Assembly (NCBI GenBank): GCA_011523735.1
Contig: WTGB01000085.1
Coordinates: 29,276 to 93,275 of the forward strand
Direction: 5' to 3'
DNA: 64,000 bases
From: Chloroflexota bacterium
Lineage (GTDB): Bacteria > Chloroflexota > Anaerolineae > Aggregatilineales > Phototrophicaceae
The notes under the pieces were generated by a model. It did no database searches. It was not told the DNA's origin and saw only the letters and a list, made by a program, of their open reading frames with translations. The stretch's first letter is position 1; each line of letters opens with the position of its first letter. Below are positions 1 to 64,000 of this stretch, one piece after another. Made by a program: the position numbers and the translations under genes.

Positions 1-1514
1 ATGGACGTTTGACGCGGGAGGAAGCGGCGGGCGCCTTTGCCGAGCAGCTTTGCGCGCTGCTTGACAGCGGCGTTGATCTCATCGTGTTTGAGACTTTCAG
101 CGAACACAGAGAATTGCTTCTCGCGATCAAGGTCTTGCGGGACTTGAATCCCGACTTGCCCATCATTGCGCAGGCGACATTCTATCATGAGAACCTGAGC
201 TACGGCGGTCATCCGCCAGCGCGAGTCGCCAACGATCTCCACAAAGCCGGGGTCGATGTCATCGGCGTCAACTGCGGCAGCGGACCAGCCGGCATCGCTG
301 AGGTGCTGCGGCAGATGTGCTTTGCCGTGCCCGATGCCCTATTCTCCGCCATGCCCAACGCCGGTTTCCCCGAGGTTGTAGGCGGCCGCATCCTCTTTCC
401 CGCCACCGCCGAGTATTTCGCTGACTGCGCGACGACATTCGTCAACATCGGCGCCACCGTGATCGGCGGCTGCTGCGGTACGGGACCCGAGCACATCGCC
501 GCCATGCGCGCCGCTCTGGACCAGCCATCGACTGACTTTGTCGATCTGCATATCGGCGAAATCGACATAGAGCATGAATCCCACGAGCCACACCATCCGA
601 CTGAACTGTCCGAGCGCCTCCACAGCGGGCAGTTCACCGTGACAGTGGAGATGGCGCCCCTGCGCAGTTACCGCACGGACACGCTCTTAAAAGCGGCGAG
701 ACGATTGCGGGCGGCCGGCGCTGACCTGATCAACGTGGCTGACACCCCGGCCGCTCGCATGAAAATGAGCGCATGGGCCGTCGCCCACCTGCTGCAATCC
801 CAGCTCGGCATCGAGACGATCCTGCACTTCCCCACGCGCGGACGCAATATGCTGCGGGTGCAAGGCGACTTGCTCGCCTCACATGCCTTGGGCTTGCGCA
901 ACCTCTTTGTTGTCATGGGGGATCCTACGCGGATTGGCGATTTCCCCGATGCCAGCGATGTCAATGATGTCGCGCCCTCCCGTCTGATTGGCGTCATCAA
1001 GCAGGGGATGAACCAAGGCGTCGATATGGCCGGGCACAGCATCGGCATGCCCAGCAGCTTCACTGTCGGCTGCGCTCTCAACATGGGCGCCGAGGATCTC
1101 GACCGTGAAATCCGCGTGTTGCGCAAGAAGATGCGCGCTGGCGCCGACTTCGCCTTGGGTCAAGCCATCTTCGAGCCCGAGCGTATTCGACGCTTTCAGC
1201 AACGCTATGAGGAAACGGCCGGACAAGCCTTTGATTTGCCGGTCCTCATGGCGGTCATGCCCCTGCACAGCCATCGGCAGGCACGCTTCCTGAACAATGA
1301 AGTGCCGGGCATTTCTATTCCCGCGTCCATCATGGAACGGATCGCCTCCGCCCCCAATGCGCGTGAAACCGGGATGCGCATCGCCCAGGAATTGCTTGAT
1401 CAGATGGCGGACTTGATTCAAGGCGCCTACATCATCCCCGCTGGCGATTATGACCTGGCGGCGGAAGTAGTGGCTTATACAAAGTCGACGCTGGGCCAAA
1501 GCGACGCCGCTTGA
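1..1514 (+). CDS. Bifunctional homocysteine S-methyltransferase / methylenetetrahydrofolate reductase, 5'-truncated
   Basis: This is a fusion enzyme of the B. subtilis YitJ type. The N-terminal part moves a methyl group to homocysteine. The C-terminal part (from about ORF residue 205) is a flavin TIM-barrel methylenetetrahydrofolate reductase. The zinc ligands of the first domain are visible as GVNCGSGP (about residue 83) and GGCCGTGPEH (about 153). The reading frame is open to the left edge, so the TTG at base 9 chosen by the ORF track is not the real start; roughly the first hundred residues lie outside the window, including the GAMGT-type substrate loop. The gene ends at TGA 1512-1514. It links to metH and metG further along as part of methionine and one-carbon metabolism. 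The identity is firm; which folate or other methyl donor it prefers cannot be read from the sequence. Confidence 0.92.
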   Translation, partial: GRLTREEAAGAFAEQLCALLDSGVDLIVFETFSEHRELLLAIKVLRDLNPDLPIIAQATFYHENLSYGGHPPARVANDLHKAGVDVIGVNCGSGPAGIAEVLRQMCFAVPDALFSAMPNAGFPEVVGGRILFPATAEYFADCATTFVNIGATVIGGCCGTGPEHIAAMRAALDQPSTDFVDLHIGEIDIEHESHEPHHPTELSERLHSGQFTVTVEMAPLRSYRTDTLLKAARRLRAAGADLINVADTPAARMKMSAWAVAHLLQSQLGIETILHFPTRGRNMLRVQGDLLASHALGLRNLFVVMGDPTRIGDFPDASDVNDVAPSRLIGVIKQGMNQGVDMAGHSIGMPSSFTVGCALNMGAEDLDREIRVLRKKMRAGADFALGQAIFEPERIRRFQQRYEETAGQAFDLPVLMAVMPLHSHRQARFLNNEVPGISIPASIMERIASAPNARETGMRIAQELLDQMADLIQGAYIIPAGDYDLAAEVVAYTKSTLGQSDAA

Positions 1515-1580
1515 GCTTGGCAGCCGCCACGCCTGCACAGCTATTATCCGCGCTTGCCCGAGCGGGACGGGAGAGACATT

Positions 1581-2324
1581 ATGTCCGGAATTGGCAGCAT
1601 TAACCTCAATATAGTGGTTGTCGATAGCGACTTCTATGCCCGCAACGCTATCAACGCCTACCTCGCTTGGGATCGGCGGACGCGCGTAATCTGTAAAACG
1701 GCGCGCTTGGCTGACTTCTGGCAGGCGCTTGATGAGCGGCGGCTCAAGGATCGCCCCGATGCCGTCATACTTGACGCCAAACAGCTTGGCGGCGCAGTCC
1801 CTCTGGCCGCGGCGATCGAGCGTCTGCGCGAGCGCTTCAACGATATCAGGGTTGTCTGTCTGGCGCCCTTCCCTGACCTTGACGATCTGTATGCGGCGAC
1901 CGAGGCGGGGGCAAAAGCTTATCTGCTCAAGCCGGATACCCGCATTCACATCGCCTGGGCGATATGCCACGCTTACTGTCTGGCAGATGCTGATATTCTC
2001 ATTAGTGCCGGCGTCGTTGGCGAAGCGCGCAAGCTCTCGCACCGGCGGCTGAATCGGGCGAAGCAGCTGGCGCTGCCGAGAGAATATGCGGGACTGACGC
2101 GGCGCATGCGTCAAGCGATCGAACTCGTCGCCATTGAAGGGATATCGCATAAACTTGCCGCGCATGAAATGGATATCGAAGTCAACACCGTCCGCGATTA
2201 CGTGAAGACGGCGTATAGCGTACTGGAATCATATCATGACGACGCCGGCGACTACCCGGACGACATGTCTGCCCAGGAAGTCGCCTTCATGCGCATCACC
2301 GCGCTTGATATACCAGACTGCTAG
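1581..2324 (+). CDS. Orphan response regulator with receiver and C-terminal HTH
   Basis: This is a cytoplasmic DNA-binding regulator of about 247 residues. An N-terminal receiver-like domain (about 1-125) has an acidic pair in strand 1 (VVVDSD), a candidate phosphoacceptor in strand 3 (AVILDAK) and the conserved lysine in LLKPD. The C-terminal part (about 165-220) has a LuxR-like recognition segment (HKLAAHEMDIEVNTVRDYV), though it diverges from the usual NarL/FixJ consensus. I chose ATG 1581 because GGGAGAG lies a few bases upstream, whereas the ORF-track TTG at 1554 has no such site. No histidine kinase lies nearby, so the signal and targets are unknown. The region between strands 4 and 5 lacks the usual Ser/Thr switch residue, so phosphorylation control is uncertain. 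Confidence 0.75.
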   Translation: MSGIGSINLNIVVVDSDFYARNAINAYLAWDRRTRVICKTARLADFWQALDERRLKDRPDAVILDAKQLGGAVPLAAAIERLRERFNDIRVVCLAPFPDLDDLYAATEAGAKAYLLKPDTRIHIAWAICHAYCLADADILISAGVVGEARKLSHRRLNRAKQLALPREYAGLTRRMRQAIELVAIEGISHKLAAHEMDIEVNTVRDYVKTAYSVLESYHDDAGDYPDDMSAQEVAFMRITALDIPDC

Positions 2325-2336
2325 GGGCGCGACCGC

Positions 2337-3362
2337 TTAGCTGATCAGCGCGTCAGTTTCTGAGGTATCTTCGTCTTCCGACTGCATTTCCCGCCTTTTG
2401 CGCACCGCCTTCATCGCCTGCGTCCGCGTTAGCAGCACCGTCTGGTCGCCCTCGTTGTCAAGCGCTTCCGGCACCTGGACATGTTCATCTTCCAGGTAGG
2501 ATTTGATGGCGCCGCTGAAGGATTTTACCGGCGCGTCGTCCCCGTACTGATGCCGCAGGTCAAGCAGATTCAGCATCAGCCAAAGGAAAAGATCGCCCTC
2601 GGTCCGCGGCGTCTTCCTGCCCTTGGCCAACTCCAAGACCTTGTACTTGCGGATCAGGTCGATAGCGGGCTTGTAGATCGTGTGATACCAATCCGCTGTA
2701 GCTTCTTCGGTCGTCAGCGCATGACCCTCGAGCTTCTCCATCACGCGCTCGTGCAGGAAGATATGCCCCATCAATTCATGATAGCGGGTTGGCACCGTCA
2801 ATTCGATCGATTCGTGATCGGGCACGGCACGGGATAAGCTAGTCTCGTCCAGGAAGTTGGCGTAGGCTTCCGCCGCTTCCAGCTCCTGTTCGCTCATATT
2901 CGGGCGCAGCGGCACCGTCGTCGGCAGTTCAACGACATGCGCCAGGATTGACTTGGCGTCCAACTCCCGCGCTACCGAAACTCGATGATTGCCATCGCGC
3001 ACAAAATAGGCATCGCCGACCTTGTATAACTCGATGGGCGGCGGACCCTCCATGCTGTTCGCCAAGGCATAGACCCGGCTCCAGCGGTCTTTCATATTGG
3101 CTTTCTTCGGCAGGAAAGTCGCGGTGAAATCTTTGTAACGTCCCACGCTGCCAACGATGTGATCCAGCGGGACATCTACAACGCCGCGGTAAAGCTCCTC
3201 GTGCAAGTGCAACCGGCTGCGAATCTCGTCAAAGTTCATCAACTCCTTATGCCGGCCGGTGAGATGACTCAAGACCTCCTGCCAGAAGACCTTGGTCTGG
3301 ATGGATTGAAACTTGTTCTTGCCTTGTTCGTAGTGGCTGCGGAAGTTTATGTCGTTTGCCAT
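2337..3362 (-). CDS. ParB/Srx-fold domain protein of unknown function
   Basis: A 341-residue soluble protein. Residues about 60-140 carry the ParB/sulfiredoxin-like signature: a VPLDHIVGSV strand, then a YFVRDGNHRVSVAR motif typical of the nucleotide-binding ParB-N fold. The rest is helical and charged, ending in a Lys/Arg then Asp/Glu-rich tail. Start ATG 3362 is preceded by GGAGG about 12 nt upstream. The gene is convergent with the response regulator and divergent from the methyltransferase. It is not a chromosome-partition ParB: no HTH domain and no parA nearby. Some ParB-fold proteins bind CTP or ATP and some act as nucleases or kinases; nothing here decides between these. Confidence 0.55.
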   Translation of the reverse strand: MANDINFRSHYEQGKNKFQSIQTKVFWQEVLSHLTGRHKELMNFDEIRSRLHLHEELYRGVVDVPLDHIVGSVGRYKDFTATFLPKKANMKDRWSRVYALANSMEGPPPIELYKVGDAYFVRDGNHRVSVARELDAKSILAHVVELPTTVPLRPNMSEQELEAAEAYANFLDETSLSRAVPDHESIELTVPTRYHELMGHIFLHERVMEKLEGHALTTEEATADWYHTIYKPAIDLIRKYKVLELAKGRKTPRTEGDLFLWLMLNLLDLRHQYGDDAPVKSFSGAIKSYLEDEHVQVPEALDNEGDQTVLLTRTQAMKAVRKRREMQSEDEDTSETDALIS

Positions 3363-3629
3363 TGTTCTATCTATTCGCCTCCCTAAACACGGGCAACTCG
3401 ATCAGTCAACATTTTATTTCGAGGCGATTGCATTCTGGCAAAACTGTTGACATCTACTCACACTATAACATATCAGGCGCCGCGCGGTAAAATTGCTCTT
3501 CGGTGCAGCATAGCGCGACCTAATGAACAACTCATCCTCGTTGCCATGCCTATGACGCCGAATCGCGACCTGTTCTTACGCAAAGTCGGGGCAGTCATAC
3601 GCGGCTCTTATGCGAGGCGGAAATCGTCG

Positions 3630-4352
3630 ATGGACGAGGCAACGCAACGACATCTGAACGCGATCAATCGCGACTTTTATCGGGTAACAGCCGCTGAATT
3701 TGACGCGACGCGCCAGAGAGCTTGGGCTGGTTGGGAGCGGATGCTGACCGCTGTTGACTTGCCGGTCGCCTCTGCCCTGGATATCGGCTGCGGCAACGGG
3801 CGATTCGCGCGCTTCCTCGCCGCCCGACAGCAGCGAGACTTCGCCTACTATGGCATCGATAACTGCACCGAACTGCTCGCTGCCGCCCGCCGCCAACTCG
3901 CCGACCTGTCACATGCGCAAATCAAGCTGATCGAGCGGGACGTGATAGTCGACGGGCTGGCCGGTCCATCAGCGCAGCTTGTTGTGCTTTTTGGGCTGTT
4001 GCATCATGTGCCGGGCGCGCGACATAGACTCGACCTGCTGCGCGCCGCGGCGCGATATGTCCTGCCTGGCGGCTTGCTCGTCTTTGCTGCCTGGCGCTTT
4101 TACGAGCAAGAGCGTTTCCGCCAGCGTATCTTGCCTTGGGATTCAGGAATCGTGGTGGAGAAACACGATTACTTGCTGGATTGGCGGCGGGGCGAACGCG
4201 CCCTGCGCTACTGTCATTACATTGATGACATCGAACATGTCCAACTCATTGAGGCGACTGGGCTAAGCGTCATTGACGATTACCGCGCCGATGGCGCCGC
4301 GGGCGACCTCAACCGCTATACTGTATTGAGGAAGACAGCGGAGCGAGCATAA
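3630..4352 (+). CDS. Class I SAM-dependent methyltransferase, Trm9/ABH8-like
   Basis: About 240 residues. The SAM-binding motif I is SALDIGCGNGRFARFL, followed by an acidic end of strand 2 (YGIDN) and a post-I segment RDVIVDGL. Motif IV reads VVLFGLLHHV, and the PGGLLVFAAW segment follows. The layout and wording (NxxFYxxxAxxFDxTR before motif I, LHHVPxxxxR after it) resemble the Trm9/ABH8 family, which modifies wobble uridines of tRNA. The substrate here is unproven because bacterial relatives are mostly uncharacterised. The ORF track starts at 3447, but the first 61 residues look like non-coding sequence. ATG 3630 has AGGCGG 9 nt upstream and begins exactly where the family similarity begins. 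An ATG at 3546 is a weaker alternative. Confidence 0.72.
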   Translation: MDEATQRHLNAINRDFYRVTAAEFDATRQRAWAGWERMLTAVDLPVASALDIGCGNGRFARFLAARQQRDFAYYGIDNCTELLAAARRQLADLSHAQIKLIERDVIVDGLAGPSAQLVVLFGLLHHVPGARHRLDLLRAAARYVLPGGLLVFAAWRFYEQERFRQRILPWDSGIVVEKHDYLLDWRRGERALRYCHYIDDIEHVQLIEATGLSVIDDYRADGAAGDLNRYTVLRKTAERA

Positions 4353-4375
4353 CCCGCCCCGCTTGCTGGATTCGG

Positions 4376-5563
4376 CTAACCGCAACTGCCCTTCTGCAAA
4401 ATGTAGGGCGCCGTCGCGTAGCGATTGTCGTTTTCGTTGGTCTCCGCGACTTCGTTGTTCACATCGGCGATCAGATTGATATGGTGCAATTCCTCGAAGT
4501 ACTGGTTCTGTGTGAGATGGCCCGAGAAAGTGCGAGTTTCCCCGGCCGCCAGGGGTGTTATGCCAATTCCCGTTGTTACTCGTCCCGCGCCGTCATGTCG
4601 GTTATCCCTCACCTCTACCAAGCTGCCTCTGGGGGTGGCGGCATTGCCATCGTTGATGACAGTCACCTGGATCTCATAGGCTTGGTTGCAGATCGCCGGG
4701 TGGGGAGAGATTTGGACGTGAGTAATGCGCAGGTTGGCTCCGCTGCTTGGCACGGGTATGGCTGTCGGCTGTGGGATCGGGGTCGGCGGCAGCGGCGGCG
4801 GGTTAATCCGCGGCAGGTTGCTGAGGTCGCCTTCCGCGCTCACGATATTCGGATGAATGAAGCCCCTCTGGCCGCCCTCCAATTCAATATAGAACCAGCC
4901 GGTTCCGAAGCTGCTTATGCCTTTGATCTGGGCTGTATTCCCTTCATGCAATCCGCCGATGATCCTATACAAGGTCGAATCGCCAGCGCGGACATTGCTG
5001 TTCACCAGGGCGGTGACGCGCGGCGATGTATCGGGAATGGCGGTTGGCTCCGGCATGGCAGTAGGCTCGATCACTTCCATCACCTGCTGCTCGGCGACGA
5101 AGGCCGGCGGATTGTTCTCGATGCGTATTGGGCTGACGCGGAAATAACTCGGCTCTTCCGCATCGGTGTTAATCTTCAGACGCAATTCGTATATTCCGTC
5201 GCACAGCCGCAGCGTCGCCAGATTCCAGGTACCCAGGATATCATCCGTGACCGGAGCAATCCGCGGCAAGGTCGCGGGGAGCCAGTCACTCGCGACTTCA
5301 CATTCTTCTTCCATCATCATGTCGGGGAAAAGCTGCCGATACTCAACGAAGAAATTGCGCATTCCCGCCAAGGTTACCGTTCCGCGAATATCGACGTTGT
5401 CGCGCAGGACATAAACTGGCGGCGGGAAACTGATGTTCGCCTCCTCATTAACCATCTCCGATTCCATCGGTTCGATGATATTGGCGCTGTCTTGCCCAAC
5501 CGCCAATGGCAAGAGCAACAGCAGTGTGAGGACGAGAAAAACAAACGTTGAACTTCGTTTCAT
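4376..5563 (-). CDS. Secreted protein with SH3-like and CARDB domains
   Basis: A 395-residue exported protein. ATG 5563 has AGGAGG in good position and starts directly with a signal peptide (KR then a Leu-rich stretch ending LAVGQ), so the 45 extra residues in the ORF track are not coding. Next come an Ig-like segment (about 40-170), a Pro-rich linker (EPTAMPEPTAIPDTSP), a bacterial SH3 domain (about 180-250, ALVNSNVRAGDSTLYRIIG to GFIHPNIV), a second Pro linker (PPPLPPTPIPQPT) and a C-terminal CARDB-type domain (about 285-390, with ETNENDNRY). It probably sits on the cell surface and binds wall polymers or other surface components. No enzyme motif is present. The Pro/Thr linker style recurs in other secreted proteins of this window. 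Confidence 0.8.
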   Translation of the reverse strand: MKRSSTFVFLVLTLLLLLPLAVGQDSANIIEPMESEMVNEEANISFPPPVYVLRDNVDIRGTVTLAGMRNFFVEYRQLFPDMMMEEECEVASDWLPATLPRIAPVTDDILGTWNLATLRLCDGIYELRLKINTDAEEPSYFRVSPIRIENNPPAFVAEQQVMEVIEPTAMPEPTAIPDTSPRVTALVNSNVRAGDSTLYRIIGGLHEGNTAQIKGISSFGTGWFYIELEGGQRGFIHPNIVSAEGDLSNLPRINPPPLPPTPIPQPTAIPVPSSGANLRITHVQISPHPAICNQAYEIQVTVINDGNAATPRGSLVEVRDNRHDGAGRVTTGIGITPLAAGETRTFSGHLTQNQYFEELHHINLIADVNNEVAETNENDNRYATAPYILQKGSCG

Positions 5564-5813
5564 TATATTGCCTCCTGAAGCATGTGCCACGTTGGCTCCT
5601 ACATTTCGAATCCCATGTGTACTTATAATATGCCAAAATGCTCTAATATGCTTGTCGTATTTGCATCGTCTCAACATGACTTCCCGGAAAAGCCACAAAA
5701 ACAGTGAAAGCTACACTACCGTATGGTTTGCCTTTCCAGTAGGCTCGGTAAATGCTCTGCCGCAGTCGCCCAGTCGCTGCTGAACTGTTGAACATCGTTA
5801 CCTGGTGTCGCTT

Positions 5814-6503
5814 ATGAACGCTCCTGTCATAGTCCAAGTGCGCGACTTGTTCAAGACCTACAACGAAGGCGATTTGGCTCTGCGCGTGTTCGACGGCCTC
5901 TGCCTCGATATCTTTGAGGGTGAGTTCTTCGCTTTGATCGGCGCCAGCGGCAGCGGCAAAAGTACGCTGCTCAACCTGCTGAGCGGCATAGACAAGCCCG
6001 ATCGCGGAAAGATCGTCATCGGCGGCACAAATATCACGGCGCTTGATGACAGACAGCAGACCCTGTACCGCCGCAACCATATCGGCATTGTCTTTCAGTT
6101 CTTCAATTTGATCCCCACGCTGACAGTGCTGGAGAATATCACCCTGCCTAAGGAGCTGGGCGGTTCCCGGTATAAAGCAGCCGAACCCCGCGCCCGCCTT
6201 TTGCTTGAGCAGGTTAGCTTGGCTGACCGCGCCGATGCCTTCCCAGACAAGCTAAGTGGGGGCGAGCAACAACGGGTCGCCATCGCCCGCGCTCTTTTGC
6301 ATGAACCCAAGCTGGTCTTCGCTGACGAACCCACCGGCAACCTCGACGACGATACCGGCGCCCAAGTGCTGGACATCTTGCTCCGCTTGACCTGCCACGC
6401 CGGCAAAACGCTGGTTATGGCGACGCACAGTATGGAAATTGTCAAATACGCCGATCGTGTCTGCCGCATCCAGGACGGGCAACTGCAAATTGATCCCTCG
6501 TGA
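5814..6503 (+). CDS. ABC transporter ATP-binding protein, LolD/MacB type
   Basis: A 229-residue nucleotide-binding subunit. Walker A is GASGSGKST (about 40), the Q-loop is in FQFFNLIPT, the signature is [15 protein letters not shown], Walker B is [12 protein letters not shown] and the H-loop is ATHS. The GNLDD form and overall length match the LolD/MacB/FtsE group, which pairs with FtsX-type permeases. No permease is adjacent; the only FtsX-like permease in the window lies at 42.4 kb, so pairing is possible but unproven. Start may be GTG 5805 or ATG 5814; neither has a strong ribosome-binding site. A weak -10-like TACACT lies upstream near 5714. Confidence 0.9.
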
Positions 6504-6660
6504 CCTCCACTATCCCCCATCGCGCTAATTTGCATACATGTTGCTGTGGCTTTTGCGTCGATTTCCACGATACGCCATCGGATGAATTTGGCAAACCGGC
6601 GCTTTGCTGCGCTAGGACTTTGGCGCAATTCGCGGTAATATAGATGGGATAGGCAGTAGC

Positions 6661-6688
6661 TTGAAGAAGATTTCGCCTTCTGTATACT
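6661..6688 (+). promoter_or_regulatory. Promoter of the HEAT-repeat gene
   Basis: TTGAAG at 6661-6666 and TATACT at 6683-6688 are separated by 16 bases, close to the sigma-70 consensus. The predicted transcript would carry about 55 nt of leader before ATG 6751. Confidence 0.5.
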
Positions 6689-6750
6689 GGCTGGAATTAT
6701 GGACAGCAATCATGCCGGCATGACCCTTTATAGGTGAAAGGCAGAGGCCA

Positions 6751-7191
6751 ATGACCGACCAGTCGCTGGATAAAAAAGTTAAGTTCATCCTCTCCGAATT
6801 GCGCGATGTCAACAAGGATCGCCGGCGTACCGCAGTCATGAAGTTGGGCATGGTCGGTGGCGACCAGGCAGTCCGCACCCTTATCAGCATTGTGGATAAC
6901 AGCCAGGAAGACCTTATTGTGCGCGGCCGGGCAGCGCTAATGCTTGGCAAGTTGAAAGACGACCGCGCCGTGCCTCATTTGATTCGCGCTCTTGACGCCC
7001 CCGGTTTCCTCACCCCATATCATGCCGCGCAAGCTCTGGGCAAAATTGGCGATCCGCGCGCTGTGGACGCTTTGATTGACTTTGCCGACAGCAGCCGTAA
7101 CAAAACCCGCGCTGCCGCGATGCAGGCATTGCGGGACTTGGGTTACGACACGGAGGCGTCCGCGTTCGCCGATCCACAGCCACCGATTTAG
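6751..7191 (+). CDS. Small HEAT-repeat (PBS-lyase type) protein
   Basis: A 146-residue all-helical protein with about three HEAT/PBS-lyase repeats: RRRTAVMKLGMVGGDQAVRTLI, VRGRAALMLGKLKDDRAVPHLI and YHAAQALGKIGDPRAVDALI, followed by a partial repeat. Such repeats make a curved scaffold for protein contacts. In cyanobacteria related sequences are phycobilin lyases, but there are no phycobiliprotein genes here, so a general scaffold role is more likely. It is monocistronic with its own promoter and is followed by an intergenic inverted repeat (TCGGGA...TCCCGA, 7221-7239) that may end transcription. Confidence 0.75.
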   Translation: MTDQSLDKKVKFILSELRDVNKDRRRTAVMKLGMVGGDQAVRTLISIVDNSQEDLIVRGRAALMLGKLKDDRAVPHLIRALDAPGFLTPYHAAQALGKIGDPRAVDALIDFADSSRNKTRAAAMQALRDLGYDTEASAFADPQPPI

Positions 7192-7294
7192 GCTCTTACA
7201 TCGTGCTCCAGGGATCATGGTCGGGACTTTAGCTCCCGATCTGACAAATACCTCGTGCAGTTATGCGCAGTGTGGGCGGTCTCAAGCGGTGTCT

Positions 7295-7302
7295 GCTATA
7301 GT
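7295..7302 (+). promoter_or_regulatory. Extended -10 promoter of the thiolase gene
   Basis: TGCTATAGT is an extended -10 element (TGn plus hexamer). Transcription should begin near base 7309, giving a leader of only about 23 nt that just includes the GGAGGAG ribosome-binding site before ATG 7332. No good -35 is seen, as expected for extended -10 promoters. Confidence 0.5.
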
Positions 7303-7331
7303 CCCCCCATGTTTGTGGAGGAGCAAATCTC

Positions 7332-8495
7332 ATGGATGAGATCGTTATCGTTGATGCCATCCGCACACCGCTGGGCAAACGCGGGGGCTGGCTGCGCGAG
7401 TTGCATCCGGTCAAGCTCGGCTCGCATGTGGTTAAGGCATTGCTCGAACGCAACTCGCTGGATAGGCGCGGCGTTGATCATGTGATATTCGGTTGCGTCA
7501 GCCAAGTCGCCGAACAGACGATGAACATCGCCCGCAATGTCGTCCTCGATGCCGAATTGCCAATTGAAGTGCCAGCGACCACGGTCGATTTTCAATGCGG
7601 CAGCAGCCAGCAAGCGATACATCTAGCGGCGGCTATGGTTGCCTCAGCGCAGGCCGACTTGGTTATCGCCGGCGGCGTGGAAAGCATGACCCGAGTGCCG
7701 ATGGGCTCCAGTCTTGGCGACAGCGGTGCCTTGCCATTCACTGACAACATCATGGAAGCCTACAACATGATCCCGCAAGGCATCGCCTCAGACGAGATCG
7801 CGGCGAAGTGGGGCATCACGCGGGCGGCTATGGATGAGCTTGGCTTGGAGAGCCATCGCCGCGCCTGGCAGGCAACCCAAGCTGGCCTCCTGCGGCGAGA
7901 AATCACGCCCATAGAAGGCCTTGACGAAGACGGCAATCTCTTCATGGTTGAGCGCGATCAAGGCATTCGCCCAAACAGCACGATGGAAAAAATGGCGGCG
8001 CTGGAGCCGGTCTTCACCCCTGCCGGCGTGACCACCGCCGGGAACAGCAGCCAAATCAGCGATGGCGCCGCAGCCATGTTAGTCACCACTGCTCATAAGG
8101 CGCAGCAACTAGGCTTGTCGCCCCGGGCGCGCATCGTCAACGTTGTCACTGTCGGCAGCGATCCGCATCTTATGCTGACCGGTCCGATCGCCGCCACAGA
8201 AAAGGTCCTGCTCCGCGCGGGTCTTGCTATGGAAGATATCGATGTATTCGAAGTCAACGAAGCTTTTGCCTCAGTGCCGCGGATATGGGAAAAAGATACC
8301 GGCGGCGATCTGGTGAAAGTGAATATCCATGGTGGTGCGATTGCGCTGGGGCATCCGCTGGGCGGCTCCGGGGCGCGCTTGATGACGGCGCTGGTCAACG
8401 CGCTGGAAACAACCGGCGGCCGATATGGCTTGCAGACGATGTGCTGCGGCGGGGGCATGGCGACCGCGACGATCATCGAGCGGATCGACAGCTGA
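7332..8495 (+). CDS. Thiolase (acetyl-CoA acyltransferase)
   Basis: A 387-residue thiolase, the usual family length. The acylated cysteine lies in VDFQCGSSQQAIH (about residue 89). The catalytic histidine lies in GGAIALGHPLGGSGAR and the second cysteine in TMCCGGG near the C-terminus. The NEAFA motif is also present. It either condenses two acetyl-CoA or cleaves 3-ketoacyl-CoA; the family alone does not tell direction. No other beta-oxidation or polyhydroxyalkanoate gene is adjacent, so its pathway stays open. Start ATG 7332 follows a strong GGAGGAG site. Confidence 0.93.
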   Translation: MDEIVIVDAIRTPLGKRGGWLRELHPVKLGSHVVKALLERNSLDRRGVDHVIFGCVSQVAEQTMNIARNVVLDAELPIEVPATTVDFQCGSSQQAIHLAAAMVASAQADLVIAGGVESMTRVPMGSSLGDSGALPFTDNIMEAYNMIPQGIASDEIAAKWGITRAAMDELGLESHRRAWQATQAGLLRREITPIEGLDEDGNLFMVERDQGIRPNSTMEKMAALEPVFTPAGVTTAGNSSQISDGAAAMLVTTAHKAQQLGLSPRARIVNVVTVGSDPHLMLTGPIAATEKVLLRAGLAMEDIDVFEVNEAFASVPRIWEKDTGGDLVKVNIHGGAIALGHPLGGSGARLMTALVNALETTGGRYGLQTMCCGGGMATATIIERIDS

Positions 8496-8788
8496 TCGGC
8501 TCCGGACCGACACTGTTAAAGATTGACGTATCGCGCGCTCCGAGTACCGCTTGACCGCGCCTTATCTCCTCGGCAAAAAAGAGACGCCCTCCGCGAAAGG
8601 GGGAGACGCGGAAGACATCTCGATTGTACAGGGTGCGGCGGCTGTGTTGCTTCAATGTGAGATGAAGAGTTTTCAGCGGTTTCACGATGACGGCTGCCGC
8701 GCCACTATGGTCTCATTCTTTGTCAAATAAATTAACAAAGTCTAACAAGTAAGTCAAAATAGGATTTGAAAAATTAACGAGAACCAAC
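8496..8788. other. Intergenic region, no supported gene
   Basis: The 293 bases between the convergent thiolase and TPR genes hold no convincing gene. The 70-residue minus ORF at 8473-8685 overlaps the thiolase end and has no ribosome-binding site. The right half is notably AT-rich (near 8720-8785), which is a common feature of gene ends. I see no clear hairpin with a T tract. Confidence 0.4.
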
Positions 8789-9913
8789 TTAACCGGACTG
8801 TCCGCCGCTCACTACAGTACGAACGCCGATTGGCGAGAGGGTGCCCACCGGGCTGATATCCGCCTGTTCGCCCGCAACGGGATTGAGAGTGCCGCAGGCT
8901 TGCGCCGCCTCTTGCTGCTTCGCCGTCAGAAGGCCGCGGCTCACCGGGCTGTAATTCGGCTGCAGCGCCAAGGCGGCTGTGTATTGCTCCCGCGCCAGGC
9001 AGGCGTCTCCCTGCAACAGGAGCGCATCGGCATAATAGCGTAGCGCATCCTGCAATTCGCCGACCACCTGTCCATTCATATAATTCGGATTATGCTGATA
9101 CACGATCTCGCTAAACCGACGCACCGCCTCCGCCGGGTTGGTCGTCTTGTATCGCTGGCCGATCAGAAAAGTATCGGCAATGTAACGCTCGTAATTCAAT
9201 TCGCCGATGTCCCCGTAAACTTCCGCTCGCTCGGTCAAGACGATCGCTTCCGACAATTTGAAGCTGCGGTACAGCGCGAGCGCTTGCGCCGTTAGCGCTT
9301 CCAGCAGCATACTGCGCACCAGCTCGCGCTGATAGCTGTCGTCGATGCTGACGATCGCCTCAAGCGTTTGTATCGCCGCGGTATAATTCCGCTCTGCGTG
9401 ATCCGCCCGCGCTTCCGCCAACAGCGCGTCGAGATCATAAGCCCATTCCGCCTCATCGCTGACTTCCGTAATCTGCGGCTCAAGCGCCAGGGTGGGGACG
9501 ACGGTCGCTGTAATGACCGGTATGGCTGTTTGCGTCGGGGCAGGAGTGGGGCTGGGCTGCCTCTGCAAATAAGCCGCCGTCGCCGTCGGTATCAGGCTGA
9601 GCAGGCAGGCCGGCCTGAGCCTCGCTTGCTGAAGATCTTCGATCCGCTTCCGCGCCAAGTCAAATTTGCCTTGTGCCAGGTCCTGCGGCAGCAAATCGCA
9701 TTGCAACTGAACTTCTGCCTCGGCGGTTCCCGTAGCCTGCGCGCGCGCGGTCTGCAAGCCCGAACTCCAGCCGGCATAGGCCGCCGCCATCACAATAGCT
9801 AGCGCGATCAGCAGGCAGGTGACAGCGAGTGCAATCCATAACAGGCAACTCGCCCACCGTCTCCGCTTATCAGGATGATCGTAATTTGTCACTTGCGCTT
9901 GGTCTGGCTTCAA
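8789..9913 (-). CDS. Membrane-anchored TPR-like protein
   Basis: A 374-residue protein with a short basic N-terminus (DKRRRWAS), one transmembrane helix (about 22-48), an extracytoplasmic Cys/Gln-rich helical segment, a Pro/Thr linker (PSPTPAPTQTAIPVITATV, about 120-140) and C-terminal helical repeats (about 160-340) of TPR character (ARADHAERNYTAAIQTLEAI, ADALLLQGDACLAREQYTAA). It is probably a single-pass protein with repeats outside the cytoplasm that act as a protein-binding scaffold. The start is a TTG with GGGGA about 11 nt upstream; no in-frame ATG exists before residue 43. Nothing identifies a partner. Confidence 0.7.
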   Translation of the reverse strand: MKPDQAQVTNYDHPDKRRRWASCLLWIALAVTCLLIALAIVMAAAYAGWSSGLQTARAQATGTAEAEVQLQCDLLPQDLAQGKFDLARKRIEDLQQARLRPACLLSLIPTATAAYLQRQPSPTPAPTQTAIPVITATVVPTLALEPQITEVSDEAEWAYDLDALLAEARADHAERNYTAAIQTLEAIVSIDDSYQRELVRSMLLEALTAQALALYRSFKLSEAIVLTERAEVYGDIGELNYERYIADTFLIGQRYKTTNPAEAVRRFSEIVYQHNPNYMNGQVVGELQDALRYYADALLLQGDACLAREQYTAALALQPNYSPVSRGLLTAKQQEAAQACGTLNPVAGEQADISPVGTLSPIGVRTVVSGGQSG

Positions 9914-10126
9914 ATCTGTTTTGTCCCCAGGTTCGCCTATTAGCCGTTATGGCGGGCAAGCACGATTCTATGTCGGGCGGCGCGCATTATAATTCAGCGC
10001 TTCCGCGCTCGCCAGACGTCTTAGGGTCTCTATGATAATCCTGCTTGTATGGAAGAACACGGGTTTCCTTTGGATGCAAGTGGATGAATGGCTTGGGCGG
10101 CCAAACTGATCAATCACTGCGCCCGC
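9914..10126. other. Intergenic region between divergent TPR gene and metG leader
   Basis: No gene is visible. ATTATAAT near 9985-9992 reads as TATAAT on both strands and may serve the TPR gene on the minus strand. The remainder shows no strong structure. Confidence 0.35.
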
Positions 10127-10156
10127 TTGACGCTAAACCACATGCCATGTTACACT
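10127..10156 (+). promoter_or_regulatory. Promoter of the metG leader
   Basis: TTGACG (10127-10132) and TACACT (10151-10156) are 18 bases apart, and the -10 is preceded by TGT, making it an extended -10. Initiation 7 bases downstream falls at about 10163, which is the A of the leader-peptide ATG, so the leader transcript may begin directly at its start codon. Confidence 0.65.
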
Positions 10157-10162
10157 CCCCGC

Positions 10163-10243
10163 ATGAATACTCAGCAGCCGAAGTTCACGCCTATGCGGAT
10201 GCCATCCGTCCATATTGACAGACGGCTGTTGTGGCTCGCCTAG
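10163..10243 (+). CDS. Putative 26-residue metG leader peptide
   Basis: The frame runs from ATG 10163 to TAG 10241-10243. It encodes a short peptide with methionine codons at positions 1, 11 and 13 (ATG CGG ATG at 10193-10201). It is too short for the ORF track. It has no ribosome-binding site because the predicted transcript starts at or next to the ATG, so translation would be leaderless. The two internal Met codons lie a few bases upstream of the first arm of the alternative RNA structures at 10206-10294. That is the arrangement expected if ribosome stalling on Met codons senses charged tRNA-Met to control methionyl-tRNA synthetase. Two internal Met codons is a modest enrichment, so coding status is an inference from placement, not composition. 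Confidence 0.5.
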   Translation: MNTQQPKFTPMRMPSVHIDRRLLWLA

Positions 10244-10276
10244 GCATCACATCGCTCAAAGCCAATACCGTCTGTC
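10206..10276 (+). promoter_or_regulatory. Antiterminator pairing of the metG attenuator
   Basis: Segment B, GACAGACGG (10217-10225), is the exact reverse complement of segment C, CCGTCTGTC (10268-10276), giving a 9-bp helix. Segment A, CCGTC (10206-10210), can instead pair with GACGG (10221-10225) inside B. A small CGGAT/ATCCG hairpin (10196-10208) overlaps the Met codons and segment A. B:C and the C:D terminator cannot form together, so the leader has the switch logic of an attenuator. Confidence 0.65.
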
Positions 10277-10294
10277 AGCGACAGGCGGTTTTTT
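10267..10294 (+). terminator. Intrinsic terminator in the metG leader
   Basis: ACCGTCTGTC (10267-10276) pairs with GACAGGCGGT (10280-10289) through ten base pairs with a single G-U, a 3-nt loop AGC, and a TTTTTT run to 10294. It stands 66 bases before the metG start codon and downstream of the leader promoter, so it must be bypassed for metG to be expressed from that promoter. Confidence 0.85.
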
Positions 10295-10359
10295 GTTCCA
10301 TGGTCGCTACAGGCGCCTAACCGAGCGGCCTCTTAATCAGTAAGCAGGAGCGAGTCCGT

Positions 10360-12171
10360 ATGTCAGCACAATATATTCATGTATCGGTAGCTTGGCCCTA
10401 TGCCAATGGCGACCTGCACATCGGCCATCTCGCCGGCGCCTATCTGCCCGCCGATATCTTCGCCCGTTACCATCGCCTGCGCGGCAATCATGTGCTGATG
10501 GTCAGCGGCTCGGATAGTCATGGCACGCCGATCACGGTCGAGGCGGACAAGCGCGGCGTCTCCCCCCGCGAGGTCTTCGAGCATTATCACGAACGCTTCC
10601 TGCAAACGCAGCGGAAAGTCGGCGTCAGCTACGACCTCTTCACCCATACCGACACCGAAAACCATCACCGCGTCGCCCAGGATATCTTCACCATCCTGCT
10701 CGAGCGCGGTTATCTCTACAAGGAACAGCAGACCCTGCTCTACAGCGAGCGCGAGAAGCGCTTCCTGCCCGATCGTTATGTCGAAGGCACCTGCTATATC
10801 TGCAAGTATCCTTACGCCCGCGGCGACCAATGCGAAAACTGCGGCAATCTGATGGATGCCATCCAGCTAATCGATCCCCACAGCCGCAATAATCCCGCTG
10901 ACAAGCTCATCAAGCGCGAATCCGAGCACTATTTCCTCGATCTCGGCAAGTTCACCGAGCAGATCCTGGAATATCTCGCGGCGCATGAACATCACTGGCG
11001 CCCCAACGTCAGCCGCTTCAGCCAGAACTTCGTCAAAGACGGTCTGCGGGGCCGTCCCATCACGCGCGATATTGATTGGGGCATCCGCGTGCCGCTGGAA
11101 GGCTGGGAAGACAAGCGGCTCTACGTCTGGTTTGACGCCGTCATGGGTTACTTCACCGCCAGCATCGAATGGGCACAGAACATCGGCAAACCTGATGCGT
11201 GGAAGAAGTGGTGGTACAACCCCGATGCCAAGATCTATAACTTCATCGGCAAAGACAATATCCCCTTCCACACCATTATCTGGCAAGCCGAACTGCTGGG
11301 CATAGACGGCATCTACAACGAGGACGACCCGGTCTACGGCGATATCCCGTTGCAACTGCCCTACGATGTGCCCGCCAACGAATTCATGAATATCGAGGGC
11401 CAGCAATTCTCCACTTCGCGCAATTGGGCGGTCTGGCTGCCCGACTTGCTCGAGCGCTACCAAGCCGATGCCCTGCGCTTCTATGTCGCCCGCACCTTCC
11501 CCGAACGGCAGGACAGCGATTTCTCCTGGGAGGGCTTCCTCGCCCGCGTCAACAACGAGTTGCTGGCGGCTTGGGGCAATCTGGTCAATCGCATGCTTGG
11601 TTTCGCTTTCAAGCGCTTCGATGGCGCCGTGCCGGCTTACGACCAACTCAGTCCGGCGGACCAAGCCATCATCGCCGCAACCGAAGCCGGCTTCGAGACA
11701 GTCGGCGCGCTGCTGGACGCGGTCCGGCTCAAGGAAGCGCTGGAAGAGACGCTGGGGCTGGCCCGCGAGGTCAACGGCTGGCTCAACGAGCGCGAACCCT
11801 GGAAGACGCTCAAGCCTGACCGCGCCGATGCCGCCCGCTCGGTCTATACGGCGCTGCGCTGCATCGACAACTTGAAAGTTCTCTTCGCGCCTTTCACGCC
11901 TTTCAGCTCGCAGCAGGTCCACGAGATGCTCGGCTACGACGGGCAGCTATTCGGCGACTTGAAAATCGAGAACTACAGCGAAGAGACGCGCGATCACCTG
12001 GCGCTGGTTTATGACGGGGGCAAGGCGATAGGGGAGTGGAAAACGAGCGAGTTGGGGGCGGGTCAGAAGCTGCGGGCGCCGAGTCCGCTGTTTGTGAAGC
12101 TGGATCCGGAGATTGTCGAGCAGGAGCGGCAGTATTTGGGGCGTGAGCGGGTGGAGAATCCGATTCATTAA
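10360..12171 (+). CDS. metG: Methionyl-tRNA synthetase
   Basis: A class I aminoacyl-tRNA synthetase of 603 residues that charges tRNA-Met. The HIGH motif is at residues 20-23 (GDLHIGHL). Two zinc-knuckle pairs are present (CYIC about 145-148 and CENC about 158-161). The second class I signature is FSTSR at about 350, replacing the usual KMSKS. A helical anticodon-binding domain occupies about 390-530. The C-terminal EMAP/Trbp-like tRNA-binding domain of the E. coli enzyme is absent, as in many shorter MetRS. ATG 10360 has AGGAG 9 nt upstream. The gene lies behind the attenuator-like leader described above and is followed by a perfect 8-bp hairpin (12194-12212). Confidence 0.97.
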   Translation: MSAQYIHVSVAWPYANGDLHIGHLAGAYLPADIFARYHRLRGNHVLMVSGSDSHGTPITVEADKRGVSPREVFEHYHERFLQTQRKVGVSYDLFTHTDTENHHRVAQDIFTILLERGYLYKEQQTLLYSEREKRFLPDRYVEGTCYICKYPYARGDQCENCGNLMDAIQLIDPHSRNNPADKLIKRESEHYFLDLGKFTEQILEYLAAHEHHWRPNVSRFSQNFVKDGLRGRPITRDIDWGIRVPLEGWEDKRLYVWFDAVMGYFTASIEWAQNIGKPDAWKKWWYNPDAKIYNFIGKDNIPFHTIIWQAELLGIDGIYNEDDPVYGDIPLQLPYDVPANEFMNIEGQQFSTSRNWAVWLPDLLERYQADALRFYVARTFPERQDSDFSWEGFLARVNNELLAAWGNLVNRMLGFAFKRFDGAVPAYDQLSPADQAIIAATEAGFETVGALLDAVRLKEALEETLGLAREVNGWLNEREPWKTLKPDRADAARSVYTALRCIDNLKVLFAPFTPFSSQQVHEMLGYDGQLFGDLKIENYSEETRDHLALVYDGGKAIGEWKTSELGAGQKLRAPSPLFVKLDPEIVEQERQYLGRERVENPIH

Positions 12172-12187
12172 CAGCCAACTCAGTTGA

Positions 12188-12212
12188 TGCAGGGACGACC
12201 CTCAGGGTCGTC
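12188..12212. repeat. Half copy of dispersed GGCGACC-type hairpin element
   Basis: TGCAGGGACGACCC-TCA-GGGTCGTC forms a perfect 8-bp stem (12194-12201 with 12205-12212) with a 3-nt loop. The TG(C/T)AGGG(A/G)CGAC head matches the left end of the 76-bp elements at 42.2 and 45.6 kb. It follows metG and could also act as a transcript 3' end, but the downstream TGATTGTCTT is only weakly T-rich. Confidence 0.55.
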
Positions 12213-12258
12213 TGATTGTCTTGTAATGTCCATCGGTTTCGCCAACCCCCCACCGCCA

Positions 12259-12267
12259 TGCTATACT
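12259..12267 (+). promoter_or_regulatory. Extended -10 promoter, probably leaderless, of the BtpA-family gene
   Basis: TGCTATACT ends 6 bases before ATG 12274. Initiation at the usual distance would put the first transcribed base on or next to the start codon, and no ribosome-binding site lies between them. Confidence 0.55.
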
Positions 12268-12273
12268 CCCGCC

Positions 12274-13083
12274 ATGTCCTGGCTCAAATCCCACTTACAC
12301 ACGCATAAACCCATCATCGCCATGTGCCACCTGCGCGCCCTGCCCGGCGACCCCGGCTACGACCGCGACGGCGGACTCGAAGGCGTCATCGCATCCGCTC
12401 GCGCCGATCTCCACGCTCTGCAAACCGGCGGCGTCGACGCGGTCATGTTCTCCAATGAAGCGAGCCTGCCCTATCTCACCAAAGTCGAGCCGATCACCAG
12501 CGCTTGCATGACGCGCGTCATCACTGAGCTGCGCCCCGAGATCGACCGCCCCTACGGCGTCAACGTGCTCTGGGACCCGACAGCCTCGCTCGATGTCGCC
12601 CTGGCTACCGGCGCGAGCTTCGTCCGCGAGATCTTCACCGGCGTTTACGCCAGCGACTACGGCTTGTGGAACACCAACTGCGGCGAGGTCATCCGCCACC
12701 AGCACGCTATCGGCGCGCAAGATATCAAGCTGCTCTTCAACATCGTGCCCGAATCGGCTGTTTATCTCGCGGAGCGCAACGTGGTCGATATTGCCAAGTC
12801 GACCGTCTTCGTCGCCCAGCCGGACGCGCTCTGCGTCTCTGGTTTGACCGCCGGCGCGGAGACTTCCAGCGAGACCTTGAAGCTGGTCAAAGACGCCGTG
12901 CCTGATGTGCCCGTTTTCGCCAACACCGGCGTCAACACGAGCAACCTCGCCGATACGCTCGCCATCGCCGATGGCACAGTCACTGGCACCGCCTTCAAGC
13001 GCGCTGGCTATATCTGGAATGAGGTTGATAGCGAGCGAGTGCGCGAGTTCATGCGCATTGCCCGCTCCGTCCGCGGCGGCTGA
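12274..13083 (+). CDS. BtpA/SgcQ family protein
   Basis: A 269-residue protein of the BtpA family, a TIM-barrel fold. Cyanobacterial BtpA affects photosystem I stability; E. coli SgcQ belongs to a sugar-catabolism cluster. Recognisable parts are IIAMCHLRALPGDPGYD near the N-terminus, GVDAVMFSNEASLPY, YGVNVLWDP, a FVREIFTGVYASDYGLWN segment and the C-terminal GTAFKRAG. The ORF track extends to 12184, but the TGCTATACT promoter lies inside that extension, so ATG 12274 is the start. It precedes the M29 peptidase by 4 nt and stands upstream of a sugar importer operon, which favours a metabolic (SgcQ-like) over a photosynthetic role; no photosystem genes are present. Confidence 0.85.
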   Translation: MSWLKSHLHTHKPIIAMCHLRALPGDPGYDRDGGLEGVIASARADLHALQTGGVDAVMFSNEASLPYLTKVEPITSACMTRVITELRPEIDRPYGVNVLWDPTASLDVALATGASFVREIFTGVYASDYGLWNTNCGEVIRHQHAIGAQDIKLLFNIVPESAVYLAERNVVDIAKSTVFVAQPDALCVSGLTAGAETSSETLKLVKDAVPDVPVFANTGVNTSNLADTLAIADGTVTGTAFKRAGYIWNEVDSERVREFMRIARSVRGG

Positions 13084-13087
13084 GGCC

Positions 13088-14158
13088 ATGGACCCGCGCT
13101 GGCATAAAATCGCCGAAGTCCTGGTTCACTATTCCATAGCGGTGCAGCCGGGCGAGCGCGTCATGATCGCCATGGGCGGCATCGAGACCTGGTCCCTAAC
13201 GCAAGCGGTCTACGCAGCCTGCGTCAAAGCGGGCGCTTACCCGCAGGTGCAATTCCTCTCCGAGGCGCTGCGGCATTCGCTGCTGAAATATGGCGATGCC
13301 AACCAGCGCAGTTGGCTGCCCGAGATCGAGGCTTATGGGATGGACTGGGCCGATGTTTACTTCGGCTTGCGTGGCGGGGGGGCGCTCGATCTCATGCGAG
13401 ACATTCCCGCCTCCGCGCTCTCGGTGAATCAGGCGGCTCAAGGGGCAGTCTCCGCGCTGCGCTGGCAGAAGACGCGCTGGTGCCTCGTCCGCGTACCCAA
13501 CGGAGCGCTCGCCCAATCTGCCGGGATCGACCTGGACGCCCTGGAAGAGATCTTCTTCGCTGCCTGCCTGCTGGACTACGAAGCCGCTTCCCTTCGCTGG
13601 CATGAGCAAGCCGCGCAATTGGGCACAGCCGAAAATGTTCGCATCATCGCTGGCGCGGAAACCGACCTCGAATTCTCCGTCGCCGGGCGGGAGTGGCTCG
13701 TCTTCGATGGCAAAATCAACCTGCCCGATGGCGAAATCTACACCGCGCCCGTCAACGACACGCTTAACGGGGTGATCCACTTTGATTTCCCTGGCGTCTT
13801 TGGTGGGCTGCTGCTGCGCGATATCCGCCTCGAATGGCGGGACGGCGACCTCGTCAATGCCAGCGCAGCGACCAATGAGGATTATCTCTGGCGCATTCTG
13901 GAGACCGATCACGGCGCGAGCCGCCTCGGAGAGTTCGCATTTGGTATGAATCCGTACATCAATCATTTCTGCAAGGATATACTCTACGACGAAAAGATCG
14001 GCGGCACGATTCATCTGGCGCTCGGGCGCGCCTATCCCGAATGCGGCGGCGTCAATCAGTCGAGCATTCACTGGGATCTGGTCAAGGACCTGCGCCGGGA
14101 TGGGGCAGTCTATGCCGATGGTCTGCCGGTCTTGCAAGACGGCAAGTTGCTGATTTGA
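13088..14158 (+). CDS. M29 family metallo-aminopeptidase
   Basis: About 356 residues, close to the 370-410 usual for thermophilic aminopeptidases T/S of family M29, which use two metal ions to release N-terminal amino acids. Likely metal ligands are visible: Glu in DGEIYTAPV, Glu in LGEFAFGMNP, His in GTIHLALG, and His plus Asp in SSIHWDLVKD. The ORF track starts at 12905 inside btpA; ATG 13088, 4 nt after the btpA stop, is the natural start. The two genes are surely cotranscribed. Its presence between a BtpA-like protein and a sugar operon is unexplained. Confidence 0.88.
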   Translation: MDPRWHKIAEVLVHYSIAVQPGERVMIAMGGIETWSLTQAVYAACVKAGAYPQVQFLSEALRHSLLKYGDANQRSWLPEIEAYGMDWADVYFGLRGGGALDLMRDIPASALSVNQAAQGAVSALRWQKTRWCLVRVPNGALAQSAGIDLDALEEIFFAACLLDYEAASLRWHEQAAQLGTAENVRIIAGAETDLEFSVAGREWLVFDGKINLPDGEIYTAPVNDTLNGVIHFDFPGVFGGLLLRDIRLEWRDGDLVNASAATNEDYLWRILETDHGASRLGEFAFGMNPYINHFCKDILYDEKIGGTIHLALGRAYPECGGVNQSSIHWDLVKDLRRDGAVYADGLPVLQDGKLLI

Positions 14159-14237
14159 AAATGCTCACAGGAGGCGCTTATCGAAACTTGCTGCAATTTC
14201 GCAACATTGTTCGCCTTGTAAAGAAAAGGAGTTCATC

Positions 14238-15707
14238 ATGTCCAAACACCGTTTAAGCCGCCGTGATTTTCTTCGTATGAGTGGCGCGGCCGGCGCGGCA
14301 ATTGCCGGCGCGACGCCGCTGGGGAACCTCGCCCGCGTCGCCGCCCAAACCGATGCCACCATCAATGTGTTGACCGTCGGCGATCCTTGGGATCTGGCGC
14401 TGCAAAGCGTGACCGACCAATTCACCGAAGCCACCGGCATTGGCGTCAACATCGAGTCCCTCGGCTACACTGCCCTCCAGGCGCGCCTGGTCAACGCCTT
14501 TCTCACTCAAAGCGCTGATGCCGATGTCATCGCGGTCGACCAGATGTGGATCAGCCAATATGCTGATAACGGCTGGATTCGCTCGCTGGACGACTTTATC
14601 GCCATGGACTCGGATGCAAATTTCGACGACTTTGTGCCCGAGTGCCTCTATTCGCTGAGTACCTGGCGCAATCACGTCTGGACGCTGCCGATCGCTTCCT
14701 ACGCCCAGGGCATCATGTATCGCACCGATCTCTTTGAAGCCGCTGGGTTGGATCCGCTGCCGTCGTCTGTGGCTGACGCGGGCGATTGGACCTGGGAAGA
14801 TTACTTCGGCATCCTCGACCAGATCAATGGCATGGATCTCGATGGCACTAGCATGTATGGCACTACCGTCATCGGCGCGCAGCCGGTGCCAGTCGTGCAC
14901 ATGTATACCCAGCTCTCGGCCAGTTATGGCACGCGCTGGTTCACCCAATTCCCCGAGGCGCCCTGGGACTTCAGCCCGACCATCAATAGCGATTCCAACG
15001 TGGCCGCGCTGCATGATTGGCTGAAGCTCTACGCCGCCTCGCCGCCGGAATCCATCAACTACCTCTGGTTCGATGCTGGCACGCGCTTCTCCCAAGGCGA
15101 TATCGGCATGTTCTATCACTGGACGCCTTATTTCTATCTGGTCAACAACGAAGGCTACCTCACGGGGACGCCATCTCCAGTGGTCGACAAGTTCGAGACG
15201 GCCGTCCTGCCGACGCGGACAGCCGGTGGCGATCAAGTCGTCAGCCTCGGCGGTTGGTCCCTGGGCATGCCATCGACATCGGCAAATCAAGAGGCCGCCT
15301 GGCAGTTCATCAAATGGGCTACCGGCTCCGAAGCGCAGAAGGCGATGGGCGAGGTCAATGTTAAGGGCTACCAGTTCGCCGATTTCAGCCGCCAGTCCAA
15401 TTATGACGATGCCGATCTGAACGCCATCTATCCTTTCCTCGGCACTCAGCTCGAGATGATGAAGTTGGGCGATGGCAAGATCGTACGTCCGCCGGCGCCG
15501 ATCTACACCTCGCTGGAAGGCGTCTATGGCTTGCAGATCAACCAGGCGATGAGTGGCGGCGTGTCACCGGAACAAGCGCTCGGGACGACGCAGACGCTCT
15601 TCCAGAATATCTTGAGCGGCAACCAGATGATTCCCTACGGCGTCGACAGCTTTGACGACACGCTGGAAAATACGAAGGCATTGCAAGCCAGCCTCTCTGG
15701 CATGTAA
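14238..15707 (+). CDS. Sugar ABC transporter substrate-binding protein, Tat-exported
   Basis: A 489-residue family-1 extracellular solute-binding protein. The N-terminus carries a twin-arginine signal (SRRDFLRMSGAAGAA) followed by a hydrophobic stretch ending near VAAQT, so it is folded before export. The body resembles MalE/UgpB-type proteins (INVLTVGDPWDLALQSVTDQF, ADVIAVDQMWISQYADNGWI). AAAGGAG precedes ATG 14238. It is the first gene of an operon with two permeases, a dehydrogenase and a kinase. The ligand is probably a carbohydrate, but its identity cannot be read from sequence. Confidence 0.92.
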   Translation: MSKHRLSRRDFLRMSGAAGAAIAGATPLGNLARVAAQTDATINVLTVGDPWDLALQSVTDQFTEATGIGVNIESLGYTALQARLVNAFLTQSADADVIAVDQMWISQYADNGWIRSLDDFIAMDSDANFDDFVPECLYSLSTWRNHVWTLPIASYAQGIMYRTDLFEAAGLDPLPSSVADAGDWTWEDYFGILDQINGMDLDGTSMYGTTVIGAQPVPVVHMYTQLSASYGTRWFTQFPEAPWDFSPTINSDSNVAALHDWLKLYAASPPESINYLWFDAGTRFSQGDIGMFYHWTPYFYLVNNEGYLTGTPSPVVDKFETAVLPTRTAGGDQVVSLGGWSLGMPSTSANQEAAWQFIKWATGSEAQKAMGEVNVKGYQFADFSRQSNYDDADLNAIYPFLGTQLEMMKLGDGKIVRPPAPIYTSLEGVYGLQINQAMSGGVSPEQALGTTQTLFQNILSGNQMIPYGVDSFDDTLENTKALQASLSGM

Positions 15708-15733
15708 ACGCTTCCCACGTCTTGGGGTCTATG

Positions 15734-15807
15734 TGTAAGGGCGATCTACCTGGTCGCCCGCGTCAGTACAAGTCCACAAACGGGCGATCCGCCGGGTCGC
15801 CCCTGCA
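15734..15807. repeat. Dispersed double-hairpin element between binding protein and permease genes
   Basis: A 74-bp copy of the dispersed family: TGTAAGGGCGATC at the left, CGCCCCTGCA at the right. It can form two hairpins, GGGCGATC-TACCT-GGTCGCCC and GGGCGATCcgccGGGTCGCCC. It lies in the 141-nt gap between the solute-binding protein and first permease, the place where E. coli malE-malF carries REP sequences that stabilise upstream mRNA. Confidence 0.7.
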
Positions 15808-15848
15808 AGTTCAATGGCTAAAAGGGATTGGGGCTTTCGGGGCTAATA

Positions 15849-16727
15849 ATGAAGTTTCGCAGAAGACTTCCATACCTGCTCCTCGCGCCATCCATCATCG
15901 TCCTGCTGGCGCTGATCCTTTATCCGCTAGGTTTCGCCCTGCGCAATAGCTTCTGGTTCTGGAACCTGCAGACCAGCCCGATGCCGCTCTACCATTCGGG
16001 CTGGGACAACTATCGCATGGTCTTCCAGGTCACGCCCTTCGGCGAGGCGCTGAAGAATACCCTATTGCTCGCGGGTATCGGCACATTCGCGCAATTCTGG
16101 TTTGGCATGGGCATCGCGCTCTTGCTGCACACCCATCTGCGCGGTATGAGCTTCTGCCGCGCCCTGCTGATTATGCCGACGACCTTGGCGCCAGTCGTCG
16201 CCGGTTTTCTCTTCCGCTACCTGCTGGAGCCAAAAGGCGGCGTCTTGCCCTGGCTGCTGCAGGGTATTGGTTTCCCAGTGCCGCCACAAGGCTTCCTCGG
16301 CAATGCGGGCACCGCCCTCTTCAGCATCGGCGTCGTCGATACCTGGCAGTGGACGCCCTTCTTCGCCATCGTGCTTTACGCTGGTTTGCTGTCTATTTCT
16401 GAGGAAGTAGTGGAAGCGGCTTTGGTGGACGGCGCCTCGGCCTGGCGCTTGTTCTGGTCGATTTCTTTGCCGCTGCTGCGCCCCATTGCCGCCTTCCTGG
16501 TGATGATCCGCTTCATGCAGCTATTCAACAGCTTCGACCTCGTCTATGTCCTGACCAACGGGGGACCCGGCACCTCATCGCGAACGCTCAGTTTCAACCT
16601 CTACCGCGAGGGCTTGGTCAATTACAACATCGGTTTAACCGCCGCCATGACCTGGCTGGTCGTTATCATCGTCACCATCATCATCAATCTCTATCTCTTT
16701 TTCATCTATCGTAAACGGGACTGGTGA
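15849..16727 (+). CDS. Sugar ABC transporter permease, MalF type
   Basis: A 292-residue inner-membrane permease with about six transmembrane helices. The cytoplasmic EAA loop that contacts the ATPase is EAALVDGASAWRLFWSISLP (about 198-217). ATG 15849 starts MKFRRRLPYLLLAP, a typical N-terminus for this family; the ORF-track TTG at 15828 is unnecessary. It works with the next gene and with the binding protein upstream. It is separated from the binding-protein gene by a double-hairpin repeat. Confidence 0.92.
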   Translation: MKFRRRLPYLLLAPSIIVLLALILYPLGFALRNSFWFWNLQTSPMPLYHSGWDNYRMVFQVTPFGEALKNTLLLAGIGTFAQFWFGMGIALLLHTHLRGMSFCRALLIMPTTLAPVVAGFLFRYLLEPKGGVLPWLLQGIGFPVPPQGFLGNAGTALFSIGVVDTWQWTPFFAIVLYAGLLSISEEVVEAALVDGASAWRLFWSISLPLLRPIAAFLVMIRFMQLFNSFDLVYVLTNGGPGTSSRTLSFNLYREGLVNYNIGLTAAMTWLVVIIVTIIINLYLFFIYRKRDW

Positions 16728-16731
16728 GCAG

Positions 16732-17562
16732 ATGCGCGCGCCGACAACGAGCCAGAAAATCATCATCTACACGCTCATGGCGCTGGTTATGATCTTTTTC
16801 GTGGGACCGATCTTCTGGTTCATCCTGCTGGCTTTCCGTCATCCCAGCGATGCTTACAACCTTCCGCCCGAACTCATCTTCCAGCCCGATCTCGGCAACT
16901 TCATGACCACCTTCGTCGACCCCGGCAATAACGCCATCCAACTCGTCAACAGCCTCGTCGTCAGCAGCGGCGCCACCTTGCTCAGCTTGCCCTTCGCTCT
17001 CTCCGCCGCCTATGCCCTGTCGCGCTTCGCCATGCGCGGCAAAGACTTCATCATGAACTGGTATATCAGCCTGCTCATCGCGCCGCCCATCGTCTTCGTC
17101 ATCCCATATTTCATTCTCATGTCCTGGATCGGCTGGGCTGGCAGCTACCAGGCGATGATCTTCACCCTGCAAACGTTGGCGATTCCCTTTTCCGTCTGGC
17201 TGCTCAAGAGCTTCATGGACGAAGTGCCAATCGACCTGGAAGAAGCCGCCTGGGTCGATGGCGCCAATCGTTTCTCCGCCTTCTTCCGCATCATCATCCC
17301 GCTGGCGCTGCCGGGCATCATCGTCACGTCCATGTTCACTTTCGTCTTCAGTTGGAATAATGTGCTCTTCCCGCTCGTGCTCAGCAAGCAAAGCACGACC
17401 ACGCTTCCCGTCGGCACGATCAGCTTCTTCGCCTCGACCGGCGTCTACTGGGGGCATATCGCGGCGACGGCGGTTGTCGCCATGCTGCCGCCAATGATCA
17501 TCTTCTTGCTTCTGGGACGCTATGTTGTTCGCGGCTTAACCTTCGGTGCAGTGAAAGGATAA
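16732..17562 (+). CDS. Sugar ABC transporter permease, MalG type
   Basis: A 276-residue second permease with six predicted helices and the EAA loop EEAAWVDGANRFSAFFRIII. ATG 16732 is 4 nt after the stop of the MalF-type gene, so translation is probably coupled. No ATP-binding subunit follows, so the complex must borrow one from elsewhere, as many CUT1 importers do with a shared MsmX/MsiK-type ATPase. Confidence 0.93.
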   Translation: MRAPTTSQKIIIYTLMALVMIFFVGPIFWFILLAFRHPSDAYNLPPELIFQPDLGNFMTTFVDPGNNAIQLVNSLVVSSGATLLSLPFALSAAYALSRFAMRGKDFIMNWYISLLIAPPIVFVIPYFILMSWIGWAGSYQAMIFTLQTLAIPFSVWLLKSFMDEVPIDLEEAAWVDGANRFSAFFRIIIPLALPGIIVTSMFTFVFSWNNVLFPLVLSKQSTTTLPVGTISFFASTGVYWGHIAATAVVAMLPPMIIFLLLGRYVVRGLTFGAVKG

Positions 17563-17571
17563 GATCAGACC

Positions 17572-18603
17572 ATGAAAAAAACTGGATTCGGCGTCATCGG
17601 CACGGGCATCGTCGGCGGCGCCTGGCACGCCCAAGTCTATCACCACTTGCCCCAGGCGGAACTGATCGCCGTCTGCGACCTTAATGAAAGCCGCGCCCGC
17701 GAAATCGCCGACCGTTACGGCGTGCCCCACGTCTATACCGATTATCGCGCCTTGCTGGCCAATCCCGATATTGCTGCCGTCTCTATCGCCACGCCCGATT
17801 TCGCCCACCGCGAGATCGCTGTCGCCGCTGCCCAAGCGGGCGTGCATATCTTGGTGGAGAAGCCGCTGGCCACCACCTTCGAAGACGCCGAGGCGATACT
17901 TTCCGCAGCCGAGGCCGCTGGCGTCAAGCTCATGGTCGACTTCCACAATCGCGTGAACCCCGCCTTTGTCACGGCGCAGCAGGCGGTGCGGAACGGCGAA
18001 CTCGGCGAACTCAAATATATCTACGCCCGCCTCAGCAATACGACCTTCGTGCCGATGCAGATGCTGCCCTGGGCGAGCAGGAGTTCAGCGCTCTGGTTCC
18101 TCGCCAGCCACACGCTTGACTTGTCCTGCTGGCTGCTGGGCGACAAGCCCAAGCGCGTCTATGCCGTCAGCCGCTCCGGAGTGCTCCAGGGAAGGGGCAT
18201 CGACACCCAGGATTTCCACGTCGCCATCGTCGAATTTGAGCGCGGCGCGGTTGTCACATTGGAAAACAGTTGGATCCTGCCGGAGACCGAACCCAACGTC
18301 TTCAACCTCAAAATGGAAATACTGGGAAGCGACGGCGTGATGTACATCAATACCTCCGACAATCGCACTGTCGAGAAATACACCCGCGACGCGGTCAGCC
18401 TGCCCGACACGCTCGGCTTCACCCTCGACGCCGGTTCAGCCCGGCTGAGCGGTTTCGTGCTTGAAGCCATCGCCCGCTTCGTCGATGCCGTTGTCGATGA
18501 CAAACCCGTACTGGCGACCGGCGCGGAAGCCGCGCTCGTCACCCGCGTCTTGACCGCCATTGAGGAGTCTGCTCAAACTGGTCAGCCGATTGAGCTTGAC
18601 TAG
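17572..18603 (+). CDS. Gfo/Idh/MocA family sugar oxidoreductase
   Basis: A 343-residue NAD(P)-dependent dehydrogenase. The Rossmann motif is GVIGTGIVGGAWHA at the N-terminus, and the conserved EKP motif is LVEKPLATT (about 98). The C-terminal domain holds a beta-sheet with a substrate site. Family members oxidise sugars, inositols or sugar acids. It is the fourth gene of the importer operon, 9 nt after the permease, and likely oxidises the imported sugar or its phosphate. Confidence 0.9.
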   Translation: MKKTGFGVIGTGIVGGAWHAQVYHHLPQAELIAVCDLNESRAREIADRYGVPHVYTDYRALLANPDIAAVSIATPDFAHREIAVAAAQAGVHILVEKPLATTFEDAEAILSAAEAAGVKLMVDFHNRVNPAFVTAQQAVRNGELGELKYIYARLSNTTFVPMQMLPWASRSSALWFLASHTLDLSCWLLGDKPKRVYAVSRSGVLQGRGIDTQDFHVAIVEFERGAVVTLENSWILPETEPNVFNLKMEILGSDGVMYINTSDNRTVEKYTRDAVSLPDTLGFTLDAGSARLSGFVLEAIARFVDAVVDDKPVLATGAEAALVTRVLTAIEESAQTGQPIELD

Positions 18604-18616
18604 CGGAGCTTCCAAC

Positions 18617-20149
18617 GTGGACGACCGCCTGCTGCTGGGCATTGATATCGGAACCTCAAGCTCAAAAGGAGTGCTGGTCTCGTTCGACGGGCAAATCGTG
18701 GCAGAATACTCCGTACCCCACGACTTTGAGATGCCCCAGCCGGGCTGGGCGGAGCAAGACGCCGATGCCGTCTGGTGGCATGATTTCTGCGCCATCTCGC
18801 GCGTTCTGATAGATAGAGCGGATATCGACCCGAACCGCATCGCCGGCGTCGCCTGCAGCGCCATCGCCCCCACCATGCTGCCTCTCGACGAAAACTATCG
18901 TCCCCTGCGCCCCGCCATCCTTTACGGCATCGACACTCGCGCCGGCGCCGAGATCAGCGAATTGACGGAGGCATTAGGCGAAGACACCATGTTCCAGCGC
19001 GCCGGTCATACCCTTTCGGCGCAATCAATCGGTCCCAAGGTGCTCTGGTATCGCCGAAATCAGCCCGAGCTATTCCAGCGCACGCGCAAGATCGTCACCG
19101 CCGCTACCTACCTCGTCTTCCGCCTGACCGATCGCTTCGTCCTCGACAATTATGTCGCGCCTTACTTCACTCCTTTCTTTGATGTCAGCCAGCTGAAATG
19201 GCATGAAGACTGGGTCGAGCGGATCTGCCCGCTGGAGTGGCTGCCGGAGACGGACTGGTCGGTGGAACGCGCGGGCACTGTGACAAAACAAGCAGCGGCG
19301 GAAACCGGCATTCCCGCTGGCACGCCGGTCGCGGTCGGCACAGCCGATGCCCTGGCGGAAGCTGTCGCTGCCGGCGCCACCGCCAATGGCGACCTCATGG
19401 TCATGTACGGCACGACGCTCTTCCTAATCCAAACGACAGCGAAATATCGCCCGCATCGCGATCTCTGGGCATCGGTACATCTGCAGCCCGGCGCGGCCAT
19501 CCTCGCGGCCGGCATGTCGACCTCAGGCGCGCTGCTGCGCTGGTTCCGCGATGAGCTCGGCGCGGAGGAACGCGCGGCCGCCGGGCAGACCGGCGCTGAG
19601 GCCTTTGCGATTCTGGCGGAGTGCGCCGCCCAGACGCCACCGGGGGCTGACGGCTTGATCACACTGCCTTACTTCAGCGGCGAGCGCACTCCCATCAATG
19701 ACGTTCACGCCAAGGGACTCTTCTTCGGCTTGACGCTCAGCCATACTCGCGCCCACCTCTACCGCAGTTGTCTCGAAGGCATCGCCTTTGGTCTGCGCCA
19801 TAATATCGAAACGATGGCGGAGGCCGCTGCCTCCCCACGGCGTCTGATCGCCATAGGCGGCGGCGCGCAGGACGCGCTTTGGCTGCAAACTTGCAGCGAT
19901 GTGACCGGTCTGCCCCAGGACGTCCCGCGGCAGACCATCGGTGCTGCTTATGGCGATGCCTACATCGCGGGCCTGGCGGCTGGCATTTTCAGCGACTTCT
20001 CGCCGCTTGCCGATAGCTGGGTTAAAATCGACCATCGCATAGAGCCGGATCCGTCGAACTCGGCTCTCTACGATGCACTGTATGCGATCTATCGCGACTT
20101 GTATCGCGATACGCGCCGCCATATGTCCAGGCTGTCGCGTCTCACTTGA
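18617..20149 (+). CDS. FGGY family carbohydrate kinase
   Basis: A 510-residue sugar kinase, the family's usual size. The ATPase-fold phosphate-1 loop is LLLGIDIGTSSSKG; a second signature region is GTADALAEAVAAGA, and IAIGGGAQDALWLQ lies in the ATP-binding C-terminal half. Similarity is to xylulokinase-like members, but the substrate is not fixed. The GTG at 18617 has GGAG 8 nt upstream and avoids the overlap implied by the ORF-track start at 18560. The order importer, dehydrogenase, kinase implies uptake, oxidation or isomerisation, then phosphorylation of a sugar or polyol. Confidence 0.9.
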   Translation: MDDRLLLGIDIGTSSSKGVLVSFDGQIVAEYSVPHDFEMPQPGWAEQDADAVWWHDFCAISRVLIDRADIDPNRIAGVACSAIAPTMLPLDENYRPLRPAILYGIDTRAGAEISELTEALGEDTMFQRAGHTLSAQSIGPKVLWYRRNQPELFQRTRKIVTAATYLVFRLTDRFVLDNYVAPYFTPFFDVSQLKWHEDWVERICPLEWLPETDWSVERAGTVTKQAAAETGIPAGTPVAVGTADALAEAVAAGATANGDLMVMYGTTLFLIQTTAKYRPHRDLWASVHLQPGAAILAAGMSTSGALLRWFRDELGAEERAAAGQTGAEAFAILAECAAQTPPGADGLITLPYFSGERTPINDVHAKGLFFGLTLSHTRAHLYRSCLEGIAFGLRHNIETMAEAAASPRRLIAIGGGAQDALWLQTCSDVTGLPQDVPRQTIGAAYGDAYIAGLAAGIFSDFSPLADSWVKIDHRIEPDPSNSALYDALYAIYRDLYRDTRRHMSRLSRLT

Positions 20150-20228
20150 ACGACAAAACATCTTCTTGTAGGCTGTAAGCTTGGCGCATGAGTTGACACT
20201 TGCGGTTAAGCATTGAAAGGAAACCGAA

Positions 20229-20600
20229 ATGGCATCTAAGAGCGCAGCAAAAAAGGATGCCGACAACCTGGCGGCCGTGCTGGACAAGATTCCTCAGATG
20301 TTCGGCGACCACGCGGATGTCGGTCTGCGCTTCCATGAAATCATCATGGAGACCGCGCCGGAGCTCAAACCCAGACTGTGGTACGGCATGCCCGGTTACG
20401 CCCGCAGCCGTAGCGCGCCCGTCCTCGTCTTTATCCGCATGGATGATTATGTGACCTTCGGCACCACTGAGAAAGCGAATATCGTCCTGGAAGAAGGCGC
20501 TTCCGATCAACTCATTCCCAATGCCTGGTTCCTTACTACCGAGTTGGACGAAGCGACCGAAGCCAGAATCGCGGAGATTGTGCGGAGGGGAGTGGGTTGA
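20229..20600 (+). CDS. DUF1801-like small protein
   Basis: A 123-residue soluble protein with AAGGAAA before ATG 20229. The central part, APELKPRLWYGMPGYARS followed by VLVFIRMDDYVTFG, resembles the DUF1801/YdhG fold, whose function is not established. It lies 79 nt after the kinase gene on the same strand and may be the last gene of that transcript or independent. Confidence 0.6.
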   Translation: MASKSAAKKDADNLAAVLDKIPQMFGDHADVGLRFHEIIMETAPELKPRLWYGMPGYARSRSAPVLVFIRMDDYVTFGTTEKANIVLEEGASDQLIPNAWFLTTELDEATEARIAEIVRRGVG

Positions 20601-20697
20601 GGGCGGGCTGTCTGGCTTGTTCACGACGACCCGCAATAGACATCCCCCCGCTTCTCCAGCACAATAGCCCGCGTCGTTGCGCCAGCTAGGAGCCCCC

Positions 20698-21537
20698 ATG
20701 CCTTACGAACCGAATATGTACGACTCGCACATGCACAGTACCCTCTGCAAACATGCCCGCGGTCCCCTGAGCGACTACGCCGCCCAAGCCGAGCGGAAAG
20801 GGCTGCGCGGCATCACCGTCACCTGCCATAGCCCCATGCCCTTCGGCTGGAACCCCAATGTGCGCATGACGGTCAAGCAGTTGCCGCAATATGTCGATAT
20901 GGTGGCGGAAACGCGCGCCGAATACGCCGGGCGCGTCGATGTGCGGCTGGGCTTGGAAAGCGACTACCTGCCCGGTATGGAAAGCTGGCTGGACGACCTG
21001 CACCGCCGCTATGATTTCAGCTACATTCTCGGCTCGGTGCATCCCCAGACCGACGAATACAAATCGCTCTATCTCGAAGGGTCAACCCGCTTGGAATACG
21101 AAAAGAGCTACTTCGAGAATCTCGCCAATGCCGCCGAGAGCGGGCTTTTCGACTGCCTCAGCCATCCTGATATCGTTAAAATCGTGCATCCACAGCAGTA
21201 CAAGGTCGCCGAGCACATGTATACCATCCGCCGCGCCCTCGACCGCATCGCCCGCGCCGGCACAGCTATGGAGTTGAATACCAGCGGCGTCAACAAACCT
21301 TATCGCGAAATGAACCCCGGACCGGAGATCTTGCAGGAGATGGCGCGGCGCAATATCCCCGTCGTCATCGGCTCAGATTCCCACGATGCCCACCGCGTCG
21401 GCGCTGACTTTGACAAAGCCCTGCAAATGCTGCAGAACGCCGGCTACGAGAGCCTGAGTTACTTCATCGACCGCGAACGCCGCGAATTGCGCATCAGCGA
21501 AGTCTTCCTCGCCGAATTGCAGCCCCGCCTGGTTTAG
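20698..21537 (+). CDS. PHP-domain phosphatase, histidinol-phosphatase like
   Basis: A 279-residue PHP-family metal-dependent phosphoesterase. Metal ligands are visible in DSHMHSTLCKH (N-terminus), in LGLESDY, in ILGSVHPQ, in LSHPDIVK and in VIGSDSHDAH near the C-terminus. It resembles HisJ/HisK-type histidinol-phosphate phosphatases, but no his genes are nearby, so another phosphate ester is possible. ATG 20698 has TAGGAG upstream; the ORF-track TTG at 20677 is not needed. It is convergent with the cyclopropane synthase gene. Confidence 0.85.
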   Translation: MPYEPNMYDSHMHSTLCKHARGPLSDYAAQAERKGLRGITVTCHSPMPFGWNPNVRMTVKQLPQYVDMVAETRAEYAGRVDVRLGLESDYLPGMESWLDDLHRRYDFSYILGSVHPQTDEYKSLYLEGSTRLEYEKSYFENLANAAESGLFDCLSHPDIVKIVHPQQYKVAEHMYTIRRALDRIARAGTAMELNTSGVNKPYREMNPGPEILQEMARRNIPVVIGSDSHDAHRVGADFDKALQMLQNAGYESLSYFIDRERRELRISEVFLAELQPRLV

Positions 21538-21549
21538 GCTGTTCGACGA

Positions 21550-22863
21550 TCAGTTGTTGTTGTACCAGTCATCGCGATTGAGCGGCAGATCGCCAGCAGC
21601 GCCTTTGCCATCGCGAGACTTGTACAGCAATGCCTGGTGGATCGAGTTGTAGCCGGACTCGAAAACCCAGCGCGCGCCCGCCAGGTAAATCCGCCAGCGC
21701 CGATAGCCAATCGGACCCAGCATGTCCAAAACCTCGTCCGCATGCGCCTCGTACCGCGCCAGCCAATTCTTCAGCGTGAGCGCATAATGCTCCCGCAAGC
21801 TCTCCACATCGCGCACTTCAAAGCCGGCTTTCGCCGCCATATCCAGCACGTAGGCGATATGCTGGCTGTCGCCATCCGGGAAGATGTACTGCTGGACGAA
21901 TGAATCCTTGGCTTGATACTGCGGTACTTTCGGCGCTTGAAACAAGGTAATGCCGTGATTGAGAAAGACCCCGCCCGGTTTGAGCAAGCGGTAGGCTTTC
22001 TTAAAATAGATGCCCAGGTTCTCCCGTCCCACATGCTCGACCATGCCGACGCTGACGATCTTGTCGAAGCCTTTGCTCTCATCGACATTCCGGTAATCCA
22101 GCAGCTCCGCCTGGCAACGGTCGGAAAGTCCCGCCTGTTCGATCCTTTCGTTCGCCAGCGCCAATTGCTTTTCCGCCAGTGTGATACCCAGCGCCTCGAC
22201 CCCGTAATGCTCCGCCGCGTGCATAATCAGCGCGCCCCAGCCGCAGCCGATATCCAGCAGGCGGTCGCCCGGCTCCAGGCGCAATTTGCGGCAGATATAA
22301 TCCAGCTTGCGGCTCTGTGCGGCGTCGATGCTTTCCTCCGGGTCTTTGAAATAGGCGCAGGAATAGACCATCTTCTCGTCAAGCCAAAGCTGATAAAACT
22401 CGTTGGAGACATCGTAGTGGTACTGAATCGCCTGCATATCGCGGTTGACCGAGTGCTTCTGCCCCGAAATATGCGCGATCTGAGTATTGCTGCCGGGATC
22501 GCGGGAGGGCAAGCGGAGCAGCTTCGGCGCAAAGCGCAGCGTATCGCTCAAGCTCCAGCCTTCCCACAGGTAGCGCGCCAGGTCAATCGCCGCGTATAAT
22601 TCGCCTTCGATCTCGAAGTCGCCGAACATGTACGCTTCGCCCAGCTTCCGCTCCGTCGGCGGGAAGAACATCCGGCGCAGCGCTGATGGACCCGTGAGTA
22701 CAATCGTGAATTGATGTTCGCTGCTGCCCTGCGGCTCCCAGACTGTGCCCTCCCATAAGCGAATGGCGAAATCGCGACCCGGATAATCGGCAAACACCGC
22801 GTTGAGCAGATCCAGCGTGTTTGTCACATGACTATCGCGCGTCATGACTCGTGCATCAACCAT
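21550..22863 (-). CDS. cfa: Cyclopropane-fatty-acyl-phospholipid synthase
   Basis: A 437-residue SAM-dependent enzyme that adds a methylene bridge to unsaturated acyl chains of membrane lipids. The N-terminal lipid-binding domain includes AIQYHYDVSNEFYQLWLD, and the Rossmann methyltransferase part has LLDIGCGWGALIMHAA and VGMVEHVGREN. ATG 22863 has a near-perfect AAGGAGGT a few bases upstream, whereas the ORF track extends to 23013 without support. An extended -10 (TGTTATAAT on the minus strand, 22946-22954) lies about 75 nt before the start codon. It is divergent from a response regulator gene that could be its regulator. Confidence 0.94.
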   Translation of the reverse strand: MVDARVMTRDSHVTNTLDLLNAVFADYPGRDFAIRLWEGTVWEPQGSSEHQFTIVLTGPSALRRMFFPPTERKLGEAYMFGDFEIEGELYAAIDLARYLWEGWSLSDTLRFAPKLLRLPSRDPGSNTQIAHISGQKHSVNRDMQAIQYHYDVSNEFYQLWLDEKMVYSCAYFKDPEESIDAAQSRKLDYICRKLRLEPGDRLLDIGCGWGALIMHAAEHYGVEALGITLAEKQLALANERIEQAGLSDRCQAELLDYRNVDESKGFDKIVSVGMVEHVGRENLGIYFKKAYRLLKPGGVFLNHGITLFQAPKVPQYQAKDSFVQQYIFPDGDSQHIAYVLDMAAKAGFEVRDVESLREHYALTLKNWLARYEAHADEVLDMLGPIGYRRWRIYLAGARWVFESGYNSIHQALLYKSRDGKGAAGDLPLNRDDWYNNN

Positions 22864-22945
22864 TGCTGACCTCCTTCTTCCACTCTGCCGGGGAACGGCG
22901 GCGGCTGGGAACAAACAAATTCCACTCCAGATTATTTTGCGCGCC

Positions 22946-22954
22946 ATTATAACA
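22946..22954 (-). promoter_or_regulatory. Extended -10 promoter of cfa
   Basis: Read on the minus strand the sequence is TGTTATAAT, a perfect TATAAT with an upstream TGn and no clear -35. It gives a leader of about 75 nt before ATG 22863. Confidence 0.6.
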
Positions 22955-22984
22955 ACATCAGCAACGATGTGCGAAACCTGTTCG

Positions 22985-22990
22985 TATACT
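22985..22990 (+). promoter_or_regulatory. -10 element of the second regulator gene
   Basis: TATACT precedes ATG 23034 by 43 bases, so the leader would be about 37 nt. It lies 34 bp from the divergent cfa -10, so one bound protein could affect both promoters. Confidence 0.4.
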
Positions 22991-23033
22991 GCCATATAAC
23001 GAAGCGTCCACACCGACCGTCTGGCACTGATGA

Positions 23034-23687
23034 ATGCCCGCAGCCTATCCAGTTGCTGAACCGCATCTGCTTGTCATCGCGGATAACATCCTGAGCCGGG
23101 CCGGCTTGACCGCCCTGCTTGAAGAGCGCGGCTGCCTCGTCCTGGCGCAGGTCGATGGCGCGCAACTCCAGCAGCATATCGATCTGCACGAGCCGGACGC
23201 GCTAGTCGTCGACCTGGGCTGGGATAGCGAACTCATGCGCCGCCGTCTGATAGAGCTCGAGCCGGACCTGCCTCTCCTGGCGCTCGTCGCCGCTGACGAT
23301 GCTTCGTCGCTGTCATCGCTGTTGGGTGCATTGCGCCTCTTCCCACAATTCGCCTTGCTCTTGCGCGATTGCGAGCCCGATGCCATCATCGCTGCCCTCG
23401 AAGCGCTCGCCGCCGGCTTAACCGTCATCGACCCTCGCCTGACTGCCTTGCTCTCCGCCCAGGACCGACCACCGCAAGACCCGCTGCTCAGTCCCTTGAC
23501 CGCGCGGGAAAATGAAGTCCTTCAACTCCTGGCGCGGGGTTTAACCAATCGCGCTATCGGACTCGAGCTGGGCATCACCCAGCACACGGTCAAATTCCAC
23601 GTCAACGCGATCATGGGCAAGCTGGACGCCCAAAGCCGAACCGAAGCTGTCGTCCGCGCCACGCAACTCGGCATGATTGTGCTCTGA
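23034..23687 (+). CDS. NarL/LuxR-type regulator with degenerate receiver
   Basis: A 217-residue protein with a receiver-like N-terminus (about 10-130) and a typical LuxR HTH (LTARENEVLQLLARGLTNRAIGLELGITQHTVKFHVNAI, about 152-190). The receiver is unusual: the first acidic pair is reduced to IADN, the phosphoacceptor remains in LVVDLGWD, and the conserved lysine is an arginine (LLLRDCEPD). It may therefore not respond to ordinary phosphorylation. It is divergent from cfa with 170 nt between the start codons. No kinase gene is adjacent. ATG 23034 has no strong ribosome-binding site. Confidence 0.85.
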   Translation: MPAAYPVAEPHLLVIADNILSRAGLTALLEERGCLVLAQVDGAQLQQHIDLHEPDALVVDLGWDSELMRRRLIELEPDLPLLALVAADDASSLSSLLGALRLFPQFALLLRDCEPDAIIAALEALAAGLTVIDPRLTALLSAQDRPPQDPLLSPLTARENEVLQLLARGLTNRAIGLELGITQHTVKFHVNAIMGKLDAQSRTEAVVRATQLGMIVL

Positions 23688-23761
23688 GCGGCGGGCATGC
23701 CGAAACTGCGCGACTTGTGGCAAGATAGGCGCTGTGGGTTATCGTCTGGCAGGTCTCGCCT

Positions 23762-24781
23762 ATGAAAGCACTGGTCACCGGCGCCACTGGTTTCGTCGGC
23801 TCACATCTCGTCCGCCAACTTACTGACGCCGGTCATGCCGTCCGAATTCTCTACCGCTCCCAGTCCAAGCTGAGTCAATTGGCTCCTCTCGACTTCGACG
23901 CGGTTCAAGGCACTCTCGCCGATGAGGCCGCGCTTGAGCGCGCTTGCGCCGGCTGTGACATCCTTTTCCATGTGGCCGCCAAAGCCGACTACTGGAAAGA
24001 TGACGATCGCGACGCTCTCTGGCAGATCAATGTCGAAGGCACGCGGAATATCCTCGCCGCCGCCAAAGCCGCTGGGCTGGGGCGGGTTATCTTCACCAGT
24101 AGCGCTTCAACTATCGGCATCCGCCCCGGTCCCGAACCCGCCGACGAAAGCGATGCTTTCAACCTGCCGCCCGAGCGCTTCTATTACGCCTATACCAAGT
24201 GGAAAGCGGAAGAAATTGTCGCCGAGTTCGTCGCTAATGGTATGGATATCGTAACCCTTAACCCGGCGGTCATCATTGGACCGGGTGATGTCAACGCCAT
24301 CTCGGGCAGCTTCATCATCGAGACGGCGCGTTACCAATGGCTCGTGCCCATGTCATCCGGCGGCTTGTCGGTCATTGATGTGCGCGATGTCGCCCGCGCC
24401 CACCTCAAAGCCATTGAGCGCGGCAAAAGCGGCGAACGCTACATCCTCAGCGCCGCTAACCTGTCCTACCGCCAGTGGTTCGGGCTGATCGCCGCTGCTT
24501 GCAATGTACGCCCGCCTCTGTTCTCAACGCCCGACCCCCTGCTGGAGCCGATCGCTCGCTTCATCGAATTGCTGCGCCGTCTGGGTATCCAGACGCCGAT
24601 GGACGCGGACCAGACTCGGCTCGGCAAATTCCATGTCACCTTCGACCCCCGCAAAGCCCACCGCGAGTTAGGTCCGCCGGAAATCGACATCGAGACCAGC
24701 CTGCGCGACACTTTCGCCTGGTATCAGCAGCATGGCTATATCAAACCGGACCTGCTGACGCGCTTGATCGGCCTGCTCTAG
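23762..24781 (+). CDS. NAD-dependent sugar epimerase/dehydratase, HpnA-like
   Basis: A 339-residue short-chain-dehydrogenase fold enzyme of the extended type. The nucleotide-binding motif is VTGATGFVGSHLV at the N-terminus. The catalytic residues lie in FTSSAST and YYAYTKWKAE (Tyr and Lys of YxxxK). Its length and the SADYW-like stretch (VAAKADYWKDDD) recall the hopanoid-associated epimerase HpnA and dihydroflavonol-4-reductase group. No hopanoid genes are present in the window, so this is a family resemblance only. Its last 41 bases overlap the convergent C26 gene. Confidence 0.85.
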   Translation: MKALVTGATGFVGSHLVRQLTDAGHAVRILYRSQSKLSQLAPLDFDAVQGTLADEAALERACAGCDILFHVAAKADYWKDDDRDALWQINVEGTRNILAAAKAAGLGRVIFTSSASTIGIRPGPEPADESDAFNLPPERFYYAYTKWKAEEIVAEFVANGMDIVTLNPAVIIGPGDVNAISGSFIIETARYQWLVPMSSGGLSVIDVRDVARAHLKAIERGKSGERYILSAANLSYRQWFGLIAAACNVRPPLFSTPDPLLEPIARFIELLRRLGIQTPMDADQTRLGKFHVTFDPRKAHRELGPPEIDIETSLRDTFAWYQQHGYIKPDLLTRLIGLL

Positions 24782-25451
24782 CCGCGCTCGCCCGTCTGAC
24801 CAAGTCCTCAAATAGCGGCAGCGCCCGCTCCAGCATGCGCTCCGGATGAAACTGCACCGCGATGATCCGCCCGTCGGCCGATTCAATCGCTTCGATCAGA
24901 CCATCCCCTGACCGCGCCGACACCCGTAAGCTCGCGCCCACCTCCGCGATCGCTTGTATATGATGTGAATTGGTCATCATCAGATCTGTCCCCAGGATCG
25001 CGCGCAAATGACTCTCACCTGCGATCTGGATCTGGTGCTCCGACCCGCCGCGCTCGGCGCTGTGCGCGTCAGAGGCCGCCTGAGCCTGCGCATCGGCATA
25101 GATCCTGCCGCCCGCCAGGGCGTTGGCAAATTGCATACCATAACAGATACCGAGGAAAGGCCGGTCCGTCATCGCGTTATAGATCAAAGCATCACTGCGA
25201 TCGCGGCGCTCATCCACCGCCGGCAAGTCCACCGGCAGTTCGCCGATCAAGCCGCGTGTGATGCCCGGACCGCCGGTGATGATCAAACCATCCAGCACCG
25301 CCGCGATTGCCCGCGCCGTCTCTTGGTGTTCAATTATGGGGACCACTATGGGTATGCCGCCAGCCGCCTCTACCGCCCGCGCGTAACGACTGTCGAGCGT
25401 CTGCCGCCCGCCTTCGAGACTCATAGTGATGCCGATGCGCGGTCCGCTCAT
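24741..25451 (-). CDS. C26 peptidase (gamma-glutamyl-gamma-aminobutyrate hydrolase family)
   Basis: A 236-residue class I glutamine amidotransferase-like hydrolase. The nucleophile elbow is FLGICYGMQ and the catalytic His and Glu are in VQFHPERM. The family includes PuuD, which releases GABA in putrescine breakdown. There are no other puu genes here, so the substrate is uncertain. It starts 9 nt after the DinB-family gene on the same strand and is likely cotranscribed with it. A paralogue lies at 41.3 kb. The 3' end overlaps the convergent epimerase gene by 41 bp. Confidence 0.87.
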   Translation of the reverse strand: MSGPRIGITMSLEGGRQTLDSRYARAVEAAGGIPIVVPIIEHQETARAIAAVLDGLIITGGPGITRGLIGELPVDLPAVDERRDRSDALIYNAMTDRPFLGICYGMQFANALAGGRIYADAQAQAASDAHSAERGGSEHQIQIAGESHLRAILGTDLMMTNSHHIQAIAEVGASLRVSARSGDGLIEAIESADGRIIAVQFHPERMLERALPLFEDLVRRASAARAGRSSASAGPV

Positions 25452-25460
25452 GGCAGTCAG

Positions 25461-25964
25461 CTAGTGGGGCAGGTAGGGCACGTCATTCATGCTGCCGACG
25501 AACTCCGGCAGTTTGCGCTGTCCCAAGATCTGTCGAATCGCGTGCGCCTCGCCCAGATGGAACCAGTAATGATAAATCACGCGCTGCAGCATCGTGCCGA
25601 TGGACTCGTCCAGGGGTTCGCCTTTCCACTGAAATTGCTCCTGCAACTTCTCGCTGGTCAGCGTGTCGAGAAATATATCAGCATTTGCGGTAATCTCATG
25701 CCAGGCAGCCCACATGTCATCGAGCTTGGGCGCGGAGGGCGGGCTGCCGGGCGCGCAGACTTTGCGCAAGTCCGGCTGAACGACCTTGCCTTGCGCCAAA
25801 AACACAAAGACATTGTTCTCATGGGTGGCGAGATGCCCGATGATCCAACTGATGCAATTCATCTGCCCATGCCGCGTGTAGGCGTCTTGCAGGCTGATGC
25901 CATCGAGGCAGCGCAGAAATTCCCGCCGCGTAAATCGCAACTGCTCCACCAGTGGATGCGCCAT
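25461..25964 (-). CDS. DinB-family protein
   Basis: A 167-residue four-helix protein of the DinB/YfiT superfamily. Three histidines typical of its metal site are visible: one in SWIIGHLATHEN (about 45) and two in YHYWFHLGEAHAIRQ (about 130-145). Members include thiol transferases for mycothiol or bacillithiol and many of unknown role. AGGAGTGA lies just before ATG 25964. It forms a pair with the C26 hydrolase downstream. Confidence 0.78.
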   Translation of the reverse strand: MAHPLVEQLRFTRREFLRCLDGISLQDAYTRHGQMNCISWIIGHLATHENNVFVFLAQGKVVQPDLRKVCAPGSPPSAPKLDDMWAAWHEITANADIFLDTLTSEKLQEQFQWKGEPLDESIGTMLQRVIYHYWFHLGEAHAIRQILGQRKLPEFVGSMNDVPYLPH

Positions 25965-26033
25965 AGTTCACTCCTGGGTTTTTCAGTCCCGTTCTCTTAG
26001 ACGATGATTGTGCCCGGTCACCGCCGCCGCGAG

Positions 26034-27386
26034 CTAGCAACAGTTGCCTTCCGGTACGCGCGGCGCCAGCGCAATCTCCCCGAGAGAAACCAGTTGCGGT
26101 CCCAGGTTGACTGGATCACAGCAGATATCGCCATTGGCATAATCCGTGACGCACACGCCCGTCTCCGGCAGATTCAATTGCACATCGCGGGCCGCTTCCC
26201 AATCGCCGCAGAGCGCCGCTGTCACGGACCGCGCTTGCTCATAACCAGTGGCCAGCAAGAAGGTCGGCGCCCGTCCGTAGCTCTTCATGCCGATGATGTA
26301 GAAATCCTTCTCCGGCTGCCGCAACTCCGCTTCGCCATGGGGCCGCACGGTCCCGCAGCTGTGCAGATTCGGGTCAATCAGCGGCGCCAGCGCGCGGCTG
26401 CTTTCCACCGCCGGATCGAGGTTCAGCCGCAGCTCTCCCAACATCGCCAAGTCAGGTCGCGCCCCGGTGCAAGCAATGATTTCATCGGCGTAGACGCTGC
26501 TTTCGACGCCATTCTTATCACCGATCACCCGCAGCCCGTCGCCCGGGGCCACAACTCGTCCGATGCGGAAAGGCGCCGCAATCTCTAATGCGCCGGCCTC
26601 GACGGCGGCCTTGATCCGCAAGCCCAGTTGACCGCGGGCTTTTAAGGCGTCATTCTCGCCGCCGCCATAGACCTTCCGCAAATTGTCCCCGCGCATCACC
26701 CAGACGATCTCCGTTGCCGGTTCTTCGGTTCTCAAGCTCATCAAGTCAAGCAGGCAGTTGATGGCGGAATGTCCGCTGCCGACCACCATCACGCGCCGCC
26801 CGGCATAACGGGGGCGGTCAGACCCTTTGACATCCGGCATCCCGTAGGCGATGCGCCCGCTTAGGTGGATCTCGCCGAGGGCTGGCAGTCCATTGGCGCC
26901 CAGGGGATTCAGCTTGCGCCAGGTACCCGAGGCGTCAATCACCGCGCGGGCCTCAACCAGCGACTCCTCGCCGTCCGCCGTAAGCGTATGCAGTTGAAAT
27001 GCCGCCTGAGCGCGCCCGCTATCCTTCACTTTGTCGCGGTGACGCCGGCTGACAGCGGTTACGCGCGCGCCTGTGCGAATCACCGCGCGCATCGCCGGCA
27101 ATTCAGCCAGGGGACGCAGGTAGCTTTCGTAGAGTTCCGCGCCATTGGGCAACTCATCGGCGGGCGGCATCAGCCAGCCGGTGCCTTCCAACAGCCGGAC
27201 CGAGGCGCTGTCCACGTTGAATTGCCAGGGCGAGAACATGCGCACATGCCCCCAGTCCAGCACGCTGGCGCCGACCGTTTCGCCCGCTTCAAAGAGCGCC
27301 ACGTTTTGACGCCGCTCCAGCAGATGGGCCGCCGCCGCCAAACCAACAGGTCCCCCGCCAATTATCGCCACCGGCAACTGCGTCAT
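26034..27386 (-). CDS. FAD-dependent oxidoreductase with Cys-rich C-terminus
   Basis: About 450 residues. FAD-binding motif IIGGGPVGLAAAAHLLE is at the very N-terminus, and a second Rossmann motif for NAD(P)H is VMVVGSGHSAINCL (about 210). The layout matches two-dinucleotide-binding flavoproteins such as flavin-containing monooxygenases and the ArsO-type proteins of arsenic loci. A distinctive C-terminal tail has a CVTDYANGDICCDP stretch and ends in NCC, suggesting a metal or thiol site. ATG 27386 has GAAGGGAA upstream; the ORF-track extension to 27500 looks non-coding. No other ars gene is adjacent, so the arsenic link is only a hint. Confidence 0.8.
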   Translation of the reverse strand: MTQLPVAIIGGGPVGLAAAAHLLERRQNVALFEAGETVGASVLDWGHVRMFSPWQFNVDSASVRLLEGTGWLMPPADELPNGAELYESYLRPLAELPAMRAVIRTGARVTAVSRRHRDKVKDSGRAQAAFQLHTLTADGEESLVEARAVIDASGTWRKLNPLGANGLPALGEIHLSGRIAYGMPDVKGSDRPRYAGRRVMVVGSGHSAINCLLDLMSLRTEEPATEIVWVMRGDNLRKVYGGGENDALKARGQLGLRIKAAVEAGALEIAAPFRIGRVVAPGDGLRVIGDKNGVESSVYADEIIACTGARPDLAMLGELRLNLDPAVESSRALAPLIDPNLHSCGTVRPHGEAELRQPEKDFYIIGMKSYGRAPTFLLATGYEQARSVTAALCGDWEAARDVQLNLPETGVCVTDYANGDICCDPVNLGPQLVSLGEIALAPRVPEGNCC

Positions 27387-27619
27387 AGCTTCATTCCCTT
27401 CCCGTTCTTGCGCTTTGCGAGTAATAACACTGATGTCTTGAGTTGCTTGAAGTCTTACTTCGCGTCCAGCATCATCTGCCGGGCTTGTCGGAAATTCCAT
27501 TAGCAGCGCCGGTAAATGATCCCGCGATATAGATCGCTGACAGCCATAGGTCTCGGCAAGAGAAGCCAGAGATGCTTTGCCATTGTCTGCGTCCTGTCAA
27601 GGTCATGTCACTCCGATGC

Positions 27620-27669
27620 AAAGGACAGAAAAGGACTAGAAAGGACAAAAAAGGAGCACAAAAGTACAC
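27620..27669. repeat. Five 10-bp phased AAAGGAC-like repeats
   Basis: Units begin at 27620, 27630, 27640, 27650 and 27660, reading AAAGGACAGA, AAAGGACTAG, AAAGGACAAA, AAAGGAGCAC and AAAAGTACAC. The spacing equals about one helical turn, so the array should be bent or bind a protein cooperatively along one face. Confidence 0.7.
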
Positions 27670-27943
27670 CATTGGCATACATAAAGGACAGCTTTTTATA
27701 TAAACAAAAAACTTACAGCTCAATCTATATCTATACAGTATGGATACAGCGACATTTTGGAGACTGAACAATGGATTTTGAGCAGTAAAGGTTTGTATCT
27801 GGGTTGGTAAGGGCATGTTTTCGGGTTAGATTTTGGATGGGCGATTTGGGGTTCATAGTGACAGGGTAGCAGAAATCGGAGTGGCATAGGCGACTGTATG
27901 TTCTCGTATTGGAGAATTCAAACTATTCGAATTCAGCACAGAA

Positions 27944-28148
27944 GCGGGCTAGCCAAGGGGGCGTCCGAACCGAAGTTCATCTGTAAAGTGGGCGAGCCAA
28001 GGGTCGCGTAGACAGTCACCAGGCCGCCGGTTGCGTGGTGAGCTAAACCGGGTGAATGCGTATTAGATTTGCGGGCGACTCACAGGGGGCGCGTGGGTCG
28101 CGTAGACACCCACTAGGCCGCCGACACAGCTCGTCAGTTGCCCCTGCA
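27944..28148. repeat. Cluster of dispersed GGGTCGCGTAGACA-type repeats
   Basis: Two near copies of GGGTCGCGTAGACAnnCAC(C/T)AGGCCGCCG lie at 28001-28029 and 28095-28123, 94 bp apart. A related GGGCnAGCCAAGGG occurs at 27944 and 27989. The cluster ends with TTGCCCCTGCA, similar to the right end of the 74/76-bp elements. The inverse orientation of the same core occurs at 50263-50310. Confidence 0.6.
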
Positions 28149-28177
28149 ATGTTTCTTTCGTGATTGGGGGAGGTAAG

Positions 28178-30124
28178 TCAGTAGCCCAGTTTCAAGGCTA
28201 CTTCGTCCAAACTTTCCGTCGGACCGATCAGCGTCAATTCATCGCCCAGGTGCAAATTTGTATAGCCATGCGGCACAATGGCATGGCCGCGCCGCACAAT
28301 CGCCATCACCAGCACATCATCGGGCAAGATCAATTCGCGCAGATGCAAGCCATCGACGCTCGGATCGGTGATTGTCACCTGTGTCACATCGTGATCGGGG
28401 TCATCTTCAAAGACCATTGCCGCCAACTGTGGCGCCCGCACAAAATTATCTAGCAGATGCACCATGGCATTGGTGGGATCCAGCACGTGCACGCCCAGTT
28501 CGCGGAAGTCCTCCAGCAAGTTGTAGGTATTGAGCCGGGCGATCTGCCGCGTGATGCCGAAGTCCTCATAGAAGATCTGACAGAGCTTCAAGCTCTCGGC
28601 ATCGTCCGGCAGCATCGTCACCGCGACCTCGGTCTTAGGTTCAATGATCTTGCCGATTTCCTCAGCCGATACCGCCGGCAGCCAATGTTCATGCCGCAAG
28701 CCGTCGCTGGCCGGGGCATTGGACACATGACTTTGATCCACATCTACCAGCTTCACGCGCCAGCCATGCGCCAGCAAGCGCTCCGCCAGTTGACGCGACT
28801 GATTCTCTATGCCCACGATAACCGCGTCTAGCACCTCGTCATCCTGGATATCTTTGGGCAGGTGGGATTCGCCCACCAGACGGATGGCGAACTTGAAGAA
28901 GGGCGGTCCGACCAGTTGGCTGATGACGATCACCGCCACCATCAATGTCGTGAAGTCATTGCCCAACTCGGGGAACTCATTGGCGACATCTTTCGCCAAA
29001 CCCAAACCCACACCGGCCTGCGTGATATAAGCCATCCAGGTCAGTCGATTGAATTGGGTTGGATCGCCCGCCACCGCACCGCCAATATATCCGCCGATGA
29101 AAAGCGCCAGCAAGCGGGCGAGGAATATCGCGACCGTGATCGGCAGCAGGAGCATCACGATCCCGATATCGAGGGAACCGCCAATCAGCGTGAAGAAGAT
29201 GACAAAAATCGGCATCTCGACCTGGTGCAGCAGGTGTCGCAATTCGCTCCGGTATGGCGAGCGGTTAGTCAGCCAGAAGCTCGCGACCAGGCAGATCAGC
29301 AGCGGCTCAAACAGCAATTTCACGGGCAGATTGTCATAGCTCCAATCTCGTATCTCGCCGGCGAAGAAAAAGACCAGGTAGCCGATAAGCAGCAAGAGCG
29401 GAATCTTCAACCAGTCTTCCCAATGGTTGCGCAAGACCAGCGCCATCACCTGGGCGACCAATATGCCCAGCCCGATAGAAGCCAGGACCTCGAAAGAAAC
29501 CAGCAGGATGAAACCGACATCGAAGCTTCTGTCCGTGAGCAGGGTGGCCGCGATAGAGGTGCTCAGCGCGAATAGCACGACGATCAAGACATCCTTAACC
29601 AGTGTCACGCCCAGCACAGTCTTGGTAAATGGTCCGCGCGCCCGCATTTCGTTGATGATGGCGATCGCCGATGACGGGGAGCGCGCCGCCAAGATCGTTC
29701 CGCCGAGCAGGGCGGCCGCGATCCGCCCAGCCGGGCTTAAATCGCGCATGAACGGGATGTGATCCGCGAGCAGCAGGATAGCGGCCCCGCAGACAATGTA
29801 GACGGCGACGATCTGCGTCACCGTATTCCAGCCGATGCTGCGATAGCGCCCGCGCAGTTCATCCAGCGCCATCTCGCTGCCGGCGGCGAAGGCGATGAAA
29901 GCCAGGGCGGTCTCGTCCAGGAAGCGCAAAGCCTCGACATCCAGGGTCGCGATAAATTGAAAGATGAAAGGACCGGCCAGGATCCCAGCAACCAGGTAGC
30001 CGGTGATCAGCGGCAGGTGAAACAGCGTGGCCAGCCGTCCAATCTGAAATGCCGCCAAGGCGATGAAGAGAAAACTCGCCAGCGAAACTCCGACGAAGTT
30101 GATGTCCACAGAGCCCACCTTCAA
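28178..30124 (-). CDS. Cation:proton antiporter (CPA2) with TrkA-N/TrkA-C domains
   Basis: A 648-residue KefB/KefC-like protein. Residues about 1-400 form some twelve transmembrane helices, including the LATLFHLPLITGYLVAGILAGP segment and the IAAALLGGTILAARSPSSAIAI region. A Rossmann-type regulatory domain follows (about 415-540, DAVIVGIENQSRQLAERLLAHGWRVKLVDVD), with a TrkA-C domain at the end (about 560-648). The nucleotide-binding glycine motif is degenerate. The protein exchanges Na+ or K+ for H+. The ORF-track start is TTG 30124; a GTG at 30109 has GAAGGTGG upstream and may be the true start. An extended -10 lies at 30165-30173. Confidence 0.92.
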   Translation of the reverse strand: MKVGSVDINFVGVSLASFLFIALAAFQIGRLATLFHLPLITGYLVAGILAGPFIFQFIATLDVEALRFLDETALAFIAFAAGSEMALDELRGRYRSIGWNTVTQIVAVYIVCGAAILLLADHIPFMRDLSPAGRIAAALLGGTILAARSPSSAIAIINEMRARGPFTKTVLGVTLVKDVLIVVLFALSTSIAATLLTDRSFDVGFILLVSFEVLASIGLGILVAQVMALVLRNHWEDWLKIPLLLLIGYLVFFFAGEIRDWSYDNLPVKLLFEPLLICLVASFWLTNRSPYRSELRHLLHQVEMPIFVIFFTLIGGSLDIGIVMLLLPITVAIFLARLLALFIGGYIGGAVAGDPTQFNRLTWMAYITQAGVGLGLAKDVANEFPELGNDFTTLMVAVIVISQLVGPPFFKFAIRLVGESHLPKDIQDDEVLDAVIVGIENQSRQLAERLLAHGWRVKLVDVDQSHVSNAPASDGLRHEHWLPAVSAEEIGKIIEPKTEVAVTMLPDDAESLKLCQIFYEDFGITRQIARLNTYNLLEDFRELGVHVLDPTNAMVHLLDNFVRAPQLAAMVFEDDPDHDVTQVTITDPSVDGLHLRELILPDDVLVMAIVRRGHAIVPHGYTNLHLGDELTLIGPTESLDEVALKLGY

Positions 30125-30144
30125 TGGTGTGTCACGAAACTTGC

Positions 30145-30173
30145 GCCCTGAAGGGCAGGGCGTATTTTAGCAA
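30145..30173 (-). promoter_or_regulatory. Extended -10 promoter and 5' hairpin of the antiporter gene
   Basis: On the minus strand TGCTAAAAT (30173-30165) is an extended -10. The first transcribed bases would include CGCCCT-GCCCTTC-AGGGCG (30163-30145), a 6-bp stem placed about 20-35 nt before the start codon. Confidence 0.45.
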
Positions 30174-30182
30174 CTGCCTGCT

Positions 30183-30203
30183 ATCTGTATAGTCTGTACA
30201 GAT
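30183..30203. promoter_or_regulatory. 21-bp imperfect palindrome, candidate operator
   Basis: ATCTGTATAGTCTGTACAGAT has matching ATCTGT/ACAGAT ends and lies just upstream of the antiporter -10 and 18 bp after the decarboxylase stop codon. Its size suits a dimeric repressor. No regulator gene is adjacent. Confidence 0.4.
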
Positions 30204-30221
30204 GGCGCGTTTGGCGGCGGC

Positions 30222-31688
30222 TTATTCGGCTGCGTCTTGGAGTTGCGTCTCCAACTCCGCCGCCAGCCGCCCCATGATCTGAACAGTTTGCCGCAAATCG
30301 GATGCCGTCGTGCGCGGATTGTTCGTGACCAGGCGCATGACCGTTTTCCCACCCAGCTTGGTGGTTGAAGCGAAGGCGAATCCATTCGCGGCCATGGCGC
30401 CCTGCAACTCATCCGTCACGCAGTTTGCCAGCGCTTCATCGCCATCAGCCGGCTTGTAACGGAAGGTCACAATCGCCATCTGCGCCGGCGTGACGATTTC
30501 CCAGTTTCCCGCGTCTCGCAAGAGCGATTCCGCCAATTCCGCCAGTTCAAATCCCCGTTCAATCGCCCGCCGCATAGCACGCAAGCCAAATACTTTCAGG
30601 CTCATCCAAAATTTCAAGGCGCGGAAATAACGCGTTAATTGAATGCCTTGATACATGAAGTTCAATTCTTCGCCAACTTCTTCTTTGCTGTGCGCTTCGG
30701 CATCAGTGAGAAAATGGGCTGTTTCCTTGAAGGTAGCGCTTAGCCAATGACGATCGCGCACCAGCAGAACGCTGCACTCAACCGGTTGGAACATCCATTT
30801 ATGCGCGTCCCAAGTCAGTGAATGCGCGCGTTCAATGCCAGCCAGCGCTTGTTTTCTATATTGCGTCAAGCAGGCGGACGCGCCATAAGCGCCATCGACA
30901 TGCAGCCAAAGATCCTCCCGCTCACACAGATCCGCCAGGTCATTCAGGGGATCCACCGCGCCGGAGTTGGTCGTGCCCGCGGTCGCGGCAACACAAAACG
31001 GTCTGCGTCCCGCCGCTCTGTCCTCCGCTATCGCCCGTTCGAGATCCGCCACTGGGAGCCGGAAATCCTCGTCAGTCTGGATTTCTCGCAGTTGTTCCGG
31101 CGCGAAACCGAGGATGCGCAAGCCGCGTGCAATGACGAAGTGCGCCTGATCTGAGCAGTAAGCGACGGCATCGCGCATATCGCCTCTCAACTGGATCTGC
31201 CGCGCCACCGCCAATCCCGTAAGATTCGCCACTGAACCGCCGCTAACAAACAAACCGCCCGCCTCTTCCGGCATGCCGCATAGCTGGCGCAGCCAATTGA
31301 TGGCCAGCCTTTCGACTACCGCCGCGCCGGTCCCAAGCGGGTATAAGGCGTTGAAAATGTTGTAGCCGGAAGCCAACGCATCCGCCATAGCGCCAACGAA
31401 GTTGCTGGAGGATGGAATATAGGCGAAGAAGCGCGGATGATCCAGGTGATCGATAGTTGTCAGCACCTGTCGCTCAAACTGTTCCAACACGTCTTGCCAA
31501 TCCGTTCCATCCTCTGGGAGGGGCTCGTCCAGGATTTCCTCGAATGTCGCGTGATCCAGCGCTCGCGTCACCGGAAATTGGGCTTGCGCCCCAGTATAAT
31601 CCACTAGCATGTCAATGATGCGGTAGCCCATTTCACGCATATCATTAGCGCTGAGCTTTAGCTGGTCTCGAGGATTGGTGTTTCGCAT
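30222..31688 (-). CDS. PLP-dependent group II decarboxylase, second copy
   Basis: A 488-residue enzyme of the aromatic-L-amino-acid/tyrosine/glutamate decarboxylase family. The PLP lysine is in LTWDAHKWMFQP (about 294). Other signatures are DHPRFFAYIPSSSNF, LFVSGGSVANLTGLAVAR and LWLHVDGAYGA. The start has AGAGGATC upstream. It lies 41 nt after a paralogue of nearly equal length that shares most of these segments, so it arose by tandem duplication. It makes an amine from an amino acid; aromatic substrates fit the family, but the substrate is not proven. Confidence 0.9.
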   Translation of the reverse strand: MRNTNPRDQLKLSANDMREMGYRIIDMLVDYTGAQAQFPVTRALDHATFEEILDEPLPEDGTDWQDVLEQFERQVLTTIDHLDHPRFFAYIPSSSNFVGAMADALASGYNIFNALYPLGTGAAVVERLAINWLRQLCGMPEEAGGLFVSGGSVANLTGLAVARQIQLRGDMRDAVAYCSDQAHFVIARGLRILGFAPEQLREIQTDEDFRLPVADLERAIAEDRAAGRRPFCVAATAGTTNSGAVDPLNDLADLCEREDLWLHVDGAYGASACLTQYRKQALAGIERAHSLTWDAHKWMFQPVECSVLLVRDRHWLSATFKETAHFLTDAEAHSKEEVGEELNFMYQGIQLTRYFRALKFWMSLKVFGLRAMRRAIERGFELAELAESLLRDAGNWEIVTPAQMAIVTFRYKPADGDEALANCVTDELQGAMAANGFAFASTTKLGGKTVMRLVTNNPRTTASDLRQTVQIMGRLAAELETQLQDAAE

Positions 31689-31729
31689 GTTAGATCCTCT
31701 CGAATTTAATGCGCGGCATTCAAGTAATG

Positions 31730-33157
31730 TTAATAGATATCTTCCAATTTTGCCGCTAGTTGCCCCATTACAGCGATAGTCTCTTTAAGATCTTCCGGTG
31801 TAGTGCGGGGATTGTTGCAGCACATCCGCAACACTGTCTTCTCGCGCAATTGCGTGCCCGAAGCGAAGGCGTAGCCATCTTCCAGCAGCGCGCCTACCAG
31901 GTCATGCGTAACTTGATTCGCCAGCGCCTCATCGCCGTCAGCGGGTCTATAGCGGAAGGTGACGATAGCCATCTGCGCGGACGTCACAATCTCCCAACAG
32001 CCCGCGTCGCGCAGCAGCGCCTCCGCCAGTTCCGCATTCTCGAAGCCCGCTTGGATCGCTTGGCTGATGGCGTCCAGACCGAAAACCTTGAACGTCATCC
32101 ACAGTTTCAGCGCGCGGAACTGCCGCGTCAGTTGCAGTCCCTGATACATGAAGTTGATTTCTTCGCCGGTCTGCTCAATGTCTTTCAGGTATTCGCCTTG
32201 TTCCTTGAAGGTCTCGGCCAGCCAGCGCCGCTCGCGGACTAGCAGGACTCCGCATTCGATCGGCTGAAACAGCCACTTGTGCGCGTCCAGCGCCAGGGAA
32301 TCAACCCGCTCCAAGCCGCGCAGCGCTTGCTTGCCTCGTTCGCAGAGCATGGCTGGCGCGCCGTAAGCGCCGTCGACATGCAGCCAGAGCTTCTCCTCCA
32401 GGCACAGATCGGCCAGTTCCGCGAGCGGATCGATCGCGCCAGTATTGGTCGTGCCAGCCGTCGCGATGACGCAGAATGGTCTCCGTCCCGCCGCGCGATC
32501 GGACCTAATCGCAGCGCGCAAATCGGCCAGGGAGAGCCGGAAACGTTCATCGCTCGGGATCACCCGCAGTTGCCCCGGGGCGAAACCCAGCAGCCGCATT
32601 CCGCGTGAAATCGCGAAATGACTTTGGTCCGAGCAGTAGGCGATGGCGCCGGTCATCTCGCCTGCCAGGCGCACCTGCCGCGCCACCGCCAAACCGGTCA
32701 GATTCGCAACCGAGCCGCCACTGAGGAAACTGCCGCCGGCACTCTCAGGCAAGCCAAATATCTGCCGCAACCAATCCACCGTCAGGCGCTCGACCTGAGC
32801 CGCGCCCGCGCCCTGCAGCCAGACTGCGTTGAAGATGTTATAGCCCGCCGCCAGCGCATCCGCCATCACACCGGCGAAATTGTTCGCCAGCGGTATATAG
32901 GCGAAGAAGCGCGGATGATCGACATGATTGGTCGGCGCGACCACCTGCCGCTCAAACTGCTCCAATACTTCGCGCCAGGGCAGTCCCTCTTTCGGCAGCG
33001 GCTCATGCAGGATGGCCTCCAGCGCCTCATGATCCAGCTCGCCCACCACCGGTCTGTTCGCACGTTCGTCATAATAATCGATGAGCCGGTCGATAACTTC
33101 GTAGCCGAATCGCCGCATCTCATCGCGGCTGAACGCAAGCGCATCTCTCTCACCCAT
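31730..33157 (-). CDS. PLP-dependent group II decarboxylase, first copy
   Basis: A 475-residue paralogue of the following gene. The PLP lysine lies in LALDAHKWLFQP, and SFLSGGSVANLTGLAVARQV and LWLHVDGAYGAPAM are intact, so it should be active. I prefer ATG 33157 with GGGGACAGG upstream; the ORF track uses a TTG two codons earlier. It begins 16 nt after the end of the TSUP permease gene on the same strand, so permease, first copy and second copy form one transcript. Confidence 0.9.
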   Translation of the reverse strand: MGERDALAFSRDEMRRFGYEVIDRLIDYYDERANRPVVGELDHEALEAILHEPLPKEGLPWREVLEQFERQVVAPTNHVDHPRFFAYIPLANNFAGVMADALAAGYNIFNAVWLQGAGAAQVERLTVDWLRQIFGLPESAGGSFLSGGSVANLTGLAVARQVRLAGEMTGAIAYCSDQSHFAISRGMRLLGFAPGQLRVIPSDERFRLSLADLRAAIRSDRAAGRRPFCVIATAGTTNTGAIDPLAELADLCLEEKLWLHVDGAYGAPAMLCERGKQALRGLERVDSLALDAHKWLFQPIECGVLLVRERRWLAETFKEQGEYLKDIEQTGEEINFMYQGLQLTRQFRALKLWMTFKVFGLDAISQAIQAGFENAELAEALLRDAGCWEIVTSAQMAIVTFRYRPADGDEALANQVTHDLVGALLEDGYAFASGTQLREKTVLRMCCNNPRTTPEDLKETIAVMGQLAAKLEDIY

Positions 33158-33173
33158 CAGCAACCTGTCCCCA

Positions 33174-33908
33174 CTAGATTATCGCGTTGAGGGCGATCAG
33201 CAGCAGAACGCCCAGCGCGGCTTTGTTCAGCAGCGGCTTGGAGAAGCGATCGCCGACCCGTACGCCGATCGTCGTGCCGAGATAGATTACCGGCGCCAAA
33301 GCAAGCGCCAGCAAGAGGACATCGGCGCTCATCGTCCGCGATAAAAACAGCAGCAGGGCTACTTGCACCGGCGCGTTCAGCAAGAAAAGCGTCATGGTGA
33401 AAGCGCGGGCCTGCCTTGCGCTGAAAGCGCGTGTTGTCATCCACAGCACCAAGGGCGGACCGCCCATCGCCACTAATCCCTGCAATAAGCCGCTGAGACA
33501 GAAGGTCGCGATGGAAACGGCAGCTGGCAAGTCACGTACGGTCCCGCTTCGCGCGAATCCGCGCAGGAGCGCGCCCAGCAAAACGCCCAGCCCGACCAGG
33601 CGCTTCATGTCTTCCGCGGCCAGGCTCTCAACAGAAAGCAGGAGCAGTACGCCAATCGGCAGGGTGAGATATCGCAGAGCGGCGGCCAGTTTGATATCGC
33701 CCCAAGGGATATGCGCCCGCAACTGCCAGGCGCCAAACAGCACCTGAATGCCGATCGCCAATGTCGTCAGCGCCACCGCCTGCGACAAGCTGAAACCGGC
33801 TTCCACCAGCAGCGGCACCGCGATCATGCCCAAGGCGAAGCCTATCGCGCCCTGCACAACGCTGCCAAAAAACATGATGAGGCCTGCGGCTATTAACAAC
33901 ATGACCAT
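33174..33908 (-). CDS. TSUP (TauE/SafE) family membrane transporter
   Basis: About 244 residues with eight or so hydrophobic helices in two similar halves, as in the sulfite/organosulfonate exporter family TauE/SafE. The first helix begins LLIAAGLIMFFGSVVQGAIGFALGM. The family moves small anions, often sulfur compounds, but other substrates are known. It precedes two amino-acid decarboxylases, so export of an acid or amine-related product is possible though unusual for TSUP. The start is uncertain: ATG 33908 fits the family best, while the ORF track uses TTG 33965. Confidence 0.82.
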   Translation of the reverse strand: MVMLLIAAGLIMFFGSVVQGAIGFALGMIAVPLLVEAGFSLSQAVALTTLAIGIQVLFGAWQLRAHIPWGDIKLAAALRYLTLPIGVLLLLSVESLAAEDMKRLVGLGVLLGALLRGFARSGTVRDLPAAVSIATFCLSGLLQGLVAMGGPPLVLWMTTRAFSARQARAFTMTLFLLNAPVQVALLLFLSRTMSADVLLLALALAPVIYLGTTIGVRVGDRFSKPLLNKAALGVLLLIALNAII

Positions 33909-34114
33909 CGCCAGTTCAGCCCGATTTGCAGAGCGCAGTGTCACATACTCTTGGGCTTTCGACAAGTATCGCCGCCTTCGCGCCGCCTATGCAAAGCCGG
34001 CTTAGCGCGCCTTTTCTCCTGTCCGTGCGTATAAAAAGCAGAGCCGGCAGGCGCCAGCCAAATGTCAGAAACGTGTAAATTTTCTCGGCGGCTGAGGCAG
34101 GCTGAATATTTCCT

Positions 34115-34123
34115 TGCTACAAT
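34115..34123 (+). promoter_or_regulatory. Extended -10 promoter of the small acidic protein gene
   Basis: TGCTACAAT, with initiation expected near 34130, gives a leader of about 60 nt before ATG 34190. Confidence 0.45.
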
Positions 34124-34189
34124 CGAAGGCATCCAAGATGAAAGGAGCCGGGTCAAACAGTCGTACCGCGGCTGCTTCGCCCAAGAGAT

Positions 34190-34420
34190 ATGGACAACAG
34201 AGCCATCGCGGAATTGACGGTAAGTGAACTGGAGGAATTGATCAAACGCACAGTCAAGGATTCGGTCGCCGAGGTCATGCTGGAATTCGCCATGGAAGCC
34301 GATGTGGAAGCGCAAATGGTCTACGAAGCCGAAATCAACGATATGCTGCGCGGAGAAATGAAAGGCTACAGGGCATTTCAGCCGAATTCGTCCATCTCAG
34401 GTCCTAACGTGGACGACTAG
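34190..34420 (+). CDS. Small acidic protein, unknown
   Basis: A 76-residue protein with the N-terminal pattern IAELTVSELEELIKRTVKDSV, a helix seen in many short bacterial proteins including some antitoxin N-termini, then EVMLEFAMEADVEAQMVYEAEINDML. The end is Pro/Ser-rich. It has its own extended -10 promoter and only a weak ribosome-binding site. No toxin gene is adjacent, so a toxin-antitoxin role is not supported. I do not recognise the family. Confidence 0.55.
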   Translation: MDNRAIAELTVSELEELIKRTVKDSVAEVMLEFAMEADVEAQMVYEAEINDMLRGEMKGYRAFQPNSSISGPNVDD

Positions 34421-34480
34421 GCGAGGCGCTTGGCGAAATCGGAGACTCAACCGAAAAACAGTTGAAACGAGAGAACAGCC

Positions 34481-34996
34481 ATGAACGTTTGGGACACCAT
34501 CCAAAGCAAACGCGCCATCCGCGAGTTTCGCGACGAGCCGCTTCAGCCCGCCCATATCGAGCGCATCCTCAATGCCGGGCGGCGCGCCCAAAGCTCCAAA
34601 AACAGCCAACCCTGGCATTTCATCGCCGTGCAAGACAAGAGACGTCTCGCCCAATTGGCTCAGCTTGGCGCGGGTATGGGGCATGTCGCCGGCGCCGCTC
34701 TCTGCGTGGTCATCGTCGTGCCGACTGAAAATGAGCGTACACTCTGGCACTTCTTTGATTCGGGGCAGAGCGCCGCTTATATGCAGCTGGCCGCTACCGA
34801 ACTCGGCATCGGCTCCTGCCTTGGCACCATCTACCAACCCGATGAAGCTCGCGATTTGCTCGGCATCCCAGGCGACCACCAGACGCGCTTGGTGATCTCT
34901 TTTGGTTATCCCGCTGATGCCAAGGGAGCCAGCGGTCCCCTGCGCGCGGGCGGGCGCCGCCTGTATGACGATGTCGCGCATTGGGAGACCTGGTGA
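34481..34996 (+). CDS. Nitroreductase-family protein
   Basis: A 171-residue flavoprotein, on the short side for the family. The FMN-binding N-terminus is SKRAIREFRDEPLQPAHIERIL and RRAQSSKNSQPWHFIAV. The C-terminal GIGSCLGTIYQPDEARDLLGIP follows the pattern of the family. Such enzymes reduce nitro compounds or other oxidised substrates using NAD(P)H and FMN. It is 28 nt upstream of hemB on the same strand, which suggests cotranscription, and a flavin enzyme beside a tetrapyrrole gene may be functionally related, though this is conjecture. Confidence 0.85.
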   Translation: MNVWDTIQSKRAIREFRDEPLQPAHIERILNAGRRAQSSKNSQPWHFIAVQDKRRLAQLAQLGAGMGHVAGAALCVVIVVPTENERTLWHFFDSGQSAAYMQLAATELGIGSCLGTIYQPDEARDLLGIPGDHQTRLVISFGYPADAKGASGPLRAGGRRLYDDVAHWETW

Positions 34997-35024
34997 TCCG
35001 GCGCGGTCCCGAGGGAATCTCACT

Positions 35025-36083
35025 ATGGCAGAACATGATCTGAAGACAAAGCCCGCGGAAGAAGTCGCCACTTTTCGCCGGTCCTTGCGTCCACGCCGCT
35101 TGCGTTTGTCCGCGTCACTCCGACGCCTGGTCCGCGAAACATCGCTGAAGCCCGATGATTTCATCTATCCGCTTTTCATCCGTCATGGCCGCGACCAGCG
35201 AATTCCCATCGATTCCATGCCCGGGCAATTCCAACTAACGTTGGACCGACTGCCCGCCGAAGCCAAAGCGATCGCTGACCTCGGCCTTCCCGCTGTCATC
35301 CTCTTCGGCATCCCGGCGGAAAAGGATACCTGTGGCAGCGATAATTTTGATCCAGAAGGCATCATCCCCCGCGCCATCGGCATCATCAAGGAAGCCGCTC
35401 CCGATCTTGTCGTCATCTCTGATATGTGCTTCTGCGAATACACCGACCACGGGCATTGCGGCCTGATCAATACGCCGGACAATCCCCACTTTGATCCCAA
35501 CTTGCCGCTCGGCTACCTGCTCAACGATCCCACTTTGGAACTGCTGGCTCGCGCCTCTGTCATCCATGCCCGCGCCGGCGCCGATATCATCGCGCCCTCC
35601 GGCATGCTGGATGGAATGGTCGCCTCAATTCGCCAGGCTCTCGATGCCGATGCCATGTCGCATGTCGCCGTGATGAGCTATGCCGCCAAAGCCGCCAGCG
35701 TATTCTACGGTCCCTTTCGCGATGCCGCGGAGAGCCCGCCCAGTTTCGGCGATCGCAAACAATATCAACTCGACCCGGCGAATCGCCGTGAAGCGCTCAA
35801 GGAAATCGCCCTGGATGTGGGCGAAGGCGCCGATATCCTGCTCGTCAAACCAGCTCTGCCCAGCCTCGATATTCTCAACGAAGCGCGCCGCCGCTTCGAC
35901 TTGCCGCTGGCGGCCTATCAGGTCAGCGGCGAGTACGCCATGATCCACGGCGCTGCCCGCCAAGGCTGGCTTGATCTCGAAGGAGCCGCTCTTGAGAGTC
36001 TCATCAGCATCAAACGCGCCGGCGCCGATATGATCATCAGCTACTTCGCCAAGGACGCCGCCGCCTGGCTGGACTCCGCCTGA
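35025..36083 (+). CDS. hemB: Delta-aminolevulinic acid dehydratase (porphobilinogen synthase)
   Basis: A 352-residue enzyme that joins two 5-aminolevulinate molecules to porphobilinogen in heme, cobalamin and chlorophyll synthesis. The zinc site is complete: DMCFCEYTDHGHCG (about 133-146) has all three cysteines, so it is the zinc-dependent rather than the magnesium-only type. Both active-site lysines are seen in MSYAAKAAS (about 221) and LLVKPALP (about 274). ATG 35025 has GAGGGAA upstream; the ORF track begins 41 codons earlier, inside the nitroreductase. Cobalamin demand may link it to metH, which uses B12. Confidence 0.97.
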   Translation: MAEHDLKTKPAEEVATFRRSLRPRRLRLSASLRRLVRETSLKPDDFIYPLFIRHGRDQRIPIDSMPGQFQLTLDRLPAEAKAIADLGLPAVILFGIPAEKDTCGSDNFDPEGIIPRAIGIIKEAAPDLVVISDMCFCEYTDHGHCGLINTPDNPHFDPNLPLGYLLNDPTLELLARASVIHARAGADIIAPSGMLDGMVASIRQALDADAMSHVAVMSYAAKAASVFYGPFRDAAESPPSFGDRKQYQLDPANRREALKEIALDVGEGADILLVKPALPSLDILNEARRRFDLPLAAYQVSGEYAMIHGAARQGWLDLEGAALESLISIKRAGADMIISYFAKDAAAWLDSA

Positions 36084-36213
36084 ATTTTCCTGCGTTTTAA
36101 CAGCGTCTGTGCAGGAAGAGCCTGACGCGATTTCACTTTGCAAGCTTGCGCCACGATGATAAGTTAAAAGTGAAGTTCAACTCATCGACCGCATCGGATT
36201 CCCTATAGGGCTC

Positions 36214-38742
36214 ATGCATAAGCTTTGGCGCGCCCTGCGTCATCACCTGCCGTTCTTGATCATCATGCCGCTCGTCATCAGCGCGTTGAGCTGGCCCACT
36301 ATCATCCACGTTTTCGATCGCGAAGGCTTCTGGCTGGTGCAGGACAATATTGACTCAAATATGCTTTTTTGGGATGCCTGGTATTTCGAGCGCTTGATCA
36401 CCGGCCGAGCCGACTACTTTTTCACTGACTTGCTTTTCCATCCAAGCGGCGTGTCGCTGGCCTTCCATAATTTCAGTCTGCCGCACATGGCTACTATGGC
36501 GGTCTTGAAGACCATTTTCCCCCCGGCAAAGGCCTTCAACCTGACTTTTCTCCTGCTCACTTTCCTGAACGCGGCAGCTGGTTACATATACCTGAATTAT
36601 CTCTTCCGCGATAAATGGGTCGCGCTCTTTGGCGCGGCCGTCTTCGGCACAAGCGCTTTTATCATGGACCGTCCCGCGCACACTAACATCGCTTTCATCG
36701 CGACAATCCCTTTGTCGCTCTATTTCCTGCATCGTGGCTTGGTCGAAGGTCGCCTGCGATTTATGGTAATTGCCGGCGCGGTTATCGGCGCCACCGCCTT
36801 CATCGGGATGTACACGCTTGTCTGCCTTTTGATAATGCTGGGATTCTATTTTGCTTACTTCGCGATGACGAGGTGGCGCGATCGCGCGTTTTGGCTAAAC
36901 GGGAGCCTGCTGTTGATCGTCATGGCGGGCTTCCTGTTCCTGCGCTTCTACCCGATGCTGGCGGATCCGCAAGGGCTGTCCGGTGCCCTGTCCAAAAATG
37001 AAGGCAGAGAAATCGGCAAAGAATTGCTCGGCTACTTCGTCAACTACCATCATCCTGTTTTCCAGCCTGTTCTCGCCGCGCTCTTCCCTGGGTTGCGCCC
37101 AAGCGAGTTGGTGAATGACGGCTGGCGCAATGTCGTCTTTCTCGGTTATATTCCCTTGTTCCTGGTCGCCTTGGCATTTGCCAAAAGCGAATCTCGCCGC
37201 CGATTGCTGCCTTGGACGATTCTAGCCCTCCCGTTCCTGATCCTTCGCCTCGGCTCATCTCTGACCTTCAACACGGCGCACTACCCGGATGTCATCTTGC
37301 CGAAACATTATTTGACGGAAGCCCTTCCCCATTTATTCAAGCCGTTCTGGGCAACTGATAACTTCCATGCCGGCACGCTGTTCCCTTTCGCCGCGCTCGC
37401 CTGCTGTGGATTGACTGCGCTCTTGCAATTGATGCCAAGAAAGCGCAAACGACTCCTCATTCTGCTTTTGACGGGCTTGGTGGCGTTCGAGTATTATGTC
37501 GAACCGAAGCCCTTTGCCCTCCCACAAGGCCGGCTGGATTTCAGCGACTGGCTGCAACAGCAAGACGACCAGGAATCTATCCACCTGATCAATCTGCCGG
37601 CCGGCAGCCGCAACTCCAAAGTCTACGGCTTTTACCAGACCTATAATGGCTATCCCCATGCCGAAGGCCGGCCCACCCGCAGTCCGTCAAGCGCCTTTGA
37701 CTACTTCGAGGCTAACCTTCTGCTGCATAACTGGCGCGCTGGCAGGACTTTCAATTGCCTGCCCGGCAGCGAGGCGCATTTCAGCGCCGCCCAGACGCAA
37801 TTGCTCAATGATGGCTTCACACATATCCTGCTGCATCATGATCTCATCCATCACCAGTCGATAGCCGCCAACTTCGTCAACGTTCCAGCAGCATACAGCG
37901 ACAAATTCGTCAGCATCTTCCTCGTCGAAGACCTGGACGAAAGCTGCAATTTGTCGGCGTTCTTGAGTCCGGACGCTCTCCCGCACTTGAAATCTGTCGA
38001 AGAGGCAGTTGTTGTCCCTATGCGCGGGGCTTCGCACCTAAGCGTCCATCCCTATGCAACCGTTGTCGCGGGCAATACGCAGAATTACTCGGCAATCCTT
38101 TACGATTTGCATGGCTTCAGGCCGCTGCGGGTACAAGATATCCCAGGCGAAAACCTGGCTGACACAACGGAACAGCCCTCCGACTCTCAGATCGCGCTCG
38201 TCGCCAACGATGTCATCCTCTTCACCTACGACCCTCAGGCGACCGACCATAAACCGGCCGATACATACCGTAGCTGGATCTCACGCTTCTTCAATTCCTG
38301 CGGACGCATCGCCGATGCGGAAACCGCCGTCATCGAGGTCTTCCTGCGTCCGGATTTCCCCTGCGAGCTTGCCCTAAGCGACGCGCCACTGTCCGTCGAC
38401 TACGACAACGGCATTCAGTTAGGCAACTTGCTAGCTGCTCGAGACGGGGACGAGCTGGAACTCACCATCCTTTGGAAACGGCTGCCGTCCGAGGCGCATG
38501 CTTTCTCAGTTCAATTCTTCGATGAAAATGGCAGTAAGGCGCAAGGGCAGGACTTCGTCTTCCACCGTGAGGCGCTAGATCGATATGAGATTGATTTGTC
38601 TGGCCTGGAGCCTGGGCATTACGCCGTCAAGCTGATCGTCTACAACTACGAGACTGGCGCCAGCTTGCCCGGCGTCTTGCTCAGCAGCCAAACTCCCTTC
38701 GACCGCGAACTGGAAATCACTCGGATTCGTATGGATTCCTAG
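36214..38742 (+). CDS. Large GT-C-like membrane protein, copy 1
   Basis: An 842-residue protein with about ten hydrophobic helices in residues 10-430, then a soluble extracytoplasmic C-terminal half. The N-terminal stretch NMLFWDAWYFERLITGRADYFFTD, followed by SLAFHNFSLPH, is typical of membrane proteins with a GT-C glycosyltransferase-like organisation that use lipid-linked sugars; the catalytic acidic residue may be the Asp in FWDAW. The C-terminal domain is probably a beta-sandwich (FNSCGRIADAETAVIEVFLRPDFP to the end). It has a tandem paralogue 55 nt downstream. Its exact acceptor is unknown. Confidence 0.6.
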   Translation: MHKLWRALRHHLPFLIIMPLVISALSWPTIIHVFDREGFWLVQDNIDSNMLFWDAWYFERLITGRADYFFTDLLFHPSGVSLAFHNFSLPHMATMAVLKTIFPPAKAFNLTFLLLTFLNAAAGYIYLNYLFRDKWVALFGAAVFGTSAFIMDRPAHTNIAFIATIPLSLYFLHRGLVEGRLRFMVIAGAVIGATAFIGMYTLVCLLIMLGFYFAYFAMTRWRDRAFWLNGSLLLIVMAGFLFLRFYPMLADPQGLSGALSKNEGREIGKELLGYFVNYHHPVFQPVLAALFPGLRPSELVNDGWRNVVFLGYIPLFLVALAFAKSESRRRLLPWTILALPFLILRLGSSLTFNTAHYPDVILPKHYLTEALPHLFKPFWATDNFHAGTLFPFAALACCGLTALLQLMPRKRKRLLILLLTGLVAFEYYVEPKPFALPQGRLDFSDWLQQQDDQESIHLINLPAGSRNSKVYGFYQTYNGYPHAEGRPTRSPSSAFDYFEANLLLHNWRAGRTFNCLPGSEAHFSAAQTQLLNDGFTHILLHHDLIHHQSIAANFVNVPAAYSDKFVSIFLVEDLDESCNLSAFLSPDALPHLKSVEEAVVVPMRGASHLSVHPYATVVAGNTQNYSAILYDLHGFRPLRVQDIPGENLADTTEQPSDSQIALVANDVILFTYDPQATDHKPADTYRSWISRFFNSCGRIADAETAVIEVFLRPDFPCELALSDAPLSVDYDNGIQLGNLLAARDGDELELTILWKRLPSEAHAFSVQFFDENGSKAQGQDFVFHREALDRYEIDLSGLEPGHYAVKLIVYNYETGASLPGVLLSSQTPFDRELEITRIRMDS

Positions 38743-38775
38743 GGTGCTGGTGTTCTTTCACATTCCTTGCGGCTG

Positions 38776-38784
38776 TGCTAGAGT
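38776..38784 (+). promoter_or_regulatory. Extended -10 promoter of GT-C-like copy 2
   Basis: TGCTAGAGT lies 13 bases before ATG 38798; a weak TTTCAC at 38756 could serve as -35 with a 17-bp spacer. Confidence 0.4.
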
Positions 38785-38797
38785 GATTCTTGGGTAG

Positions 38798-41341
38798 ATG
38801 TCGATTTCCGCAATTATCAATATGGATCAACGCTTGAAATCTATCATTCGTCTGCTTCGCGATCATCTCCATTTCCTGATCATCGTCCCCTTGCTCATCA
38901 TCGCGACGACCTGGCCCTTGGCGCAGCAAATCCTCGATGTACATTCGGTGCATAGCCCTCCAGGCGATGCCGATGTATTAATCGAGTTTTGGGACGCCTG
39001 GTACGGCAAATTGCTGCTGACGGGGAGAGCGGATTATTTTTACACTGAGCTGCTGTTTTATCCCGATGGTTTGTCGCTTGCCTTCCATCATTTAGGTCTT
39101 CCGCATGTTTTCATATTTGGCGGATTGCAGGCTGTCTTGCCGGCCGTCAACGCGTTCTTCCTCACTTATATGATTACGGTGTTTTCAAATGCCCTGGCCA
39201 GCTACATCTTTCTTCGGCAATTGTTCTTGGGCAAGTGGATTGCGCTGGCTGGCGCCGTCATTTTCAGCTTTAGTCCGTACTTTTTGCCTCACGCTCGTCA
39301 TTTAGATCAAATAACCATTTGGACGATTCCGCTCGCGCTCTATGCCTTCCATCGCGGCATTGTCGAGGAGCGCTGGCAATGGCTGTTCGCGGCCGGCTTC
39401 TTCGCAGGATTGACCGCCTTCATCATCTTGTATAACCTTGTCTGTCTTTTCATAACGATGGCTCTTTACACACTATACCTGGCTGCAACGCGATGGCGGG
39501 AACAGCGCTTCTGGTTCGGGGTGGCGCTGACGGTTTTGGTCGCGGCGTCAATTGGAATAATACGCCTCTATCCGATGATCGTCGACCCGAACTTTCTCGG
39601 CGAGGCTCTGGACAAAGGCGCCGACGCGCCTAACAGCACCGACCTGTTGGTTTTTCTAGTCAACCCGCGTCACCCTTTCACACCAACGGTATTCGATATG
39701 CTGTTTCATCGCGCGCCGCCGAAGGTACCTCCTAATGGTTATCTAGGTTTTTTGCCGCTTCTGCTAATTGTCGTCGGTCTTTTCCGTAGCGCAAATCGTC
39801 GCCTTATGGCGCCTTGGCTGATTCTGCTTGTCTTTTTCGTCGTTTTACGTCTTGGTCACGTTCTTCAAATTGACGGGCAGGTCTATTCTGATTTCCTCCT
39901 GCCAAAGTATTACTTGGATATACTCGTTCCTTGGCTCACTAAAGCATTTTGGCAGTTAACATTTCCTCAAATCGGCATCCTTCTGCCGCTCGCCGTACTC
40001 TGCTGTTACGGCTTACAGGCAATCCTGGTCCATATCCCGCGTAATTTGCGCGCCAGTGCTGTCCTCATCGTCATAACATTGCTAGCATTTGAATACTACC
40101 AGCGGCCGATTCGATCCTATCACCGGTATCAACCGCGCTATCAATGGATTGATTGGCTGGCTGTCGAACCTGGTCAGGATTCCATTCGCCTGATCAATCT
40201 GCCCATGGGACGCGACCGGTCAAAACGATACCTCTACCATCAGAGTTTGCACGGATATCCGCAAGTGGAGGGGCTGGCTTCTCGCACCCCCGGGTCCGCC
40301 TACAATTACATTGAGGGCAACCTGCTGCTTGGCGCATGGCGCGCTGGCGAGTCCATCAATTGCCTGGGGAGCAACATGGACGAATTTACCGCCGCCCACG
40401 CGCAACTAATATCTGACGGCTTCACGCATATCGTCTTGCATCGCGGATCATTTACAGACGAACATCTGGCTCAAAGCTTTGTCGACATTCCCGCTTCTTA
40501 CGCGGACGAGCAGGTCTTGATCTACAGGCTGGGAGATCTGCGCGACACTTGTGACGCCACCGCCTCGTTAAGCGAAACCTTTGCCCGATATGCGAGCATG
40601 ATCGACCGCTCCGGCGCCATCGCCCCAGATGGAGATTCGGCGATCCTCGCCATATACTCTTTCGATACAGCATCAGCCATAGCCCGCGGAGATCATTTGA
40701 CTGCCCTTAAATCTGACGCGGGTCTCCTTCGGCTTGACATTGAAGAACTGATCGAAGCTTCAAACTCGGACACTAGTCTGCGCGCCTATCATAGTTACGA
40801 TCATGTGAGATCCAAGAGCCTGCTTCTCCTTGCCTATGAGCCCAGCGCGCCGGAACAAGATCTGGCTGAACCATACCGTTCCTGGCTTTCCCGCCATTTC
40901 AATTCCTGCGGGCGGGTCGCCGACGCAGATGCTGCCGTCATCGAGGTCTTCCTGCGGCCTGGATTTCCCTGCGAGCTTGCCCTAAGCGACGCCCCGCTCG
41001 CTGTCGACTACGACGACATTCAACTCGGCAACTTGCTGGCTGCCAGAGACGGGGACAAACTCGAACTCGACATCTTGTGGAAACGTCTGCCAGCGGAGAG
41101 GCACGCCATTTCAGTTCAGTTTTTCGACCAAAACGACAACAAAGCGCAAGGGCAGGATTTCGTCTTCTACGATGCGCTAAACACTTATGAGATTGATCTA
41201 TCCGTCTTGGAGCCGGGGCATTATGCCGCCAAGCTGATCGTCTACAACTACGAGACCGGCGCCAGCGTGCCTGGCATTACCCTCGGCAGCCAAACCCGCT
41301 TCGACCGCGAACTCGAGTTCATGACTCTGACTATCGAATAG
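38798..41341 (+). CDS. Large GT-C-like membrane protein, copy 2
   Basis: An 847-residue tandem paralogue of the preceding gene, with the same plan: about ten transmembrane helices (EFWDAWYGKLLLTGRADYFYTELL near the N-terminus), a middle soluble region, and a C-terminal domain. The last 150 or so residues match copy 1 much more closely than the central part (CELALSDAPLxVDYD, GHYAxKLIVYNYETGAS). The start may be ATG 38798 or ATG 38822; neither has a good ribosome-binding site. It also has its own -10 element, so the two copies can be transcribed separately. Confidence 0.6.
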   Translation: MSISAIINMDQRLKSIIRLLRDHLHFLIIVPLLIIATTWPLAQQILDVHSVHSPPGDADVLIEFWDAWYGKLLLTGRADYFYTELLFYPDGLSLAFHHLGLPHVFIFGGLQAVLPAVNAFFLTYMITVFSNALASYIFLRQLFLGKWIALAGAVIFSFSPYFLPHARHLDQITIWTIPLALYAFHRGIVEERWQWLFAAGFFAGLTAFIILYNLVCLFITMALYTLYLAATRWREQRFWFGVALTVLVAASIGIIRLYPMIVDPNFLGEALDKGADAPNSTDLLVFLVNPRHPFTPTVFDMLFHRAPPKVPPNGYLGFLPLLLIVVGLFRSANRRLMAPWLILLVFFVVLRLGHVLQIDGQVYSDFLLPKYYLDILVPWLTKAFWQLTFPQIGILLPLAVLCCYGLQAILVHIPRNLRASAVLIVITLLAFEYYQRPIRSYHRYQPRYQWIDWLAVEPGQDSIRLINLPMGRDRSKRYLYHQSLHGYPQVEGLASRTPGSAYNYIEGNLLLGAWRAGESINCLGSNMDEFTAAHAQLISDGFTHIVLHRGSFTDEHLAQSFVDIPASYADEQVLIYRLGDLRDTCDATASLSETFARYASMIDRSGAIAPDGDSAILAIYSFDTASAIARGDHLTALKSDAGLLRLDIEELIEASNSDTSLRAYHSYDHVRSKSLLLLAYEPSAPEQDLAEPYRSWLSRHFNSCGRVADADAAVIEVFLRPGFPCELALSDAPLAVDYDDIQLGNLLAARDGDKLELDILWKRLPAERHAISVQFFDQNDNKAQGQDFVFYDALNTYEIDLSVLEPGHYAAKLIVYNYETGASVPGITLGSQTRFDRELEFMTLTIE

Positions 41342-41349
41342 CGCCCGTC

Positions 41350-42096
41350 TCAGCCGAGCGCGCCTTCCCGCTGGCGCTCGCCCGCCTTCGCCACCAGCGC
41401 GTCGAACAGCGCCTGCTGGCTGGCGTCATGAGCGGCGGTCACCTCGGGATGCCATTGCACCGCGATTAACCAGGGATGCCCTGAAGTCTCGACCGCCTCA
41501 ATGATGCCGTCCTCCGCCACCGCCACGACGCGCAACCCTGGGCCCAGCGCTTTTATCGCCTGATGATGCCCCGATGATGTTGACAGCCTCGTCAGCCCCA
41601 TCACTTCGGCGATCAAGCTGTCCGCTTCAACATGCACATCCTGCATCGCCCATAAACCCGCCTCGTCGCGGTGTATGTCCTCATCGCGAATGTCCGGAAT
41701 ATGCTCGTGCAAAGTCCCGCCCGCGGCGACATTCAAGACCTGCAAGCCCCGGCAGATGCACAGCAGCGGCTTTTCCCGCTCGATCAGCAAGTGCCTGACC
41801 AGGCGCAATTCACTCTCATCGCGTTCCGCATCGACAGGCAAGATATGGGGGTTCCGGCTGTCGCCGTCGTAGTGGTCCGGATCAATATCGGTGCCACCCG
41901 TCACCACCAAGCCATCCAGCAGCGGCAAGACATGCTCCCAGGCTTCGCCCGGCGGGATTAACAGGGCGACGCCTCCCGCCCGCCGCACCGCATCCACGTA
42001 TGGCGCTGGCGTGCTGTAAAATTCTCGGTAATGCCGCGATTGGATGTAGCCCTCGCTCCGCCCGCCGCTCGTGATGCCGATCACGGGTCTGCTCAT
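41350..42096 (-). CDS. C26 peptidase (gamma-glutamyl-gamma-aminobutyrate hydrolase family), second paralogue
   Basis: A 248-residue class I glutamine amidotransferase-like hydrolase, as at 24.7 kb but clearly divergent. The nucleophile is in LLCICRGLQVLNVAAGG, preceded by LDGLVVTGGTDIDP. The catalytic His-Glu pair is in AVQWHPEVT. ATG 42096 has AAGGAAAG upstream; the ORF track begins 46 codons too early. It is convergent with the GT-C-like gene and 8 nt from it. The substrate is not defined. Confidence 0.88.
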   Translation of the reverse strand: MSRPVIGITSGGRSEGYIQSRHYREFYSTPAPYVDAVRRAGGVALLIPPGEAWEHVLPLLDGLVVTGGTDIDPDHYDGDSRNPHILPVDAERDESELRLVRHLLIEREKPLLCICRGLQVLNVAAGGTLHEHIPDIRDEDIHRDEAGLWAMQDVHVEADSLIAEVMGLTRLSTSSGHHQAIKALGPGLRVVAVAEDGIIEAVETSGHPWLIAVQWHPEVTAAHDASQQALFDALVAKAGERQREGALG

Positions 42097-42433
42097 CTTG
42101 CTTTCCTTCACCGCGCTAACTTCCCGCATGGGAGTCAAATATAGTCGAGCTGTCAGCGGCAAGCAAGCATGAAGGCGTCGGTCTCCGCATTCAATCATCT
42201 CTCTCTGTGCTCTCAGTAAAACCGAGTTAGTCATACAAAAAAGCGAGCCTTGTAGGGGCGATCAATCTGGTCGCCTGCTGCCCCAGTAACTTGTGGTTTC
42301 GGGCGACATGGTATGTCATCCCTACAGATCGTTGCCTTAGTGAAATTTGCATTACTTTATTGGTTCTACTTCTGTGTGCTCTGTGGTTAAATGTCAATGA
42401 TGTGTTGGCGCATCAAATCTACAGGACCGCTCA
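42097..42433. other. Intergenic region with a dispersed element and no gene
   Basis: About 337 bases between the divergent C26 and FtsX genes. The middle holds a 76-bp inverted-repeat element (42251-42326). Outside it I see no gene and no convincing promoter pair; the 81-residue plus-strand ORF at 42391 runs into the permease gene in another frame. Confidence 0.5.
42251..42326. repeat. 76-bp dispersed inverted-repeat element
   Basis: Left end TGTAGGGGCGATC, right end TGTCATCCCTACA. Two hairpins are possible: GGCGATC-AATCT-GGTCGCC (with one G-T pair) and GGGCGACATGGTATGTCATCCC. The length is exactly that of the copy at 45638-45713, and the ends correspond base for base over most of their length. 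Confidence 0.7.
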
Positions 42434-45169
42434 ATGATCCACCGCCTCCGCTTCTATTTTATGTACGCGCTGCGCAACATCCGCCGCGGCGGCCGCTGGA
42501 CAACGCTGGCTATCCTTTGCATCACGGCCGGCGTCGCCACCGTCGTCGCCCTGCGCTCGCTGGGCCTCGCTGTCGGCGATACCTTGACCAACAACGTCCG
42601 CATCGAGGTCAAGGGCGATCTGCTCATCCGCAATGACAGCATCTTTGGGGGCTTCGGCAGCAACGATCCTCGCGCTTTCACACCGGAAGAGTTGGAGGAA
42701 CTGCTCGCCTGGGCGGGGGCGAAAGACGCCCGAAGCTCCGCCTTCATGAGCGGACGCAATATGCAAATCACCAAAACCAACGGAGAGCAATTCGGTCGTC
42801 CCAGCTTCATCGGCAGCAACTTCATCGACCCGCAGACCTACCCGCCCACGCATACCATCCTCGCTCTTGATCCACCCGATGCGCCTCTCGCTCAGCTCTT
42901 CACCGGCGGCAACGATGTTGTCATCAGCGACAACCTCGCCGCGCAAAATGATATCAGCGTCGGCGACACGGTGCGCGTCAGCGGCACGCAAGAACCCTTC
43001 ACCGTCCGCGGCATCGTCTCAGTCGCCGAAGAAAGCAGCGTGACCAACTTCCTCAACGCCTTCTTCGGTTTCGCTTATTTTGATCTCGCCAATGCTCAGG
43101 TGGTCATCAACGAAGACTTCGCCCCCAACCGCATCGGGATCATCTTTCCCGAATCGCCTGACGAACAAGCCCTCGATCGTCTTGCCGACGAAGTCGAGGC
43201 GCTGGCGCCGGAAGCCCGCTCCACCGATATCTATGACTTCCTCGAACGCTACGAAGTCATCTCGCAGTATCTCAGCGACTTTGTCGTTGTGATGGGTCTC
43301 GGCGCCCTGCTCATTGGCGGAGTCGGCATTATGAATACCATGCTTGTCCTCGTTCGCCGGCGCACCAACGAAATCGCCGCTGTCAAAACCTTCGGCTTGC
43401 GCGGTCGCCAGGTCGCGGCGCTCTTCCTCGCCGAGGGGCTGATGCTGGGCTTCATCGGCAGCGTCATCGGCATGGTCGTCGGCATCGGCCTCAGCGTCAT
43501 CGTCAACGAATATGGCTCGGTCGCTCTCCGCCAAGCGCTCGTCTGGAAAATCTACCCGGAGGCGCTCGTCTTCGGCTTTACCCTGGGATTGGTTGTCACC
43601 GCCATTTTCGCGGTCGCCCCCATTCTGACCGCTGTCAAAGTCCGCCCAAGCATCATACTCCGCCCCAACGAAAATCACCTTGTCGCTCTGGGCATACTTC
43701 AGTCCCTCTTGCTGCTCATCTTCGTCACCATCAGCCTGGGGCTAGTCGTCGGGCATATCGTGCGTCCATCGTTCGAGTTGACCGCAAGTCGCGTCCCCGA
43801 AATTGCGGCGCAAGATGCCGAGCGCCTTAGCCCTGAGGAACGCGAAGCATTCCGGGACTCGGGACGCTTCGCATCGGTGAGCGAGGGGGGCGAGGCCTCC
43901 GCGCCATCGCCTTATCTGGTCGGCGTGATCGGCGTCACTGGCGTTTTCGTCCTCTTCGCCTTATTGATCGCCGTCCTTTGGCTCATAATCTTCCTTATCG
44001 GCAAAATTCCTTCTCTGGGCATGGTCACACTCCGCCTCGCCCAGCGCAACCTCTCCACCAATCGCCTGCGCACCGCCATCACGCTGCTCGCCCTCAGCGC
44101 CGGCATGTTCGCTCTGAGCAGCATCGCCTTCGTCGGCGAGGGCACGCGTGAGCTGCTCAACCTTCAGCTAAGCCGCACCTTCGGCGGCAACATCCTGGTA
44201 TTTCCTTTTCCTGGCTTGCCGCAGAACCTTATAAAAAGCGCCATCGACAGCGCCCTCGCCGATGTTGACGTCACTTATCGCAGCACGATTGATACTTATG
44301 AGGCAGGACTCCTCAACGTGAACGGCGCGCCCGCCCCGGAAGACAGCCAACTGGACTTTACCGTCTGGGAATCCGACAAGCCTGATATCTACAGCGGCCA
44401 GCCTTCACTCTACGCCGGGCGCATGCTCACGCTTGAAGATGCCGGGCAGCGCCTAATCGTCTTGCCCAAGGCATTGACAGACTCGCTGCAAATTGACATC
44501 GGCGACCATATTCAACTGGAAACCGCGCCCGATCTTGCACTGGAAGTCATTGGCATTGTTGATAGTACCGAGGGGGCAGGCGCCTTCGGCGGTCCGGGCG
44601 GCATTGTTCCGCCCGCAGTCTTGCCCGCCTCGCTCGCATCGGAATTCACGCTCTATGCCTTTCAAGTGCCCGCTGACGAGCTTAATCACGCTCTGGCTGA
44701 GCTTTCCTCGGTCATCTTCGCCCTGGCTATCGATGTGCAATTCATCGACGGTTTGATAAGCCGGCTGATTGACCAATTCGCCGCTATCCCTACGATCGTC
44801 GGTCTGCTCTCTCTCTTCGCCGCCGCCGTCATCATGGCGAACACCGTCGCACTCGGCACCCTGGAACGGCGCCGCCAGATCGGCATCCTCAAAGCCATCG
44901 GCCTCAAATCTCGCCGCGTCCTGCAAGTCATGTTCATCGAATCCAGCTTGATCGGCTTGCTCAGCGCGCTCATCGGCATTGGCGTCAGCGCTCTCTGTAT
45001 TAGCTTGCTATCAGCCGCCGGCGGCATCACCATCCCCCTGCCGACCGACGCCCGCCTCACCGCCATCGCCCTTTTCATCGCCGCACTCCTCATCGGCTGG
45101 ACCGCCACCTTTCTCAGCGCCCGCGTCGCCCTGCAAGAACGGGTCATGAACGTCCTCCGCTACGATTAG
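42434..45169 (+). CDS. FtsX/MacB-type ABC permease, orphan
   Basis: A 911-residue permease with two FtsX domains and a large periplasmic or extracytoplasmic domain. The N-terminal part has MIHRLRFYFMYALRNIRRGGRWT and a transmembrane helix, then an ectodomain (about 45-280). Three helices follow (about 285-400), a linker with two more helices (about 420-520), a second ectodomain and final helices (MVTLRLAQRNLSTNRLRTAIT, IGILKAIGLKSRRVL). It belongs with the MacB/LolCE group that moves lipids, lipoproteins or peptides. No ATPase is adjacent; the LolD/MacB-type ATPase at 5.8 kb is the only candidate in the window. The start has no clear ribosome-binding site. Confidence 0.87.
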   Translation: MIHRLRFYFMYALRNIRRGGRWTTLAILCITAGVATVVALRSLGLAVGDTLTNNVRIEVKGDLLIRNDSIFGGFGSNDPRAFTPEELEELLAWAGAKDARSSAFMSGRNMQITKTNGEQFGRPSFIGSNFIDPQTYPPTHTILALDPPDAPLAQLFTGGNDVVISDNLAAQNDISVGDTVRVSGTQEPFTVRGIVSVAEESSVTNFLNAFFGFAYFDLANAQVVINEDFAPNRIGIIFPESPDEQALDRLADEVEALAPEARSTDIYDFLERYEVISQYLSDFVVVMGLGALLIGGVGIMNTMLVLVRRRTNEIAAVKTFGLRGRQVAALFLAEGLMLGFIGSVIGMVVGIGLSVIVNEYGSVALRQALVWKIYPEALVFGFTLGLVVTAIFAVAPILTAVKVRPSIILRPNENHLVALGILQSLLLLIFVTISLGLVVGHIVRPSFELTASRVPEIAAQDAERLSPEEREAFRDSGRFASVSEGGEASAPSPYLVGVIGVTGVFVLFALLIAVLWLIIFLIGKIPSLGMVTLRLAQRNLSTNRLRTAITLLALSAGMFALSSIAFVGEGTRELLNLQLSRTFGGNILVFPFPGLPQNLIKSAIDSALADVDVTYRSTIDTYEAGLLNVNGAPAPEDSQLDFTVWESDKPDIYSGQPSLYAGRMLTLEDAGQRLIVLPKALTDSLQIDIGDHIQLETAPDLALEVIGIVDSTEGAGAFGGPGGIVPPAVLPASLASEFTLYAFQVPADELNHALAELSSVIFALAIDVQFIDGLISRLIDQFAAIPTIVGLLSLFAAAVIMANTVALGTLERRRQIGILKAIGLKSRRVLQVMFIESSLIGLLSALIGIGVSALCISLLSAAGGITIPLPTDARLTAIALFIAALLIGWTATFLSARVALQERVMNVLRYD

Positions 45170-45251
45170 TCCCCAGCGCCCATTTCCTGATTTCGGGTTG
45201 GGCATTCGGGTGATGCTCTCGCAATTCGCCATTGCCCGGAGCATAGCCTGA

Positions 45252-45280
45252 TTGCCCGCTCAAAAAACCTATGCTATATT
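45252..45280 (+). promoter_or_regulatory. Promoter of the Flp-like pilin gene
   Basis: TTGCCC (45252-45257) and TATATT (45275-45280) with a 17-bp spacer, with TGC just before the -10. The transcript leader would be about 55 nt and contains AGGAG before ATG 45341. Confidence 0.65.
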
Positions 45281-45340
45281 GAAATCAATCGATCGCTCAT
45301 CCTTCATTCTCACCAACACACTTATCGCAGGAGTAGTCTG

Positions 45341-45529
45341 ATGGCTCACAAACCAAGAAATCCAAGTGGACAGGGCTTGGTCGAATACGCGTTGATCCTC
45401 GTCTTGGTCGCGGTGGTCGTTATCGTAATTCTGGCGCTGCTGGGACCGGCAATCGGCAATATCTTTTCCAATATCATCAACAGCCTGAACCCGACAGCGA
45501 CTCCGACTATCACGCCTACGCCAAACTGA
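45341..45529 (+). CDS. Flp-type prepilin with Pro/Thr-rich tail
   Basis: A 62-residue prepilin-like protein. The short basic leader is followed by GQGLVEYALILVLVAVVVIVILALLG, the hallmark Flp/Tad segment in which cleavage occurs before the hydrophobic helix, with the Glu-Tyr that aids assembly. The C-terminus is unusual for Flp pilins because it is a short PTATPTITPTPN tail. AGGAG lies 8 nt before ATG 45341. No tad assembly genes are adjacent. It may be part of a surface fibre encoded elsewhere. Confidence 0.82.
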   Translation: MAHKPRNPSGQGLVEYALILVLVAVVVIVILALLGPAIGNIFSNIINSLNPTATPTITPTPN

Positions 45530-45637
45530 GTTTCACAAGCCCGATTCGCGATCGTGGGCGGTTTCCATGCCGTCCGCGTTTTGTCTGCCTTGCCTTCACT
45601 CGCACTGCATTGGTCCATCTAAAATCACATTGAAATG

Positions 45638-45713
45638 TGTAGGGGCGACCAACCCGGTCGCCCGTCGTAGCGGTAGAATACGTCTTCGGGTGACTTGATA
45701 TGTCGCCCCTACA
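45638..45713. repeat. 76-bp dispersed inverted-repeat element
   Basis: The best-preserved copy. Terminal inverted repeats of 12 bp are perfect (TGTAGGGGCGAC at 45638, GTCGCCCCTACA to 45713). Inside, GGGCGACC-AACCC-GGTCGCCC and GGGTGAC-TTGATAT-GTCGCCC form two hairpins either side of a 24-nt centre. No coding capacity exists. The length and structure resemble REP/BIME or miniature inverted-repeat elements. Confidence 0.8.
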
Positions 45714-45851
45714 TATTCTCGTGTCAACAGTGCATTGTTTTACGTGCGCCAAGCTCCTGACTTGCGAGGGGCTGCGGTTAAACAAGCCGGCACAGAAGCC
45801 GTCATGCACACGATGTCGCTGGTATTGACCACCCTTGTCGCGGGCGCAATC

Positions 45852-45880
45852 TTATCGCCGCGCTCATAATCCGTTATACT
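45852..45880 (+). promoter_or_regulatory. Promoter of the M42 peptidase gene
   Basis: TTATCG (45852-45857), 17-bp spacer, TATACT (45875-45880). The leader of about 36 nt contains GGTAGGGA before ATG 45923. Confidence 0.6.
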
Positions 45881-45922
45881 CTCGGCGACTTTACACTGAG
45901 TTGGTCAACCGGTAGGGATAAA

Positions 45923-46960
45923 ATGCACCTTGAAGAGTTGTCGAATGCCATTGGCGTAAGCGGGGAAGAAGACGATGTCCGCAGCATCATACTGCCCGCC
46001 ATACGCGATCACGTGACGGATATCAATGTCGATGCCCTCGGCAACCTCACCGCCATCCAGCGCGGCACGGTCCATCCCGATTACATTGTGATGATTGCCG
46101 CGCACATGGATGAAGTCGGCATGATGGTCACCGCCGTTGACGCCAACGGACTCATTCAATTCACCAACGTCGGGGGCCTCGATCCGCGAATCCTGCCCGG
46201 CTTGCGCGTCACAGTCGGCGCCCAGCGCAGCCCCGGCGTCATCCTCTGGAAACCGATCCACCTGGGACGCGACATGAAAACTGTCGCCATGGATAATCTT
46301 CGGATTGATGTTGGCGCGGGGGACAAAAGCGCGGCCCGACCCGGCGACCGCATCGCCTTTGCCAGCAGCTTCGCCCGCCTCAACGACAAGGTCCTGCGCG
46401 GCAAAGCCTTTGACGACCGCGTCGGCTGTTCGATCCTGATCGATATCTTGCAGGCTGGACCTTACCCGGTCACCATCGCCGCCGCCTTCACCGTCCAGGA
46501 AGAGATTGGCTTGCGGGGCGCCAAAGTGGCGGCTGAACGCTTGGGTCCCGATGCCGCCATCGTCCTCGAAGGCACCTATGCCTACGATGTGCCTGACCCC
46601 AACCGCGAAGCCGATGCGGGCGATCTGCCCGGCAATCCCGGCACACGTTTCGGCGGAGGGGCCGTCATCACCTTGTCCGACAGGCAGATGATCACCGACC
46701 CACGCGCCCTCGCTTTCCTGCGCGAAACGGCGGAAGCGAACGACATCGCCTACCAAATCAAGACAATGGATGGCGGCGGCACCGATGGTGGAGCAATTCA
46801 CATAGCGCAGGCCGGTATCCCGACCATGCCGATCTCAGCGCCCTGCCGCTACATACATACGCCGACGGCGCTGCTGCATCTTGATGATTATGAAAATGTG
46901 CTCGCTTTGTCGCGGGCTGTTTTGAACCGCCTCAGCCCCAGGACCTTCCAACGGGCTTGA
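45923..46960 (+). CDS. M42 family glutamyl aminopeptidase/endoglucanase-type peptidase
   Basis: A 345-residue di-metal peptidase of the FrvX/TET type. Metal and catalytic residues are visible: His in IAAHMDEVGM (about 58), Asp in GKAFDDRVGC, Glu pair in VQEEIGLRGA, an acidic residue in IVLEGTYAYD and His in RYIHTPTAL. TET enzymes form large tetrahedral assemblies that trim peptides. GGTAGGGA precedes ATG 45923. It is convergent with the LysM lipoprotein, with 3 nt between the stop codons. Confidence 0.92.
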   Translation: MHLEELSNAIGVSGEEDDVRSIILPAIRDHVTDINVDALGNLTAIQRGTVHPDYIVMIAAHMDEVGMMVTAVDANGLIQFTNVGGLDPRILPGLRVTVGAQRSPGVILWKPIHLGRDMKTVAMDNLRIDVGAGDKSAARPGDRIAFASSFARLNDKVLRGKAFDDRVGCSILIDILQAGPYPVTIAAAFTVQEEIGLRGAKVAAERLGPDAAIVLEGTYAYDVPDPNREADAGDLPGNPGTRFGGGAVITLSDRQMITDPRALAFLRETAEANDIAYQIKTMDGGGTDGGAIHIAQAGIPTMPISAPCRYIHTPTALLHLDDYENVLALSRAVLNRLSPRTFQRA

Positions 46961-46963
46961 CGA

Positions 46964-47743
46964 CTATTCCGGTAACAGCAGTTCCTGGCCCGCCAACAGC
47001 CGATTCGGGTTGATGAGATTGTTCAGCGCGATCAAGGCATTGACATCCACCCGATACCTCAACGATATGCTCTCGATCGTCTCGCCAACCGATACCACAT
47101 GGATCCGCGGTCCAGGCGTCGCCGTATCCTCAACTTCGGCTGCGATTTCCTCTTCTGTCGCCGCTTCGGGCGCCTCGGTCTCGATCAGCACTGGCGCTGG
47201 CGATTCTATTGGTCTTGCTGTCGGCGCCGCATACTCGCAACCGGGCCGCAATAGCAACTGCCCGATCGAAAGGGCATCGCTATCAATCTGGCTCGCGTTC
47301 ATGATTTCCTGCACCGTCGTATTCCAATTCAGCGACAGCCGGAACAGATTGTCCCCCGATTGCACCGTGTAAACGCATTCATGATTGGGGTCGAGCTGTT
47401 CTTCAAACGACGGCGTGGTTGTCGGCTGAACAAAGGGCGTCAGTGTCTCCGCCACCGGAGTAGCGGTAATCGGAATCTCGGTCAGCAATTCAACTGTCGG
47501 CTGTTCAACCTGCCCGGGCGCCGTCTCCGGCGTCACGTATTGCCGCGTAGCTTCGGCAGAAGCATCCGCGCCCGCTTCAGCGGCATCCGCGTCGTCTTCG
47601 ACAACCGCCTCAATGCTGGTCGGCATGGCGACAGTTGCGACTTCCGCGCTATCGACTTGCTGAAAAGGCTCTTCAGTCTGTCGATAGCAGGCGGTCAACA
47701 GCAGCGCGCAGAGCAGCGACATTACGAGCAGTCTAGGCTTCAT
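46964..47743 (-). CDS. LysM-domain lipoprotein
   Basis: A 259-residue lipoprotein. The signal peptide ends in a lipobox (LLTAC) so it is lipid-anchored at Cys. A low-complexity Thr/Pro/Ala/Glu linker follows (about 25-115). Two LysM repeats are present: VYTVQSGDNLFRLSLNWNTT (about 125-170) and IHVVSVGETIESISLRYRVD (about 213-258). LysM binds peptidoglycan or other N-acetylglucosamine polymers, so the protein likely sits on the wall. ATG 47743 has GGGGAGA upstream; the ORF-track start is 14 codons too early. Confidence 0.85.
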   Translation of the reverse strand: MKPRLLVMSLLCALLLTACYRQTEEPFQQVDSAEVATVAMPTSIEAVVEDDADAAEAGADASAEATRQYVTPETAPGQVEQPTVELLTEIPITATPVAETLTPFVQPTTTPSFEEQLDPNHECVYTVQSGDNLFRLSLNWNTTVQEIMNASQIDSDALSIGQLLLRPGCEYAAPTARPIESPAPVLIETEAPEAATEEEIAAEVEDTATPGPRIHVVSVGETIESISLRYRVDVNALIALNNLINPNRLLAGQELLLPE

Positions 47744-47842
47744 TGGGTTATGTCTCCCCACACACCAAGTAGTGGCTGATTCCATTATAATGGTGTCTGG
47801 AAAGACGGGCTACTTGACTAGCGCGTGATTCTATAAAGCCTG

Positions 47843-49207
47843 CTACCCCACCTGCGGCAGCGCCTCCATCGCCCGTTCGATTTCCGCCTGCGGATATTCA
47901 TAATCTGATAGCTCGCCGCCCAGGTAGGCGTCGTATGCGCTCATATCGAAGTGCCCGTGCCCGCAGAGATTGAAGAGGATGACGCGCTCCTCGCCCGCTT
48001 CCTTCGCCGCTTGCGCCTCGCGTAGCGCGCCAGCGATCCCGTGCGCCGCTTCCGGCGCCGCGATGATGCCTTCGGCTTTGGCGAATGTTAGGGCAGCGCC
48101 GAAGGTCTCCAACTGCGGTATCGCGTGCATCGACAGCAAATCCTGATCCCAAAGCTCGCAGATGATCGATGCCATGCCATGATAGCGCAAGCCACCGGCG
48201 TGCAAGGGCGGCGGCACGAAGCCATGACCGAGCGTATACATCTTCACCAGCGGCGTCATGCCGACCGTATCGCCGAAGTCATAAGCGTATTTGCCCCGCG
48301 TCAAGCTCGGGCAAGCGGCCGGCTCGACGCCGAGCAGCTTGGTCTGCTTGCCCGCCGTCAAGTTCTGATGCAGGAAGGGCAGGGCGATACCGGCGAAATT
48401 GCTGCCCCCGCCCGTCGGTCCCACCACCACATCGGGATACTCGCCGGCCAACTCCATCTGCCCCAGCGCTTCCTGCCCGATCACCGTCTGATGCATTAAG
48501 ACATGATTCAAGACGCTGCCCAGCGAATACTTGTATACCCCGCCGCTGGTAGCCGCCACTTCCACCGCTTCGCTGATAGCGATGCCCAGCGAGCCCGTGC
48601 TGTCAGGATCTCCCTCCAGGATGGCGCGTCCGGCACTGGTGGAATCGCTCGGGCTGGCGGTGACGCTGGCGCCGAAGCTCTGCATGATCGCGCGCCGATA
48701 GGGCTTCTGCTCATAACTGATCCGCACCATGTAAACGATGCATTCCATATCGAAGAAGCTGCAAGCCTGCGCCAGCGCCGTCCCCCATTGCCCGGCGCCC
48801 GTCTCTGTCGTCAGCCCGTTGATGCCCTCCTGCTTGTTGTAATAAGCCTGCGCTGTGGCGGTGTTGAGTTTGTGGCTGCCCGATGGCGATACGCCCTCGT
48901 ACTTGTAATAAATATGGGCTGGCGTATCCAGCGCCTTCTCCAGCCGGCGCGCCCTTAGCAGCGGAGTGGGCCGCCAGAGCTTGTATATCTCGCGCACCTC
49001 GTCCGGTATCTCGATCCAGCGATCCTGGCTGACCTCCTGCAAGATCAGCTGCATCGGGAAAAGCGGCGCCAGGTCATCCGGTCCCACCGGCTGATGACTG
49101 CCTGGGTGCAAGACCGGCGGCAGGGGCCGCGGCAAATCCGCCTGCACGTTGTACCAGTGACTCGGAATCGCGCTCTGCGGCAAGTCAAATCGAATGTCCT
49201 CAGTCAT
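47843..49207 (-). CDS. trpB2: TrpB2-type tryptophan synthase beta chain
   Basis: A 454-residue PLP enzyme of the TrpB2 class, longer than TrpB1 by an N-terminal extension that includes SHWYNVQADLPRPLPP. The PLP lysine is in GSHKLNTATAQAY (about 113) and the phosphate-binding glycines are in GPTGGGSNFAG. TrpB2 proteins make tryptophan from indole and serine and are often found without TrpA; here no trp genes are adjacent. ATG 49207 has GGGGAGAAG upstream, whereas the ORF track begins five codons earlier. Confidence 0.9.
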   Translation of the reverse strand: MTEDIRFDLPQSAIPSHWYNVQADLPRPLPPVLHPGSHQPVGPDDLAPLFPMQLILQEVSQDRWIEIPDEVREIYKLWRPTPLLRARRLEKALDTPAHIYYKYEGVSPSGSHKLNTATAQAYYNKQEGINGLTTETGAGQWGTALAQACSFFDMECIVYMVRISYEQKPYRRAIMQSFGASVTASPSDSTSAGRAILEGDPDSTGSLGIAISEAVEVAATSGGVYKYSLGSVLNHVLMHQTVIGQEALGQMELAGEYPDVVVGPTGGGSNFAGIALPFLHQNLTAGKQTKLLGVEPAACPSLTRGKYAYDFGDTVGMTPLVKMYTLGHGFVPPPLHAGGLRYHGMASIICELWDQDLLSMHAIPQLETFGAALTFAKAEGIIAAPEAAHGIAGALREAQAAKEAGEERVILFNLCGHGHFDMSAYDAYLGGELSDYEYPQAEIERAMEALPQVG

Positions 49208-49376
49208 AAGTCTTCTCCCCACAGCTTAATCGTGACGCGTATTATGTCCGAGCCAACTCCATTCCGCAATCGCTCCCGAGCCTGCCCGGCAAAACGCCAA
49301 TCTCATAGAGGGTTCCCCGCAACAGGTAATGACTTCAACCCTCGACGGACAGATCACTCTCCACTTGCGGGCTGTA

Positions 49377-49405
49377 TTGACTATGGATTCCGCTGCCACT
49401 ATACT
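49377..49405 (+). promoter_or_regulatory. Promoter of SRP RNA
   Basis: TTGACT (49377-49382), 17-bp spacer, TATACT (49400-49405): close to consensus, as expected for a stable RNA. Initiation is expected at about 49412. Confidence 0.75.
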
Positions 49406-49411
49406 TCTGTG

Positions 49412-49520
49412 ATGATGAGTCGGGACCCTTGCGGCAGAAAATTCCGAACCGTGTCAGGGCTTAACGGCAGCAGCACTAAGGAAAACATCTGGGTGTCTTG
49501 CGGTATCCTGACTCATCTTC
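49412..49520 (+). ncRNA. ffs: Signal recognition particle RNA (small bacterial type)
   Basis: About 105 nt of RNA that binds Ffh to target membrane proteins. The conserved core is AACCGTGTCAGG then a 10-nt stem-loop then AGCAGCACTAAG, matching the helix 8 motif of bacterial SRP RNA (CAGG opposite AGCAG). The ends GATGAGTC (49414-49421) and GACTCATC (49510-49517) are perfectly complementary and close the hairpin. Between CAGG and AGCAG the sequence GCTTAACGGC replaces the usual TCCGGAAGGA, so the tip reads GCU-UAAC-GGC, a URRC-type instead of a GGAA tetraloop. It has a strong promoter but no clear T-tract terminator, and no Alu domain. The boundaries are approximate. Confidence 0.85.
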
Positions 49521-49543
49521 CCGGGGGAGCACTTGTCTTCCGC

Positions 49544-50173
49544 CTAGCGCAGCCGCGCCACGGTGAGCGCCAGGTCGAATTGCTGACAGAAAACCACGGC
49601 CGATTCATAGACGCTCAAATCATGGTCATCCGGCAGATAATAATACTGATCGCCGATATTGCCCTTCAACCGGCCTAAATCAAGCCCGTCTTCCAGTTGC
49701 AGCGCCAGCAGCGGCAGCGGATCCCGCGCCAGATATACCCGTACATCACGACAGCGCGCCGAGGCAAAATCTTCAAAGCGCAATATCCGCCGCCCATCTG
49801 CCAACTCATAGATCGTCGCTCTGCCTGCGCCCCAATGCAGCGCGTTAAGCTCTTGAAACTCGCCACTGACCAGCGTCCGCGCTCCCTCCAACTGGTCCGC
49901 GATGTCCTCCGGCGGCGCCGGCTGATCAGCATCTATCGCGACCAGCACCATCTCCAGCGCCATGGAAGCATTGCGCTCATATTCGTCCAACAGCTTCTCG
50001 CGCTGGGCCCGCGGCAATGCCAGAAAATCGTCTTGGTGCTCGAAGGCCAAGCCCGGGAATGGGGCATTCTCTCCGCGATCGCGGAAGTAAACGCGCCAAG
50101 CGGGAAAGGTCCAGACGGCCACAGCGATAAGACCGACCAACGTCAACAGGATGAAGCGAAACCGAAATTCCAT
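49544..50173 (-). CDS. Membrane-anchored DM13-domain protein
   Basis: A 209-residue protein with one N-terminal transmembrane helix (FRFILLTLVGLIAVAVWTF), a short helical region (about 40-95) and a C-terminal DM13 domain (about 100-208). The domain is recognisable by GEFQELNALHWGAGRATIYE, RILRFEDFASARCRDVRVYL, LGRLKGNIGDQYYYLP and the final Cys in VVFCQQF. DM13 domains are thought to act in electron transfer or redox outside the cytoplasm. The protein is single-domain apart from its anchor. It is convergent with the SRP RNA, about 24 nt away. Confidence 0.82.
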   Translation of the reverse strand: MEFRFRFILLTLVGLIAVAVWTFPAWRVYFRDRGENAPFPGLAFEHQDDFLALPRAQREKLLDEYERNASMALEMVLVAIDADQPAPPEDIADQLEGARTLVSGEFQELNALHWGAGRATIYELADGRRILRFEDFASARCRDVRVYLARDPLPLLALQLEDGLDLGRLKGNIGDQYYYLPDDHDLSVYESAVVFCQQFDLALTVARLR

Positions 50174-50262
50174 CTTCTAGGCGCTCACCAAGATGTCAAT
50201 GCGACCAAAATCATTGTGTCACAGGCCAGGCGCCTGCACAAGACCACGCCGCCTCCCGCGCC

Positions 50263-50310
50263 GTAGGGACGACAGGCGGTCAGTGTCTACGCGACCCTTG
50301 TGTCGCTCGC
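50263..50310. repeat. Dispersed repeat copy in inverse orientation
   Basis: GTAGGGACGACAGGCGGTCAGTGTCTACGCGACCCTTGTGTCGC. Its reverse complement contains AAGGGTCGCGTAGACA, the core of the two repeats at 28001 and 28095. The end GTAGGGACGAC matches the head of the 76-bp elements, tying the two subfamilies together. Confidence 0.6.
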
Positions 50311-50342
50311 AATCAACTCGACCGAAAATTGCTCGCCTGCAC

Positions 50343-50348
50343 TATAAT
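50343..50348 (+). promoter_or_regulatory. -10 element of the 131-residue protein gene
   Basis: A perfect TATAAT 32 bp before ATG 50381, preceded by TGCAC rather than TGn. No strong -35 is visible. Confidence 0.4.
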
Positions 50349-50380
50349 TGCTCGCATAAGGAGGGCAGGGGAGGCTGAAG

Positions 50381-50776
50381 ATGCCCTTTCGCTTCGAATG
50401 GCGAGACCAGAGCAAGCGCGCCATCTGCTATATCGCCGAGGGACACTGGAATTGGAAGGATTACCATCAGGCAGTGCGCGCTTCAGCATTCACGCTAATG
50501 TCGGCGCCCCAACATGTGGACAGCGTCATCGACTTGCGCGGCAGCGCGCGAAGGGACTTGCCAGCCGGCGCCTCAGCCCATCTGCGCAGCTTCGGTCGAA
50601 AGACGCAAGCGCGCCTGAGCGGCCGCGCCGCCGTCATCGGCCTGCCGGATGTCGAAGTGGAGGACTTGCGCGCTGGTGCGCTGGTGACTGCCGACGGGCT
50701 TGTCAAGTTCGTCGAGAGCGAAGCCGGCTTGGAAGAGCTGCTTGCTGAATGGGCGGCGAACCCGCCAGAAAGCTAG
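50381..50776 (+). CDS. Conserved-looking protein of unknown function
   Basis: A 131-residue soluble protein with GGGAGGCTGAAG just before the start. It has alternating beta and alpha character, with ICYIAEGHWNWKDYHQAVRASAF and VDSVIDLRGSARRDLPAGA early, and VEVEDLRAGALVTADGLVKFVESEAGLEELL near the end. This pattern resembles STAS or SpoIIAA-like folds but I cannot assign it. It is convergent with the MFS gene and overlaps it by four bases. Confidence 0.6.
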   Translation: MPFRFEWRDQSKRAICYIAEGHWNWKDYHQAVRASAFTLMSAPQHVDSVIDLRGSARRDLPAGASAHLRSFGRKTQARLSGRAAVIGLPDVEVEDLRAGALVTADGLVKFVESEAGLEELLAEWAANPPES

Positions 50777-51975
50777 AGATCCTCATGTCGCGCTGCCGGA
50801 GTGGCGGGCAGGGTCGCGATGATCGGCAGCGACAGCAGCGAAATCAACGCGGCCGCGATGAAGGCGCTCTGCAAGCCCAGCGCATCCCCCAGCGCGCCGA
50901 CCATCAACACATTGAGCGCGCGAATGCCGAAGGCAAAGCTCATGAAGAGACCGTTGGCGGTGGCGCGGTTCTCCGGCAGTTGATCCTGCACCAGCGCTAG
51001 GAAGACCGGTGACACGGATAGCGCGGTCAGTCCCAATGCGATGAGAATGGGGACGAGCAGAGCCCCTTCTGTATGGACAAAAAGCAGCATAAGCATCGCT
51101 GAAATCAGCGCGGCGCCCGCTACCATCCTGCGCCGGCCGATGCGATCGCTGAGCGTGCCGCCCGCCAGCGCGCCGCCAACGCCGGAGAATTCGTAGAGAG
51201 CCAGCGCGCCCGTCGCCAGCGTCAGCTCATAACCGCGCGCGTCGACCAGATAAACAACCATGAAAATGCCCAGGCTGCTCACCGCCATATTCCGCAGGAG
51301 CATCACAAAGAAGAGCGGCGCGAATACGCGAGCGAATCGCCTCAGCGCCAGCTTGCTTTTGCCCTTGCGCGGCACCCGCTTGGCGGAGACATCGCGGAGC
51401 CGCCAGAAGAGCACGGCGCTGGCCAGCCAACCGAAGAACATCAGCCGCCACAATCCACTCATGCCCCATTCCGCCACGCCGAAGCCCACCAGCAGCGGAC
51501 CAACGGTACGCGCCAACTCCCCCGATGCCATGAAAAAACTCATCCCGCGTCCGACCTTGCCGCCCGATACATGCGCGATCATCGCCGGCGCCGGCGCGTG
51601 AAAAGCCATGATGTTCACGCCGACGCAAAAGAGCAGCAGCGCCGCCGTTCCATACGAGGGCATAAAGCCGATGAGCGTCGCCAGCGTCGCCGTGATCGCC
51701 GGCGCGAATATCACCAGGTAGCGCACCGAGAAGCGGTCGGCCAGGTAGCCTATCAGCGGACCCAAAAGCGAAGGCGACTGCATGAAGACCGGCAGCGAAC
51801 CCGCCATCAGCAGCGTGAGACCGAGCTTGTCGATCAGCAGCGGCAGCAGCGGCGCGATGAAAGCGGAGTAGATGTCATGCACAAAATGCCCGAGGCAGAT
51901 CAGCAAGATGCGCCCGTATTGGAAACTGCCCGTCGATTTCGAATTGTCTTGAACAACAGCCGCGCCAGATGTCAT
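50773..51975 (-). CDS. MFS efflux transporter, Fsr-like
   Basis: A 400-residue major facilitator with twelve predicted helices. The first helix LICLGHFVHDIYSAFIAPLLPLLI resembles fosmidomycin-resistance-type transporters. The MFS motif A-like loops are GYLADRFSVRY and GTLSDRIGRRR. A long basic central loop (DVSAKRVPRKGKSKLALRRF) separates the two halves. It is preceded on the minus strand by a strong promoter inside an inverted repeat (52011-52050), so transcription may be repressed until an inducer is present. The substrate cannot be predicted. Confidence 0.87.
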   Translation of the reverse strand: MTSGAAVVQDNSKSTGSFQYGRILLICLGHFVHDIYSAFIAPLLPLLIDKLGLTLLMAGSLPVFMQSPSLLGPLIGYLADRFSVRYLVIFAPAITATLATLIGFMPSYGTAALLLFCVGVNIMAFHAPAPAMIAHVSGGKVGRGMSFFMASGELARTVGPLLVGFGVAEWGMSGLWRLMFFGWLASAVLFWRLRDVSAKRVPRKGKSKLALRRFARVFAPLFFVMLLRNMAVSSLGIFMVVYLVDARGYELTLATGALALYEFSGVGGALAGGTLSDRIGRRRMVAGAALISAMLMLLFVHTEGALLVPILIALGLTALSVSPVFLALVQDQLPENRATANGLFMSFAFGIRALNVLMVGALGDALGLQSAFIAAALISLLSLPIIATLPATPAARHEDL

Positions 51976-52010
51976 GAACCCGCCCGTCTTTGCTTGTATA
52001 TTAGCGGGTG

Positions 52011-52050
52011 ATTATAGCGAAGTTCGCCTGCTTTCCAACGGACAGGCGAA
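52011..52050 (-). promoter_or_regulatory. MFS promoter overlapped by a perfect inverted repeat
   Basis: On the minus strand -35 TTGGAA (52038-52033), 16-bp spacer and -10 TATAAT (52016-52011). TTCGCCTG (52023-52030) and CAGGCGAA (52043-52050) form an 8-bp perfect inverted repeat with a 12-bp loop. One arm is inside the spacer and the other just upstream of the -35, as for a repressor operator. Confidence 0.55.
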
Positions 52051-52135
52051 GGTCGGGAGCGGAAAGAGCAGTGGCAATGCCTCATCGATAAGAAAAAAAC
52101 GGGATGAAACATTGCGAAAATATTCAAATTAGTAA

Positions 52136-52160
52136 TGTAGAGGCGACTCTTGAGTCGCCT
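52136..52160. repeat. Half copy of the dispersed hairpin element upstream of metH
   Basis: TGTAG followed by AGGCGACTC-TT-GAGTCGCCT, a 9-bp perfect stem on a 2-nt loop. The head and hairpin correspond to the left half of the 76-bp elements. Confidence 0.55.
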
Positions 52161-52236
52161 GAAACTTGCTCTGTGACGAAGTAAGATTTGCTCCACGGGC
52201 TATCGGAGCCACCACAGTGGAAATTCCCGCCGCCTC

Positions 52237-52245
52237 TGCTATCAT
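52237..52245 (+). promoter_or_regulatory. Extended -10 promoter of metH, probably leaderless
   Basis: TGCTATCAT ends seven bases before ATG 52253, so the message would start at or near the start codon. There is no Shine-Dalgarno sequence between them. Confidence 0.5.
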
Positions 52246-52252
52246 GCACACC

Positions 52253-55200
52253 ATGAGAAACCCAAAGCCACCCTTCAGCAACCGCCGCTACCTCGATGCC
52301 ATCGAGGACCATATCGTCATCTTCGATGGCGCTATGGGCACCAGTGTCCAATCCTACGACCTCGAGCCCGCGGACTACGGGGGCGAGCAGTATCAAGACT
52401 GCATCGACTACCTCGTCATCACTCGTCCCGATATCATCCATGAGATCCACGAGTCTTTCCTGCGCGTTGGCGCCGAAGCGGTCGAAACCAACACCTTCCG
52501 CGCCAACCGCCGCACCTTAGCTGAACACGGCCTGGGCGAGCGCACAATAGAAATCAACCGCGCCGCCGCCCAGATAGCCCGCGCCGCCTGCGACCAAATC
52601 GAAGCTGAGACCGGCATACCGCGTTTCGTCGCCGGCAGCATGGGACCCAGCGGCATGCTGCCCTCCGGCGATGACCCCGACCTCAGCGATATCAGCTTTG
52701 ATGAACTTGCTGACTTGTTTGGCGAACAGGCGCAAGGCTTGGTCGAGGGCGGGGCGGATCTCCTGCTGCTCGAGACGAGTCAGGACATCCTCGAGGCCAA
52801 GGCAGCCCTCTACGGCATCAATCGCTATTTCGCCGAAAGCGGGAAGCGCCTCCCGCTGCAAGTGCAGATCACGCTTGACGTCAGCGGGCGCATGCTCTTC
52901 GGCACCGATATCACCGGCGCGGTCGCCACTTTGTCAGCGCTGTCGCTTGATGTGCTGGGCATGAATTGCTCGACCGGTCCCGAATATATGCGTCTGCCCA
53001 TCCAGTATCTTATCGAGCGCTCGCCCTTTCCCATCAGCGTCTTGCCCAACGCGGGCTTGCCCATCAATGTCGATGGCGAAGCCGTGTATCCTATGGGGCC
53101 CGACCCCTTCAGCGAGATGGTGGCGGAATTTGCGCGCTGGGGCGCCAATGTGGTCGGCGGCTGCTGCGGCACGACGCCCGAACATATCGCCCAACTCTAC
53201 CAGCGCGTGCACGGAGTCAGCTACGACGAGACACTAAAGCAGCGATCCGCCCGGCGAGCGCCAAGCCAACGTGACATCATATTGGAGCCGCGCGTCTCCA
53301 GCGGCATGACCGCGGCGCGCATGATACAAGATCCCGGTCCCACGCTGATTGGCGAGCGCGTCAACAGCCAGGGCAGCCGAAAAGTTAAGCGTCTGCTGCT
53401 GGAAGAGGACTACGATAGCATCGTTGAGATCGCCGTGAGCCAGGTCAAGCGCGGCGCGCACATGCTCGATGTCTGCGTCGCCCTCACCGAGCGCGCTGAC
53501 GAGAAAGCGCAGATGGAGGAACTGGTCAAGAAGCTGTCCATGGCGGTGGAAGCCCCGCTGATTATTGATACCACTGAAGCCGATGTCGCCGAAGCGGCGC
53601 TGGCCCTCTATCCCGGCCGCGGCATCATCAACGGCAACAACCTGGAAAACGGCCGTGAGCGCATAGACACCATCCTGCCCATCGCTGTAAAGCATGGCGC
53701 TGCCGTCCTTTCGATGACCATCGACGAAGAGGGCATGGCGCATAGTCGCGAAAAGAAGCTCGAAATCGCCCGGCGGATCAGCGATATCGCCATCAAGGAA
53801 TATGGACTGACGACTGACGACCTCGTCTTTGATACGCTGACCTTCCCCCTGACCACCGGGCAGGAGGAATTGCGCAATGACGCTGTCGAGACGCTGGAAG
53901 GCATCCGCCTCATCAAAGAGCACATTCCCGGCGTGATGACCGCGCTGGGCATCAGCAATGTCAGCTTCGGCGTCGGGGCGGCCGCCCGCGGCGTGCTCAA
54001 CAGCGTCTTCCTCTACCACGCGGTTAAAGCGGGCTTGGATATGGCAATCGTCAACCCCGCTCATATCACCCCTTACTTCGAAATCCCTGATGAGCAGCGG
54101 GTAGTCGCTGAGGATCTCATCTTCAACAGCGATGCCGATGCTCTGCCGCGCTTCATCCAATATTTTGAGGATAACGAAGTGCAAATCGCCGGCGCGGAAG
54201 ACATCGACCCCACCGCCGATATGACGAGCGAAGAGGCGCTGCATTGGCAGATCGTGCATCGCAAGAAAGAGGGCGTCGAGAGGCTGATTGATGACATCCT
54301 GACGCGCATGGATGCCGTTGACGCCCTTAATACCGTGCTGCTGCCGGCGATGAAAGAAGTCGGCGATAAGTTCGGCGCCGGCGAGCTTATTCTGCCTTTC
54401 GTGCTGCAATCGGCCGAAGTGATGAAGAAATCGGTCGCCTACCTTGAAGGCTTCATGGACAAGATCGAGGGCGCGAGCAAAGGCATCGTCGTGCTGGCGA
54501 CAGTCTATGGCGATGTGCACGATATTGGCAAAAACCTGGTGAAGACCATCCTCAGCAACAACGGCTACACTGTGCACGACCTGGGCAAGCAAGTGCCGGC
54601 CAATACCATCATCGACAAGGCGCTGGAACTCGAAGCCGATGCCATCGGCTTGTCGGCGCTGCTGGTCAGCACCTCCAAGCAGATGCCGCTGATCGTCAAC
54701 GAGCTGGCGCGGCGCGGCTTGGATATCCCGGTGCTGGTGGGCGGCGCCGCTATCAATCGGCGTTTCGGGCGGCGCATCCTCTTCCTGCAAGATTCGGGTG
54801 AGCCCTACACGGCTGGCGTCTTCTATTGCAAGGACGCTTTTGAGGGCTTGGCGGCCGTCGATCAACTGCTGGATGCCGAGCGTCATGAGCAATTCCTCGA
54901 CGATGTCTTCGCCGAAGCTTATGCCGAAGTCGAGCGCGCGCCCCGCCGCCGTCGCGCCCGCCGTGCTGGATTCCGCAAAACCGTCCGCGATGCCCCCGAT
55001 ATCCCGACGCCGCCTTTCTGGGGCAGCCGCGTCGTGCGCTCCATGCCACTGGAGATCGTCCTGCAATACCTGCACAAACCCGAACTCTTCCGCCTCTCCT
55101 GGGGCGCGAAGAATACTCGAGGAGCGGAGTGGGAGCAGCTCTCGGCGGAATATGAAGAGCGCCTGCTGCGCATGGCCAAGGACGCCAAACGCCGCGGGGC

Positions 55201-55801
55201 GCTCCAGCCCCAAGCCGTCTACGCCTACTTGCCCGTCAACAGCGATGGCGATGATCTGCTCGTCTGGGATGCCGGGCGTTATGCTGAAACCGGCGAAAGG
55301 GTCGAAGCCGCCCGTTTCAGTTTCCCGCGCCAGCCCGATGGCGAGACTCTCTGCATCAGCGATTACTTCGCCGCGATAAATGCTGACCGCGTCGATGTCA
55401 TGGTCTTGCAAGCGGTGACCGTCGGGCATTGCGCCACCGACGAAGTCGAGCGCTTGCAAGCCGCCAACGAATACAGCGAAGCCTATTTCTTCCACGGTCT
55501 CGCCGTGCAAGCGGCCGAAGCGACCGCCAATTACTTGACGCACATCGTGCAGGGTCAGCTGGGCATCGCGGAAGGGCGGGGCAAGCGCTACAGCTGGGGG
55601 TATCCCGCCTGCCCGGAATTGGCCGATCACGAAATCGTCTTGCGCCTGCTGCCGCAATTGGAGACTGAACTGGGCATGTCACTGACTGAGTCCTGGCAAT
55701 GGCTGCCGGAGCAGAGCACCGCCGCCCTCTTCACGCATCATCCCGACGCGAAATACTACAGCGTCGGCGACCTCGATAGGGTGGGGCAGATTTTGGGGTA
55801 G
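52253..55801 (+). CDS. metH: Cobalamin-dependent methionine synthase
   Basis: A full-length, four-module enzyme of 1182 residues that methylates homocysteine from methyltetrahydrofolate by way of B12. The homocysteine module has DGAMGTSVQ and zinc ligands in GMNCSTGPE (about 239) and GGCCGTTPEH (about 303). The folate-binding module has GERVNSQGSRKVKRLLLEED (about 360). The B12 module has VYGDVHDIGKNLV (about 750-765), with the His that ligates cobalt. The C-terminal reactivation module has RYSWGYPACPE (about 1112). The ORF track begins 29 codons too early. No cobalamin riboswitch box or SAM riboswitch is seen upstream. The long antisense ORF on the minus strand is a shadow. Confidence 0.97.
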   Translation: MRNPKPPFSNRRYLDAIEDHIVIFDGAMGTSVQSYDLEPADYGGEQYQDCIDYLVITRPDIIHEIHESFLRVGAEAVETNTFRANRRTLAEHGLGERTIEINRAAAQIARAACDQIEAETGIPRFVAGSMGPSGMLPSGDDPDLSDISFDELADLFGEQAQGLVEGGADLLLLETSQDILEAKAALYGINRYFAESGKRLPLQVQITLDVSGRMLFGTDITGAVATLSALSLDVLGMNCSTGPEYMRLPIQYLIERSPFPISVLPNAGLPINVDGEAVYPMGPDPFSEMVAEFARWGANVVGGCCGTTPEHIAQLYQRVHGVSYDETLKQRSARRAPSQRDIILEPRVSSGMTAARMIQDPGPTLIGERVNSQGSRKVKRLLLEEDYDSIVEIAVSQVKRGAHMLDVCVALTERADEKAQMEELVKKLSMAVEAPLIIDTTEADVAEAALALYPGRGIINGNNLENGRERIDTILPIAVKHGAAVLSMTIDEEGMAHSREKKLEIARRISDIAIKEYGLTTDDLVFDTLTFPLTTGQEELRNDAVETLEGIRLIKEHIPGVMTALGISNVSFGVGAAARGVLNSVFLYHAVKAGLDMAIVNPAHITPYFEIPDEQRVVAEDLIFNSDADALPRFIQYFEDNEVQIAGAEDIDPTADMTSEEALHWQIVHRKKEGVERLIDDILTRMDAVDALNTVLLPAMKEVGDKFGAGELILPFVLQSAEVMKKSVAYLEGFMDKIEGASKGIVVLATVYGDVHDIGKNLVKTILSNNGYTVHDLGKQVPANTIIDKALELEADAIGLSALLVSTSKQMPLIVNELARRGLDIPVLVGGAAINRRFGRRILFLQDSGEPYTAGVFYCKDAFEGLAAVDQLLDAERHEQFLDDVFAEAYAEVERAPRRRRARRAGFRKTVRDAPDIPTPPFWGSRVVRSMPLEIVLQYLHKPELFRLSWGAKNTRGAEWEQLSAEYEERLLRMAKDAKRRGALQPQAVYAYLPVNSDGDDLLVWDAGRYAETGERVEAARFSFPRQPDGETLCISDYFAAINADRVDVMVLQAVTVGHCATDEVERLQAANEYSEAYFFHGLAVQAAEATANYLTHIVQGQLGIAEGRGKRYSWGYPACPELADHEIVLRLLPQLETELGMSLTESWQWLPEQSTAALFTHHPDAKYYSVGDLDRVGQILG

Positions 55802-55882
55802 GCAGACTGTCTTGCCGACAGGCTCAGAAAACGCGGTATACTGTTCTCACTCCTAGTTGTTCAAGTCAGGAGAACAAACAGC

Positions 55883-56206
55883 ATGACCTACACACTTAAA
55901 CGCATCGGCTTGGCATCCGCCGTCAAAATCGCTGCGATAATCGCAGCCGCCGCGGCAGTCATCCCCATCGCCCTTTTGCTGCTGCTCAATCACTTCCTCA
56001 AGTTCTGGGATGTCATTATCCCACCCGATGTCCTCGGTCCCATGCTGGCGCAGACCGCCCTGATCGCTGCCGTCGCCGGCGGCGTCTCCACCGCGCTGAC
56101 CGTCTCCCTCTACAATGTCTGCGCGCCCCTCTTCGGCGGCATCACGTTCGAGCTCAAAGCGCAATACCCGCCGCGCAAACAGAAGGAAAATGTCGATATC
56201 GACTAG
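55883..56206 (+). CDS. Small two-helix membrane protein, DUF3566-like
   Basis: A 107-residue protein with two hydrophobic helices (about 14-40 and 55-83). The opening TYTLKRIGLASAVKIAAIIAAAAAV recalls DUF3566 transmembrane proteins of actinobacteria, but the match is weak. AGGAGA lies 9 nt before ATG 55883. A TATACT -10-like element at 55837 with TTGCCG further upstream suggests a separate promoter, though the spacer is long. Function unknown. Confidence 0.6.
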   Translation: MTYTLKRIGLASAVKIAAIIAAAAAVIPIALLLLLNHFLKFWDVIIPPDVLGPMLAQTALIAAVAGGVSTALTVSLYNVCAPLFGGITFELKAQYPPRKQKENVDID

Positions 56207-56322
56207 CGTTTTTCCGGCTTGAGCCGCTTGACATTCCCCTCAACTCAGGTCATCATACTGTCCACATTTGGTCTGTCTTCCGCCGCCTGTGGCGCGGCAT
56301 ACCCCTTAAAGTGAGGCTGAAA

Positions 56323-57108
56323 ATGACCACCGCTTTACAACAAGAATATGACGAAAAAGGTTATGTCATCGTTCGCAATGCCATTGATGCTGACTTGGCC
56401 CGCGAAACCGCCGAGCACGTCCACTGGCTGGCCGAGCGCAACCCCGGCGTGCGCCCCGAAAAATTCGGGCATGGCATGCTGGTGTCGGATCCCTTCATGC
56501 ACCGGCTGGTGAGCGACGACCGCCTGGTGGATATCGTCGAGCAGTTCATCGGCTCGAACTGCGCCATGTGGGCGGCGCATTATATCGCCAAACCGCCGAA
56601 GCACGGCCAAAAAGTCCTTTGGCATCAAGACGGCAGCTACTGGCCCCTGGAGCCGATGGAAGTGACGACGATCTGGCTCGCCGCCACCGCCTCCACGCGC
56701 GAGAACGGCTGCCTGCGCGTCCTGCCTGGCACGCAGAATAACCGCCTGCTTTCCCGCGCCGAATTGCAGGATGTGCCCGACGGCAAAAACGTGCTCGCTT
56801 CTGGCATCCACCCATCGCAGATTGATGACAGTCATGTGGTCGATCTCGAGCTGCAACCCGGCGATGTCTCGGTTCACAACCCCAAAATCATCCACGGCAG
56901 CGAAGCCAATACATCCGACTCTTGGCGCATCGGTCTCACCCTGCGCTACATCCCGACTTCGACCCGTGTCAAACGCGAAGACGATCGCGCCATTCTCGTG
57001 CGCGGGGCGCCAGACCCGAGCAACAACAATAAATACGCGGAAAGACCGATGTATGATCCTGCGATTCACATGCCTTTCCATGGCATGGAAACCTGGATGA
57101 CAAACTGA
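56323..57108 (+). CDS. Phytanoyl-CoA dioxygenase (PhyH) family protein
   Basis: A 261-residue Fe(II)/2-oxoglutarate dioxygenase-like protein. The facial triad is visible as WHQDGSYW (H and D) and IIHGSEAN (second His). Arg for 2-oxoglutarate is likely in WRIGLTLRYIP. The N-terminus, EYDEKGYVIVRNAIDADLARE, is typical of PhyH proteins. ATG 56323 has GTGAGG upstream; a GTG at 56311 is an alternative. The sulfatase starts 7 nt after its stop, so the two are cotranscribed. The substrate is unknown; its presence beside a sulfatase and dehydratase suggests a step in the breakdown of a modified sugar or ether. Confidence 0.88.
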   Translation: MTTALQQEYDEKGYVIVRNAIDADLARETAEHVHWLAERNPGVRPEKFGHGMLVSDPFMHRLVSDDRLVDIVEQFIGSNCAMWAAHYIAKPPKHGQKVLWHQDGSYWPLEPMEVTTIWLAATASTRENGCLRVLPGTQNNRLLSRAELQDVPDGKNVLASGIHPSQIDDSHVVDLELQPGDVSVHNPKIIHGSEANTSDSWRIGLTLRYIPTSTRVKREDDRAILVRGAPDPSNNNKYAERPMYDPAIHMPFHGMETWMTN

Positions 57109-57115
57109 GCGCTTA

Positions 57116-58417
57116 ATGCCAAAGCCCAACATCCTCTACATCCACTCGCATGACACCGGCCGCTACCTACAGCCCTATGGCCACGCGATCCCGACGCCAA
57201 ACTTGCAGCGCCTGGCGGAACGGGGCGCCCTCTTCCGCCGCGCCTATTGCGCCGCGCCCACCTGCTCGCCCAGCCGCGCCGCCCTGCTCACCGGCCAAAC
57301 GGCTCACAGCGCCGGCATGCTGGGCTTGGCGAATCGCGGCTTTGTCCTGGGCGATTTCAGTCAACATATTATTCACACGCTGAAAGCAGTTGGCTATACA
57401 TCGGCGCTGGCCGGCATTCAACATCTCACCAACGCGCAATTTCATCGCGGCGCCGAGGCGGTCGGCTACGACCAGGTGCTAACGACTGATCATAGCCAAG
57501 CGCATACTGCCGCCGTCGACTTCATCCGGTCCGCCCCGGCAGAACCCTTCTGGCTGACGGTCGGCTTCTTCGAGACGCATCGCGAATACCCGCTCGAGCA
57601 CGATGTCAACCCCGCCTATGTCCAGCCCCCGCTTGGCTTGCCCGATAGGCCGCGCATACGCCAGGATATGGCGAACTACATCGCCATGGCGCAGATTCTC
57701 GATGACAAGATCGGGCAGGTCCTCGCCGCGCTTGACGAGAGCGGCATCCGCGAAAACACGCTGGTCATCTACACCACCGATCACGGCCTCGCCTTCCCCG
57801 GCATGAAATGCAACTTGAACGATGCCGGCATTGGCGTCGCCCTCATCATGCAAGGCGCGGGCCTCTTTAGCGGAGGCAGCGTCGTCGATGCTATGGTCAG
57901 CCATATCGACATCTTCCCGACCATCTGCGACCTGCTTGATATCGAATCGCCCGCCTGGCTGCAAGGGACTTCCATCCTGCCTCTCCTGCGCGGCGAAACT
58001 GATGCCATTCGCGATGAGGTCTTCGCCGAGGTCAATTATCACGCCGCCTACGAACCCAAGCGCGCTGTCCGCAGCGAACGCTACAAATACATCCGCCGCT
58101 ACGACAATCGGGAGTCGCCCGTGCTATCCAATATCGACGACGGACTTGCCAAAACGGAACTCATCGAGCATGGTTTCGCCGAACGCGCCCCCGCCCCTGA
58201 ACAACTCTACGACACCTTCTTTGACCCGACGGAGACGCTTAATCTCATCGACGATGCCGACTACGCTTCTGTCCTGGCGGATATGCGCGCCCGCCTGGAC
58301 CGCTGGATGCGCGCCACCGACGATCCACTGCTGCACGGTCATATCCCCGTGCCGCCTGGCACCCAACTGAACGATCCTGATGGACTGTCCCCGCGCGATC
58401 CATTTATGGCATCCTAG
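57116..58417 (+). CDS. Sulfatase, formylglycine type
   Basis: A 433-residue arylsulfatase-family hydrolase. The cysteine of the CSPSRAALLTGQ motif (about 46) is the residue modified to formylglycine. The metal-binding segments are PNILYIHSHD near the N-terminus and VIYTTDHGLAFPG. The N-terminal HSHDTG replaces the more common DD pair, so the metal site is slightly atypical. No signal peptide is present, so it may act in the cytoplasm. It is translationally linked to the PhyH gene. It probably removes sulfate from a carbohydrate or other ester. Confidence 0.9.
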   Translation: MPKPNILYIHSHDTGRYLQPYGHAIPTPNLQRLAERGALFRRAYCAAPTCSPSRAALLTGQTAHSAGMLGLANRGFVLGDFSQHIIHTLKAVGYTSALAGIQHLTNAQFHRGAEAVGYDQVLTTDHSQAHTAAVDFIRSAPAEPFWLTVGFFETHREYPLEHDVNPAYVQPPLGLPDRPRIRQDMANYIAMAQILDDKIGQVLAALDESGIRENTLVIYTTDHGLAFPGMKCNLNDAGIGVALIMQGAGLFSGGSVVDAMVSHIDIFPTICDLLDIESPAWLQGTSILPLLRGETDAIRDEVFAEVNYHAAYEPKRAVRSERYKYIRRYDNRESPVLSNIDDGLAKTELIEHGFAERAPAPEQLYDTFFDPTETLNLIDDADYASVLADMRARLDRWMRATDDPLLHGHIPVPPGTQLNDPDGLSPRDPFMAS

Positions 58418-58457
58418 GGGCAACTTGCCAAGTCGTCCGCGCGCAAGCAGAGGAAAA

Positions 58458-59144
58458 ATGTCAGACCTGCTCCAACAGCAAATCGAATATTATCGCGCCC
58501 GCGCGCCCGAATATGACGAGTGGTTCTATCGCTTGGGGCGTTACGATCGCGGTGAAGCGCATACGCGACAATGGGAACAGGAAGTGCAGCAAATCCGCGA
58601 TCTGCTGCACAGTCAATCCGGTTTCGACCACATCCTGGAAATGGCGCCGGGCACCGGCATCTGGACAAGTGAACTCATTAGAATTGGCGAACGCGTCACC
58701 GCCCTCGATGCCTCGCCGGAGATGATCGCCATCAACCGCGCCAAACTGGGGTCCGACCAGGTGGATTATCATCAGACCGATCTTTTCGCCTGGCAGCCGC
58801 AACGGCAAGTCGACATGGTCTTCTTCGGCTTCTGGCTATCCCATGTGCCCGCGCAGAAACTCGCCGCTTTTCTCGGCATGGTGCGCGCGGCGCTGAAACC
58901 GGGCGGACGCCTCTTCATCGTCGATTCACGGCGCCCGGATCTCGTCACCGCCCACACCGTCAGCGAAGACCTCGGCGAGGACCTGCAAAAACGAGTGCTA
59001 AAAGATGGTCGGCGCTTCGATATCGTAAAAATCTACTATGAGCCGTCTGCGCTCAGCGAGACCCTGCGCCGTCATGGCTTCGATATCGAGGTTCAGACGA
59101 CCGAGAATTTCTTCCTCTACGCGGACGGCCAGCGGGCGAGTTGA
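58458..59144 (+). CDS. SAM-dependent methyltransferase, class I
   Basis: A 228-residue methyltransferase. Motif I reads HILEMAPGTGIWTSELI (about 57-73), and the acidic end of strand 2 is ALDASPEM. Motif IV is DMVFFGFWLSHVP. ATG 58458 has AGAGGAAAA upstream; the ORF track starts inside the sulfatase. It may modify a product of the neighbouring pathway or be unrelated; nothing in the sequence identifies the acceptor. Confidence 0.82.
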   Translation: MSDLLQQQIEYYRARAPEYDEWFYRLGRYDRGEAHTRQWEQEVQQIRDLLHSQSGFDHILEMAPGTGIWTSELIRIGERVTALDASPEMIAINRAKLGSDQVDYHQTDLFAWQPQRQVDMVFFGFWLSHVPAQKLAAFLGMVRAALKPGGRLFIVDSRRPDLVTAHTVSEDLGEDLQKRVLKDGRRFDIVKIYYEPSALSETLRRHGFDIEVQTTENFFLYADGQRAS

Positions 59145-59228
59145 CGCCCCCATTCGCTGAAGGCATCACAGGTCTTCCGCCGAAACTTGTTCTGAGCTAC
59201 CAAATGAATTCAGCAGGAGAATTGAAGT

Positions 59229-60353
59229 ATGAAGGTCACGGGCCTTGAAACCATTCTCGTCGAAAATATCCCCCCTTACCGCGGCGGCCGCTATTGGCTC
59301 TTTATTCAACTCCATACGGACGAAGGCATCACCGGCTTGGGTGAGCGTCCCACCGGCAACGCCCTCAAGCTGGACGCGCAGATAAGCCTGATTAAAGATC
59401 TATGCCAGCAGTTTGTCATCGGCCGCAGCCCCTTCGAAATCGAGCGGATTTGGCAGACCATTTATGCCTCCCGCCATGATTATCGCCATCCAGGCCTTGA
59501 TACGACGCCCGCTCTCAGCGCGATCGAAATGGCTTTGTGGGATATCGTCGGCAAAGCCACAAATCAGCCAATATACAACCTCTTGGGCGGCCGGATGCAT
59601 GACAGGCTGCGCGCCTATGCTTACATGCCAACCGACGGCATCTGGGAGAACCCGGAAAAAGCCGGGGAGATCGCCATAAAGCTGGTTGAGGCGGGCAACA
59701 CCGCTTGCAAATTCGACCCCTTCACGCCCCTATTCCCGCATCCGCGCGACTTCTCGCTGAAGACGATTCGTCATGTGGGGAAAATCTTCAAAGCCATCCG
59801 CGCAGCCGTGGGCGACGAGTTGGAAGTTGGCATCGGCACTCATGGTCAATTCAGCACCGCCGTCGCCATTCGCGTCGCCAAGGAGCTGGAAGAGTTCAGT
59901 CCTTTCTGGTTTGAGGAACCCGTGCCGCCGGAAAACATTGACGAAATGGCGCGCGTCGCCGCCCACACCAGCATTCCGATCGCCACCGGCGAGCGCCTCG
60001 CCACGAAATTTGAATTTGCGAACTTGCTCAAGAAACAAGCGGCGCAGATCATCCAGCTTGATGTCGGGCAATGCGGCGGAATCCTGGAGTCCAAGAAAAT
60101 CGCCGGCATGGCTGAGGCTTTCTACGCTATGATCGCCCCGCACATGTACTGCGGACCCGTTGCCGCCGCCGCTGCCATCCAGCTTGACGCCTGCTCGCCA
60201 AACTTTCTCATTCAAGAGTACAACGGCGACCGCCTGCACGATGAGATTTTCAAAGAGCCAATTCGCTTTGAGAATGGGTACATCACGCCGCCGACCGCTC
60301 CCGGCTTGGGCATCGAGTTGGATGAAGCCGTCCTGAAGAAGCGCCTGGCATAA
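59229..60353 (+). CDS. Enolase-superfamily sugar-acid dehydratase
   Basis: A 374-residue enzyme of the mandelate racemase/muconate lactonising superfamily. The metal-binding acids are visible in WFEEPVPPENI and TGERLATKFEF, and a further one in IQLDVGQCGG. A HGQF segment (GIGTHGQFSTAV) lies where galactonate- and mannonate-type dehydratases have a catalytic His. A second His is in APHMYCGPV. Most members of this group remove water from a sugar acid. AGGAG precedes the start. It is the last plus-strand gene of the PhyH/sulfatase group and would supply a 2-keto-3-deoxy acid. Confidence 0.87.
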   Translation: MKVTGLETILVENIPPYRGGRYWLFIQLHTDEGITGLGERPTGNALKLDAQISLIKDLCQQFVIGRSPFEIERIWQTIYASRHDYRHPGLDTTPALSAIEMALWDIVGKATNQPIYNLLGGRMHDRLRAYAYMPTDGIWENPEKAGEIAIKLVEAGNTACKFDPFTPLFPHPRDFSLKTIRHVGKIFKAIRAAVGDELEVGIGTHGQFSTAVAIRVAKELEEFSPFWFEEPVPPENIDEMARVAAHTSIPIATGERLATKFEFANLLKKQAAQIIQLDVGQCGGILESKKIAGMAEAFYAMIAPHMYCGPVAAAAAIQLDACSPNFLIQEYNGDRLHDEIFKEPIRFENGYITPPTAPGLGIELDEAVLKKRLA

Positions 60354-60377
60354 CCCTGAGGCCGAAAAACCTGCCGG

Positions 60378-61484
60378 CTAGTCCAGCGCCGAGCGATAAA
60401 GTTCAATCACCTGGTCAGCCGCCGACGCCCAAGTCTGTGTCCGCGCTCGCTCGCGCCCGGCCCTGCCCATCCGCGCCGCCTTCGCCGGATCTTCCAGCAA
60501 TTCGAGCAGTGCCCGCGGCAGCGCCTCGGCGACATTGTCCTGCGAGACGATCAAGCCAGTCACACCATGTTCGATCGCGTCCGCCACGCCGCAATTATCC
60601 GTCCCCACGACAGCGGTTCCAGCCGCGCTCGCTTCTAGGACGACCAAGCCGAAACCCTCGAAAAACAAGCCGTCATTCATCGCTGGCAGCGCGAAGACAT
60701 CGGCGGCCGCCAGCCAGGCTCGCAGCAGCTCGTCTTCGACGAAGCCCATAATCCGCACATTCTCTTCTAAGCCCAACTCATTGATCCGCCGCCGTACCCT
60801 GGCTGTGTAGGCGCTGCCAAACTGCGGATTGCCCATAATGAGACATTGCGTCCCCGGCATGCGCTCGCGCAGGACCGTCATCGCCTCGACCAATTGCAGC
60901 GTGCCTTTGCGCGGCTTGATTTCGCCGATGGTGACCACAGTCGGTCCCTGCTTTTCCACAGTTTCGGTCGCTTGCCGCTCAAACCGCGCTGCGTCCAAAC
61001 CGTTGTTGATGACGCGAACGCGGGCGCTCGGCATCAATTCCCGCGCCACCTTCGCCGTGTGCCGGCTGACGCAGATCAACCCCGCGCGCTCAAAGGCTCG
61101 GCGATACAATGCCCCCAGCGGAAAAGGACGCAGACGCGGCAAATTGACATAGCTGCCATGGGCGGTAATGAATAGCGGTCTGTCGCCGGCGACGGCCGCC
61201 GCCAGGATAGCGTAGGGCTCGATGGCGCTGTGCAGGATGTCGCAACCGCGCAGCAACTCCCGCAGGCGCGGCAACTGTCGCAGCCCCTTGATGAAGCTGT
61301 GTCTCTCTGGTGGCTTTACGGCGGGCAAGAGGGGGTGCTGCGCTATATCGATGGCGGGGCTGTTCCTGGCGCAGACGATAACCGTCTCGATCTCGCGCGC
61401 TTTGAGTTGCCGGACGAGGTTCAGGCTATAATTCGCCCAGCCGTGCCCGGTGCTGAGGTCGGAGGTCAGCAGTCCAATCCGCAT
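60378..61484 (-). CDS. Glycosyltransferase, GT4 family
   Basis: A 368-residue GT-B fold retaining glycosyltransferase. The N-terminal domain has GHGWANYSLNLVRQL; the C-terminal nucleotide-sugar site has VTIGEIKPRKGTLQLVEAM and the EX7E motif in FEGFGLVVLEASAAG. It makes a glycan or glycolipid at the cytoplasmic side of the membrane. It starts 10 nt downstream of a small membrane protein gene and forms a two-gene transcript with it. No sugar donor can be inferred. Confidence 0.88.
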   Translation of the reverse strand: MRIGLLTSDLSTGHGWANYSLNLVRQLKAREIETVIVCARNSPAIDIAQHPLLPAVKPPERHSFIKGLRQLPRLRELLRGCDILHSAIEPYAILAAAVAGDRPLFITAHGSYVNLPRLRPFPLGALYRRAFERAGLICVSRHTAKVARELMPSARVRVINNGLDAARFERQATETVEKQGPTVVTIGEIKPRKGTLQLVEAMTVLRERMPGTQCLIMGNPQFGSAYTARVRRRINELGLEENVRIMGFVEDELLRAWLAAADVFALPAMNDGLFFEGFGLVVLEASAAGTAVVGTDNCGVADAIEHGVTGLIVSQDNVAEALPRALLELLEDPAKAARMGRAGRERARTQTWASAADQVIELYRSALD

Positions 61485-61494
61485 GTGAGAGGCA

Positions 61495-61698
61495 TTATGC
61501 GCTTTCGCTGGCGCCGGCTTCTGGGGTAGGCTCTTTCGCTTCGCTCCGTGCCGAGAGGCGCGCCCGCCAAGCCAGGACCGCCGCTGAATCCTCAGCCGCG
61601 ACTTCGCTGTGGAAATCTTCCATCGTGCCGATGCGCATCACCGCCAGCAGCAGCGCGATATTCAAAAGGATGATCACAGCCATCACTGCAATTGCCAT
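61495..61698 (-). CDS. Small single-helix membrane protein
   Basis: A 67-residue protein with one N-terminal helix (MAIAVMAVIILLNIALLLAVM) and a charged cytoplasmic or extracytoplasmic tail rich in Ala, Ser, Glu and Pro. GGAGG lies in good position before ATG 61698. It lies directly upstream of the glycosyltransferase, so it may help anchor it. No family is recognised. Confidence 0.65.
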   Translation of the reverse strand: MAIAVMAVIILLNIALLLAVMRIGTMEDFHSEVAAEDSAAVLAWRARLSARSEAKEPTPEAGASESA

Positions 61699-61961
61699 TG
61701 CGGTCCTCCAGAATCGGAAGCGAGCACACTCTAGCCATATTATGACCGACTATCGTTCAGAGGTCTAGGTTGCTTTAGGCAAGGCCTGATATGACAAAAG
61801 GCGAGTACGATAACGGGACACCTAAAAGGCGAAAATGTTGGGACGAGCCGGGGGTCGCCCACAGATCCAAACCGAAGATGAGGTCTCGTCCATTGATACC
61901 TGCCGCAACTGCAACTATCATTTGCACGATAACTCATCCGTCAATGTGAAGGACAAGGACT

Positions 61962-63773
61962 GTGCTCAATCCCCTCAACCTCAATGCCGACGCCCCGTGG
62001 AAGCAACGCTTCCGCGCGCCCTCAATCGCCTGGTCTGTCCGCGCCGCCCAGAACCCGCGCCGAGGATTGGTCGCCAGTAATAAAGACGGTGTTTATCAAC
62101 TCTACGCCTGGGACACCGAAACTAACCATCTGGCGCAGTTGACTCATGTAGAAGCTGGCGTCTTCCGCGGCTCGATCTCCGCTGACGGCGAGCACGTCTA
62201 CTATCTGCGCGATCGCCGGGGCGACGAAATCGGCCACTATGTGCGGTTGCCCTTCAGCGGCGGCGAGCCCGAGGACATCACTCCGGACCTGCCGGACTAC
62301 GCCTCGCACTCTTTCAGCGAAAGCGACTCCGGCAATGCCCGCGGTTTCGCCGCCGTGTACGACAAGGGCTTTCACTTCATCATTCACGATCGACGCCATG
62401 TCAAACCGGTTTTCACTCGGACCAAACAGGCTTTGTCTTTCGGACCTTACCTCTCGCAGGACGCTGAAATCGCCATCATCGCCTCGACCGAAAAGACCGG
62501 CAGCGCCGAATACGCGCTCGAGGCTTACGATGTGCAAAGCGGCGCTCTAATCGCCGAGCTCTGGGATGGCGCAGGCAGCGGGACGGAATTCGCCGGCTTT
62601 TCACCCTTGCCGGGAGATATGCGTTTCGCCGGCTCCTCCAATGCCGGCGGCTACCATCGTCCTTTAATCTGGAATCCCGGCACCGGCGAACGGCAGGATA
62701 TCCACTCCGAACAATTCAGCGGCGATGTCAAAGTCTGGGGCTGGTCCCCCGATGGCGGCCGCCTGCTCCTGCATCAAGTCGATCGCGCCCAACACAGTCT
62801 CTATGTCTACGACATCGCTGATGAACGCGTCCGCAAACTGGCGGTCCCGCCCGGCGCACTCAGCCCCGGCAGCGGTTTGCTAGACGATGGGCTGCTGCAA
62901 GTTCACCTCACCGACTCCACCGCGCCAACACGCCTGCTCGAACTCGATGCCGAAACTGGCGCCGTCTCCCGCAATGTGCTCGATCTCGGCGTCGATGTCC
63001 CGCCGGGCAGCCCCTGGCGCTCGGTGAGCTATCCTTCAAGCGGCGGCGCGGAGATTCAAGCTTGGCTGGCGACGCCGGCCGGCGACGATCCCTTCCCGAC
63101 CATCGTGCACACCCATGGCGGTCCGACGGCTGTGCAAACCAACACCTGGAAACCCGATGCCCAAGCCTGGCTCGATCACGGTTTCGCCTTCTTCAGCCTC
63201 AATTATCGCGGTTCGACCACCTTCGGCTACGATTTTCAGCACGCCATCGATGGCAACCTGGGCGACCTGGAAGTGCAAGATATCGCCGCGGGCGTGCAGT
63301 GGCTGCTCGAAAATGACATCGCCCAGCCCGGCGCCATCCTCAAAACCGGCGGCTCCTACGGCGGTTATCTGACCCTGCAATCACTGGGTAAAGAGCCGAC
63401 CCTCTTCGCGGGAGGCTTAGCGGTCGTCGCTATCGCCGATTGGACGCTGATGTATGAAGATCAGGCTGTCACCCTGCGCGGCTACCAGCGCAGCATGTTC
63501 GGCGGCCGCCCCGACGAAAAGCCGGAAGCTCATCGGGTAGCCTCGCCCATCACTTACGCCGAAAATATCGCGGCGCCCATCCTTGTCTTGCAAGGCGAGA
63601 ATGACACCCGCTGTCCGGCCCGCCAAATGAAAGTCTACGAGAAGAAGCTACGAGAACTGGGCAAATCGATCGAGATCGTCTGGTTCGACGCGGGCCACGG
63701 CTCGCTCGAGATTGAAGAGCAGATTAGACATCAAGAGTTGATGTTGCGCTTCGCCTACCGCGTTTTAGGCTAG
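61962..63773 (+). CDS. S9 family prolyl oligopeptidase-like peptidase
   Basis: A 603-residue serine peptidase. The N-terminal part (about 1-340) is a beta-propeller with repeats such as LYAWDTETNHLAQLTHVE and LYVYDIADERVRKLA. The alpha/beta-hydrolase part carries the nucleophile in TGGSYGGYL (about 467), the acid in QGENDTRCP and the His in DAGHGSLE. It resembles acylaminoacyl-peptidases that cut short peptides. The start codon is GTG 61962, with AAGGA about 8 nt upstream. No signal peptide is seen, so it is likely cytoplasmic. Confidence 0.92.
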   Translation: MLNPLNLNADAPWKQRFRAPSIAWSVRAAQNPRRGLVASNKDGVYQLYAWDTETNHLAQLTHVEAGVFRGSISADGEHVYYLRDRRGDEIGHYVRLPFSGGEPEDITPDLPDYASHSFSESDSGNARGFAAVYDKGFHFIIHDRRHVKPVFTRTKQALSFGPYLSQDAEIAIIASTEKTGSAEYALEAYDVQSGALIAELWDGAGSGTEFAGFSPLPGDMRFAGSSNAGGYHRPLIWNPGTGERQDIHSEQFSGDVKVWGWSPDGGRLLLHQVDRAQHSLYVYDIADERVRKLAVPPGALSPGSGLLDDGLLQVHLTDSTAPTRLLELDAETGAVSRNVLDLGVDVPPGSPWRSVSYPSSGGAEIQAWLATPAGDDPFPTIVHTHGGPTAVQTNTWKPDAQAWLDHGFAFFSLNYRGSTTFGYDFQHAIDGNLGDLEVQDIAAGVQWLLENDIAQPGAILKTGGSYGGYLTLQSLGKEPTLFAGGLAVVAIADWTLMYEDQAVTLRGYQRSMFGGRPDEKPEAHRVASPITYAENIAAPILVLQGENDTRCPARQMKVYEKKLRELGKSIEIVWFDAGHGSLEIEEQIRHQELMLRFAYRVLG

Positions 63774-63788
63774 CCGGCGCATTGGAGC

Positions 63789-64000
63789 ATGAAGAGCGAT
63801 ATGACCGCATCTCCCGCCCAGCCATTCGACGCCATCCAGGGCGTTATGACCGTGCCGCTTAAGCCCATCGGCGACGACCGGGGCCGCTTCATGGAGACCT
63901 TCCGCGCTGAGTGGTTCCCCCAGGTGAATTGGGAGCAACTCCAAAGCAACCGCAGCGACAGCAGCGCCGGCGTCTTGCGCGGCTTGCATTATCACTTCAA
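63789..64000 (+). CDS. dTDP-4-dehydrorhamnose 3,5-epimerase-like protein, 3'-truncated
   Basis: The first 70 residues are present; the gene runs off the window end, so it is not in the ORF track. The visible part has GDDRGRFMETFR and NRSDSSAGVLRGLHYH, the typical RfbC N-terminus, including the catalytic His region. The family converts dTDP-4-keto-6-deoxyglucose to the rhamnose series. TTGGAG lies just upstream of ATG 63789, and another ATG at 63801 could also be used. It starts 15 nt after the S9 peptidase stop codon. Confidence 0.85.
   Translation, partial: MKSDMTASPAQPFDAIQGVMTVPLKPIGDDRGRFMETFRAEWFPQVNWEQLQSNRSDSSAGVLRGLHYHF

Follow-up and report, generated by a model that had tools for sequence, protein, structure and literature searches.

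A conserved, probably leaderless methionine leader peptide and a putative transcription attenuator upstream of metG in Chloroflexota

Methionyl-tRNA synthetase (MetRS), the product of metG, charges both the initiator and the elongator tRNA-Met, and the question raised by the metG locus of a Chloroflexota bacterium of the family Phototrophicaceae is how the expression of such a gene might be tied to the supply of its own product, Met-tRNA. Methionine is an awkward amino acid for sensing by a leader peptide, since no ribosome can start without Met-tRNA. A sequence-only reading of the window, by which we mean the whole analyzed stretch of 64,000 nucleotides from contig WTGB01000085.1 of a metagenome-assembled genome, had proposed a ribosome-mediated attenuator with a Met-containing leader peptide at this locus. 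We compared the metG upstream regions of 61 genomes from the same genus, family and order, along with 80 named loci and 120 genomes from the class.

The metG leader and its reading frame

The elements considered in this study are the following:

8789-9913, opposite strand to metG: the gene 5' of the metG region
10127-10156, + strand: promoter, with -35 TTGACG (10127-10132), an 18-nt spacer and the extended -10 TGT-TACACT (TGTTACACT; hexamer 10151-10156)
10163-10243, + strand: leader peptide gene of 26 codons, encoding MNTQQPKFTPMRMPSVHIDRRLLWLA, with ATG at 10163 and stop codon TAG at 10241-10243; probably leaderless
10193-10201, + strand: Met11-Arg12-Met13, the putative sensor codons (Met11 10193-10195, Met13 10199-10201), assigned by conservation and Met enrichment
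10206-10210, + strand: segment A, CCGTC, which could pair with B
10217-10225, + strand: segment B, GACAGACGG, the antiterminator strand, which comprises leader codons 19-21 (Asp-Arg-Arg) and mimics D
10268-10276, + strand: segment C, CCGTCTGTC, the partner of B or D
10280-10294, + strand: segment D, GACAGGCGG, with T6; 3' arm of the intrinsic terminator (10280-10288) and U-tract (10289-10294)
10360-12171, + strand: metG, methionine--tRNA ligase, the putatively controlled gene (TIGR00398, 477 bits against a cut-off of 336)

The intrinsic terminator sits between the leader frame and metG, and since the upstream neighbor lies on the opposite strand, it does not serve to end an upstream gene. Promoter-like and terminator-like sites are not rare between 9000 and 13000 (4 versus 1.3 expected and 7 versus 3.1 expected, respectively), so that by themselves they prove nothing, and the evidence that goes beyond chance is comparative. 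Elsewhere in the window lies a bacterial small SRP RNA (49418-49516, + strand; RF00169, 48.7 bits).

The extended -10 promoter of the sequence-only reading is present, and its position relative to the leader frame is conserved. In the window the leader ATG lies 6 nt 3' of the -10 hexamer, and this distance is 6-7 nt in 59 of the 66 leaders in which a -10 was found, the -10 and the leader start having been picked jointly by a script; a -35 element matching at 5/6 or 6/6 positions usually accompanies the hexamer. Among the genus leaders the TACACT-N6-ATG layout is visible by eye, and in some other families (e.g. L046, L048, L052-L055) a promoter at the leader start was not seen. Given this short spacing, the leader mRNA is probably leaderless, with transcription starting at or beside the leader ATG.

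To define Met runs we required an ATG-started frame just 5' of the terminator in which two or more Met fall within six codons, and used dinucleotide shuffles as the control. Such runs occur at 75 of 85 metG loci with a clear terminator, against 2.3 expected, and runs with at least three Met at 50 of them, against 0.0 expected, though these counts are not independent, as many of the related sequences come from the genus. The reverse strand has a run at a single locus of the 85, and ten loci lack one by the criterion used. No other amino acid equals Met in this contrast; the next highest is Arg (76 versus 31.3 expected), which is enriched because B encodes it. Of the ATG triplets in the 18 nt leading up to the last Met codon, 131 share the leader frame and 2 do not, a contrast that is partly built in, the frame having been chosen for its Met content. 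Each of the eight families sampled in the order (f1-f8) has genomes with Met runs, in forms such as MPMRM, MMGMM, MMM, MMRM, MMVM, TGMMM, GMMVM and MAMPM.

Within the genus, the frame with Met codons 11 and 13 described by the sequence-only reading is retained along with the position of those codons. All 31 genus leaders have a length divisible by three, with 36, 39 or 30 nt from the ATG to the last Met. Codons 2-8 are saturated, with 0.63-0.66 of sites differing at all three positions, and still the frame remains open; the Met region differs at 0.02-0.12 of sites and B at 0.00-0.06. All 22 same-length genus leaders keep both Met11 and Met13. The caveat that only two internal Met codons exist holds for the window, which has ACG at codon 9, and does not extend to its relatives: 14 of those 22 leaders have a third Met (Met9), and other families show MMGMM, MMM or MMRM.

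One could ask whether the nascent sequence rather than Met-tRNA shortage stalls the ribosome, as in an arrest peptide. The good conservation of MPMRMP within the genus would suit such a peptide, as would the different conserved peptide that precedes metG in other Anaerolineae families. However, across families the Met residues alone persist (MPMRM, MMGMM, TGMMM, GMMVM, MAMPM) and their flanks vary, and we consider arrest by the peptide very unlikely.

Alternative pairings and fold models of the proposed switch

The pairing of B with C over 9 bp is perfect in the window, as had been proposed, and the alternative C:D terminator with its T6 tract is likewise there. Both complementarities are retained in the window's family: B:C is paired in 94.3% of cells, versus 28-42% when the segments are slid, and C:D in 97.7%. 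True covariation at B:C is modest, amounting to three pairs changed on both sides in seven cells, with joint changes of B and C seen as single examples (L025, L129, L092). Furthermore, B pairs almost as well with the C segment of a different sequence as with its native partner. With so little covariation and so cheap a partner swap, most of the support for B:C is conservation. In the genus leaders Arg20 is almost always AGA and Arg21 always CGG; B is thus near-invariant even at synonymous sites, which indicates that it is held as a nucleotide sequence. The distance from the last Met to B also varies very little within the genus (17 nt).

The sequence-only reading had assigned a part to pairing of A with B, which is not conserved in the window's family. 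A:B is paired in 54.7% of cells there, and its covariation score was reached by 187 of 500 shuffles; we therefore do not regard it as a conserved off switch in this family. A protector hairpin of this kind (1:2, here A:B) is usual in attenuators of the trp/his type, and we do not treat it as a requirement of the class; a ribosome at the stop codon could take its place. The small CGGAT/ATCCG hairpin noted as a competitor of A is present in the window's leader, shortened in a near relative, and not part of the conserved device. The stop codon does lie 16 nt past the last base of B in the window, as noted earlier; most leaders have it 13-19 nt past B, while in the L027-L031 subclade the stop codon adjoins B. 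From these positions a terminating ribosome probably masks B, and in the window's family this masking, rather than A:B, is the more likely way of disabling B.

For leaders of the window's type, fold models agree with the proposed logic of the his/trp type, in which a stall at the Met codons frees B. Over 53 such leaders, the mean probability that C is sequestered upstream is 0.87 with the ribosome at the last Met codon (0.60 when the spacer is shuffled) and drops to 0.31 once the ribosome stands at the stop codon; the antiterminator of these leaders is predicted to be mutually exclusive with the terminator and to be left free by a stall at the Met codons. When the stall position was moved codon by codon in all 75 leaders, C sequestration peaked at 0.77-0.78 between 0 and +3 nt from the last Met and fell from +9 nt onward. 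The point at which the folding models predict the switch in the window's family coincides with the last Met codon. For the window itself, B:C is favored in the stalled state by 1.2 kcal/mol (-27.0 vs -25.8) and the terminator in the free RNA by 3.5 kcal/mol (-43.8 vs -40.3).

At equilibrium the terminator nonetheless still dominates the predicted folds of many stalled leaders, and indeed is favored in many leaders in all states, as would be expected if attenuation were constitutive, the terminator just setting a low metG level and the Met frame serving coupling or re-initiation. This would leave unexplained the Met specificity, the fixed Met-to-B spacing and the fact that B duplicates D within a region that evolves fast, and we hold it to be slightly less probable even than peptide arrest.

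Proposed mechanism and other sensors

The promoter, the leader frame with its Met codons, segments B to D and the terminator are conserved, with one occurrence per genome. Searching with a covariance model built on the leader gave a single copy in each of 36 genomes, at metG; the model is tuned to the window's family, and diverged copies would escape it. In one genome the attenuator (L032:496-601, equivalent to G033:C52:321766-321871) lies about 600 nt 5' of metG, with an apparent small membrane-protein frame in between.

A structured RNA, such as a T-box, a SAM-binding or another riboswitch, might instead control the terminator, the reading frame being incidental. T-boxes controlling metG exist in Firmicutes, and T-boxes were found in all 61 genomes searched, three of them in the window's own genome. 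One of these, outside the window on contig 111 (G000:C111:95505-95737), stands just 5' of a class I synthetase gene (PF00133). At the metG leader, however, the saturated codons 2-8 always stay in frame, and no conserved helices besides B:C and C:D were found in the window's family. Covariance models of Rfam 15, including those of SAM riboswitches and leader attenuators, gave no match between 10000 and 10400 even at E up to 5; the T-box model (RF00230) had no match at the metG leader, and an Rfam search of 20 related loci returned tRNAs only. The absence of such matches speaks strongly against a T-box or another Rfam family as the metG sensor, and of all the readings considered here a structured RNA sensor appears to us the least probable.

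Taken as a whole, the comparisons make it very probable that metG is regulated by a ribosome-mediated transcription attenuator that responds to the supply of Met-tRNA. Transcription, and with it translation, would start at the leader ATG. When Met-tRNA is plentiful, the ribosome would reach the stop codon and cover the 3' part of B, upon which C would pair with D and transcription would end. When Met-tRNA is short, the ribosome would stall on Met11-Met13 and B would stay free to take C; the terminator would then fail, metG would be transcribed and Met-tRNA would be restored.

A further, rather speculative extension is that the attenuator senses both the initiator and the elongator tRNA-Met pools, so that failed initiation or a stall at Met would each turn metG on. 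It is suggested by the charging of both tRNAs by MetRS, the probable start of the leader at the 5' end of the mRNA, and the fold-model prediction for the window's type of leader that RNA without a ribosome often sequesters C before D is made. We regard it as unlikely. It would set the metG leader apart from trp, where absence of translation leads to termination, whereas here absence of initiation would turn metG on.

Related leaders and comparison with known attenuators

In other families of the order the same leader would be joined to a different RNA scaffold. Segment A after the Met run (e.g. GCTTGCCGTGG) can pair with A', directly 5' of the terminator, through at least 10 pairs in several of these leaders, whose free RNA folds as an A:A' multibranch structure; in several cases A', once A is masked, pairs with C in a short hairpin. 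A hairpin of the A:B region with compensatory changes also occurs in these families. The arrangement would again be a 1:2, 2:3, 3:4 scheme, though the simple fold model shows no switch above shuffles (C sequestered 0.53 when stalled versus 0.55 with shuffled spacers, 22 leaders).

At the class level, at least two Met are found in 17 of 84 loci versus 7.1 expected, an enrichment that is weak overall. Met-containing leader frames (RMMRRDPSRSGA and AMDMPSGAP, each followed by a stop codon, LMPMVMPC and ASMSMQM) with hairpins precede metG in other families of the class (L148, L150, L151, L153, L166, L169, L174, L146, L158, L180, L217, L213). L146, L148-L153, L169, L174 and L217 are likely to be further cases. 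Separately, 17 class-level loci outside the window's order (L154, L176, L178, L188, L195, L198, L202-L204, L206, L209, L210, L212, L218, L222, L223, L228) share a conserved peptide, [SPV]A[AV][KT]GxM[GRE], upstream of metG (e.g. KYRQASAAKGNMGAPPPR, then stop). Third codon positions of these frames vary freely, and in most of them the single Met codon is followed directly by a G-rich/C-rich hairpin. When the peptide was searched for as a DNA pattern, 14 of the 17 genomes had a match, and 14 of the 15 matches are upstream of metG; we regard it as a candidate arrest peptide that may control metG separately.

Among known systems, E. coli pheM-pheST combines a leader peptide enriched in the synthetase's own amino acid with alternative hairpins and a terminator before an aminoacyl-tRNA synthetase gene, all of which it has in common with the metG leader. 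It differs in sensing Phe rather than Met, in its Shine-Dalgarno-led leader and in belonging to gammaproteobacteria, and we know of no sequence relation between the two. If the proposed mechanism holds, the metG attenuator would bring both Chloroflexota and MetRS into the range of leader-peptide sensing. As the genomes concerned have T-boxes too, it would be an example of one genome placing different sensors on different synthetase genes, and it would offer a testable system for the way in which cells distinguish initiator from elongator shortage.

In the open-licence literature we found no description of a metG leader peptide, nor one in Chloroflexota. As of 2010 leader peptides were known only from Proteobacteria and Actinobacteria, to which the hisS paralogues of Bacilli were then added (PMC2965389), and a list of attenuators names His, Leu, Thr, Trp, Ile/Val and Phe, and no Met (PMC3766115). 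For the methionine operons of Actinobacteria no conserved RNA structure was reported (PMC1262725). With the classical trp/his attenuators and those described for actinobacterial trpS and leuS (PMC1262725), the metG leader shares a stall-controlled competition between antiterminator and terminator. With leuL2-leuS, trpL2-trpS and thrL-thrS of Streptomyces lividans it shares a leaderless leader peptide before a synthetase gene, leuL2 also having a hairpin and a U-stretch; those serve other amino acids in another phylum, with no metG case among them (PMC8079986). Another S. lividans leader, metL (MSTTSDRTPATEATTTPGARCMCRRMCAF), is leaderless and has two internal Met codons as in the window, but it precedes metNIQ, a methionine importer, and termination at that locus is reported as uncertain, no typical terminator having been found there (PMC8079986). 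Judged from sequence comparison, the metG leader is conserved, encodes a Met leader peptide that is probably leaderless, and very probably acts as an attenuator, a known principle with a new specificity, on a new gene and in a new phylum.
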